Below the pieces are notes generated by a model. The model searched no databases, was not told where the DNA came from, and saw only the letters and a list, made by a program, of their open reading frames with translations. 39,603 nt of DNA from Chloroflexota bacterium (GTDB taxonomy: Bacteria > Chloroflexota > Anaerolineae > Anaerolineales > Anaerolineaceae), in assembly GCA_012514645.1 (NCBI GenBank), contig JAAYZW010000027.1:1-39603 (forward strand). The letters are read 5' to 3'. Shown one piece after another: positions 1 through 39,603 of this stretch (position 1 is its first letter; each line of letters opens with the position of its first letter). The translations under genes and the position numbers were made by a program.

Positions 1-1320
1 TGTGCGATCATGAACATACAACGCGGAACCACATCCAAGAAAAATCCAAAAGATGATTTCGAGGTTGCGACCCAGGGTAAAGGCGTCAAATAGTCCATAG
101 ATCATAAATGCGAACAGCCCACAAGCAACCCCGACCCCAAGCACGCGATTAATGGTGCGTCTATATGAGAGCGCCATCCACGACATCGCCCCAAAACCAC
201 CCAGCAGGGTTGCATAAACAAGCACACCGGGCAAACCCACTTCGACAGCAACTGAAAGCAGCGTGTTATGGGCGTGGTGGACCACATCGCTCGCCGACGG
301 CAGGACAATTGAGGCAAAATACTGTCGATATGCTTCGCCGAACGCTCCCAAACCTATCCCTGTCAGTGGAAAATCACGCAGAATCATAAGCGATTTCTCC
401 CAAATTTCGAGGCGACCTGGAAGTGTCGCTTCCTTGCTGGTATCGAGTAGGCTTAGCAGTTGCAGCAAGTTGCCATCCGCCCTTACAAACAAAATATACA
501 GGAAAACACCCACCAGGGGAAAAAGCATCCAAAGGAAACGCCTGTCTTTGAGAATCATGAGTGAATAAATTCCTACCGCACAACCTAACCAGGCTCCCCT
601 TGACTGGGTCAGAAGGAGTACTCCCAGGCAAAATGCGAAGCACAAAAAGACGAAGAGCTTGTAAACAAATTCTGGGATGGTTGAAAGCCCCTGATAATGC
701 GATTTCAGCCGACCAAAGGCACCTTTATCCAAAAGTAAACTAAGTAAGAGCGGTGGAAAAAAAGTTAGAGCGCCACCGATTGTGTTTTTGTTTATTCTTT
801 CGATCCCCACCTTGTCAACGAGGGATGGCAAGAATCGATAGACCCGATCAAAAAGCCCATTATTACCCACAGGCCAGTCTGTCCCCGTGAGTCCAAGTGC
901 TGCGATTATGATTGAAAGAAACAAGAGTGCAAAAATCATCACCGGCAGTCGTTGACGATAACGAAAGAAAATCACGATCATGAAATAAATGGAAACCCCA
1001 ATAAACAATCCCGAAATTTTTGGGAGAAAAAGCTCTTTATACGGGGTAACAAACGCACCCAAAATAGCAACTACCGACAGCGCGAGAATAGCAATATCAA
1101 GCGGTGTTGAGGCACCAGGATGACGTGTTTTGACCCAAAAGAGCAGCCAGGCAATAATAAAAGGTAGGTAAAGTATGATATGGACAGGCTGCTCCATCAT
1201 CAGAAGCCCGTAGAAAAAGGCACTGATAATAGCAAGAACAATAAGGATTCCGTCCTGCACAGTTAGTGGTACCTTGCGTGCAAGCCCACGACGTGATGTA
1301 GAGCGACGATCCGGGTTCAT
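1..1320 (-). CDS. O-antigen ligase/polymerase family membrane protein (partial, runs off left edge)
   Basis: The frame is open from an ATG at 1318-1320 to base 1 with no stop, so at least 440 codons are present and the C-terminus lies outside the window. The product is strongly hydrophobic with about ten membrane segments. Three stretches fit the Wzy_C/O-antigen ligase family: SRGAW near residue 242, GIGLGAFGEAY near residue 330, and HHAHNTLLSVAVEVGLPG near residue 360, where the His-Asn-rich periplasmic loop of ligases lies. Such proteins join or polymerise lipid-linked surface polysaccharide at the outer face of the membrane. It starts 10 bp after the TPR gene stop and is the last visible gene of the block headed by the NusG paralogue. 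Whether it acts as ligase, polymerase or protein O-glycosylase cannot be told from sequence. Confidence 0.88.
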   Translation of the reverse strand, partial: MNPDRRSTSRRGLARKVPLTVQDGILIVLAIISAFFYGLLMMEQPVHIILYLPFIIAWLLFWVKTRHPGASTPLDIAILALSVVAILGAFVTPYKELFLPKISGLFIGVSIYFMIVIFFRYRQRLPVMIFALLFLSIIIAALGLTGTDWPVGNNGLFDRVYRFLPSLVDKVGIERINKNTIGGALTFFPPLLLSLLLDKGAFGRLKSHYQGLSTIPEFVYKLFVFLCFAFCLGVLLLTQSRGAWLGCAVGIYSLMILKDRRFLWMLFPLVGVFLYILFVRADGNLLQLLSLLDTSKEATLPGRLEIWEKSLMILRDFPLTGIGLGAFGEAYRQYFASIVLPSASDVVHHAHNTLLSVAVEVGLPGVLVYATLLGGFGAMSWMALSYRRTINRVLGVGVACGLFAFMIYGLFDAFTLGRNLEIIFWIFLGCGSALYVHDRT

Positions 1321-1330
1321 TTCAAAATCT

Positions 1331-2248
1331 CTAATCTTCATTACCAGACAACCGATCAATCGCCTGGAGGGCGGTTTCATTGCCAGGGACAATTTCTAAC
1401 AACGCCTGGTAAGTACGCAGGGCTTTTTCTGAGTCACCAGCTTTTTCATAGCTCTGTGCCAGCAGCAGGTAGCCATAATCATTTTCCGGGGAGAGTGAGA
1501 TCATCTTTTGGAAGATCTCGATCGCTTTTTGGTGATCATTCATTCCCGAAGAATACAATAGCCCCAGGTTTCTCCAAGCTTTTGTGTCCTCAGGATTCTC
1601 CTCGATCGTCTGAAGGTAGACTTGCTCGGCTTTCTGCCAATCTCCTGTGTCGGTGTAAATGTCAGCTAAATAACGTAACCAGTTTGAGGCGTACTCCGAT
1701 TCAGGATAAGCTTCTCGTGATGCTAAAAAAAGCCGCTCAGCCTCAGACAATTGACCCTGACTTTTAAGGGTCAAAGCCAGACTGGAAGTATATTTCTCTT
1801 CATCCAGTCGATATAATGATTGATTTGCGGCAAGCAATATCTGTTCACCACCTTCGTAGGTTGAACTACCTGCCGCCCTCTCAAGCAGGATGGTTTCGTT
1901 AAGATCCTCCCAAATCTGAACAGCTTCAGTCTGTCGTCCAAGCGCATAAAGCACTTCAGCATGCATGCTCTTGGTGGCACGATCCTGATATGAAAGCAAC
2001 GGTGACAGCAGGTCCATTGCGATCTGAGGTTGTCCCTGCTCCAGTGCCGAGCGGGCGAGCAAAACGGTCGAATGTGGTGGGTTGGTTATTGCCTCCTGGG
2101 CAGGCAGGCGATCATTAATCATCCGTACAGTCCATATGTTTTGCCTAATGGTCTCGAGCCATCCCTCTGGCTGGAAGGCATTCCATGCCAGAAACAGGAT
2201 GATCACAGCCAACAGACCCAGTTTGATTTTAATATTTCGTTGCAACAT
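1331..2248 (-). CDS. Membrane-anchored tetratricopeptide repeat protein
   Basis: 305 residues. One N-terminal membrane segment (about 7-24) is followed by a helical region. The C-terminal half carries clear TPR units, for example around residues 195-290 with the signature spacing W/L-G-Y-A-P (AWRNLGLLYSSGM, YGYLLLAQSYEKAGD). TPR proteins act as assembly scaffolds. The gene sits directly before an O-antigen ligase and after two LCP genes, so a role in surface polysaccharide export or assembly is a reasonable inference, but no enzymatic motif is present. I see no good Shine-Dalgarno before the ATG at 2246-2248. The gap upstream (2249-2362) contains a perfect 13-bp stem-loop. Confidence 0.85.
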   Translation of the reverse strand: MLQRNIKIKLGLLAVIILFLAWNAFQPEGWLETIRQNIWTVRMINDRLPAQEAITNPPHSTVLLARSALEQGQPQIAMDLLSPLLSYQDRATKSMHAEVLYALGRQTEAVQIWEDLNETILLERAAGSSTYEGGEQILLAANQSLYRLDEEKYTSSLALTLKSQGQLSEAERLFLASREAYPESEYASNWLRYLADIYTDTGDWQKAEQVYLQTIEENPEDTKAWRNLGLLYSSGMNDHQKAIEIFQKMISLSPENDYGYLLLAQSYEKAGDSEKALRTYQALLEIVPGNETALQAIDRLSGNED

Positions 2249-2290
2249 TATTAGGAGCTAGCCCCAATTTAACCGGCGATTACAGTATTT

Positions 2291-2325
2291 CTGAACAGAA
2301 CACTTGTTTGATGTGTTCTGTTCAG
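2291..2325 (-). promoter_or_regulatory. Perfect 13-bp stem-loop between LCP gene and TPR gene
   Basis: CTGAACAGAACAC (2291-2303) and its exact reverse complement (2313-2325) enclose a 9-base loop. It lies 38 bp after the stop of the upstream LCP gene and 43 bp before the TPR start. No T-run follows on either strand, so it is not a classical Rho-independent terminator. It could be an RNA processing or stability hairpin, a pause or Rho-dependent site, or a dyad operator for a regulator. Confidence 0.6.
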
Positions 2326-2362
2326 TTTCAATTAAGTACTAATTCGAGGATAGACAGGCGGT

Positions 2363-3472
2363 CTATTCCTGGTACAACAAGTTTTGGTGAATCCAATCAA
2401 CTACGCTCTGGTCCCAACGGTAAACAAAGCTGGAGCCAAAGTTGGAGGGGATGTACTCCAGATCCTGCAAGAGCATTGATTCAGGAATTTGCGTTGATTT
2501 GTAGTTCTCCAGTTCGAAGTTCTGCAAGAAGCAGACACCCAGCGACGAAATCTGCTCAGGTGAAAGATCTGTCAAAAAGGCACCATGAAATTCAGACACA
2601 AGGTCAGGCACTTTGACGATATTTTCCGGTCTCAGAAATTTTTGGATAACTGCCTTTATGATCAACGACTGGTTCCCAACTCTAAAGCCATCGCCATAAT
2701 TCGTGCGAATACGCATCAAATCCAGTGCTCTTTCGCCGTCTAACACTTGTGTTCCGGAAGGGAAGTACCCGAGGCTTGGGTCTGGGTCATAGACCTCCTG
2801 TGGCAGGGTGACCTCTATGCCGCCGATGCCGTCAATAAAGTTACGGACGGCATTAAAGTTCACGACAACATAGTGATCGGGTGTGACCCCAAAGTTGTAC
2901 TGAAGCACCTGCGCCAGAGAATTCGCTCCAGTGCCGGTGTCGTTAGAGCCAATCCATCCCGGAGAACCCAGCAAATAACCCTGGTTAATCTTAATAGGGT
3001 TTTCTTCTTTAAAAAGCCCTGCAGGGGCATCCACCATCATATCGCGAGGCAGCGCCACCATATTAATAGTCATATTGGTGAAATCGACCCTCGCCAGGCG
3101 AATAACATCTGCCAAACCATAAAGGTAATCGTTTCCACGGTAATCAATGCCAACCAGCATGAAGGTCCAGACCGCATCGTCACCGCATATTGGCGCGGGC
3201 GTCGGTGTTGGGCTGGCTTCAGGGATGGTCGGGGTTGGCACGTCAGTCGGCACTTCGGTCGCAGTTGGCAGTATGTTCGTGGAGACACTGGGCAAGTTCA
3301 GTGGATCGGAAATTGGTTTTTGCCATAAGGGTTTCAGCCAGGTAAACCATACTGAAATAAGGATAAGAATCAGCCCCAGCGCAACCAGTGCGATGATTTG
3401 CCATCGTTTTTTTTGCTGGCTGGTGTCATAATTGCCATTAAGTTCGGTGTTTTCAGGTTGTGTATCGGTCAT
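2363..3472 (-). CDS. LytR-CpsA-Psr (LCP) family protein
   Basis: 369 residues. A cytoplasmic N-terminus and one membrane segment (about 26-48) are followed by a Thr/Pro-rich linker (about 65-95) and an extracellular LCP domain (about 100-330). Family hallmarks are visible: VGIDYRG, ADVIRLARVDF, ALPRDMMVDAP, VVVNFNAVRNFIDGIGGIEV, and the basic segment LMRIRTNYGD with the downstream Asn-Gln. LCP enzymes transfer lipid-linked glycopolymers to peptidoglycan or another surface acceptor. A second LCP gene lies upstream with a non-coding repeat between the two. The start has only a weak purine-rich Shine-Dalgarno, and a terminator-like hairpin lies just before it (3491-3510). LCP assignment is secure; the acceptor and polymer are unknown. 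Confidence 0.93.
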   Translation of the reverse strand: MTDTQPENTELNGNYDTSQQKKRWQIIALVALGLILILISVWFTWLKPLWQKPISDPLNLPSVSTNILPTATEVPTDVPTPTIPEASPTPTPAPICGDDAVWTFMLVGIDYRGNDYLYGLADVIRLARVDFTNMTINMVALPRDMMVDAPAGLFKEENPIKINQGYLLGSPGWIGSNDTGTGANSLAQVLQYNFGVTPDHYVVVNFNAVRNFIDGIGGIEVTLPQEVYDPDPSLGYFPSGTQVLDGERALDLMRIRTNYGDGFRVGNQSLIIKAVIQKFLRPENIVKVPDLVSEFHGAFLTDLSPEQISSLGVCFLQNFELENYKSTQIPESMLLQDLEYIPSNFGSSFVYRWDQSVVDWIHQNLLYQE

Positions 3473-3490
3473 CTCTTACTTTCTAACCAC

Positions 3491-3510
3491 AAAAATTGCC
3501 GTTCGCGGCA
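3491..3510 (-). terminator. Terminator-like hairpin in the leader of the LCP gene
   Basis: On the minus strand, TGCCG-CGAA-CGGCA forms a 5-bp stem with a stable tetraloop and is followed immediately by ATTTTT. It ends 18 bp before the LCP start codon, so it would stop transcription coming from the upstream LCP/NusG genes unless it were suppressed. The stem is short, so strength is uncertain. Its location fits an attenuator that a NusG-type antiterminator could override. Confidence 0.5.
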
Positions 3511-3603
3511 GGCATTCGTTTATGCTAATTAGCGATTTTACCATGTTACAAAAAAACAATATTCTTCAGCCCTGCTGATCAGCAACTCCAAATATGGAAG
3601 ATT

Positions 3604-3672
3604 TTGGATCGAAAATACAGAAAACACGGTCAATCGGAATCGGGATTTGAGGCTACTACAATAAACAACAGA
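3604..3672 (+). repeat. Interspersed repeat, unit C (copy 1)
   Basis: AAAATACAGAA, GGTCAATCGG, ATTTGAGGCT and AACAACAG recur in the same order at 22853-22926, with substitutions and small indels. Here the unit directly abuts unit B of the same repeat family. It is non-coding and lies between the two LCP genes. Confidence 0.5.
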
Positions 3673-3673
3673 A

Positions 3674-3729
3674 GGGGTGGGTTCAAAACGTGAGCAAAAC
3701 TGAAATTATCTAATCAGTAAACCCACCCC
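3674..3729 (-). repeat. Interspersed repeat, unit B (copy 1), hairpin-forming
   Basis: The ends are a perfect 10-bp inverted repeat (GGGGTGGGTT at 3674-3683, AACCCACCCC at 3720-3729) around a 36-base interior. In reverse complement it aligns with 39174-39232 and 39371-39429, sharing the GGGTGGGTTT and GAACCCACCC ends and the internal GCTCACG. A linker of about 50 bp, also conserved at the right-hand copy, joins it to unit A. Confidence 0.75.
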
Positions 3730-3780
3730 GTCAGAATAACGGTTAATTTTCGGTTTTCAATGCCTGTCCGCAGTTCTTAG

Positions 3781-3840
3781 GTGGGGAGGTCTGACTATGT
3801 TAGCGGTCATTGAGTACTCAAGATTGTGCCCTCCCCCTAC
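3781..3840 (-). repeat. Interspersed repeat, unit A (copy 1)
   Basis: A 60-bp unit whose reverse complement matches 39261-39320 with about 7 differences in 60, and 30524-30580 more weakly. Its ends are complementary (GTAGGGGGAGG and CCTCCCCAC), so each unit can fold into a hairpin. It sits in the 447-bp gap between the two LCP genes. No coding potential is seen. Confidence 0.85.
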
Positions 3841-3919
3841 GTTTATGACCATATATGTAGTTTTTATAGATTTATCAGAGCAAAAAATCATGATTAATTT
3901 ACAAATTGAGCATTGCTGG

Positions 3920-4963
3920 CTACTGGTTCAAACCAAGGGCTTCCCGAACAAATTCAACCACTTCGCTGTGCGGAATCAGCACCTGCGCTCCGGTCTCAGT
4001 GGTGAAGGGGTGAAACATCGTGTCCGGGATGGCGGTGATATGAATATCGGCCCGTTTGATTTCCTTGGAAAGGCAATAAAAACTATACAAATCGGTTAAG
4101 CCAAGGTCCGATTGGGTGGTTTTGTCTTTCAGCAGAGTAGTCAGCACTTCATAAATCATTTTTGGCGAAATGCCAGTGCGCACCTTGTCGAGAATCGCCT
4201 CCATCACCAGTGTTTGGCGGTTGATACGCTGAATGTCTGTATCAAAAGCACGTATACGCATAAAAACTACTGCCGTATCACCATCCATTTCATAAGTGCC
4301 AGGCGGGAAGTTATACCAGTAATCCCGCGCAGCCTTTTCGGTAGTGACCGTGATACCGCCAATTGCATCGATATATTTCCCAATCTCATCGTAATAGAGA
4401 ACAAATTGCTCGTCAGGTTTAAAACCAAAATTATGTTCCAGGTTCTCTGCCACCCATTCTGCGCCATTACCGGGACCAAAAAACCATTCGCCATAGCCAA
4501 AGGTGGCGTTAATGCGTCCATAGTTGATGCCAAATTGCTCAAATCCCACAATGGGCACATAAAAATCACGCGGGACCGAGGTCATATGCATTGTCGCATT
4601 GTTGAAATCGATTTTAATCATACGGATGCCATCTGCCTGGGCATGTTTATCAATCCCCAACACCATCAGATATACCGTGTCGGTACGCCCACAATGTCCG
4701 CTTCCCTCAATGGTATCTTCAAGTGTGGCAACGGCACCGGTTGGCTGTAAAGCCACCGGCGTAAACTCTACCGGTGCCTCACCTACATTTTCAGGGAATT
4801 CAACCCCTTCAGGCATGACCGCGGTAGGCGGAACCTGAGCCGTGGGGGTGGTATTGACCGGTTCCAAAACCTGGGGAAAGTTGCAGGCATAAATGGAAAA
4901 AGCCAGAAATAACGCAAGGCTTATTGCGATAATTCTATGAATTTGATTTGCTGTTGATTTCAT
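3920..4963 (-). CDS. LytR-CpsA-Psr (LCP) family protein, possibly lipoprotein
   Basis: 347 residues. The N-terminus is a hydrophobic segment (about 10-27) ending in IYAC, which could be a lipobox with Cys27, followed by a Pro/Thr-rich linker to about residue 85. The LCP domain follows: VLGIDKHAQADGIRM, SVPRDFYVPI, LYYDEIGKYIDAIGG and VVFMRIRAFDTD with RINRQ. The start is supported by GGAGA seven bases upstream. It lies 101 bp after the NusG-paralogue gene, and that gap holds an ops-like sequence and a small hairpin. As with its neighbour, it probably attaches a lipid-linked polysaccharide to a cell-envelope acceptor. The lipobox is imperfect (Tyr at -2), so plain membrane anchoring is equally possible. 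Confidence 0.92.
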   Translation of the reverse strand: MKSTANQIHRIIAISLALFLAFSIYACNFPQVLEPVNTTPTAQVPPTAVMPEGVEFPENVGEAPVEFTPVALQPTGAVATLEDTIEGSGHCGRTDTVYLMVLGIDKHAQADGIRMIKIDFNNATMHMTSVPRDFYVPIVGFEQFGINYGRINATFGYGEWFFGPGNGAEWVAENLEHNFGFKPDEQFVLYYDEIGKYIDAIGGITVTTEKAARDYWYNFPPGTYEMDGDTAVVFMRIRAFDTDIQRINRQTLVMEAILDKVRTGISPKMIYEVLTTLLKDKTTQSDLGLTDLYSFYCLSKEIKRADIHITAIPDTMFHPFTTETGAQVLIPHSEVVEFVREALGLNQ

Positions 4964-4987
4964 CAGTCAATCTCCATGCTCGTGCCC

Positions 4988-5002
4988 AGCCACGCCTCCG
5001 CC
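4988..5002 (-). promoter_or_regulatory. ops-like element in the leader after the NusG paralogue
   Basis: The minus strand reads GGCGGAGGCGTGGCT. The E. coli RfaH recruitment element ops is GGCGGTAGCGTGCT, so the match is GGCGG-nn-GCGTG, 10 of the first 12 bases. It lies 62 bp downstream of the NusG/RfaH-like gene stop, just upstream of the first LCP gene. The stretch is GC-rich, so coincidence is possible, and Chloroflexota ops sites are not established. Confidence 0.35.
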
Positions 5003-5007
5003 CCTCC

Positions 5008-5022
5008 GACACGCCTGGTGTC
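5008..5022 (-). promoter_or_regulatory. Small hairpin beside the ops-like element
   Basis: GACAC-CAGGC-GTGTC on the minus strand makes a 5-bp stem with a 5-base loop, ahead of the LCP gene in the same leader as the ops-like sequence. Specialised NusG proteins of the LoaP type are known to use a leader hairpin. This one is a candidate by position only. Confidence 0.3.
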
Positions 5023-5064
5023 AGCTGGAGCAAGGTGTTCATTTGTTAGCCCCCATTCAACGCA

Positions 5065-5604
5065 TTAATAAGCGCGTCGCTTCAATTTACTCGCTTCTGT
5101 TTGCAGTCGAACCGTGCGACCCAATAAGCTTAGCAAAACAATAACCCGATCTTCACCATTTACGCACTGTTCAAAGCGTGCCTGGATTCCCCGAAGTGCC
5201 GGGTCGTCTATCCAAACCCTCTCGCCGCGTTTAAAAGAAGCAGGATCGCAATCGAGCTTGGCTTCTTCCTGCCTTACTTGTTTGCGAACAACTTCAATAA
5301 CTCCTTCTGGTATCGGAGCTGGCAAACCATCAAAATTCACCAGTCCAATAACGCCCCTTGTCAGACCAAGCTTCTGTTGATATAGATCTGCGAGGCTGCC
5401 CTGAACAAACAAATAACCAGGGAAAAACGGTTTTTGTGTTTTCGAACGGGGATTTACCGGTCTTACCCGCAATTTCGGGAAGTAGGTTTCGATATTCTTT
5501 TGTTGAAGTTGTGAATCGACAATGAATTCAAAATTCGGCTTGCACCGTAAAGCGTACCAAAGTGCATAGTCGCTAAATTCTTCATTATCCCAATAATTGT
5601 GCAT
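5065..5604 (-). CDS. Specialised NusG paralogue (RfaH/LoaP-like transcription antiterminator)
   Basis: 179 residues. A NusG N-terminal (NGN) domain covers about 14-115: the WYALRCKPNFE start, then FFPGYLFVQ, then RGVIGLV near the domain end. A KOW-type beta-barrel follows (about 120-175: FKRGERVWIDDPALRGIQA, VIVLLSLLGRTVRLQT). The protein is shorter and more diverged than housekeeping NusG and is not beside secE/rplK. It heads a block of polysaccharide genes, the usual setting of RfaH, LoaP and UpxY-type regulators. These bind RNA polymerase and suppress pausing and termination in long operons. The start ATG at 5602-5604 follows AGGGTGA. Family assignment is firm; the antitermination role is inferred from context. 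Confidence 0.88.
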   Translation of the reverse strand: MHNYWDNEEFSDYALWYALRCKPNFEFIVDSQLQQKNIETYFPKLRVRPVNPRSKTQKPFFPGYLFVQGSLADLYQQKLGLTRGVIGLVNFDGLPAPIPEGVIEVVRKQVRQEEAKLDCDPASFKRGERVWIDDPALRGIQARFEQCVNGEDRVIVLLSLLGRTVRLQTEASKLKRRAY

Positions 5605-5671
5605 GCATCACCCTACAACCCTGTGTATGTTCACTGTTTTAACCGGACAGTTTATAAATATAACCCTCCAT

Positions 5672-5677
5672 ATTATA
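5672..5677 (-). promoter_or_regulatory. Candidate -10 box for the NusG-paralogue operon
   Basis: A perfect TATAAT on the minus strand lies 68 bp upstream of the NusG-paralogue start, in the divergent gap with the patatin gene. No convincing -35 is found at 16-18 bp. Between it and the gene, ACTG/CAGT (around 5627-5651) forms a weak dyad. Evidence is the hexamer and position only. Confidence 0.35.
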
Positions 5678-5762
5678 CAATCAAATTCCAAAATCGATTT
5701 TTTACAAAAAACAACGATAGTAATAACTCCCTGATATGATATGTATTATTAACGAGGTGAAC

Positions 5763-6656
5763 ATGTCGAGAGAAATTAATTTGGCATTAGGTGGAGGGGG
5801 CGTTAGAGGAATCGCGCATCTGGGTGTTGTTCAGTGCCTCATGGACAATGGCTATAAAATTAATGGGATTGCCGGCACCAGTGCTGGCGGTCTCTTTGGC
5901 GCGATCATCGCTGCTGGTCATCAGCCTGCCGATATCGCTAAAGTGGTTAACAAATTTTTTGGCGATGGCGGTTTTCGGTCAGGTGTCGGTCAGCAAAATT
6001 TCTCCCTGCTAGGCACCTCCGGGCTAATCAATGCCCTGGGACCTTTCCTGAAAGACAAACAAATTGCAGATTTGCCCATTCCTTTTGTGGTGACTGCGGT
6101 CAGCCTGAAAACTGGTCAAGAGATCATCCTGCGGGATGGCGATGTAATGCAGGCTGTGCTTTCCACCATTGCGATTCCCGGTATCTTTCCCAGCCAGGGC
6201 GATGAAATCCTGGTTGACGGTGGCATTATGGATCCCGTTCCGGTAGATTCAGCCCGTGCATTCGATACCAGCCTGCCAGTCGTCGCAATTTTGCTCCATA
6301 GACGACCTGCCGGTTTCGACCTGGTAGACGTCAAGGTACCGCTGCAAGACAGCGTACCAGATCCAATCATAAAAACCATAGCAAAAACCCGCCTGGGTGA
6401 GCTCATGCGTCATCTTACCGTCACGATTGATGTGGTTAGCAACAAATTGAGTGATCTGCGCATTGAGCTGTCACAACCAGATGTGCTCGTTGAGCCGGAA
6501 GTCGGACATTTCAGCTTGCTGCAAAAGGTTGAATCAAAACCATTAATTGATGAAGGATATCGAGCGATGGAAGCCAGCCTTGAAGACCTCGATAAAGCCT
6601 TTTCACTGATCAGTTCATTTAAGCGGATTACTAAGTACGGGCGTGCGCGAGATTGA
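5763..6656 (+). CDS. Patatin-like phospholipase family protein
   Basis: 297 residues from the ATG at 5763, which is chosen because GAGGTG lies 3 bases upstream; an earlier in-frame ATG at 5736 lacks such a site. Patatin hallmarks are all present: the oxyanion loop GGGGVRG (residues 10-16), the nucleophile elbow GTSAG with Ser40, and the catalytic Asp in DGG (Asp152). The active-site Ser/Asp dyad is therefore intact, predicting lipid acyl hydrolase activity. There is no signal peptide, so it probably acts in the cytoplasm or at the inner membrane face, like the RssA/YlbK group. It is transcribed away from the polysaccharide block and converges with the SH3b gene six bases beyond its stop. Confidence 0.92.
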   Translation: MSREINLALGGGGVRGIAHLGVVQCLMDNGYKINGIAGTSAGGLFGAIIAAGHQPADIAKVVNKFFGDGGFRSGVGQQNFSLLGTSGLINALGPFLKDKQIADLPIPFVVTAVSLKTGQEIILRDGDVMQAVLSTIAIPGIFPSQGDEILVDGGIMDPVPVDSARAFDTSLPVVAILLHRRPAGFDLVDVKVPLQDSVPDPIIKTIAKTRLGELMRHLTVTIDVVSNKLSDLRIELSQPDVLVEPEVGHFSLLQKVESKPLIDEGYRAMEASLEDLDKAFSLISSFKRITKYGRARD

Positions 6657-6662
6657 GAAAGC

Positions 6663-7289
6663 TCAACCACGCCTTAAGACGGCGATGAGCGTCAGAAACA
6701 ACCCCAATCCCGCCAAAATCACGATTACATACCCAATCGGAATACCAACCGTCGTGCTGCCGATGACCTCAGCAGGGTAAGTTGGGATCTGAATGGGCGG
6801 CGGTTCGGTAAAGGTCGGCAAACGGCTGGGAATCGCCGTGATGATAAATTGGGCTGCCAGGGTTGGGTCAATTGTTTTTGTGATCGAAGGTGTTTCTGTG
6901 GGCGGAGGCTGAAGCATCGGCAGCGACCCACCAAAGACTTCCACTCGGTTCAACACGATCCAACCGCGATTATTTGGTGCGCCGGCATAGTCGATTTGAA
7001 CATAGTCGCCATAATAACCATAGGCATTGGCTTCCTGGCCCACCAGGAATACACCAACACGAGTTGATGTTGAGTTCGGGTAGGCGCGCACATTCAATGG
7101 ATTCTCAGGGTCACCAACCGCCCGGACGTACAACCCACGTGGCAAGGCTGTGACAGTCGGGATCGAGACAGTCGGAAACTGTGCCCACACTGCACGGTTC
7201 AGATTGGGCAGCAGGCTCAATAACAGCATGACTGCCAATATTCCCAAGCCGGTCGCAAAGCGAATTTTTTCTTTTTTACCTTGTTTCAT
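6663..7289 (-). CDS. SH3b-domain membrane protein
   Basis: 208 residues. The start is placed at 7287-7289, preceded by AAGGTG, because the frame upstream of it overlaps the divergent zinc-ribbon gene and has no family resemblance. An N-terminal signal or anchor (about 10-35) leads to a bacterial SH3 domain (about 50-118: LYVRAVGDPENPLNVRAYP, VGVFLVGQEANAYGYYGDYV, GWIVLNRVEV). A Pro/Thr-rich linker (125-175) and a C-terminal membrane segment (about 180-203) follow. Such extracellular SH3b domains often bind peptidoglycan or other envelope polymers. The function here is unknown. Two membrane anchors around one SH3b domain imply a loop displayed outside the cell. Confidence 0.8.
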   Translation of the reverse strand: MKQGKKEKIRFATGLGILAVMLLLSLLPNLNRAVWAQFPTVSIPTVTALPRGLYVRAVGDPENPLNVRAYPNSTSTRVGVFLVGQEANAYGYYGDYVQIDYAGAPNNRGWIVLNRVEVFGGSLPMLQPPPTETPSITKTIDPTLAAQFIITAIPSRLPTFTEPPPIQIPTYPAEVIGSTTVGIPIGYVIVILAGLGLFLTLIAVLRRG

Positions 7290-7307
7290 CAGCACCTTAG
7301 CATTCAG

Positions 7308-7315
7308 ATTATAAT
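7308..7315. promoter_or_regulatory. Shared palindromic -10 region of a divergent promoter
   Basis: ATTATAAT reads as TATAAT on both strands (7310-7315 on plus, 7308-7313 on minus), midway in the 54-bp gap between the divergent SH3b and zinc-ribbon genes. Predicted start sites on both sides leave leaders of roughly 10-25 bases. If both are used, RNA polymerase could serve only one gene at a time. Confidence 0.4.
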
Positions 7316-7343
7316 CTAAACTATTACTGAAAGAATACGACAA

Positions 7344-7931
7344 ATGAGCACTCGAATTTATCACGGCAACATCAATCCCAGGCAGATCGCAAACAATCTT
7401 AGCGCTGCATTCCACCGCGGTAACTTCCAGGTGCAGCAAGTGGGTGATCATGAAAACCTTGCGGTCCAGATCGCCACGCGACCCAACCGCCGCTCTGGCG
7501 GTCAAACAGCCATGACCGCTACCATTTCGAAGGTCGCTGATGGCGTAAGTATCACGGTTGGGCAGCAGAGTTGGCTCGGTCTCGCAGCCAGCCTCGGCAT
7601 CTCGGCACTGAGCGCGTTGCGTAACCCGCTTTCGATTCTCAGCCGGCTGGATGACATTGCTCAGGATGTCGAATCGATCACGCTTGAAGATCAAATCTGG
7701 GATGTGATCGATAAAACCGCCCGGCAGCTCGGCACCGGTCAAAACCTTTCCGAGCGGCTTGCACGCACAGTCTGCCCCTACTGCCTGACAGCCAACGAAA
7801 TTGCAGCAGGGCGCTGCGTTGCCTGCGGTGCCCCACTCGGTGAAGTTCAACCTGCTACATGTTCGAATTGCGGATTTGTGGTTCAAAAAGATGAGCGTGT
7901 TTGTCCGAACTGCAGTTTCCGCTTAAAGTAA
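7344..7931 (+). CDS. Zinc-ribbon protein of unknown function
   Basis: 195 residues. The N-terminal two-thirds has no motif I recognise. It begins with a short amphipathic region and has a hydrophobic patch near residues 75-90 (WLGLAASLGISALSAL). The C-terminus holds two Cys-Cys knuckle pairs forming double zinc ribbons: CPYC with CVAC (about 143-162) and CSNC with CPNC (about 173-192). It ends with the typical FRLK of terminal zinc-ribbon proteins. It is divergent from the SH3b gene with a shared -10 region. Whether the ribbon binds nucleic acid or protein cannot be decided. Confidence 0.8.
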   Translation: MSTRIYHGNINPRQIANNLSAAFHRGNFQVQQVGDHENLAVQIATRPNRRSGGQTAMTATISKVADGVSITVGQQSWLGLAASLGISALSALRNPLSILSRLDDIAQDVESITLEDQIWDVIDKTARQLGTGQNLSERLARTVCPYCLTANEIAAGRCVACGAPLGEVQPATCSNCGFVVQKDERVCPNCSFRLK

Positions 7932-7963
7932 GCTGTCCCGTTATTTTATAATTTTGTGGGGAA

Positions 7964-8263
7964 TTTAATATCAGAATCATTGCTGATACGACCTGCTGTC
8001 TACCGGTACATCAGATGAAAAAGCTTGGAATCGATTTCCTCCCACAAATCATCACTTTTGAAGGCAACTCCTATCGGGAGGATTAATTGATTAGCATCGA
8101 TGAGTTTCTGGTGAAGCTGAGAACCTCAGCGCAACTGCCCGGCACAGCAGCGCCTCTCCCTGTCCTCTATAACCCCATTTTTCAGAAAATTCTCGATGAA
8201 GGCGATACCGCCATCGTCGTACACACCGGTCCAGCGTTGGTTGTGACCAGCTGTTTTTCATAA
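7964..8263 (+). pseudogene. degV-family relic (N-terminal third, in-frame stop)
   Basis: Translation from about 7970 reads IRIIADTTCCLPVHQMKKLG, then FLPQIITFEGNSYRED, a TAA stop at 8084-8086, then LISIDEFLVKLRTSAQLPGT, and ILDEGDTAIVVHTGPAL, ending at TAA 8261-8263. This follows the N-terminal order of DegV fatty-acid-binding proteins (D-T/S-T at the start, SYRDG, SxxEFxxxL, LPxTSxPSP, GDxVLxI). There is no ATG, one internal stop, and the remaining two-thirds of a roughly 280-residue family is missing. It is a decayed gene rather than a functional short protein. No degV motifs were found in the following 186 bp. Confidence 0.75.
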
Positions 8264-8449
8264 CCAGAATAAACTTGTTTCGGGTTTCAATACAAAGTGA
8301 TTTTTCCGGTGGGGGTTAACTCCCTCCGCCAAACTCGTTATGCCAACGCTCGAGCGATTGCCTTTCAACCTTCGTGACGCCAGCAGTACCATTTGCAAGG
8401 CAAAACCCATTCGTGCCAGACTCCCCTATCAACAGCAGCGTTCCGAAAG
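8264..8449. other. Non-coding stretch between degV relic and radC
   Basis: No gene is recognised. The only structure is an 8-bp stem with two G-T pairs and a 7-base loop at 8308-8330, without a T-run on either side. Probably decayed remainder of the degV locus. Confidence 0.4.
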
Positions 8450-9154
8450 TTAAGCCCAAAGGTCAGGGTGGTTGCGCCTGATCGAGCCATAGCTGTTACC
8501 AGCGACAATAATGTGGTCGATCAAACGAATATCAAGAATCTTGCCCGCCTCAATAACTACGCGGGTCAGGTTAACATCTTCCGGGCTCTCAGTCGGGTTC
8601 CCACTGGGATGGTTGTGGATCAGGACAATTGCATAAACATTCTTCCTGACCGCATCCTTATAGATCTCTGCGACGCGCACGGTGGTGGCATCCTGAGAGC
8701 CCTTATACAGGCGTTCTTTTCCCAGAAATTTGTTGCGTGAGTTCAAAAACAAAACCCAAAGCTGCTCCTGGTTAAGCCCTTTCATCTCGAAACCAACCAG
8801 GTTAAATATGTCTTCGGGAGTTTTAATAAAAATAGATGGGTCTTGCGTTTCCTTCGAAAGGCGGTAACCGACCTCCACCGCTGCTTTAATCCGAGCTGCC
8901 TTCGCCAGTCCAACCCCTTTAAACTCCATCAGGCGCGAGATGTCTTCGCGGTGAATGCCGCTGAATCCTCCAAGCTCAGTAAGCAGCTTGTTACCAAGGT
9001 CAATCGCGCTGTCTTCCTTGGTGCCGCTATTTAACAGGATCGCCAGCAGCTCACCATTCGTCAACGCTCCCACACCCTCAGTCAACATTCTCTCCCTCGG
9101 GCGGTCAGATAAAGCCAAATCTTCAATCCTAATTGTTTTCTTTTCGTTATCCAC
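8450..9154 (-). CDS. radC: RadC family protein (JAMM/MPN domain)
   Basis: 234 residues, the usual RadC length. An N-terminal helix-hairpin-helix region (about 20-90, including LMEFKGVGLAKAARIKAA) precedes the MPN domain (about 110-232). The metal-binding JAMM signature is intact: HNHPSGNPTESPED with the downstream Asp, and the conserved Glu is further upstream in the domain. RadC was once assigned to DNA repair, but its biochemical role is unsettled. JAMM enzymes elsewhere are metallo-isopeptidases. The gene is divergent from the large RsbW/PP2C gene with 55 bp between starts. Confidence 0.95.
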   Translation of the reverse strand: MDNEKKTIRIEDLALSDRPRERMLTEGVGALTNGELLAILLNSGTKEDSAIDLGNKLLTELGGFSGIHREDISRLMEFKGVGLAKAARIKAAVEVGYRLSKETQDPSIFIKTPEDIFNLVGFEMKGLNQEQLWVLFLNSRNKFLGKERLYKGSQDATTVRVAEIYKDAVRKNVYAIVLIHNHPSGNPTESPEDVNLTRVVIEAGKILDIRLIDHIIVAGNSYGSIRRNHPDLWA

Positions 9155-9177
9155 AGCCCAATTTTACCTGACGCTCG

Positions 9178-9186
9178 TGATATAAT
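9178..9186 (+). promoter_or_regulatory. Extended -10 promoter of the RsbW/PP2C gene
   Basis: TGATATAAT is a perfect extended -10 (TGnTATAAT). Transcription would start near 9193, giving a leader of about 17 bases that contains GGACGG as ribosome-binding site before the ATG at 9210. No clear -35 is visible, as is common with extended -10 promoters. Confidence 0.55.
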
Positions 9187-9209
9187 GCCGGCACTGGACG
9201 GAATTGATC

Positions 9210-12200
9210 ATGATTTCGGCAACTTTTCCTGCGGACTGCAACTTTTTATCCAAAATATCGGAGTTTGTAACCGAGTACGCCGGGAAACTGCCATTTAACC
9301 CAAAACAAATTTACGAAATCGACCTCGCGGTCGATGAAGCCGCCAGCAATATCATTGATCATGCCTACAAAGGCATGCCCCCTGGCGAGATGAGATTGAG
9401 CCTTCGGCATACTGAACTTGCCCTGACGATCATTTTGCAGGATGATGGGATCAAGTTTGACCCCAGCCTGGTTCCTGAACCAGTATTAACCGGACCGCTC
9501 GAGGAGCGCCGTGAGCGCGGGCTGGGCGTTTTCCTGATCCACAAGTTGATGGATGAAGTCTTTTATATCCCTGGAACACCCAACGGCAATGTGCTGACCT
9601 TAATCAAAATGTTTGAGTCTCCAATGTCTCAAACAGGCGTAAGGAACAACGCTTCCCTGCCGCTTGAGACTCTTCGTATTATTTCGGAAATCAACCATTC
9701 AATCAGCAGCACACTTGACCTTGATAAATTGTTGCGGCAAGTGACCGACTCTGTACACGAGGAGTTCGGCTATCCTTTTGTGCAAGTTTTCCTGGTGGAT
9801 TATGTGCCCCAGGAGATTGTTTTCAAGGCTGGCAGCGGTACCAAAGCCGAACTTTACGAAACCAACCAGGTCTCCTACCCAATCCAGGCTGTGCCGGGTT
9901 TAATCCCCCTGACCGTTCGATCAGGCACCGTGCAATTGTCGAATGATGTCTCTACCCACCCTATGTATCGTCCCGACCCGCATTCTGAAGCCAGGGTTGG
10001 TTCAGAGCTGTGCATACCGCTCCAGTTTCAGGGTGAGGTTTTGGGGGTATTGGATATCCAGAGTGACAAAACAAATGCTTTCACCAGTCTCGACAGAGAA
10101 CAACTCGAGATCCTTTCACAATCAATTTCCATCGCCTTGCGCAACGCCAGCCTTTTCAGAACGTCACGATGGCAACGCAACCTGGTTGAAAGGTATCGCG
10201 AAACAGCCGAGCAGGTCTCGCAAAACGCAGACCCAAAAGAACTAATCTGTTACGTCATTGAACATATCCCAACCATTTTGCCAGTCGATTTTATCGGATT
10301 TTGGCTTAAAAAAGACAGGAACGAGCAGCTGGGTTTGACCGACTTCTGGTGTAGAAACCCCGAAATTTGCCAGCCAGATCCAAACCAGGTGGTAGGGCAG
10401 GAAACCTGGTTCGCGCAGATTGCAGAGCTGGAAAACGGCATCCTAAAACCTGCTGAAATCGTTTCCGACCCAATCCAGGACTGCCTGGAATTGCCCACAA
10501 ACTACTCCGCGGTGGCTGCCCCAATTAACTACCATCAACACCATTACGGCGTCCTCACTTTCCATGTCGCTACTTCTGGTCGCTACGGGCAAGACTCAGT
10601 TAACATCTGTTCAACTTTTGCTGATTACATTGGCACCGCTCTCGATAAACAGCGAATTGAAGCCGAGAAAGACCGCCAAGCCTGGTTGACTTCCATTCTT
10701 TTAGACCTGGCAATCGAGACTAAGAACCTGACCACACTGGATGAACTGACCAACAAAATCGGTCAGATCCTGATCGAATTAATCGGTGGTGTTGCCGTTG
10801 GTTTGGTGCTTGAGACCGAAAATCCGGGGATTATCACGCTTCCAAGTCTTTATTGCCCACAGATTCAGTGCCCAATGACCTCACTGCCGCTCACTTTTGA
10901 CCGCGATACCCTGATCGGCTCTCACGACCATGATGGACGTCTGTCAGTCACTCGGGCAAGTAGTTTTCCCGAGTTATTAAAACTGCTCCCTCCCCTGGTA
11001 AATGATGGCACTGTTTTGACCTTCCCGCTGCAAACCCAGGATCAAACCATCGGCTACCTGCTGCACCTGAGCAACGATTCATACAAGCAGGCTGAGCCCG
11101 AACAGGTGCTGGACACGGATCATTTTTCCATTCTCCAGGGAATTTCCCAGCAAGCTGCTCTCAGCCTTCAAAATATCCAGATGCTTGAGGATAAAAAGGA
11201 GCAGTCTCGTATTTCATTGCGCTTGCTTGAGTTGGGGAACATTCTCACCCAAGGCGAAACGTTCGAAGCATCGGTGGATGCGGCTTGTTGGCGCGTCGCC
11301 ACCGAGAGTAACCTGGAAGGGCTCGCTCTGTTGGCTTACCAACCGGATGAAGACACCTTCGAGCTTCATAATTTGCTGATTAAATCCAAAGATGGGCAAC
11401 GCGTACGCGGCATCACCGGCAAACGTTTTACTAAAAATGAAATTGAAGCATTGATTGAGCCTGAAACCGACCAGGGACGTTACACGCTTGGAGACGACCT
11501 GTTATCCAAGCTGGCTGACCACGACAAGCAAGCGGATAATCAAAGACAACTCAAGACGCTGATGTTCGCTCTTGAGGTTGCTGATGAATTTTATGGTCAT
11601 TTACTGGTCTGCGACGAGGAAAGTAAACTCACACCTGATCGGATCGATTACTTTGCCCGCGCAAGCCGGCAGTTCGCGCTGGCTTTTCAGAATTTCCGCT
11701 TGCGCTCCATTGATCAGCTGCGGCGTCAGACCGAACAAGAACTTAACCTGGCTCGTCGGATCCAAAAAACCTTTTTGCCTGAAAAATTGCCTGAAATTCC
11801 TGGCTACCAACTCTCAGTAGACTGGGAAACTGCCCGACAGGTGGGCGGCGATTTTTATGACATAATTCCTCTGCCCGACGATAGAATCGGCATGCTTGTC
11901 GCTGATGTTTCCGATAAGGGGCTTCCCGCATCGCTTTACATGACCGTCGCGCGTACCCTTCTCAGGGCAGTCTCAAGGGAATTCCAGTCACCTGCTCGCG
12001 CCCTTGAACGAGTCAACCACCTTTTACAGCTCGACTCAACCCAAGCTTTCTTCGTGACACTCGTTTACGCGATCCTCGATCCCCAGAGTGGAGAGTTGGT
12101 GTACACAATCGCCGGGCACAACCCGCCCTATATCATCGATTCAAACACAAAAACAATCCGACTGTTACCAAAAGGTGGCATTGCTGTAGGCATAATCGAA

Positions 12201-12455
12201 CCGATCACGCTTCGCGATGATGTTCTGACTCTTGAGCCTGGTCAATCGATTATCCTGTATACCGACGGTGTCAGTGAATCGGTCAATGCTGAGGGAAAGG
12301 AATTTGGGCAGGAGCTTCTGTCTAAAATACTCACAGAATCTTCCGGGCTGCACCCTGAAGGGATGGTCCGCGAGATTCTTAAAAGCCTGGAGGAGTACCA
12401 GGACGACAGTGCTTTTGAAGACGATCGAACAATTTTGATTCTTAAACGAATGTGA
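9210..12455 (+). CDS. RsbW-type kinase / multi-GAF / SpoIIE-type PP2C phosphatase fusion
   Basis: 1081 residues from ATG 9210 (a TTG six bases earlier is too close to GGACGG). The N-terminal HATPase of the RsbW/SpoIIAB type spans about 1-135: N-box VDEAASN (41-47), G1 DDG (78-80), and RGLGVFLI as the lid/G2 part. GAF-like domains follow at about 150-310, 330-480, 510-660 and 690-840, the last two weaker. The C-terminal SpoIIE PP2C domain (about 860-1081) keeps its metal ligands: VGGDFYD (Asp881, Asp884), ADVSDKG (Asp899), YTDG (Asp1019) and DDRT (Asp1071-1072). Kinase and phosphatase of opposite action thus share one cytosolic chain, suited to setting the phosphorylation of an anti-sigma antagonist in response to GAF ligands. 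No STAS antagonist or sigma factor is nearby. Confidence 0.93.
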   Translation: MISATFPADCNFLSKISEFVTEYAGKLPFNPKQIYEIDLAVDEAASNIIDHAYKGMPPGEMRLSLRHTELALTIILQDDGIKFDPSLVPEPVLTGPLEERRERGLGVFLIHKLMDEVFYIPGTPNGNVLTLIKMFESPMSQTGVRNNASLPLETLRIISEINHSISSTLDLDKLLRQVTDSVHEEFGYPFVQVFLVDYVPQEIVFKAGSGTKAELYETNQVSYPIQAVPGLIPLTVRSGTVQLSNDVSTHPMYRPDPHSEARVGSELCIPLQFQGEVLGVLDIQSDKTNAFTSLDREQLEILSQSISIALRNASLFRTSRWQRNLVERYRETAEQVSQNADPKELICYVIEHIPTILPVDFIGFWLKKDRNEQLGLTDFWCRNPEICQPDPNQVVGQETWFAQIAELENGILKPAEIVSDPIQDCLELPTNYSAVAAPINYHQHHYGVLTFHVATSGRYGQDSVNICSTFADYIGTALDKQRIEAEKDRQAWLTSILLDLAIETKNLTTLDELTNKIGQILIELIGGVAVGLVLETENPGIITLPSLYCPQIQCPMTSLPLTFDRDTLIGSHDHDGRLSVTRASSFPELLKLLPPLVNDGTVLTFPLQTQDQTIGYLLHLSNDSYKQAEPEQVLDTDHFSILQGISQQAALSLQNIQMLEDKKEQSRISLRLLELGNILTQGETFEASVDAACWRVATESNLEGLALLAYQPDEDTFELHNLLIKSKDGQRVRGITGKRFTKNEIEALIEPETDQGRYTLGDDLLSKLADHDKQADNQRQLKTLMFALEVADEFYGHLLVCDEESKLTPDRIDYFARASRQFALAFQNFRLRSIDQLRRQTEQELNLARRIQKTFLPEKLPEIPGYQLSVDWETARQVGGDFYDIIPLPDDRIGMLVADVSDKGLPASLYMTVARTLLRAVSREFQSPARALERVNHLLQLDSTQAFFVTLVYAILDPQSGELVYTIAGHNPPYIIDSNTKTIRLLPKGGIAVGIIEPITLRDDVLTLEPGQSIILYTDGVSESVNAEGKEFGQELLSKILTESSGLHPEGMVREILKSLEEYQDDSAFEDDRTILILKRM

Positions 12456-14138
12456 TCACTGGCATACCAGCACCGGAATACGGCTGTTTTCGAGAATAGC
12501 GTCGATGCTCGAACTGAAAATTCTGCCCAGAAGCCCACTACTCTTGTAGCCTCCCAGAATAATCGTTGAAATAAACTTTTCCTCGATGAACGCGTTGATA
12601 TCATCATCGAGCTGCGCCTGCGTCAGCCAAGAGGTAGAATCTTGGAGGTTCAAATTTACCAGGTAATCCTGGGCGAATTGCCTGGCTTCGAGATTTGCTT
12701 TGTCTTCTTTGGCTGGCATCAAAATGTATAGCTCGCAGTTATAGCGGGCGGCATAATAAGCCGCGATAAAGAAGGCTTCACGGCTCTTTTCGGCAGCATC
12801 ATAAATAAGCAAAATGCGCTCCACACGCAAAGCGGTGTCTTTAACAAACATAACCGGGCGCCGGCTGTTTTGAAGCAGGGTAATCACTCCCGAAGAAAGC
12901 CGGTCAATAACCGATCCAGCAGGCGGGTGGCTAAGCTTGACGATCAGCACATCGCTGAGCAGGCTATATTCGCGCAAATTCGGGCTGACACTTCCAGGCA
13001 CCATGATAAATCGCCCATCCATCTGATTGTCATGCAGGCTGTTATAAAAACTGGTCTCCAATCCAGCTTCCGTTTCGACCGAGGCGGTATCACTTTCTGA
13101 CAGCACGTGCAGCCCCACAATGTTGCCTTCTTCGCAGCGGTTCATCAACTTGGCTTGCTGTAAAGCGACCAGGTCAGGGTCGGTATGGCTGATGCCTACC
13201 AGGATATCGCGAAAAAGACAGTCAGAATGAAGGCTGTCCAGTTCGCGGTCTGCTACTGCACCAACCGCGTTGGTCCACTTGCCTTCTCTGCTGGCGACAT
13301 AATCTACCACATTTTCAGTCTTAAACGGAGTTCCATAAGTCTCCCGAAGGTCTTCCTGCTTATCCAGCACCCAAAGGTACAAATCGGTCACGGTAAATTC
13401 TGGGAACTCGTAGCGCAGTCCGGAATCGTCGATGATCCTGGCAACTGGCGCGTAAACCTGGTCATACCAATCCAGGGCAGCTTCCTCAAAGCCAACCTCG
13501 CGGTTGCGTTCTATGCCCATATAGTATTGGTGCACATTAATATGCTCTTTTAAAAGCGGGTATTGCTCAAATCGTTTCAGTGAAAAGTCAATGTCGGGTA
13601 AGATCCGATCGACGTGCGTATCTTCCAGAAAATCGGCGTAAGCTGCTTTCTCAACCAGCTCTTCGAGCGTAAAGGAACTCGAGATTGGCACCTTGGTTTT
13701 TACTTCGGTAACATAGGCTTCGATTGTGTCCAGCCCCATTTCTTTGGCAATCGAAATGCGATGGTTGCCATCCAGTGCGAAATAAGCGTCCCCGATTTTG
13801 TAAAGCGAAACCGGAGGCACACCCACATGGAACGGGCTGGTCATGGCTGTTTTCACATTCGCCCAACGGGTGATGTCGTCATCGCTGAGCGGTCTGAAAT
13901 TGCGGTCAAAATCATCTGTGCGGTTGACACTACCGATGATCTTTTCAAGCGGTACCACCTGCAGCCCAAGGTTGGTTTGGCTGACCGCGCGCAGTTTCGA
14001 AGAGACCTCGTGGTAGGGTAAAAGGTCCAGCGATTCTCCGCGGATACCCGCCCAAAAGCGGTCCATGGCTGCCCTGCTGCGCAGTCGGCGAAAATCGTCC
14101 AAAGCGGTTCGGTAAGTCTGCTTGTCTTGTTGCATCAT
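12456..14138 (-). CDS. ParB-like domain fused to two universal-stress-protein domains
   Basis: 560 residues; the ATG at 14136-14138 or the next one at 14133-14135 may be used, and GGGG sits better for the second. Residues about 55-145 resemble the ParB/sulfiredoxin fold: VVPLEKIIGS, PPVSLYKIGDAYFALDGNHR (Asp123-Arg127) and IEAYVTEV. An uncharacterised helical section (150-300) follows. Two tandem Usp-like alpha/beta domains occupy about 310-425 (ILVGISHTDPD, ending VMFVKD) and 430-560 (RILLIYDAAEKSREAF, TIILGGYKSSGLLGRIFSSS, IPVLVCQ). The final glycine-rich loop only partly matches the ATP-binding Usp signature. It converges with the RsbW/PP2C gene: the two stop codons abut at TGATCA. It may be a stress-responsive nucleotide-binding regulator; the actual role is unknown. 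Confidence 0.8.
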   Translation of the reverse strand: MMQQDKQTYRTALDDFRRLRSRAAMDRFWAGIRGESLDLLPYHEVSSKLRAVSQTNLGLQVVPLEKIIGSVNRTDDFDRNFRPLSDDDITRWANVKTAMTSPFHVGVPPVSLYKIGDAYFALDGNHRISIAKEMGLDTIEAYVTEVKTKVPISSSFTLEELVEKAAYADFLEDTHVDRILPDIDFSLKRFEQYPLLKEHINVHQYYMGIERNREVGFEEAALDWYDQVYAPVARIIDDSGLRYEFPEFTVTDLYLWVLDKQEDLRETYGTPFKTENVVDYVASREGKWTNAVGAVADRELDSLHSDCLFRDILVGISHTDPDLVALQQAKLMNRCEEGNIVGLHVLSESDTASVETEAGLETSFYNSLHDNQMDGRFIMVPGSVSPNLREYSLLSDVLIVKLSHPPAGSVIDRLSSGVITLLQNSRRPVMFVKDTALRVERILLIYDAAEKSREAFFIAAYYAARYNCELYILMPAKEDKANLEARQFAQDYLVNLNLQDSTSWLTQAQLDDDINAFIEEKFISTIILGGYKSSGLLGRIFSSSIDAILENSRIPVLVCQ

Positions 14139-14176
14139 TTCCCCATTTTACTCCCAAGCGCCAGGAGCTCACCAAT

Positions 14177-14219
14177 GTGTTGATACACACTCAGACACTG
14201 AGCATGCCATCTAGCATGC
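14177..14219. promoter_or_regulatory. Cluster of three small dyads in a divergent promoter region
   Basis: Three adjacent perfect inverted repeats lie between the Usp fusion and the PfkB gene: GTGT-TGAT-ACAC (14177-14188), CTCAG-ACA-CTGAG (14190-14202) and GCATGC-CATCTA-GCATGC (14202-14219). They lie 28 bp upstream of the extended -10 of the plus-strand operon. Their position suits operator sites, but they could also be leader hairpins of the minus-strand gene. Confidence 0.45.
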
Positions 14220-14246
14220 AAGTCTTCATTTTTTGAGTTTGTTCCA

Positions 14247-14255
14247 TGCTATAAT
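14247..14255 (+). promoter_or_regulatory. Extended -10 promoter of the pfkB-parA-parB operon
   Basis: TGCTATAAT is a perfect extended -10, 33 bp before the PfkB start codon. A TTGAGT upstream is too close (10 bp) to be the -35. This is the only promoter-like sequence seen before parA and parB. Confidence 0.5.
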
Positions 14256-14287
14256 TTTTTATTCCGAAGGGCATTAGTGCGAGTGAA

Positions 14288-15139
14288 ATGAGCAAACTGA
14301 CAACCTTGAAACCAATCGACTACCTGCTGATCGGCAATATCACCGCGGATTTACAGGACGATGGTTCCAGTAAATTGGGCGGAACAGCCAGTTTCTCGGG
14401 GCTGACCTCCCGTCATCTCGGTCACGTTGTCGGTGTAGTCAGCAGTCATGCTGAAGACAGCGATATTACCAGCCTTGTGTCCCTCCAGGTTCATAACGCT
14501 CGACCCGGTCCCACCACCTGTTTCCAGAATATAACCACCGCCCATGGCAGGCAGCAATATTGTTACCAGCAAGGTCTCGTGCTTCGAGCGGAAGATATCC
14601 CCTCCGAATGGCGTGACGCGCAAATCGTCCACCTCGGACCGGTCGCGAACGAAATTGATCCAGGGCTTTTCGACGCCTTCCCGGAAAGCCTGCTTTGCTG
14701 CACGCCCCAGGGTTTGCTTCGACAAATTGCCGCGGATGGCATGGTGAGTTTCCGCGATCTGGATCGGAAGGAAGACCTTCTCCCCAAAACCGATGTGGTA
14801 GTGCTTTCACTGGAGGATTTGCAGGGAGATGAGCACCTCGTCAGCGAGTATGCCAGGCTGTGCAAACTGCTGGTTGTCACTGAAAACAAGGACGGTGCCA
14901 GGGTATACTGGAACGGTGAATATCGCCACTTCCATGCCCCATTGCGCGAGTCTGTAGACGAAACCGGCGCAGGAGATATTTTTGCCGCCTGCTTTTTTCA
15001 CCATTTCAATGAGGTGGGCGACGCTTGGGAAGCAGCCCGTTTTGCAGTGGAACTCGCGGCGAATTCCGTTACGCGGTTTTATCTCGAAAGTGTCCCAACC
15101 TCTGAGGAAATCGAACAGGCAAAAAAGCGGGTCAACTGA
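14288..15139 (+). CDS. PfkB/ribokinase family carbohydrate kinase
   Basis: 283 residues. The PfkB C-terminal signature is intact: DETGAGDIFAACFF (about 223-236), containing the anion hole GAGD with the catalytic Asp. The N-terminal glycine motif is reduced to LGGTASFSG (about 30-38). Enzymes of the family phosphorylate sugars, nucleosides or related alcohols with ATP; the substrate cannot be predicted. The gene is 6 bp upstream of parA, and parA lacks its own clear ribosome-binding site, so the two are probably translationally coupled. It is somewhat short for the family but has no obvious truncation. Confidence 0.85.
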   Translation: MSKLTTLKPIDYLLIGNITADLQDDGSSKLGGTASFSGLTSRHLGHVVGVVSSHAEDSDITSLVSLQVHNARPGPTTCFQNITTAHGRQQYCYQQGLVLRAEDIPSEWRDAQIVHLGPVANEIDPGLFDAFPESLLCCTPQGLLRQIAADGMVSFRDLDRKEDLLPKTDVVVLSLEDLQGDEHLVSEYARLCKLLVVTENKDGARVYWNGEYRHFHAPLRESVDETGAGDIFAACFFHHFNEVGDAWEAARFAVELAANSVTRFYLESVPTSEEIEQAKKRVN

Positions 15140-15145
15140 TAAGAC

Positions 15146-15937
15146 ATGGGTAAAATTTACACGATCGTCAATCAAAAAGGCGGTGTCGGCAAGACCACAA
15201 CCACCATCAACCTGGGAGCCTTCCTCGGTCAATTTGGGCAGCGCGTTTTGCTGGTAGACCTTGACCCCCAGGCGAACGCAACTTCCTGCCTGGGTGTCAA
15301 CCATAATAAAATTCAGCACGGGATCTATGAAGTGTTGATTGGAGAGAAAAGAGCCGCAGAAACGCTGCTGCGCAATCACAATTTCAAGCTCGATCTGATC
15401 CCCTCAACGCCAAACCTCTCGGGCGCCGAAATTGAACTGATCGAAATCTCTTCGCGTGACCGCTTGCTGCGTGAACGCATGGCACCCCTTCGCGATCGTT
15501 ACAATTACATCCTGGTGGATTGCCCGCCTTCTTTGGGTTTGCTGACCCTCAATGGTCTCATTGCCGCCGAAGACGGAATCATCATCCCCGTCCAGGCTGA
15601 ATACCTGGCTCTCGAAGGTCTCGGACAGCTTACCCGCACGCTCGACCGTATCCGCGGAGGGCTTTTTCCCGAATTGGCAATTCGGGGGGTCCTGCTAACC
15701 ATGTATGACACCCGCACAAACCTGGCTGCAGATGTCAGGGTGGAAGTGCAGAAATTTTTTCCGACCAAGGTTTTTGAAAGTTATATTCCCCGCAACGTTC
15801 GGCTGGCAGAGGCACCCTCTTTCGGGATGCCGATTTCGTTTTACGCGCCCAAATCACCTGGAGCACAAGCCTATCAGGAACTTGCGCAGGAAATCTTAAT
15901 TGGCGATGGTGTTCACATCGAACCAGATCAGGAGTAA
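15146..15937 (+). CDS. parA: Chromosome partitioning ATPase ParA (Soj)
   Basis: 263 residues, typical of the chromosomal Soj-type short ParA without an N-terminal DNA-binding domain. The deviant Walker A KGGVGKT is at residues 11-17, LVDLDPQANATS follows as Walker A', and ILVDCPPSLG is Walker B. ParA dimerises on ATP, binds DNA non-specifically and moves ParB-parS complexes to segregate replication origins. parB starts 3 bp after its stop. No classic Shine-Dalgarno precedes the ATG, pointing to coupling with the PfkB gene. Confidence 0.97.
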   Translation: MGKIYTIVNQKGGVGKTTTTINLGAFLGQFGQRVLLVDLDPQANATSCLGVNHNKIQHGIYEVLIGEKRAAETLLRNHNFKLDLIPSTPNLSGAEIELIEISSRDRLLRERMAPLRDRYNYILVDCPPSLGLLTLNGLIAAEDGIIIPVQAEYLALEGLGQLTRTLDRIRGGLFPELAIRGVLLTMYDTRTNLAADVRVEVQKFFPTKVFESYIPRNVRLAEAPSFGMPISFYAPKSPGAQAYQELAQEILIGDGVHIEPDQE

Positions 15938-15940
15938 GCT

Positions 15941-16807
15941 ATGGCGAAAAAGAGTGGTTTAGGCAGAGGGTTGGATGCGCTAATCCCTAATTGGGAAGAC
16001 ACCCAAGCCGTTATTCCAGGCGATAAGGTTGTGATGGTGCCGATTGACAACATCAGTCCCAACCCGCATCAACCTCGGAAACAGTTTAACAGTGAAGGGC
16101 TGGAAGATCTCGCCAGTTCCATCCGCGAGCATGGCATCATTCAACCCCTTATTCTGATTTCAGCTGACAAACCAAATTTCTACACGCTGATCGCTGGTGA
16201 ACGCAGGCTGCGGGCAGCGAAAATCGCCGGTCTGCGAGAAGTGCCGGCAATCGTCCGTAGTGCCACCGAACAGGAACAACTCGAGTTCGCGATCATTGAG
16301 AATGTTCAGCGCGAAGACCTGAACCCATTGGAGCGGGCACGCGCTTACCAGAATTTGGTCGATGGGTTTTCCCTGACCCACGAAGAGATCGCCCGTCGGG
16401 TTGGCAAAAGCCGCGTTTCGGTCACCAATACCTTGCGTTTGCTCAATTTGCCCCCACTTGCCCAGGCATCGGTCTTGAACGGTGAAATTACTGAAGGTCA
16501 TGCCAGGGCATTGCTGGGCTTGCCAAATGCCCGGGCAATTGACTCAGCACTCGATTCGGTGGTTTCGTTGAATCTCAACGTCCGTCAAACCGAAGCGCTG
16601 GTCGGCAAGCTAACCGGAAAAAGCCCGCGACCAGGCAGCCCAATTCCACGTTCACCTGAGATTGAGGACCTGGAAAATAAGCTCAGGCAGTTTTTTCATA
16701 CAAAGGTGAGCCTCACTAAGGGTGTGCGTGGCGGTACCATCAGCATCTCGTTTTACTCAGATGAAGAGTTGAACGGAATCCTCGATTCATTGGGTCTCAA
16801 TGACTAA
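15941..16807 (+). CDS. parB: Chromosome partitioning protein ParB (Spo0J)
   Basis: 288 residues. It opens with the typical KKSGLGRGLDALIP. The CTP-binding ParB/sulfiredoxin domain (about 30-125) has both hallmark boxes, AGERRLRAAK and ENVQREDLNPLERA. A helix-turn-helix (about 135-185: THEEIARRVGKSRVSVTNTL) and a C-terminal dimerisation segment follow. ParB binds parS, slides as a CTP clamp and is moved by ParA. Ribosome-binding site AGGAG precedes the ATG. No sequence close to the canonical 16-bp palindromic parS was seen in the window by eye. The last 8 bp overlap the amidohydrolase start. Confidence 0.97.
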   Translation: MAKKSGLGRGLDALIPNWEDTQAVIPGDKVVMVPIDNISPNPHQPRKQFNSEGLEDLASSIREHGIIQPLILISADKPNFYTLIAGERRLRAAKIAGLREVPAIVRSATEQEQLEFAIIENVQREDLNPLERARAYQNLVDGFSLTHEEIARRVGKSRVSVTNTLRLLNLPPLAQASVLNGEITEGHARALLGLPNARAIDSALDSVVSLNLNVRQTEALVGKLTGKSPRPGSPIPRSPEIEDLENKLRQFFHTKVSLTKGVRGGTISISFYSDEELNGILDSLGLND

Positions 16808-18374
16808 AAGCCTGCTTTTCACAAATTGCCATTTCCCCACCATGTTCCAGTTGGAAGGCGACAGCCTCCTTCTGGAATCGGGGTCGATCAGGTTTGTAGG
16901 CACGCTCAATGAAGCCAGGAAAAAAGCCCCGGCAAAGACAGAAGAAATCGATCTGGCAGGCAGGACCGTCATGCCGGGTTTCTGTGATTTCCATCTACAC
17001 CTGGCAAACACCGCCGAACAATTAGACTCGGTTGACTGCGAAACAAACAGCCTGGACGAATGTCTGCGTCGGGTTGCGGCGAAAGCGAAGATTACCCCCT
17101 CTGGTGAGTGGATTATTGGCTACGGCTGGAACCAGAATGCCTGGCAGCCAGCCGAATATGGCACAGCCACCCAGCTCGACAACATCAGCCGCGACCACCC
17201 GGTTTTGTTGCACGCGAAATCACTGCATGCCGCCTGGGTTAATACTCTGGGCTTGCGCATTGCTGGCATTGATCACCAAACTCCCGACCCACAAGGCGGC
17301 GTAATTCTCAGGAATTCCAAGGGCGACCCAACCGGAATATTGCTGGAAAATGCAGCCTTCGCCATTAACAATTTCTTGCCCGAACCAACCGTTGATCAAA
17401 GCGCCCGAAAGATCCTGCGAGCGCAAACCTACCTGCACAGCCTCGGTATCACTGCTGTGCACGATTTTGACCGTTTCGAATGCGCGGAAGCTTTGCTTTT
17501 GTTGACCGAACGTGATCAGCTAAGGCTGCGAGTGACCAAAAATCTGCCCTCAGAGCAAGTGCGCTATGTGCTGGAAGAAAACTGGCGTGGAAGGTTAAAC
17601 AAGCCGCCTTTTTTGAAACCTGGCTGGTTGAAAGCTTTTGCTGATGGCGCTTTAGGTCCGCAGAGTGCCGCCATGCTTGAGCCCTACGAAGGTTCACAAA
17701 ATACTGGTATGTTGCTTTTAGAAGCCGAAGAAATTGTCGGGTTGGGAGAAAAAGCTGCGGAAGCTGGTTGGCCGCTCACTGTTCACGCTATCGGTGATCG
17801 TGCTGTGCGGGAGGTTCTGGATGGCTACACCATGCTCCGTGCTTCTGAGCAGAAACATGGCAGGCATTCCTTGCCTCACCGCATTGAACACGTGCAGATC
17901 ATCAAAACCGATGACCTTCGAAGGATGAAGGCGCTGGATGTGATCGCCTCTGTTCAACCGATTCACGCCCCCTCAGATATGTTTACTGCCGTTAATCACT
18001 GGGGAAAGCGCACCGTCGGTGCCTATGCCTATCAAAGCATGCTGTCCAGCGGCATCACCACCCGTTTCGGCTCAGACGCGCCAGTCGAGAGCCCCAATCC
18101 TTTCCTTGGCATTCACGCCGCAGTCACGCGACAGCGACTTGCCGGTCAGCCAATCGGTGGTTGGCACCCGGAGCAGAAAGTCCCCCTTAAAGCCGCCATC
18201 GATGCCTATGCGCAGCCAATCCTTTCAAAGACCCGCCTGAATTTGCTTACAGAGGGCATGCCGGCCGATCTTGTGGTTCTCGAGAATGATCTCTTTGAAC
18301 TGGAACCATCAACTTTAGCAGATGTCAAGCCGGTTATGACCGTGGTTGCCGGTGAAATTGTTTTTAGCAGGTAG
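16800..18374 (+). CDS. Amidohydrolase family protein (YtcJ-like, Amidohydro_3)
   Basis: 524 residues. Amidohydrolase landmarks appear in order: the metal-binding HxH in GFCDFHLHLAN (about 60-68), TVHAIGD (about 327), PHRIEHVQII (about 360) and the Asp of GSDAPVESPNPFLGIH (about 422-437). This matches the YtcJ/NfdA group of metal-dependent hydrolases, which act on N-substituted amides; the substrate is unknown. There is no signal peptide. The start overlaps the parB stop by 8 bp and the GNAT gene begins 3 bp after the stop, so all are in one transcript. Confidence 0.9.
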   Translation: MTKSLLFTNCHFPTMFQLEGDSLLLESGSIRFVGTLNEARKKAPAKTEEIDLAGRTVMPGFCDFHLHLANTAEQLDSVDCETNSLDECLRRVAAKAKITPSGEWIIGYGWNQNAWQPAEYGTATQLDNISRDHPVLLHAKSLHAAWVNTLGLRIAGIDHQTPDPQGGVILRNSKGDPTGILLENAAFAINNFLPEPTVDQSARKILRAQTYLHSLGITAVHDFDRFECAEALLLLTERDQLRLRVTKNLPSEQVRYVLEENWRGRLNKPPFLKPGWLKAFADGALGPQSAAMLEPYEGSQNTGMLLLEAEEIVGLGEKAAEAGWPLTVHAIGDRAVREVLDGYTMLRASEQKHGRHSLPHRIEHVQIIKTDDLRRMKALDVIASVQPIHAPSDMFTAVNHWGKRTVGAYAYQSMLSSGITTRFGSDAPVESPNPFLGIHAAVTRQRLAGQPIGGWHPEQKVPLKAAIDAYAQPILSKTRLNLLTEGMPADLVVLENDLFELEPSTLADVKPVMTVVAGEIVFSR

Positions 18375-18377
18375 GCC

Positions 18378-19220
18378 ATGCATCCTGAAATTCGATCAGG
18401 AAATGAAGATAGCCAGGCTGAGTTATTGCGCTTTATAAACAGCCCGCAGTTGGCTTTCGAGTATCTCGACTGGTTTCCGAGCCGTTCCCGCCTAGCTGAA
18501 CCCTCCACTTTCTACCTGTGTTCTGAGCAAGGCATTGCCGCGTTGATCTCTGTCGCGCCTGAGAAGCCGTCTTTTGCCTGGATACGCTTTTTTTATTCCT
18601 GGCGGGATGGCAGGCATGGAGAGTATTTTTCGAAACTTCTGAATCACGCATGCGATTGGTTGATTCAGAGATGCACACAACAGCTTTACTGTCTTGCCCC
18701 AAATGATTGGGTTGAAAATTTATTGGTCGGAAACGCATTTCAACAGCAAAATCAGATCATCTCACTTTCGACACCGGCAATCTCCGGGTCTGCCCCCATG
18801 CTTAAGCCAGGCATCCGCATCAGACCCACACGGCTTGGGGATCTGCCCCAGATTGAAGAACTTGACAATATCTGCTTCCAGACGCCCTGGCAGATGAATC
18901 CTGCTTCAGTAGAAAAAAGTTATTTTGCATGCGAATATGCCAGCCTTGCTGAGGTTGACGGCAGCATCGTCGCCTACCAGATGACAACGCGCACCTTCGA
19001 CAATCTGCATCTGGCACGCATTGCCGTGCACCCCGATTTTCGCGGTCTCGGCATAGCCAGGGCGCTGCTTTTTGACCTGAAGGAGCATTTTGAAGATACC
19101 GGAGTTGAGTCTGTTAGTGTCAACACCCCGGTAGATAACAAGCCTTCGCTGAGGTTGTACCATTCACTTGGTTTCCGCCAGGTGGGCAGCCTCCTGCCTG
19201 TATTTCAAAAACAGCTATAA
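18378..19220 (+). CDS. GNAT family N-acetyltransferase
   Basis: 280 residues. The C-terminal half (about 145-278) is a clear GNAT domain: RPTRLGDLPQIEELD, then the acetyl-CoA-binding motif A with ARIAVHPDFRGLGIARALL, and NKPSLRLYHSLGFRQVG at the end. The N-terminal half (about 1-140) has the length of a second, degenerate GNAT fold but lacks an RGxG loop, so this is probably a tandem GNAT with one active domain. The acceptor is unknown. It is co-transcribed with parAB and the amidohydrolase. Confidence 0.87.
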   Translation: MHPEIRSGNEDSQAELLRFINSPQLAFEYLDWFPSRSRLAEPSTFYLCSEQGIAALISVAPEKPSFAWIRFFYSWRDGRHGEYFSKLLNHACDWLIQRCTQQLYCLAPNDWVENLLVGNAFQQQNQIISLSTPAISGSAPMLKPGIRIRPTRLGDLPQIEELDNICFQTPWQMNPASVEKSYFACEYASLAEVDGSIVAYQMTTRTFDNLHLARIAVHPDFRGLGIARALLFDLKEHFEDTGVESVSVNTPVDNKPSLRLYHSLGFRQVGSLLPVFQKQL

Positions 19221-19249
19221 TACTAAAAATTTCGCTTTCAGGAGTAACT

Positions 19250-19900
19250 ATGACAAGCCTCAAAAACCAACGGGAAGTATTAAAAGCGCAACGCGGAAGC
19301 CAGAAGAAAAAAACCATAACATCAGTTGCTGCGGTAATCGGTGTCGTTGTTGTTGCCCTGCTTTTACTTTACTTCATACCTCGCCGCCAGGTGGACGGAC
19401 CCTCCGTTGGTGACCCCAATGCCCCGGTAAAGGTAGAGCAGTTTTCTAACTTTACCTGCTCTTACTGTCGTTCTTTCGCCCTGGAGAGCGAACCTGATTT
19501 CATCAAAGAATATGTCGACAGCGGGAAGGTCTACCTGACTTATTTTAATTACCAGTTCCAGGAGGATGATTCAAGCAAGGCTGCCAAGGCAACCTATTGC
19601 GCTGGCGAGCAGAACAAGTTTTGGGATTACAAGAAACTGGTTTACCAAAATGCCACCTTCGCGGGGGCATTCGCAGACGAGAGCCTGCGTAACTACGCCA
19701 GCAACGTTGGGCTGAATATGGCAGATTTTGAGGAATGCCTCGAAAGTGACCGCCAGGTGAAAGTCATCTCAGATGGCAGACAATATGCCCAAATGCTTGG
19801 TGTCAATGCCACCCCGACCTTCTCGGTCAACGGTAAGTTGGTTTACCAAAACGAGCTGATAGCTGCCGTCGATGCAGCCCTGGCTGAGGCTGGTCAGTAA
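19250..19900 (+). CDS. DsbA/thioredoxin-like membrane-anchored thiol protein
   Basis: 216 residues. A basic cytoplasmic start and one membrane segment (about 22-43) lead to an extracytoplasmic thioredoxin-fold domain. The active-site motif is CSYC (about 73-76, within FSNFTCSYCRSFALE) and the cis-Pro loop is GVNATPTFSVNGK (about 183-195). The arrangement matches DsbA/BdbD-type (Thioredoxin_4) oxidoreductases that form or exchange disulfides outside the membrane. Two more Cys (in TYCAGE and FEECLE) could form a structural bond. AGGAG precedes the ATG, and a Rho-independent terminator follows the stop. Confidence 0.9.
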   Translation: MTSLKNQREVLKAQRGSQKKKTITSVAAVIGVVVVALLLLYFIPRRQVDGPSVGDPNAPVKVEQFSNFTCSYCRSFALESEPDFIKEYVDSGKVYLTYFNYQFQEDDSSKAAKATYCAGEQNKFWDYKKLVYQNATFAGAFADESLRNYASNVGLNMADFEECLESDRQVKVISDGRQYAQMLGVNATPTFSVNGKLVYQNELIAAVDAALAEAGQ

Positions 19901-19917
19901 AACGACATCAAATTCCG

Positions 19918-19947
19918 AATGGGATGGCAGCACGCTATCCCATTTTT
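19918..19947 (+). terminator. Rho-independent terminator after the DsbA-like gene
   Basis: AATGGGAT (19918-19925) pairs perfectly with ATCCCATT (19937-19944) around an 11-base loop, followed by a run of T to 19947. It lies 18 bp past the stop and closes the plus-strand operon that begins with the PfkB gene. Confidence 0.8.
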
Positions 19948-20079
19948 GATTCCATATGAATATTGATATTGTCACCGTTCGGAAATCAACGGGCAAAATG
20001 AGGTTGGCATCTACATATTGCGACGGATATCTGTGATGTCAATGGGGTGACCGGCGAAACCAGAAGTAGACTTCAGACG

Positions 20080-20193
20080 CTAATAAGCTATCCCGAGTGC
20101 GTTAAGAGCCAATAAGAACAAAACCGCCAAAAGCAATAACGGCAGCACGCTGCTGGTGATTATGGCAGCAACGTTGATTAGCGTCCCGGTCAC
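20080..20193 (-). CDS. Possible 37-residue single-span membrane protein
   Basis: A GTG-initiated frame starts 2 bp after the adenosyltransferase stop and ends at TAG 20080-20082. The product is almost entirely hydrophobic (for example VLPLLLLAVLFLLALNALG, one membrane span) with polar ends. No ribosome-binding site independent of the upstream gene is seen, so it would depend on translational coupling. It could be a real small membrane protein or chance; no homologue is recognised. Confidence 0.3.
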   Translation of the reverse strand: MTGTLINVAAIITSSVLPLLLLAVLFLLALNALGIAY

Positions 20194-20194
20194 A

Positions 20195-20722
20195 TTATGC
20201 CGGGTCCTGGTCCAAATGTTTAAGAATTAATAAAAAGCAGAGGGTGCTCAGCCGGTTGAGGTACTGACGCGCGTTTAGCGCTTCCACCTGCAGGGCATCG
20301 AACCCGGCATTCAACTCCCGTTCCACTCTGCGGATGGTCGCGCGGGCAAAGTCGAGCACGCCGGTGGCTTTATTTTCACCCGGGAAAATGAAGCGGGCAG
20401 GCATCACTACCTGCTCTTTTAGCGATTGGAGCACACTTTCGAGGTTGGTCAGTTTTTCGGCAAAAAAGTCAGATTCTTCAGGAGCTTCTCTCTCAGTTCC
20501 CAATTGGGCGATAAAGCCCATTAGCTGCGAAAGGTCTTGCTGACAATTGGTCAGTACAACCCGGTCTTCTTCCAGAGGCAGAAAAGCTTTGGTGACGCTC
20601 AGAGCGGCAGAAGCTTCGTCGATGCTGCCGAGCAAGCGGATGCGTAAGTCGCTCTTACTGACTCCACGCGCGCCGAGCAAATCGGTATAGCCAATTGGAT
20701 TTCTCGATTTTTTCGTATCCAT
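20195..20722 (-). CDS. PduO-type cobalamin adenosyltransferase homologue, motif-deficient
   Basis: 175 residues, helical, with the PduO/CobA2 order visible: LGARGVSKSDLRIRLLGSID (canonical SL-gG-R-V-sKdd-R-eayGtiDE), FIFPGENKATGVLDFARAT, IRRVERE (canonical RRaER) and YLNRLS near the end. However, the N-terminal ATP-binding TGDDGTT box is absent, replaced by NPIGYTD, and the Asp after YLNRLS is Thr. The family transfers adenosyl from ATP to cob(I)alamin. With these changes catalysis is doubtful, and a cobalamin-binding or structural role is possible. It follows the solute-binding protein by 29 bp in the same operon. Confidence 0.75.
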   Translation of the reverse strand: MDTKKSRNPIGYTDLLGARGVSKSDLRIRLLGSIDEASAALSVTKAFLPLEEDRVVLTNCQQDLSQLMGFIAQLGTEREAPEESDFFAEKLTNLESVLQSLKEQVVMPARFIFPGENKATGVLDFARATIRRVERELNAGFDALQVEALNARQYLNRLSTLCFLLILKHLDQDPA

Positions 20723-20751
20723 GGTTTCATCTCCAATATTGATCAGAGGCT

Positions 20752-22407
20752 TTACTCAACACCAGTCAGGATATACCATTCCCGCACGTTATTAAAACGG
20801 TCCGCAGGGTTATACACCGGACCAAACATTAAGTCTTTGATCGAGTCTTTAACGGCGTAATTGTAAACCGGGTAAAAAAGCGGCAAGGATGGCAGATCTT
20901 CTTCGAAAAGCACCTGGAAGTTGCGATAAAGCCGTCTGCGAACTTCAACCCCAGGCACCTGTCGGGCTTGTTCGAGATAGCTGCTGGCGGTAGCGTTAGA
21001 CCATTGGGCATAGTTTTGCCCGCCGTCGATCTGCGATTCAGCCCAAAATTGGTATGGGTCAGGGTCGGGTGTTTCTGAAAGATCAACATCGACCAGTGCC
21101 ATCTGGTAATCCCGATTCTCAAGCCGGGCGATCACCTGGTCATGCGCTAACGGCAATACAGTCACGCCCACACCAACCTTTTGCCAGTTCTGACGCAAAA
21201 TTTCTGCCATAGCAATATGTTCTGGGTCATCGGGCGTTAGCAGCTCAAGTTCAATCGGAGCACCGTCACTAAGAAAGCGCCCATCTTCAACCTGGCTCAG
21301 CCCCATCGCAGCCAAAATCTGCCTGGCACCATCGGGGTCATAGCGATATTCGCTTTGTTCCGGGTAAAAAGCCCAGTTGCCAGGCATGATCGGACCTTGC
21401 GCGAAAACGCCCTGACCATTTAAGACTTCGTCGATCATTTCTTGTCGATTGATGCCAGCCATCAATGCCTTGCGGAAGTCCGCGTTTTGCAACACAGGCA
21501 CGTTGGCGTTGCGCAGGTTAAGGAAAACGATACTGAGTTTCGGCTGGCGGCTGGAGTAAAGGTTCAGACCCGTTTGATTCAGAACGGTCGAAAGGTCTGC
21601 GTTGTGAATCCGTGAAAGTCCGTCTACTTCACCCTCCAGGTAGGCATCCAGGGCAGCACTCTCATCGGGGTAATAGCGGAAACGGATTTCATCGATAAAC
21701 GGCTGCCCATCGAAATAGTATTCAAATGAAACCAGGTTTATCCCGGTTATCGTGCCGTTTTCGATTTCGATCGAATCAAAGCGAAAAGGACCAGACCCAA
21801 TTGGGTTGAGGTTGAAAGGATGATCGACCAGCGCATCCATCCCCAGGTTGCCGAGCAAATGCGCTGGCAGAACCTGGAAATTCAAGTAATCCATGAAAGG
21901 CGCGTAGGCAACCGGGAGAGAGAATTCGAGGATCGTGTCCGAAACCACGCTGACTGTTACCGCATTCCAAAATTCTTGTAAGTTCGCAGGGATCAGCGGA
22001 CTTTGACTTTGCAATAGCGAGATTGTATAAACAACATCATTAGCGGTCAATGGGGTTCCATCGTGCCAGACGGCATCGGCACGCAGGTTCACCGTGTATA
22101 CGGCTCCATCTTCAGAGACATTCCAGCTTCGAGCCAGGTCACCAACTGGAAGACCGCTGGCATCAAAACGAACCAGGCTGCTGAACAAGAGCCGGTTAAT
22201 ATCGCGATCGGGCTGGTTGAGGTGATCCAACATCGGGTTAAGACGCATGAATGCACCCACAAGCGCTTCTGTATAACTGCCGCCGCTAATTGGGCTCGGA
22301 GTTTGAACAACTTCTTCCTGTGGGGACTGCTGGTGGAAATAAAGCACAACCCCAACCACCAGTGCGGTGATCAGAACAATGAGCAACTGCCAACGGAATT
22401 TTCGCAT
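20752..22407 (-). CDS. ABC transporter substrate-binding protein, family 5 (peptide/nickel type)
   Basis: 551 residues from ATG 22407; an in-frame TTG at 22422 is possible but would put MSLLF before the signal. The N-terminal signal/anchor is about 5-25 (WQLLIVLITALVVGVVLYF), with no lipobox Cys, so it is probably membrane-anchored. SBP_bac_5 features follow: an early LVRFDASGLPVGDLARSWNV, DAVWHDGTPLTANDVVYTI, and a central FRKALMAGINRQEMIDEVL. Such proteins capture oligopeptides or similar solutes outside the cell for an ABC importer. No permease or ATPase genes are in the window, so it is an orphan here. It follows secG by 86 bp. Confidence 0.92.
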   Translation of the reverse strand: MRKFRWQLLIVLITALVVGVVLYFHQQSPQEEVVQTPSPISGGSYTEALVGAFMRLNPMLDHLNQPDRDINRLLFSSLVRFDASGLPVGDLARSWNVSEDGAVYTVNLRADAVWHDGTPLTANDVVYTISLLQSQSPLIPANLQEFWNAVTVSVVSDTILEFSLPVAYAPFMDYLNFQVLPAHLLGNLGMDALVDHPFNLNPIGSGPFRFDSIEIENGTITGINLVSFEYYFDGQPFIDEIRFRYYPDESAALDAYLEGEVDGLSRIHNADLSTVLNQTGLNLYSSRQPKLSIVFLNLRNANVPVLQNADFRKALMAGINRQEMIDEVLNGQGVFAQGPIMPGNWAFYPEQSEYRYDPDGARQILAAMGLSQVEDGRFLSDGAPIELELLTPDDPEHIAMAEILRQNWQKVGVGVTVLPLAHDQVIARLENRDYQMALVDVDLSETPDPDPYQFWAESQIDGGQNYAQWSNATASSYLEQARQVPGVEVRRRLYRNFQVLFEEDLPSLPLFYPVYNYAVKDSIKDLMFGPVYNPADRFNNVREWYILTGVE

Positions 22408-22421
22408 AAACAATAGAGACA

Positions 22422-22440
22422 ACTCACGGTTTGGGTGAGT
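22422..22440 (-). promoter_or_regulatory. Hairpin between secG and the solute-binding protein gene
   Basis: ACTCAC (minus strand, 22440-22435) pairs with GTGAGT (22427-22422) around a 7-base loop, 14 bp upstream of the ATG at 22407. Pyrimidines follow but no true T-run. It may be a weak attenuator or a transcript-processing hairpin. Confidence 0.3.
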
Positions 22441-22493
22441 CGCCTCTTTTCTCCATGATCAGGTTGATATGGCTTTGAAATTGTAAAGGAGAC

Positions 22494-22712
22494 TTACCCC
22501 GATACAATAACGCTGACCAAAGCCAAAATGATAAAGGTAGCGCTCAAGGCAATCGTGATAAAAAACATCACACGATCGATGCCGCGCCTTTTAGTATAGA
22601 CCCCACCAGAATCGCCGCCGGTAAGACCACCAAGACCAATGCCTTTGCTTTGCACCAGGATACTGGCAATCAAAGCAAGGGAAATTATAATTAGGGCAAT
22701 GTTTAAAATCAT
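22494..22712 (-). CDS. secG: Preprotein translocase subunit SecG
   Basis: 72 residues with two membrane segments (about 2-20 and 48-70) and the conserved cytoplasmic loop rich in Gly between them (QSKGIGLGGLTGGDSGGVY, followed by KRRGIDR), characteristic of SecG. It assists SecYEG protein export by easing SecA cycling. Ribosome-binding site GGAGGT lies upstream. It begins the minus-strand operon with the solute-binding protein and the adenosyltransferase homologue. Confidence 0.95.
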   Translation of the reverse strand: MILNIALIIISLALIASILVQSKGIGLGGLTGGDSGGVYTKRRGIDRVMFFITIALSATFIILALVSVIVSG

Positions 22713-22744
22713 TAAATACTTAACCTCCAGGTTACAACAGGTAG

Positions 22745-22750
22745 ATTATA
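22745..22750 (-). promoter_or_regulatory. Candidate -10 box upstream of secG
   Basis: A perfect TATAAT on the minus strand, 32 bp before the secG ATG. A second copy lies about 20 bp further upstream. No -35 at standard spacing is convincing. Confidence 0.35.
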
Positions 22751-22852
22751 CCAAACTAACAAAAAATCATTATACACAGAATTCCTGATTTTTGTAAGTA
22801 AAGTCATATCCCGCTCAGCAATTCTAAATAAGGAAATTAGCAGACCTAAAAA

Positions 22853-22926
22853 TACAGAATGCAGGGTTAATCGGGCTCCAAATTTGAGGCTGCAACAAAA
22901 GAACTTATAACAACGGTTAGAACCCG
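22853..22926 (+). repeat. Interspersed repeat, unit C (copy 2)
   Basis: AAAATACAGAA, GGTTAATCGGG, ATTTGAGGCT, ATAACAACGGTTAGAACCC match 3604-3685 in order and orientation with scattered differences. Here it is not accompanied by recognisable units A or B, only by a decayed GAACCCGG at its right end. It lies in the 276-bp divergent gap between secG and the PHP gene. Confidence 0.5.
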
Positions 22927-22988
22927 GCGTAAAAGTGCCAGTCAGGATTATGCGTGTTTGAACCTTACTTCATCGAGATCAACCAATA

Positions 22989-24104
22989 ATGTTTGTGGAG
23001 GTTGAGAAGTCAACTGACGGTATAATCTACCCTGATATGAGCGAAGAACTGATTGTCGCCCTGCACATGCATACCCGTTATTCGGATGGCGCCGGCTTGC
23101 ACAAAGACCTCGCGGAAGCCGGGTTGGACGCGGGAGTGGACGTATTGCTGGTCACAGACCACAATGTGCTCGTCCAGGGTGTGGGTGGCTATCACCAGCG
23201 CGGAAAGCGACGCTTGCTTATGCTCGTCGGCGAAGAGGTTCACGACACCACGCTGTCGGGCGGCGGTTCGCACATGCTCCTTTTTGGGCACAACCAGGGG
23301 CTCTCACGCTACGCGGCAGAACCGCAAAGATTGATCGACCAGGCAAACGCTGCCGGCACCCTCAGTTTTATCGCCCATCCTGTTGAAGACCCCTTGCCCG
23401 CCTTTAATGAAGGTGAATTTAGCTGGAGAGATTGGTCGGTCAAAGGTTACACCGGCATCGAACTGTGGAACCAGATGAGCGAGTTTAAGACGCGCTCTCA
23501 TTCTCTGCCCAAAGCGGCACTGCACGCCCTATTCCCCCAGTTTATGAGCCAGGGACCATTGGAACGCACCCTGCAACTTTGGGACCGATTGCTGCTTTCC
23601 AGCAAACAACCCGTGGTTGCGGTTGCCGGTGTGGATGCCCACAATACACAATATAAATATGGACCGCTGAAGATCAGGGTTTACCCCTATGCTTTCCAGT
23701 TCCGTTCTTTCTCGACTCACATTTTGACCCCCAGCAAACTGACTGGCGAGATTAACACCGACCGAAAGATGATTCTGGATGCCCTGCGGCTCGGACATGC
23801 CTTTTGCGCCTATGACCTCCCGCACCCCACCCGGGGCTTTCGGTTTACCTGTAACACCAATGACGGCACTTTCATGATGGGCGACCAGGTGCAGGTTGAT
23901 GCCGGGCTGACTTTCCAGGTGCGCCTGCCGATTCGAACACACGTTCGCCTACTCAAAGATGGCGTGGTGGTGAAGGAACACCATGACCGCGAAGTTTTGA
24001 CATATTTGACCAAAGAGCCAGGCATCTACCGCGCAGAAGTTTATATCGACTACCTCAACCGCCACCGCGGCTGGATTTTTAGCAACCCGATTTACGCGAT
24101 TTGA
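22989..24104 (+). CDS. PHP domain metal-dependent phosphoesterase-like protein
   Basis: 371 residues from ATG 22989; the ATG at 23037 (just before SEELIVALHMHT) is a credible alternative, as the first 16 residues look non-conserved. PHP motifs are clear: LHMHTRYSDG, VTDHNVL, a Glu in LMLVGEEVH, SFIAHPVED, and AVAGVDAHNTQ, giving the expected His/Asp/Glu metal cluster. The C-terminal part (about 285-371) is a beta-rich domain of the kind found after PHP in secreted or CehA-type phosphoesterases, although no signal peptide is seen. The substrate is not predictable. It precedes the FHA genes by 122 bp. Confidence 0.87.
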   Translation: MFVEVEKSTDGIIYPDMSEELIVALHMHTRYSDGAGLHKDLAEAGLDAGVDVLLVTDHNVLVQGVGGYHQRGKRRLLMLVGEEVHDTTLSGGGSHMLLFGHNQGLSRYAAEPQRLIDQANAAGTLSFIAHPVEDPLPAFNEGEFSWRDWSVKGYTGIELWNQMSEFKTRSHSLPKAALHALFPQFMSQGPLERTLQLWDRLLLSSKQPVVAVAGVDAHNTQYKYGPLKIRVYPYAFQFRSFSTHILTPSKLTGEINTDRKMILDALRLGHAFCAYDLPHPTRGFRFTCNTNDGTFMMGDQVQVDAGLTFQVRLPIRTHVRLLKDGVVVKEHHDREVLTYLTKEPGIYRAEVYIDYLNRHRGWIFSNPIYAI

Positions 24105-24205
24105 CCACATCACTCCAGGTCACCCATAAAAAAGGATGCCTCCGCAAATTTCCCGCAATTGGTGTGGACGCTGTTGCGACCATCTCGGGTTCCATAGTTC
24201 AAAGG

Positions 24206-24211
24206 TATAAT
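24206..24211 (+). promoter_or_regulatory. Candidate -10 box before the FhaA-like gene
   Basis: A perfect TATAAT lies 15 bp before the preferred ATG at 24227, so transcription from it would give a leader only a few bases long. TTGCGA at 24174-24179 is 26 bp away, too far for a standard -35. Weak evidence. Confidence 0.3.
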
Positions 24212-24226
24212 TCCAGCGAGGCAATC

Positions 24227-24994
24227 ATGCGAAAGCTTTTGCAAAGTATCGAAAATAAACTGCGCTTCCTCCTGGAAGAGAAGCTGGACAGGCTAATCTT
24301 TCCAGGTGTTTCCAGCTCGCTCAGTTACACCCTGATCCAACTGATCGAGGATGAAATTGAGAATCAAGACGGCCGCTGCGAAGAATGTATGCCCGATTTA
24401 ATCACACTTAAGGTCTCTCCCGAGCGCTGGGATGCCTGGCAGGAATCCCTGCCGCTCCTCGACGAAGTCTCAACCGTGCTGGAAGAATCCTGGAAAGAGC
24501 AGGGCTACACGGTGAAAAACACGCCAATCATCCAATTGGTGCAATCGCCCGACCTGACCAGCAATCACATTTCAGTCGAGATTGACTACTCATTGGAAGA
24601 GAGCACCAATCGCCAAACCGCGCTCCAAAAGATAACACGCGAACCAATCGAACAAACCCTGCCCCAGGACGCCTGCCTGATCATCAGCGACCAGGATCCG
24701 TTTTATCTGACCAAAGCGATCATCAACATCGGTCGCCGTTCCAGCAATGACCTGGTGCTTAACGACCCCCTGGTTTCGCGTGATCACCTGCAGCTTCGTG
24801 CCGATGGCGGACGGTTTTACCTGTTCGATCTAAGCTCCAAGGCTGGCACCACCATCAATAACTTCCCTGCCAATAATGTCGCCCTCAAGCCCGGTGATGT
24901 CATCAAGGTCGGCAACACCAGCTTGATCTACAACCAGTGGGTCGACCAGGCAGTCTCGAAACCTACCCGCAGCATTTTTGAAGGCGCAAAATGA
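24227..24994 (+). CDS. FhaA-like protein (DUF3662 + FHA domain)
   Basis: 255 residues from ATG 24227, chosen because GCGAGG lies 5 bases upstream and the family starts there (MRKLLQSIENKLRFLLEEKL); the frame is open further 5' but unlike the family. The N-terminal FhaA domain covers about 1-125. A linker leads to an FHA domain (about 160-245) with its phosphothreonine-binding residues: IGRRSSNDLVL, SRDH, and the Asn of TTINN. FHA domains bind phosphothreonine on Ser/Thr kinase targets. In actinobacteria FhaA works in cell-wall synthesis. It overlaps the FhaB-like gene by 4 bp (ATGA). Confidence 0.9.
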   Translation: MRKLLQSIENKLRFLLEEKLDRLIFPGVSSSLSYTLIQLIEDEIENQDGRCEECMPDLITLKVSPERWDAWQESLPLLDEVSTVLEESWKEQGYTVKNTPIIQLVQSPDLTSNHISVEIDYSLEESTNRQTALQKITREPIEQTLPQDACLIISDQDPFYLTKAIINIGRRSSNDLVLNDPLVSRDHLQLRADGGRFYLFDLSSKAGTTINNFPANNVALKPGDVIKVGNTSLIYNQWVDQAVSKPTRSIFEGAK

Positions 24995-25422
24995 ACGCGG
25001 TTACCGGTCTGGTTTTGCGTGTGCTCTTGTTCATTAGCCTGTATGCCTTCCTGGCTGTTGCTCTCTGGCTGTTCTGGAAAAGCCTGACCGGCACCAGGCT
25101 GCGCGGCGGCACGATCGCAATTCCTACCCTGACACTGGCAACCACCATCGACGAAGAACAGGTAATCCAGACCTTCACCAGCTCTGATGTGGTGGTCGGG
25201 CGCAATCCGGATTGTGACCTTATTTTGGTTGACGAGACTGTCTCTGGCAGGCACGGTCGCCTGACTTACAACCTCAACCAATGGTGGTATGAGGACCTGA
25301 AATCGACCAATGGCTCCTGGCTGGATGATCTGAAAATCGAGGAGCCGATCGTCGTAAAAGATAACGATTCGATCTACTGCGGCGACGCAGTTTTCAAAGT
25401 TTATATCAAACCACTCAAGTAA
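24991..25422 (+). CDS. FhaB/FipA-like membrane FHA protein
   Basis: 143 residues. One membrane segment at about 5-27 is followed by a cytoplasmic FHA domain (about 60-140) with VVGRNPDCDLIL, SGRH, and STNGSWLDD, so the phosphothreonine-binding Arg, Ser, His and Asn are all present. This is the FhaB architecture of actinobacterial pstP-rodA-pbpA-pknB loci. No kinase or PP2C gene is adjacent here. The start overlaps the FhaA-like stop (ATGA), and the MTA phosphorylase starts 16 bp downstream. Confidence 0.9.
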   Translation: MNAVTGLVLRVLLFISLYAFLAVALWLFWKSLTGTRLRGGTIAIPTLTLATTIDEEQVIQTFTSSDVVVGRNPDCDLILVDETVSGRHGRLTYNLNQWWYEDLKSTNGSWLDDLKIEEPIVVKDNDSIYCGDAVFKVYIKPLK

Positions 25423-25438
25423 CAGAAAGCGAGGCACA

Positions 25439-26314
25439 ATGTCGGAATATGCATTTGGAATCATCGGTGGTTCCGGACTTTACGGATTTGAAGGATTTGA
25501 AAATATCGAAACACTGGAGCTGGACACGCCTTTCGGCAAACCCTCCTCTCCGATCGTGACCGGAGAAATCCATGGCAAGAAGCTGGCATTCCTTGCCAGG
25601 CACGGCATTGGACATGTCTACTCACCAACAGAGGTCAACTATCGGGCAAACATATGGGCTTTAAAAGCGCTCGGCATTGATAAGATCGTCAGTGTCAGCG
25701 CTGTCGGCTCGCTGCGCGAAGATTATGCCCCTGGCGACATCATCGTCCCAGATCAGTTGTTCGATAACACCAAGGACCGCGAACGCAGCTTCTTTGGCAA
25801 GGGTTTGGTGGTGCACATCAGCTCCGCGTACCCCTTCTGCCCTTCTTTAAGCAAGCAATTATTAAGAGCGCTTGAAGGTGAAGACACCAATGTTCATGAA
25901 GGCGGCACCTTTGTCACCATTGAAGGTCCCCGTTTTTCGACTCGCGGTGAATCCAACGTCTTCCGACAGCTGGGCTTTTCACTGGTCGGAATGACCGCCA
26001 GTCCTGAAGCCTTCCTGGCACGCGAAGCCGAAATCCATTATGCCACCATGGCTCACGTGACCGATTATGACAGCTGGCACGAGACCGAAGAAGCAGTGAC
26101 AGTCGAAATGGTGGTCAACACGCTCAAGAAAAACACCCAGATTGCCCAGAACGCCCTGGTTAAATTGGTGGATATTATCGCTGCTGATGAAACTCACGCA
26201 CGTGATTGTGGCTGCGATGAAGCTCTGAGATACGCCTTCATCACGAACCCTGATTTCATGGACCCAGCCATGAAAAACAAGTTGTCGCTGCTGACAGGGA
26301 AATACCTGGGATAA
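25439..26314 (+). CDS. mtnP: S-methyl-5'-thioadenosine phosphorylase
   Basis: 291 residues, standard for MTAP. The phosphate-binding GIIGGSGLY opens the protein, RHGIGHVYSPTEVNYRANIW is the second conserved block, and SVSAVGSLREDYAPGDIIVP and EGPRFSTRGES are present. It cleaves methylthioadenosine with phosphate to adenine and methylthioribose-1-phosphate, salvaging by-products of polyamine or SAM chemistry. It lies between the FHA pair and the RodA-PBP fusion in one tight plus-strand run, where its metabolism has no obvious link to its neighbours. A purine nucleoside phosphorylase of the same superfamily is at 38271-39107. Confidence 0.95.
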   Translation: MSEYAFGIIGGSGLYGFEGFENIETLELDTPFGKPSSPIVTGEIHGKKLAFLARHGIGHVYSPTEVNYRANIWALKALGIDKIVSVSAVGSLREDYAPGDIIVPDQLFDNTKDRERSFFGKGLVVHISSAYPFCPSLSKQLLRALEGEDTNVHEGGTFVTIEGPRFSTRGESNVFRQLGFSLVGMTASPEAFLAREAEIHYATMAHVTDYDSWHETEEAVTVEMVVNTLKKNTQIAQNALVKLVDIIAADETHARDCGCDEALRYAFITNPDFMDPAMKNKLSLLTGKYLG

Positions 26315-26315
26315 T

Positions 26316-28922
26316 TTGAGCACTTCAGCACGAAAACAGACCCGGTCGCATCCCCCGATGCTGCTTATGGTCTCGATCACACTATTTTTCTATGCCTCTG
26401 CCCTGGCACTTGCCAGTGGAACCCGAACGCATAGCGAAACACTGTTGATCAGTGCTGAATTTTTTGTGCCATTCTTAGCTTGGCTGCTCGGTACGGTGCT
26501 GATTCAACGCAGTATCAACCGCCGGCTGCCAAATCGCGACCCCTGGATCTTCCCGGTCACATCCGCGTTGACCGGTTTTGGCATGCTGACCATTTGGCGG
26601 ATCTCGCCTGATTTGGGGCTTAAGCAAAGCGCCTGGTTCCTGGTCGGGACCGCCTTATTTTTGGCTGGTCTTTGCGCCAGAGACCTGATTAAGATCCTTA
26701 AGACTTACAAATATGTCTGGCTTTTGCTCGGGCTGATCCTGATCGGTCTCACCTTTGTCGTTGGGGTAAACCCCGCAGGCAGCGGTCAGCGCTTATGGCT
26801 GCGGGTTTTTGACATCTACATACAGCCTTCCGAACCACTGAAATTGCTGTTAATCATTTACCTGGCAGCCTTCTTTGCCGACCAATTGCGCCCGAATATC
26901 AATTGGATTAGTTCCGTTTTCCCGACACTGGTTGTCGTGGTGTTTGCCGGTCTGCTGCTTATCGCCCAGCGTGACCTGGGAACAGCCAGTCTTTTTATCA
27001 GCCTCTACATCCTGATGCTCACGGTGACAACCCAAAGGCGCCGACTGCTGTGGATCATCCCCGCGCTGGCGCTTGTGGCTGGAACAATTGGCTACTTCGC
27101 TTTCGATGTGGTTAAGACTCGTGTTGATATCTGGTTGAACCCCTGGCTGGATACAAGCGGCAACGCCTGGCAGCTGGCACAAGCTCAGATTGCCATTGCT
27201 ACGGGCGGGCTGACCGGTACAGGACCTGGTTTGGGAAGCCCGCAGTTCGTACCCATCGCCGTATCTGACTTTATCTTCACATCCATCGGCGAAGAACTGG
27301 GGTTGTTCGGCACGATTGCGGTCATGCTGATGCTCCTTATCCTGGTTTTTCGCGGGGTTAACATCGCTCTGTCGAGTAAAACCGTTTTCGGTCGTTACCT
27401 GGCTTTCGGCATTTCAGCTTACTTTGCGCTTCAATCGACTTTCATCATCGGCGGTAATCTTGGCTTATTACCACTAACGGGCGTGACCCTGCCCTTCCTT
27501 TCCTATGGCGGCTCTTCGTTGGTTACGAATATGCTGGCAGTGATGTTATTATTGCGCGTCAGTACCGAAACCAGCGCAAAAGACCTGCTAAACAAGGTGA
27601 GGCTGCCTTACCAGTGGGCTGCCAGAATTTTCGCCGGACTTTTCATTATCATCGCCGTCTGGAATGGCTACCTGGCGTTCCCGAATCAACAAACACTGGA
27701 AGCCCGGGCAGAGAACCCTCGTTGGGCGGTTTACGACCGCTATTCGCCTCGAGGAGAAATCTATGCCCTCTCTGGCGAAAAATTGGTTGAGGTTCAGGGC
27801 GAGCCAGGCAGTTATCAATTAAGGGTGAACCATCCGGAACTTTCCAACACTCTCGGCTACGCGCACCCAGCTTACGGACAAAGTGGGCTGCAAAGTTCAC
27901 AATATGACCTTTTGCGCGGTTATGCGGGCGTATCTTTCGAAGATCGCTGGGAGCACGAGCTGCTCTACAACCAGCCACCCCCCGGGCTTGATCTCAAGCT
28001 CAATATCAACCTGGCTCTTCAAAAAAGAGCTGACGAATTACTTAACGGTCAAACCGGGGCTATCGTGCTCTTAAACGCGCAAACTGCTGAAATTTACGCG
28101 ATAGCGTCTCATCCCAACTTTGATACCAACCGTCTTTCAGAAACCTGGGATAGCCTCATGCAGCGTTCAGATGCCCCGCTGCTCAACCGCGCTACCCAGG
28201 GTATTTACCCACTCGGCACGCTGGCAAACTCGGTCGCGTCTACCAGTCTGCTGGAAAGCAACCACGCGCTTGACCGCGCCTCTCCGGAAGACCTTGTTGC
28301 CCTTGACCCCTACTGCTACCGCGCGATGCAGAGCGCCGGTAAGTTGAACGGGTTTCAGCTTGGCTGTGAAAGTGTTTCCAAACAAATTTTGAACCTGACC
28401 AATCCGACCTTGCTGCAAGCCGACCTCGAGGCTCTCGGTTTGTTCTCGGCACCAGACCTGGCTATTCAAACCTCCCAACCCGCACCGCTCTTGTCTGCCG
28501 CGCAATTAGACGAGAACCCCCTGCTGGTGATGGATATCAATGTCAGCCCGATGCAGATGGCGCTGGTAGCGGCAACCTACACAAATGACGGACGCCGAGC
28601 CGCCCCTGCCCTGGTAAATTCTTACTTTACACCAGAAGGCACCTGGCAAGCGTTTGGACCGCGCGGCGCGGCAGTTGATGCTATTTCGCCGGAACTCGCT
28701 GAAGAAACCCGCCTGGCTTTGGCGTCTGACAGTCAGACAATCTGGTACCAGGTCGGTCACGCCCTGATCAACCAAACCGAGCCACTTACCTGGTATATCG
28801 GTGGTACCACACCCGAATGGTCTGCCACTCCACTGGCAATTGCCATCGCCATCGAGGCAGACAACCCTGACCTGGCGCTGACAATCGGAAGAACGCTTTT
28901 AAATTTATCGGTTTCAAATTGA
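26316..28922 (+). CDS. RodA/FtsW glycosyltransferase fused to a PBP-like domain with lost active site
   Basis: 868 residues from TTG 26316, two bases after the MTAP stop; an ATG at 26358 is the alternative. Residues 1-430 are a SEDS polymerase with about ten membrane spans: QPSEP from 170, WLDTSG with the catalytic-position Asp279, IATGGLTGTG, DFIFTSIGEELGL, and LPFLSYGGSSL. An extra span (about 435-455) leads to an extracellular PBPA/PBP2-like part: a pedestal with YSPRGEIYA, then a transpeptidase fold with LNAQTAEIYAIASHP and LLNRATQGIYPLG. At the SxxK site GSTFK is replaced by GTLAN (Thr635, Asn638), and no SxN or KTG box is seen. SEDS proteins polymerise glycan strands of peptidoglycan and are activated by a partner PBP. 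Here the partner is covalently joined and probably cannot cross-link. Confidence 0.93.
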   Translation: MSTSARKQTRSHPPMLLMVSITLFFYASALALASGTRTHSETLLISAEFFVPFLAWLLGTVLIQRSINRRLPNRDPWIFPVTSALTGFGMLTIWRISPDLGLKQSAWFLVGTALFLAGLCARDLIKILKTYKYVWLLLGLILIGLTFVVGVNPAGSGQRLWLRVFDIYIQPSEPLKLLLIIYLAAFFADQLRPNINWISSVFPTLVVVVFAGLLLIAQRDLGTASLFISLYILMLTVTTQRRRLLWIIPALALVAGTIGYFAFDVVKTRVDIWLNPWLDTSGNAWQLAQAQIAIATGGLTGTGPGLGSPQFVPIAVSDFIFTSIGEELGLFGTIAVMLMLLILVFRGVNIALSSKTVFGRYLAFGISAYFALQSTFIIGGNLGLLPLTGVTLPFLSYGGSSLVTNMLAVMLLLRVSTETSAKDLLNKVRLPYQWAARIFAGLFIIIAVWNGYLAFPNQQTLEARAENPRWAVYDRYSPRGEIYALSGEKLVEVQGEPGSYQLRVNHPELSNTLGYAHPAYGQSGLQSSQYDLLRGYAGVSFEDRWEHELLYNQPPPGLDLKLNINLALQKRADELLNGQTGAIVLLNAQTAEIYAIASHPNFDTNRLSETWDSLMQRSDAPLLNRATQGIYPLGTLANSVASTSLLESNHALDRASPEDLVALDPYCYRAMQSAGKLNGFQLGCESVSKQILNLTNPTLLQADLEALGLFSAPDLAIQTSQPAPLLSAAQLDENPLLVMDINVSPMQMALVAATYTNDGRRAAPALVNSYFTPEGTWQAFGPRGAAVDAISPELAEETRLALASDSQTIWYQVGHALINQTEPLTWYIGGTTPEWSATPLAIAIAIEADNPDLALTIGRTLLNLSVSN

Positions 28923-28930
28923 TTGAAACC
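28910..28930 (+). terminator. Stem-loop straddling the RodA-PBP stop codon
   Basis: GGTTTCAA-ATTGA-TTGAAACC is a perfect 8-bp stem with a 5-base loop spanning the stop at 28920-28922. A T-run (GGGTTTTTG) appears only about 15 bp later, so it is at best an atypical terminator. Confidence 0.35.
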
Positions 28931-29131
28931 ATACCGACCGTCTGGGTTTTTGTGACTTCTCACACAAAGGGGTGGGGAATCCCCGCAAAACGAAGTCCAT
29001 TAATTGCGAATATTCAAACGAGAATGCTTCCGCGCCTGTCTTTGAATTGTAGAAACGCTTCGGAGCGAGCAAAACCCCCTCCAGCCCTGTTTTTGCGGCG
29101 GAAGGGAGACTTTGTATTCTTAGGCTACAAC

Positions 29132-29153
29132 GCGGAGGAGTAAAACTCTCCGC
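29132..29153 (-). terminator. GC-rich hairpin just after tyrS
   Basis: On the minus strand GCGGAGAG and CTCCTCCGC pair (one bulge) around TTTTA, starting 9 bp after the tyrS stop. No U-tract follows, so it may be a Rho-dependent or stabilising 3' hairpin for the convergent transcripts. The remaining 28931-29131 holds no gene I can support. Confidence 0.35.
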
Positions 29154-29161
29154 ATGAGCGA

Positions 29162-30376
29162 TTATCTTAATTTTAAGAAACGTCGTTTGCCAACCTGCAA
29201 TACAACACCCGGTTCCAACACCATATTCGGGTCGCTGACTGTTTCGCCGTCAAGCTTTACGCCTTGTTGATCGATTAATCTTCGTGCTTCACTGCGCGAG
29301 GATGCCATGTTTTGCGAAACAATTACTTCGAGAAGCGTTTCATCACCGTTCAACCGGTACTCTGGAACATCATCCGGGACATTGCCCTGCTGGAAGGTGG
29401 TCACAAACTGAGATTGAGCGATCCCGGCAGCCTCTTCCCCATAGAAGACCGAGGTAATACCCAGAGCCAGCTGCATCTTCGCGTCACGAGGGTGCAGACT
29501 GCTGGAAGACAAGCCGGTTTCAAAAGCATGCAGTTTGTCAGGTGACCACTCAGTTGCCAGGCGGGCGTAAACTGGCATCGCTTTGTCAGGAATGCTCATC
29601 ACCTTGCCATACATGTCTTCCGCAGTGGTATTAAGCGGGATGTGGTTGCCAAGTGATTTACTCATGCGCACTTCGCCATCGGTGCCCGGCAATATGCCCA
29701 ACACAATACCGATATTTGGTTTCTGACCAAAAAAGCTCATCAATTTCCGCGCAGCGGTCATAATGTTAAACAACTGATCGGATCCACCTATTTGCACATC
29801 GACTTTCATGTGGTGGGCGTCATAGCCTTGCATGATCGCGTAAAAGAATTCATGCAAATAAATCGGTTCGTTATTGTCGTAGCGTTTGTGGAAATTGTCT
29901 CTTGCCAAAAACTGCTGCACGGTGAAATTGGAAGCTAACTCAATCAGTCTGGTGAAGGTAATCTTTTGGAGCCACACATGGTTGTAGAGTATTTCCGTTT
30001 TTTCAGGATCGAGGATACGAAATGCCTGTTCAGCATAGGTGCGTCCGTTTTCCATCACTTCTTCATTAGTTAACTGGCGGCGCAATTTGTCCTTGTCAGA
30101 AGGGTCGCCGATCATAGCCGTGAACGATCCGATCACGAACAAAACCTGATGTCCAAGTTCTTGAAACTGGCGCAATTTGCGCATCGTGACGGTGTGTCCG
30201 AGGTGTAAATCAGTGGAGGTGGGATCATAACCACAATAAACACGCAAGGGTTTCCCGGTTTTTTCAGACTCGATCAGGCGCTCGCGCAGTTCTGTTGCCA
30301 TTGCCTCAGCAATCGATGGGTCACCAAAATCCGCTCCCTGCATCAGGTATTCAACTTGTTCATCTATCTTCATCAT
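29162..30376 (-). CDS. tyrS: Tyrosyl-tRNA synthetase
   Basis: 404 residues. Class I signatures are present: HLGH (58-61, in YDPTSTDLHLGHTVTMRKL) as HIGH and RMSKS (about 233-237) as KMSKS. The C-terminal S4 RNA-binding domain occupies about 340-404 (LLEVIVSQNMASSRSEARRL, and GVKLDGETVSD). It charges tRNA-Tyr. The length and RMSKS form fit the bacterial TyrZ-like subgroup rather than the classic TyrS group. GGAGAACGGTC precedes the ATG at 30374-30376. No T-box leader was recognised upstream. Confidence 0.96.
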   Translation of the reverse strand: MMKIDEQVEYLMQGADFGDPSIAEAMATELRERLIESEKTGKPLRVYCGYDPTSTDLHLGHTVTMRKLRQFQELGHQVLFVIGSFTAMIGDPSDKDKLRRQLTNEEVMENGRTYAEQAFRILDPEKTEILYNHVWLQKITFTRLIELASNFTVQQFLARDNFHKRYDNNEPIYLHEFFYAIMQGYDAHHMKVDVQIGGSDQLFNIMTAARKLMSFFGQKPNIGIVLGILPGTDGEVRMSKSLGNHIPLNTTAEDMYGKVMSIPDKAMPVYARLATEWSPDKLHAFETGLSSSSLHPRDAKMQLALGITSVFYGEEAAGIAQSQFVTTFQQGNVPDDVPEYRLNGDETLLEVIVSQNMASSRSEARRLIDQQGVKLDGETVSDPNMVLEPGVVLQVGKRRFLKLR

Positions 30377-30523
30377 GACCGTTCTCCATCTCGTTAAGGT
30401 TGCTAAATTTTACCACTTCAAGCGCGGTAATGGTCTTAGTAAATGTAAGGCGAGGAATTCTCAATGAAACCATAAATTATGGTCTTTTACATTACTCTAG
30501 TGCAAATTCATAAATACATGAGC

Positions 30524-30600
30524 GTAGGGGGAAGTCCTAATCGTAAGCACTCCATCACCGCTTACATAGTCGGTCCGCCCGAAAATTAACCGAGATTCCA
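30524..30600 (+). repeat. Interspersed repeat, unit A (copy 3, decayed)
   Basis: 30524-30580 matches unit A (GTAGGGGGAAGTCCTAATCG, AAGCACTCCATCACCGCTTA, CATAGTCGG) with about 8 differences in 57. Its right arm is decayed and followed at once by GAAAATTAACCG, which in copy 1 lies about 25 bp beyond unit A, so an internal deletion has occurred. It lies between tyrS and the IS3-type relic. Confidence 0.7.
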
Positions 30601-30643
30601 AGGCAGCGGATTGGAACCATAATACGTTTCCTTCCAATAACAG

Positions 30644-30794
30644 CTATTGATGCTTCCAATACGATACTTCGCGGACACTTCGTCTCGCTTCATTGACCCT
30701 TTCAACTGCCTTTCGCTTCTCTTCCATACTGAACTTTGTCATAAAAAACTGCACCTCCTCGGTGGATTTATTGTCCACTTTTGGGGTGCAGTTC
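30644..30794 (-). mobile_element. Left-end relic of an IS3-family insertion sequence
   Basis: The minus strand from 30794 reads GAACTGCACCCCAAAAGTGG, resembling IS3/IS150-group terminal repeats (TG-CTG-CCCAAAA-GTTGGACA). It is followed by an AGGAGGTG ribosome-binding site and a 32-codon frame from ATG 30742 to TAG 30644 (MTKFSMEEKRKAVERVNEA), which looks like the start of an OrfA helix-turn-helix transposase. After about 25 residues the similarity ends. No right end, orfB or target duplication is visible, so this is a fragment. It lies between the Lgt stop and tyrS. Confidence 0.6.
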
Positions 30795-30827
30795 ATAACG
30801 AGCAGTTTTCTTTTAATTCACTGGTAC

Positions 30828-32006
30828 CTAAAGGATTTCCTCGTCGTTCCCTTCTTCGGGGTCTTCGGTGAGGGATTCATCATCAATCTCAAGGGGTTCC
30901 TCTTCCTCCAACTCGGAGACCTCCTGCTCAACCCACTCTTCAGATTCCCCTACCAGGTTGTCCAACACCCAATCCTCCTCATCCTCGAGCAGGATACTTT
31001 CTTCATCAAAAACATCCTCGTCATCGTCGATCAGTGGTTCAATTTCATCCGCCACTCCCAATTCATCCGGCAGCCCAGGCTCGATTTCTTCACTTAAAAA
31101 TCCGATCTCAACGACCTCGCTCTCTGCAGAGGCAGCTTCGAACAAAACCTGATCCTCTTCAGCCAGGGCAAGTTTTCGCTCGCGTTCAGCCAGTTCCTTA
31201 CTCTCCAGCTTTTTAGACCAAACGGTGTGACGCAAGATCAAAACAATCAGGGCAAGCACACCGACCACTAACATGGCAGTCTGATTCACGTTGATGCCGT
31301 TTACAGGCGACGGATCCAATCGCAAAAACTCGAGGAAGAAGCGCACGGTCGAGTACCAGATCAAATAGCCGAACAGAATATCGCCACGGTAAAGCTTGTC
31401 TTTGTACTTACGATCAACCCACAATAAAATCCCCGCGCCAATCAGGTTCAGAATACTTTCATACAAGAAGAGGGGGTGATATTTTTCGACATGTTCAAAG
31501 CCTGAGATACGGAATTGTGGATCAATCGAGATCGCCCAGGGTAAATCGGTTGGTCGACCGTAAACTTCCTGGTTGATAAAATTGCCCCAGCGACCAATCG
31601 CCTGACCAATCAGAAGTCCGGGAGCGATAAAATCTGCCCATTCCCAGAAGTTGATCTTTTTAATCTTGCTGTAGATGATCAAAGCCAATATTCCGCCAAT
31701 GACCGCACCGGGGATGCCCAAACCGCCATTCCACATTTTCAGGATCTCAACCGGGTTTCTCAGATAGTTTTCTGTGGTGACCCCCTGGGCGATGTTGGAG
31801 GCTGAAGGGGTGAAAACATGCCAGAGGCGCGCGCCAATGATCCCCCCAATTAACAACCAGGGCAACAAATCAAGGACAATCTCGGGGTCATCCCCGTGTT
31901 TTTTTGCTTGCCTGGCTGCCAGCCAGGCACCCACAATTGCCCCAAAAATGATTAAAATGGCATAAAAACGTATAGTTAACGGACCGATATTAAAACCTTG
32001 TGGCAT
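30828..32006 (-). CDS. lgt: Prolipoprotein diacylglyceryl transferase with long acidic C-terminal tail
   Basis: 392 residues, over 100 longer than usual. Residues 1-270 are a typical Lgt: seven or so membrane spans, IRFYAILIIFGAIVGAWLA, WNGGLGIPGAVIGG, the signature GRWGNFINQEVYGR with its essential Arg, YESILNLIGAG, and a final R-x-D-P segment. It transfers diacylglycerol from phosphatidylglycerol to the Cys of prolipoproteins. The tail (about 275-392) is first a charged helix (KKLESKELAERERKLALAEE) and then extremely rich in Glu and Asp with few basic residues. It is probably cytoplasmic and disordered. AAAGGA precedes the start. The next gene upstream is the CDP-alcohol phosphatidyltransferase, 27 bp away. 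Confidence 0.94.
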   Translation of the reverse strand: MPQGFNIGPLTIRFYAILIIFGAIVGAWLAARQAKKHGDDPEIVLDLLPWLLIGGIIGARLWHVFTPSASNIAQGVTTENYLRNPVEILKMWNGGLGIPGAVIGGILALIIYSKIKKINFWEWADFIAPGLLIGQAIGRWGNFINQEVYGRPTDLPWAISIDPQFRISGFEHVEKYHPLFLYESILNLIGAGILLWVDRKYKDKLYRGDILFGYLIWYSTVRFFLEFLRLDPSPVNGINVNQTAMLVVGVLALIVLILRHTVWSKKLESKELAERERKLALAEEDQVLFEAASAESEVVEIGFLSEEIEPGLPDELGVADEIEPLIDDDEDVFDEESILLEDEEDWVLDNLVGESEEWVEQEVSELEEEEPLEIDDESLTEDPEEGNDEEIL

Positions 32007-32033
32007 GGTTTTCCTTTCTTGGAGCAGAGTGAT

Positions 32034-32642
32034 CTACTCAATTTTGGTTTGTTTCCAGACACTGACAATTCGTTGTATTGCGGTAATGTTTGCCAGTACG
32101 GCAATTATACCAACCGAGATGATCGGTCTGTCAATTAGTAGACCGATAATTAATATGATCGATCGCTCAATTCGGGTGAGAATTCCAACCTTCGCGTCCA
32201 GCCCCAATCCCTCTGCCCGTGCGCGGGTGTATGAGACCAAGGCTGAACCCACAGCCGCCAGGTAAGTTAGCAGAACAGCTGTAAATTGGGTTTGCTGATA
32301 GAAGTAGAAGATCAGCCCTCCAAGCAGGATTAGCTCATCGTACCGGTCGATAACGGAATCAAAAAAAGCCCCAAACCGGCTTGGTTTGCCTCGCAGCCGC
32401 GCCATCACACCGTCAATAGCGTCGAGAGGCGCCATCAAAGCAGCGACCAACCCGCCCCATCTCAATTCGCCAACCGCGATCAAGATCGCCGCCCCAACAT
32501 TGCCCGCCAATCCTATTATGGTAATGTGATTTGGAGTGAGACCGATTTTCAAAAAACGGGTCGCCAGCCAGTCCAAAGGAGCCTGGAAGGTCATGCGCAA
32601 GAATGCTTCAAAATCAGCTTTTGGCGGTTTTTCTCCGGTCAT
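32034..32642 (-). CDS. CDP-alcohol phosphatidyltransferase (possibly phosphatidylinositol-phosphate synthase type)
   Basis: 202 residues with about six membrane spans. The full family signature DG-x2-AR-x8-G-x3-D-x3-D is present at about 78-100 (starting DGVMARL), so both metal-binding Asp pairs are intact. The segment YTRARAEGLGLDAKVGILTR followed by ERSIIL resembles archaetidyl/phosphatidylinositol-phosphate synthases of actinobacteria and archaea more than PgsA, but the alcohol substrate is not certain. It forms a phospholipid from CDP-diacylglycerol in the membrane. Its ATG overlaps the ftsK stop by one base (TAATG), showing coupling, and lgt follows. Confidence 0.88.
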   Translation of the reverse strand: MTGEKPPKADFEAFLRMTFQAPLDWLATRFLKIGLTPNHITIIGLAGNVGAAILIAVGELRWGGLVAALMAPLDAIDGVMARLRGKPSRFGAFFDSVIDRYDELILLGGLIFYFYQQTQFTAVLLTYLAAVGSALVSYTRARAEGLGLDAKVGILTRIERSIILIIGLLIDRPIISVGIIAVLANITAIQRIVSVWKQTKIE

Positions 32643-34984
32643 TATTCAACCATCTCTTCAGTCTCGTCTTCATCACCAGGTTCTGGCAGCAAGATTTCGC
32701 GCTCCCGTCGTGATCCAGCGGGTGGTCCCAAGACCCCACGCGACTCCAGCTCTTCAATTAACCAGGCAGCGCGTGGATAGCCCAGTCGCAGGTGGCGCTG
32801 CAGATACGAAGCGCTCGCGCGGCGTTTTACTCTAACAAGTTCGGTGGCTTGTTTGATTAACGATTCATCCCCGTTGTCCTGATCCTGGCTCTGAACTTCC
32901 TTTTCCCAGGGAACTTCATCTGTCGCATCAGGCTCAAGCTCTTCGACCAACCCAGTTGTTGTCGGTGTTTTCACTGTGTCCAAACCCAGATCCAGCCTCG
33001 CGGTGCTTTCCTGCTGTTCCTGTTTTTGCCACCAGGCGATCACTTTACGGATTTCGTGGTCAGAGACCATCACCCCCTGCGCGCGCACCGGGTGCCCAAC
33101 CTCAGGGTGCAGGTAGAGCAGATCGCCTTTCCCCAGCAAAGTTTCGGCACCGCTGGTATCCAGGATCACGCGAGAATCAACCGAAGACGCGACTGTGAAA
33201 GAGATCCTTGTGGGGAAGTTGGCTTTGATCACACCGGTAATAACATCAGCGCTGGGGCGTTGGGTGGCAACGACCAGGTGGATTCCGATCGCTCTTGCTT
33301 TTTGTGCCAGCCGCACAATTGCGCTCTCTGTTTCATCCGACGCGCTCATCATCAGATCAGCCAGCTCATCGATCAAAATGACAATCCGCGGGAGGGCAGG
33401 TTTTCCCAGTTTTTCCATCTTCTGGTTATAGGATTCCAAATTGCGAGCATGCACGATTTCGAGAAGGCGATAACGGTTGTCCATTTCAGTAGTAGCCCAA
33501 CGTAAAACCGCCAAAATGCGCTCGAGGTTTGTCTCAACCTGTCCCAGCAGATGTGGAAGCCCATTGAAACGCTTCAACTCAACCAGTTTGGGGTCAATCA
33601 TCACCAGTTTAAGCTCATCGGGGTTGTTGTTCATCAACAGTGCAGTTGTCAAAGCAGCGATGGCAACTGACTTGCCCGAGTTCGTAGTACCAGCAATTAA
33701 CAGGTGAGGCATACTTGCCAGGTCTGCAATGATCGGTTGACCGGAAACGCCTCTTCCCAACGGGATCGTCAGCGGAGAGCGCGCCTGGGCAAACTCAGGC
33801 GAATCCAGCAGAGGTCGCAGGCGAACGATAGTGTGTTCGCTGTTCGGCACTTCAATGCCGACATAAGATTCACCCGGAACCGGCGCTTCAATTCGCAGCC
33901 GCCCAGCTTTCAACGCCAATGCCAGATCTTTGTTCAGACCTGAAATTTGAGAAATACGCACTTTCTGTTTTTCTTCGGTGTTGCCTTTGTCAAAATATCC
34001 AGGCTCGACGGCATATTGTGTCACGGTCGGACCAACCCGATATCCGACCACCTTAGCCGGCACGCCAAAATCGCCCAGTGTTTTTTCCAGCATGGCGGCG
34101 TTCATATTGATCGTGCCCTGATTGGCAACCACAGTTTTTTCGTTATCAAGCAAAGCCAACGGCGGCAACTGATCGGAACGTGGTTTTGTCTTGATTTCCT
34201 TAACAGGCTTATTGTTATCAGTTAGCTCCCCTCGACGAAAAGCCAGTGGGAGCTCCATTTGATCAGACAGTTTCGGGGAGGTCTTCTTAGCGGTGACTTC
34301 TGTTTTTGGTTTTTTCGTCTCGATTGCCACTTGATCGATTAATGGGGTGTCGTTTTCATCACCAAAAAATGCTTGCCCGTACGCCACGGTTTGTCCCATT
34401 TCACCTTTTGCCCAGCGTTCGATTGACCCGGCAATTCCCAGCCCTAAAATCAATAATATCGCAGAGAGGATTAGAAAGACGATCCCTGCGGGAGTATTGC
34501 CGATCATATTCCGAAAAGGGTATGCCAATCCAAAACCAACAATGCCGCCGGCACTCGTGCCGATATTGACCTGATAAACAGAATCATTCGCGAAGGCAGA
34601 AAAGGCTCCAAGTGATAGAAACAAACCCAGCTCAACCAGCAATATCCTGCCTATTTTGAATTCCTCTGGCGGAGACTTTCGCCAAAGCAGCAATAGCCAG
34701 CCAGTCGCGAACACTGCCAACGCGACAATAAAACGACCCCAGCCAAACCAGCGCTTTAGCATGAAAACACTGCCGTCAACCAGGTCACCGCGCGTGATGC
34801 CCAGCACCGCCAGCAACAAAATCGCGCCGACTACCAGCAGCGACAAACCGACCATATCCCAGAGGATACGCCTGGTTTTTGCTTGCTGTTCAAGTTTGCG
34901 CAAATTTTCCGTGTCCTGGATTTTCTGAAGCTCCAGGGCTTTGGTTTTGCTTACTTTTCCGGTATTGGTTTTGCTTTGTGCCAC
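32642..34984 (-). CDS. ftsK: DNA translocase FtsK/SpoIIIE
   Basis: 780 residues from a GTG start preceded by GGAG. Four or five N-terminal membrane spans (about 40-200) lead to a charged linker, then the motor: alpha/beta RecA-like domain with Walker A AGTTNSGKS (canonical GATGSGKS) and Walker B IVILIDELADLM, and VATQRPSADVITG. The C-terminal gamma winged helix (about 715-775: RRASASYLQRHLRLGYPRA, then RGVLGPPAGS) recognises orienting sequences. It pumps DNA at the division septum to complete chromosome segregation. It precedes the phosphatidyltransferase and lgt genes in one transcript. Confidence 0.97.
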   Translation of the reverse strand: MAQSKTNTGKVSKTKALELQKIQDTENLRKLEQQAKTRRILWDMVGLSLLVVGAILLLAVLGITRGDLVDGSVFMLKRWFGWGRFIVALAVFATGWLLLLWRKSPPEEFKIGRILLVELGLFLSLGAFSAFANDSVYQVNIGTSAGGIVGFGLAYPFRNMIGNTPAGIVFLILSAILLILGLGIAGSIERWAKGEMGQTVAYGQAFFGDENDTPLIDQVAIETKKPKTEVTAKKTSPKLSDQMELPLAFRRGELTDNNKPVKEIKTKPRSDQLPPLALLDNEKTVVANQGTINMNAAMLEKTLGDFGVPAKVVGYRVGPTVTQYAVEPGYFDKGNTEEKQKVRISQISGLNKDLALALKAGRLRIEAPVPGESYVGIEVPNSEHTIVRLRPLLDSPEFAQARSPLTIPLGRGVSGQPIIADLASMPHLLIAGTTNSGKSVAIAALTTALLMNNNPDELKLVMIDPKLVELKRFNGLPHLLGQVETNLERILAVLRWATTEMDNRYRLLEIVHARNLESYNQKMEKLGKPALPRIVILIDELADLMMSASDETESAIVRLAQKARAIGIHLVVATQRPSADVITGVIKANFPTRISFTVASSVDSRVILDTSGAETLLGKGDLLYLHPEVGHPVRAQGVMVSDHEIRKVIAWWQKQEQQESTARLDLGLDTVKTPTTTGLVEELEPDATDEVPWEKEVQSQDQDNGDESLIKQATELVRVKRRASASYLQRHLRLGYPRAAWLIEELESRGVLGPPAGSRREREILLPEPGDEDETEEMVE

Positions 34985-35046
34985 GGTTCAACTCCACATT
35001 CCTGTCACAATGATCAGCAATTACCTTACAATATCCGTGCCAGAAT

Positions 35047-37005
35047 TTAGTTTTCTATGATTTCGTTGGTGTCGCTCTGCGAATTGGCTTCGGTGTCAGG
35101 AGAGTGGTGTCCGTTGACACTGGCTTCCATGTCGACGATTTTTTGGGCGACATTCTCGATGGCGATTTTTTGCTTTCGATACAAATCGGCTTCTGAGACT
35201 GCCAGTTTTCGCGCAACTTCGCGTACTTTTTTGCCTTGCAGGAATTTCAGCTCCAGAATATTGTAAAGCAGCCATTCGCTGGTGAATTTTCGCTCACCAC
35301 CAGGCTTGATCATCTCGATCGCCTCTGTCAAAACGCTCCGCAGTGCGTTCGTACGGTTTCCATCCTTGTTTTCGCTAACTTCTTCAACCACTTTCAATTG
35401 CATCAGCGGATTGTTGGTCAGTTTTGGACCGCCCCAATAATGCGTCAGCGCGTCTTTCACCCAGGCAGCCATGCCATCTGGCAACTCTGGCTGTTCGATG
35501 TTCTGCAAATTGTCCATGTTGAATCCCGAAGCAGCACGCAGGTCCTGGAGGTAGTCGACTTCTATTTGCAAAGCCGACAAACTCGCGATCACTTGCGTCT
35601 GCAGGGCATGATCTTTAATCGCCAGTGTCGCCCGCTCTGAAAGCCCAATTATCGCCTTCAGGTCATCTTCACTGATTTCCCAATCATCATTTTTTACAAA
35701 ACCACCCAAGCCGACCAAATGAGGGGAACCTTCTTCAGATTTGTGTTCAAGCGGAAGCAGGTAGATCCCCTGCCATTCGATTAGCTTTTCCTCTTTACTC
35801 AGTGCAGGTTGGACCTCTTTGATGAATTGATCATCAATCTTGATATTTCCAATCGCCTTTTGATCTCCAGTGCTAACGACCTTGGAAACGCTGTCGCCTT
35901 CTAGCAAAGCAATGAAACCACCAGAGACTGGCAGGCGTTCGCTGATTAAAGCAGCGGTGGTCTCGAGAAACTGGTGCAAATCTCTACTCGTTAGCATACG
36001 GTCTTGCAGGGACTGAATTGTTTCCAGGTCTTCGCGGTCGTCTCCCCAGAAAAGCGATTTCTCGATATACGGTGAAAAGAGGCTGATTGCGTATTGCAGC
36101 AGCAACATACTGCCCACCATGACGATCGGCACATAAAATATGTAAGGATTTCCCTGTAAGTCACCGTAACGTCGCGCTACTGTCGCCAAGCCTAATACAA
36201 TCGTTGTGGTAAAAGGACCGCGCAGCAGCCATCGCAGCAGACGGCTCTTGATCTGCCGGTCCGTCCAGAGCAGCCCGAAAAATGAGACCGTATAGGTCAT
36301 CACGATTATGAAGAAGATCGTAATTAACGATCCAAGAATGCTCAAAGACCAAAACCAGTGCGGGTGGGCAGCAAGCCAGGTGTTTCCGTGGTAAAGGAAT
36401 ATGATGCTGGTGAAGGCAATCGCCGCCGCGCCGGCTAACAGGTAAATCATGCGCCGCAGCCCTGTCCTGGTAATCGATCTAGCCATCGCCCTGATCAGGT
36501 TGTAACTGACCATCGCCATGACGACGATGTAGAAAATGCCGAAATAGAAAGTTATTTGGTTGCGTTCCAGATAAAACATGGGTGCTTTTTCAGCAGCGAG
36601 ACCCCCAATTGAGACCCCAAAGAAGATCAATATTGCCATTATCCCGGTCACAAGGTAGGTAACCCAAACCAGCATACGCCGGCGACCACGGCTTGGTCTT
36701 CCGCTGACTGTGAGCAGCGCGTCCGAAAAGTGCAGGTAAACCGCCGGCAGCATCATCAACCCCACCCACTTTAGCTGCAGCCACAACTGAATAAATTCCG
36801 GTCGGTCAGACACAGCCGCGACCGTCTCGCAAGTATAAATCAGCACCACGCAAAGTAAGATCAATACAAAGGTTTGAACAATGCGATCCTTGAAGTTGAA
36901 CCCGGTTGTGTACATGAGCAGGGCGATCGCGGTGATCGCCCCAGCCGCGTACAAGATCTGGTTAACAGTTTCAAGCACCAGCGAGAGATTGATCATTAAC
37001 AACAT
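35047..37005 (-). CDS. Seven-span membrane sensor with GAF domain and C-terminal HTH
   Basis: 652 residues. The N-terminus (about 10-305) has about seven to nine membrane spans in the style of the 7TM region of sensor histidine kinases (for example CETVAAVSDRPEFIQLWLQ). A GAF-like domain follows at about 340-460. There is no HisKA, HATPase, GGDEF or phosphatase domain. The C-terminal 100 residues instead hold a helix-turn-helix (VREVARKLAVSEADLYRKQ) like sigma-region-4/Fis-type modules. It may be a one-component membrane regulator. The start at 37003-37005 follows GAGG ten bases upstream; an ATG nine bases later is possible. The GNAT gene ends 13 bp upstream. Confidence 0.8.
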   Translation of the reverse strand: MLLMINLSLVLETVNQILYAAGAITAIALLMYTTGFNFKDRIVQTFVLILLCVVLIYTCETVAAVSDRPEFIQLWLQLKWVGLMMLPAVYLHFSDALLTVSGRPSRGRRRMLVWVTYLVTGIMAILIFFGVSIGGLAAEKAPMFYLERNQITFYFGIFYIVVMAMVSYNLIRAMARSITRTGLRRMIYLLAGAAAIAFTSIIFLYHGNTWLAAHPHWFWSLSILGSLITIFFIIVMTYTVSFFGLLWTDRQIKSRLLRWLLRGPFTTTIVLGLATVARRYGDLQGNPYIFYVPIVMVGSMLLLQYAISLFSPYIEKSLFWGDDREDLETIQSLQDRMLTSRDLHQFLETTAALISERLPVSGGFIALLEGDSVSKVVSTGDQKAIGNIKIDDQFIKEVQPALSKEEKLIEWQGIYLLPLEHKSEEGSPHLVGLGGFVKNDDWEISEDDLKAIIGLSERATLAIKDHALQTQVIASLSALQIEVDYLQDLRAASGFNMDNLQNIEQPELPDGMAAWVKDALTHYWGGPKLTNNPLMQLKVVEEVSENKDGNRTNALRSVLTEAIEMIKPGGERKFTSEWLLYNILELKFLQGKKVREVARKLAVSEADLYRKQKIAIENVAQKIVDMEASVNGHHSPDTEANSQSDTNEIIEN

Positions 37006-37018
37006 AAAGCGCTTTACC

Positions 37019-37558
37019 TCAGGCTAATCGCTTCTGGTAGAACAAGGCAGGGTCCCCGTTTGGAAAATAGTGATCCAGGAATCCGCAAATTTCGTAGCCA
37101 CAATTTAATGCCAGCTCAACCATCGGATAATTGCGCATGGGTGTCTCCAGCAAAACACGTTCTTTCTGATTTTCAGCCGCCCAGTTTTCCACCATAGCCA
37201 GCATGGTGCGACCAATCCCTTTCTGCCGAAGCTCCGGAATAACCACCAGGTCACTTACCCTGGTTGTGGCAGGCACGGTTTTGTCATCAATCACCACGTA
37301 ACTGATCAAGACATCATCGAGTTCACCAACAAAAACCTGGCTGGCTTCGTCCAATGACTTGATCAGTGAATCCATGTCGCGCATATAGCTCAAATGTGCC
37401 TCTCGTGGAAGTTTGACCCGTGTAAAGGTGAAAGTGGAAGTATGGTCCTCAAGATTGGTCTGAAGCCGATATGCATAGTGGCTATGCAGACTATGGTCTA
37501 TTTCGATCATTCTTTTGAAGTGGTCATTCCCCGCAATGAGTATTTTTAATTTTGCCAT
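37019..37558 (-). CDS. GNAT family N-acetyltransferase
   Basis: 179 residues with a single GNAT domain (about 20-175). The acetyl-CoA motif A reads VSDLVVIPELRQKGIGRTML, and MVELALNCGYEICGF follows near the end, placing it with RimI/PhnO-like acetyltransferases. The acceptor is unknown. AGAGGGA precedes the ATG. It lies between the two-span membrane protein and the membrane sensor in a co-directional set. Confidence 0.9.
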   Translation of the reverse strand: MAKLKILIAGNDHFKRMIEIDHSLHSHYAYRLQTNLEDHTSTFTFTRVKLPREAHLSYMRDMDSLIKSLDEASQVFVGELDDVLISYVVIDDKTVPATTRVSDLVVIPELRQKGIGRTMLAMVENWAAENQKERVLLETPMRNYPMVELALNCGYEICGFLDHYFPNGDPALFYQKRLA

Positions 37559-37568
37559 TATCCCTCTG

Positions 37569-38258
37569 TTAATCCATTACCCTGACGACAATCACACAAG
37601 CCGATTGCTCAATGCCGTCATTATCCAAAGCGACCAATCGCAGCATATACTCTCCGGAGACGAGATCGCTGGTATACCAACTTCCCAGGCTTTCGTCGAT
37701 ACGCACGCCGCTGCCTGCAGCGATCGTTTGCCAGTCAGGTTCGCCCATGGTCGAAAATTCGTACTTATAAGAACCGAAATTATCCGTATTGACGCTTCCA
37801 ATCAACTCTACCACGCCTCCGATCTCTTCGAGGTGTGCCGGACTCTCGATTTCGAGGATATCGTTAACACAATGGCTGTCTATCCCTTCGATTTCCGCTT
37901 GCGGGTAAAGCGTGGGTGTTGGTGTTGCATCAGTCGGCACTAATTCAGCAGATAAAGTTGTGGTTGGAGTTGTCAGCACCTCGATCGTCGTGGTAGCAAA
38001 AGACGGCTCCTGTGCCAGTTCGCCAGCCAAAAAGGTCGCCACGACAAACTCACCCATTGTCAGCAGCCCAACCAGGATCAACACCGAGGTCGCCGCGACG
38101 ACTTTTCGCTGGGCGGCTTCGCGTTCAAGCCCGAAAATCGCGCTGCGTTTTTCCTGCAAGGCAACCAGCACGCGGCGCAAATAGACCAGGGCGACAATCC
38201 CCAACACCAAGTAAATCGGAACCTCAAATTCCGCTAAGAAACGAATAACGTATTCCAT
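37569..38258 (-). CDS. Two-span membrane protein with extracellular Ig-like/beta domain
   Basis: 229 residues. Membrane spans lie at about 13-32 and 55-78, separated by a short charged loop (EKRSAIFGLEREAAQRK). A Thr/Pro-rich linker (about 85-118) leads to an extracellular domain (about 125-229) with two Cys (in DSHCVND and QSACVIV) placed to bond across a small beta-sandwich; the ending GEYMLRLVALDNDG is typical of Ig/PKD-like repeats. No known function. No Shine-Dalgarno is visible; it starts 12 bp after the purine nucleoside phosphorylase stop. Confidence 0.75.
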   Translation of the reverse strand: MEYVIRFLAEFEVPIYLVLGIVALVYLRRVLVALQEKRSAIFGLEREAAQRKVVAATSVLILVGLLTMGEFVVATFLAGELAQEPSFATTTIEVLTTPTTTLSAELVPTDATPTPTLYPQAEIEGIDSHCVNDILEIESPAHLEEIGGVVELIGSVNTDNFGSYKYEFSTMGEPDWQTIAAGSGVRIDESLGSWYTSDLVSGEYMLRLVALDNDGIEQSACVIVVRVMD

Positions 38259-38270
38259 TAGTAAGTGAAA

Positions 38271-39107
38271 TTATATCCGGCGAAGGACTCCCCGGATGAT
38301 TTTCATCAAATTAGGTGCAAGTTGATCGCCAACCTCAAGCACTTCTTCATGGCTGGCTTTGTTTGTTCCATCGGGGTCAATCTTGTTGGTAATCGTGGCA
38401 AAACCGAGGACGTTCATGCCGCCGTGCTTGGCAACGATCGCCTCAGGAACTGTCGACATACCGACCGCATCAACGCCCACCATCTTCAGGAAACGGCAGT
38501 CAGCGGGAGTCTCAAAAGAAGGACCGGACAGACAGACGTACACACCCTCGTGCAAACTTAGCCCGAGCTCTTTGCTGACTTCATGGGCAAGCACAATCAA
38601 CTCGGGATTGTAAATTGCGCTCATATCCGGAAAGCGTGGTCCAAACTCATCCAGGTTGGGTCCACGCAGGGGGTTTTCGCCTGCCATCGGCAACAATGCC
38701 AGGTGATCTTTGATCAGCATAATATCCCCCGGATAGAAGTCATCGTGCAAACCACCGGATGCATTGGTTAGAATCAGGGTTTTTATTCCCAGGCGCTGCA
38801 TCACACGGATGGGCAGACCGACCCGAGAGATGTTGTGCCCTTCATAATAATGAGTACGACCCTGCAATACCAGCACTTGCTTGCCTTCCAGCTCGCCGAT
38901 TACCAGGCGACCCTTGTGCCCGGGAACAGTTGAAACCGGCCAGAATGGGATTTCGTGGGTGGGGATGATGGTCGAGTTTTCAATCGAATCAGCCAGCTCG
39001 CCTAAGCCAGAGCCAAGGATCAGGGCTGTTTCGGGTGTGGAGGTTAAACGTGCCCGCACCGCATCGGTCGCTGCGTCAATTTCGTGGTAGGTTAAAAATT
39101 CAGTCAT
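38271..39107 (-). CDS. punA: Purine nucleoside phosphorylase (trimeric, inosine/guanosine type)
   Basis: 278 residues from ATG 39105-39107, preferred because GAGGTG lies 3 bases upstream; an in-frame GTG six bases earlier overlaps that site. Low-molecular-mass PNP landmarks are all present: ILGSGLGEL (phosphate loop), VPGHKGRLVIG, QGRTHYYEGH, LTNASGGLH, GPSFETPAD and VGMSTVPEAIVAKHGG, plus FATITNKIDPDG. It cleaves (deoxy)guanosine and inosine with phosphate for purine salvage. It is the first gene of the minus-strand set. The upstream region is filled by the A/B repeat. Confidence 0.95.
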   Translation of the reverse strand: MTEFLTYHEIDAATDAVRARLTSTPETALILGSGLGELADSIENSTIIPTHEIPFWPVSTVPGHKGRLVIGELEGKQVLVLQGRTHYYEGHNISRVGLPIRVMQRLGIKTLILTNASGGLHDDFYPGDIMLIKDHLALLPMAGENPLRGPNLDEFGPRFPDMSAIYNPELIVLAHEVSKELGLSLHEGVYVCLSGPSFETPADCRFLKMVGVDAVGMSTVPEAIVAKHGGMNVLGFATITNKIDPDGTNKASHEEVLEVGDQLAPNLMKIIRGVLRRI

Positions 39108-39160
39108 GCTCACCTCAGGGATGTTTTTGAGATTATATCATTGCCTATGCCACAATACTA

Positions 39161-39232
39161 TAACCGTAATTCCAACCGGGTGGTTTTGGCTGGTTAAAAA
39201 TTCCACCTTGGCTCACGTTCTGAACCCACCCC
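39161..39232 (+). repeat. Interspersed repeat, unit B (copy 2)
   Basis: About 72 bp directly repeated at 39358-39429 (CCGTAATTCCAACCGGGTGG, TAAAAATTCCAC, TTGGCTCACG, GAACCCACCC), with the GGGTGGTTT and GAACCCACC ends as an inverted repeat. In reverse complement it also matches 3674-3740. Confidence 0.85.
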
Positions 39233-39260
39233 TCCCGTTGGTTTAACTTTAAACGCAAGT

Positions 39261-39320
39261 GTAGGGGGAGGTCCCAATCGTGAGCACTCAATCACCGCTT
39301 ACTTAGTCAGACCTCCCCAC
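39261..39320 (+). repeat. Interspersed repeat, unit A (copy 2)
   Basis: 60 bp, matching the reverse complement of 3781-3840 with about 7 differences. The ends GTAGGGGGAGGTC and GACCTCCCCAC pair as a hairpin stem. It is flanked on both sides by unit B, giving B-A-B upstream of the purine nucleoside phosphorylase gene. Confidence 0.85.
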
Positions 39321-39357
39321 TCAAGAATTGTAGGCAGGCACGGAAAACCGAAAATAT

Positions 39358-39429
39358 GACCGTAATTCCAACCGGGTGGGTTTGGCTAATTAAAAAATTC
39401 CACATTGGCTCACGTCCTGAACCCACCCG
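39358..39429 (+). repeat. Interspersed repeat, unit B (copy 3)
   Basis: Second member of the direct repeat pair flanking unit A; its inverted ends CGGGTGGGTTT and GAACCCACCCG pair perfectly except one base. The linker from unit A to this copy (GGCAGGCACGGAAAACCGAA) is also recognisable in copy 1 at the other end of the window. Confidence 0.85.
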
Positions 39430-39603
39430 TACTGTTGTTATCATTTCATGTCCAATAACATTCCGAGGAAGCATGCATTGTAGATTGTAGATCTAAAAAT
39501 TTCCTTTATAAAGAAAAATGGCGAGGCTGGGATTTGCGAGCGTTTTTTGCGAAATCCTGGGAGCGCAGCGAACAGGGATCCCAGAACCAATAATCCTTTA
39601 AAA
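39430..39603. other. Non-coding right edge with a long inverted repeat
   Basis: No gene is seen. CTGGGAT (39527-39533) and ATCCCAG (39578-39584) are complementary, and between them GGATTTGCG and GCGAAATCC are nearly so. This may be part of another palindromic repeat continuing beyond the window. Confidence 0.35.

Follow-up and report, generated by a model that had tools for sequence, protein, structure and literature searches.

SEDS polymerases depend on class B penicillin-binding proteins (PBPs), and the activating and cross-linking roles of these partners have been separated with engineered mutants. In actinobacteria such as Mycobacterium tuberculosis, the genes are ordered fhaA-fhaB-(pstP)-rodA-pbpA-pknA/B. 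The membrane helix of PBP2 stimulates RodA (PMC10449877), and PBP2 variants activate RodA and raise its activity (PMC6207328). Natural single-ORF SEDS-PBP fusions are noted in PMC10449877, whose reference 18 is the Rhodococcus sp. RHA1 genome. The activity of Bacillus subtilis PBP2B is dispensable and PBP3 compensates, according to PMC9426605.

The window analysed here (the whole stretch of 39,603 nucleotides) is contig 238 of a draft genome of 2.03 Mb in 252 contigs. The locus contains the following genes and domains:

24101..24994 (+): FhaA-like protein with an FHA domain, upstream neighbour (Pfam, FhaA_N just under the cut-off; conserved synteny)
24991..25422 (+): FhaB-like FHA protein, upstream neighbour (Pfam, synteny)
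25439..26314 (+): nucleoside phosphorylase (MTAP-like), immediately upstream of the fusion (PF01048; same place in many relatives)
26316..28922 (+): RodA::pseudo-PbpA fusion, 868 aa, TTG start (open frame; full-length homologues in the genus)
26316..27590 (+): SEDS/RodA half, residues 1-425 (PF01098, solved matches, model helices)
27591..27677 (+): membrane helix of the PBP part, residues 426-454, a few residues past the last SEDS helix (model)
27678..27995 (+): pedestal/anchor domain, about residues 455-560 (weak PF21922, invariant residues, dN/dS, conservation)
28038..28910 (+): pseudo-transpeptidase domain, about residues 575-865 (partial PF00905; PbpA structural match)

The ORF reading of the window showed that 26316-28922 (+) is a single open frame of 868 codons. 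Its TTG start follows directly on the stop codon of the phosphorylase, and the same position holds TTG or GTG in several relatives. The frame encodes a SEDS protein followed by a class B PBP, which makes it a natural SEDS-PBP fusion. PF01098 matched residues 102-420 of the SEDS half (E 2e-71, 241.3 bits against a cut-off of 26.4), and the best solved matches of this half were FtsW and RodA. The matches in the other half were weaker. PF00905 gave a partial match (28.5 bits, cut-off 22.1), and PF21922 (PBP_dimer_2) matched the pedestal at 479-550 with 20.7 bits, under the cut-off of 27; the pedestal region is covered by both profile and structure alignments. The first-pass annotation had suggested a structure prediction of the PBP half, which was run here on the full fusion (AlphaFold2, 53 homologues as input). 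The full-length model was confident (pLDDT 90.1, pTM 0.83). It begins with two extra N-terminal helices (15-37 and 47-70) and a ten-helix SEDS core, followed by a further membrane helix (426-454), the pedestal and a complete transpeptidase fold. The SEDS half of the model aligned with FtsW (8p1u_A) at Z 36.8 over residues 66-422. For the PBP half, the closest structure was PbpA of M. tuberculosis (Z 41.0, rmsd 2.6 over 364 aligned residues). The frame, the Pfam matches and the model thus agree with the earlier description of one frame with a SEDS half, an extra membrane span and a PbpA-like half.

Two aspartates of the SEDS half were considered as the catalytic residue:

27150..27152 (+): Asp279, named in the first-pass annotation, not the catalytic Asp (absent from the invariant columns)
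27267..27269 (+): Asp318, predicted SEDS catalytic Asp in SDFIF (aligned to E. coli RodA Asp262; invariant in 53 homologues)

Asp262 of E. coli RodA has been shown to be catalytic (PMC10449877, PMC6207328). The HTD motif that holds RodA Asp262 (HTDFIF) and FtsW Asp297 aligns with SDFIF of the fusion, so the catalytic residue of the fusion is predicted to be Asp318. The earlier assignment of this role to Asp279 was rejected on the E. coli RodA alignment and on conservation among the 53 homologues. Residues E173, K176, D220, R269, P313 and D318 were invariant among the 53 fusions and align with E114, K117, D159, R210, P257 and D262 of E. coli RodA. The predicted polymerase site of the RodA half therefore looks intact.

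The transpeptidase motifs of the PBP half were replaced as follows:

28218..28229 (+): former SxxK, now Thr635-Leu-Ala-Asn638 (TLAN) (alignments)
28362..28370 (+): former SxN, now Gly683-Cys684-Glu685 (GCE), with Cys684 and Cys667 both kept (alignments)
28749..28757 (+): former KTG, now Gln812-Val813-Gly814 (QVG) (alignments)

Profile alignment to M. tuberculosis PbpA placed TLAN on STFK, GCE on SCN and QVG on KTG. The anchor LLNRATQGIYP was retained at residues 622-632, while GTLAN (634-638) and VGHALINQ (from 813) sit at the positions of GSTFK and KTGTAE in PbpA. It had been proposed that the anchor was kept, that GSTFK had become GTLAN and that the KTGTAE region had changed, and the alignments bear this out. 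The SxN motif, which the proposal did not mention, is lost too. An intact SxxK elsewhere in the pocket appears unlikely, since TLAN lies exactly on STFK in the profile alignment and the helix begins at residue 634 in the model, as it should.

A search for related fusions, with tabulation of the three motifs, had also been suggested earlier. Each of the 28 further genomes searched within the genus had a homologue, and the motifs were absent from all 27 same-genus sequences that include the motif region. Among 183 distinct homologues, the set of SxxK, SxN and KTG was complete in 36 (called active) and incomplete in 147 (called dead). The full set was present in 0/147 of the dead clade and in 36/36 of the active group, from elsewhere in Chloroflexota; the latter was defined by SxxK and KTG, and SxN turned out to be kept throughout. 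Among the 147, only L168 kept KTG and only L138 had a Lys at the SxxK position. All Anaerolineales homologues whose PBP part could be read were dead; Anaerolinea thermolimosa IMO-1 and Ornatilinea apprima P3M-1 are among the named carriers. At the same locus in other Chloroflexota, rodA and pbpA are separate genes with intact motifs. The same-genus and Anaerolineales results rule out a degenerate copy in a single genome, and the tabulation over 183 homologues sustains the earlier view of a conserved pseudo-transpeptidase. These sequences show the catalytic residues lost throughout the clade, whereas the pedestal, the fold as predicted and purifying selection persist. We consider it likely that this RodA, the third SEDS protein of the genome, is kept active by a dead PbpA-derived partner and that cross-linking takes place elsewhere, with phosphorylation control suggested.

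Within the class Anaerolineae, four states of the pair were found: separate and active, separate and dead, fused and dead, and partial. The partial state is that of L168 (G066, 4628-5767 (-)), a close sister of the active L167, which has lost the SxxK-SxN segment and kept KTGTA. A short Glu-rich repeat-like stretch (GEELEELGAVGELEEIGELRELEGIGELGELKG) stands in place of the segment. L168 is possibly a recent catalytic loss, or else an assembly quirk. Outside the class, L189 (G337, 5656-8556 (-)) is a fused RodA-PbpA of 967 aa with SxxK, SxN and KTG intact, an independent and apparently active natural fusion.

The cysteine near the former SxN was well kept. Cys684 was present in 94 of the 96 dead sequences that retain the segment, and a second nearby Cys in 92/96; among active homologues the SxN-segment Cys occurred in only 18/36. 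PbpA of M. tuberculosis has a disulphide at the place of the Cys667/Cys684 pair, and this pair may be a structural staple. These residues raise the question of an unorthodox transpeptidase, in which other residues such as Thr635 or the Cys667/Cys684 pair carry out catalysis. The Thr found at the Ser position in 63/147 sequences and the retention of Cys684 where the segment survives are compatible with it. However, there is no conserved Lys at SxxK or KTG, the nucleophile position is highly variable, the Cys segment is missing altogether in many families, and the Cys pair also occurs near SxN in some active homologues. We regard such catalysis as extremely improbable.

The RodA trees required a minimum of 2-3 changes for activity and 6 for fusion, although weak support for some deep branches and a long outgroup make the exact counts uncertain. 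Regain of three motifs is implausible, which argues for few losses (one large clade, L168 and L187) and for repeated fusions. Activity needed fewer changes than fusion and unfused dead partners exist; probably, then, catalysis was lost first and the genes fused afterwards, on several occasions. Fusion as the cause of catalytic loss was ruled out by the unfused dead partners and by the fused, active L189. The first-pass annotation had taken covalent tethering as the key step. The sequences and trees did not support this: there are separate dead genes, the dead state needs fewer changes than the fused state, L189 is fused yet intact, and fusion arose repeatedly.

The dN/dS among close relatives was 0.04–0.09 for RodA, 0.02–0.08 for the pedestal and 0.06–0.16 for the pseudo-transpeptidase, which places the dead domain under purifying selection (about 0.1). 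The identity of dead and active sequences was compared at matched RodA identity (about 43%). The pedestal (36% dead, 35% active) and the transpeptidase anchor (46% and 43%) were similar, whereas the SxxK helix (23% against 63%) and the C-terminal sheet (25% against 43%) had diverged in the dead sequences. Constraint is gone from the catalytic face and persists on the pedestal and anchor, through which an action on RodA would be expected. Both dN/dS and the matched comparison support the earlier idea of a retained regulatory domain, the constrained part being the pedestal and anchor that would activate RodA. Since constraint on the pseudo-transpeptidase extends past the pedestal, this domain may do more than activate RodA. 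A relic under relaxed selection would be a functionless, decaying PBP half, retained only through its joining to or co-transcription with RodA. The catalytic part does evolve faster than the rest, and L168 resembles a recent loss beside its active sister, but the dead partner persists over many families, split and fused, with low dN/dS, a confident fold and a pedestal conserved as in active homologues. This makes a relic very unlikely.

The stretch from SxxK to KTG was reduced in many families from 198–235 residues to about 178 or 122, and about 60–100 residues of this region have been lost outright in many families. This bears on regulatory sensing, in which the former active-site face would bind a stem peptide, nascent glycan or another PBP and report to RodA. 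Retention of the whole fold, the dN/dS of about 0.1 in the transpeptidase part and the Cys pair in 92/96 dead sequences with the segment would fit a sensor. The SxxK helix and the KTG sheet face, however, are strongly diverged, and outright losses of this size are unexpected for one conserved binding site. We consider a sensing role possible and, on balance, unlikely, and we retain the reading of a dead partner that keeps RodA active.

In the window, and in most relatives, dead or active, whose contig extends far enough, fhaA and fhaB lie beside rodA-pbpA. Both dead and active lineages repeatedly show the gene order FhaA, FhaB, MTAP-like phosphorylase, RodA, PbpA, and many Chloroflexota have the phosphorylase gene between the FHA genes and rodA. 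No pstP, pknA or pknB was recognised among the annotated neighbours in the window. The fusion RodA is the third SEDS of the genome and lies within this FHA-linked cluster. A separate MreD-linked RodA-PBP2 (MrdA) pair with intact motifs is present in the same genome, which makes the earlier label of 'elongasome' doubtful for the fusion. SVFK and KTGTAE are intact in the other class B PBPs found there, namely the mreD-linked MrdA and a MecA_N-type PBP. Three SEDS genes were present in nearly every genome, with the partner dead or alive, so the third synthase outlasted the inactivation of its partner, being neither lost nor replaced. Two adjacent LytR-CpsA-Psr-like enzymes (2363-3472 (-) and 3920-4963 (-), translations judged by eye) are also encoded in the window. 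Lgt (prolipoprotein diacylglyceryl transferase, 30828-32006 (-)) has a long, very acidic C-terminal tail; in loci of the genus, Asp and Glu make up about 20–45% of the last 130 residues, and most other loci checked have no such tail.

A MecA-type PBP was found in 40/42 dead genomes and in 14/33 active genomes on the tree (p 6e-7). Only about three phylogenetically independent contrasts were available and these showed no trend, so this raw association is a lead and we do not claim a link with the dead partner. No MecA-type PBP was found in two of the dead genomes. An ftsI-like PBP was not found in the draft genome of the window (G000, compared with G001-G022), probably owing to assembly incompleteness. 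Many genomes of the same genus have an ftsI-like PBP a few kb from ftsW.

The retention of a dead partner by the whole clade suggests that the polymerase needs the partner for something other than cross-linking. We infer that dependence of the polymerase on the dead partner accounts for the retention of this partner. Through its pedestal and membrane helix, the partner would activate RodA and position it for lipid II polymerisation, by analogy with the class B PBPs of other SEDS proteins. Cross-linking of the glycan strands would take place in trans, with the orphan MecA/PBP5-like class B PBP and the class A PBP of the same genome among the candidates. Beta-lactams would not be expected to acylate the fusion synthase. 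The neighbouring FHA genes point to phosphorylation as a means of control, a parallel to the actinobacterial fhaA-fhaB-rodA-pbpA operon.

The open-licence literature searched yielded no report of a class B PBP partner that is catalytically dead by nature and throughout a clade; most subscription papers lie outside it, so this absence is weak evidence. We lean towards the view that a clade of Anaerolineae has, among the three SEDS synthases of the cell, one with an obligate pseudo-transpeptidase, indifferent to beta-lactams and lacking a cross-linker of its own, in which loss came first and fusions later. If true, this would be natural genetic evidence that what SEDS proteins require from class B PBPs is allosteric and not catalytic. 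The two roles seem to have been split long ago in a bacterial lineage, which kept the pedestal and lost catalysis. The fusions provide single-chain proteins in which activation could be tested without transpeptidation, and the sister species with L167 (active) and L168 (dead) offer a chance to watch the change. The proposal also predicts a peptidoglycan synthase that is not directly hit by beta-lactams.

The locus resembles the actinobacterial RodA-PbpA system in its upstream FhaA- and FhaB-like genes and in the match of its PBP half to PbpA. It differs from that system in that rodA and pbpA are fused, a nucleoside phosphorylase precedes rodA and all transpeptidase motifs are lost, whereas the motifs of M. 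tuberculosis PbpA are intact and its beta-lactam acyl-enzymes have been solved. The fusion shares with E. coli RodA-PBP2 and other SEDS-class B PBP pairs the SEDS active-site residues, the membrane helix, the predicted pedestal and the transpeptidase fold. E. coli PBP2 is catalytic, whereas the PBP half of the fusion is dead by sequence and the genome has a separate mreD-linked RodA-PBP2 pair. Natural SEDS-PBP fusions and synthetic RodA-PBP2 fusions likewise have a SEDS protein and then a class B PBP in one chain, and fusion is compatible with function. The synthetic fusions contain a working PBP that binds bocillin, unlike the PBP part here, which is predicted to be catalytically dead. In B. 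subtilis, PBP2B is a class B PBP that is needed non-catalytically, and a MecA-type PBP, PBP3, is available in trans. Native PBP2B is active, whereas the loss described here is natural and clade-wide.
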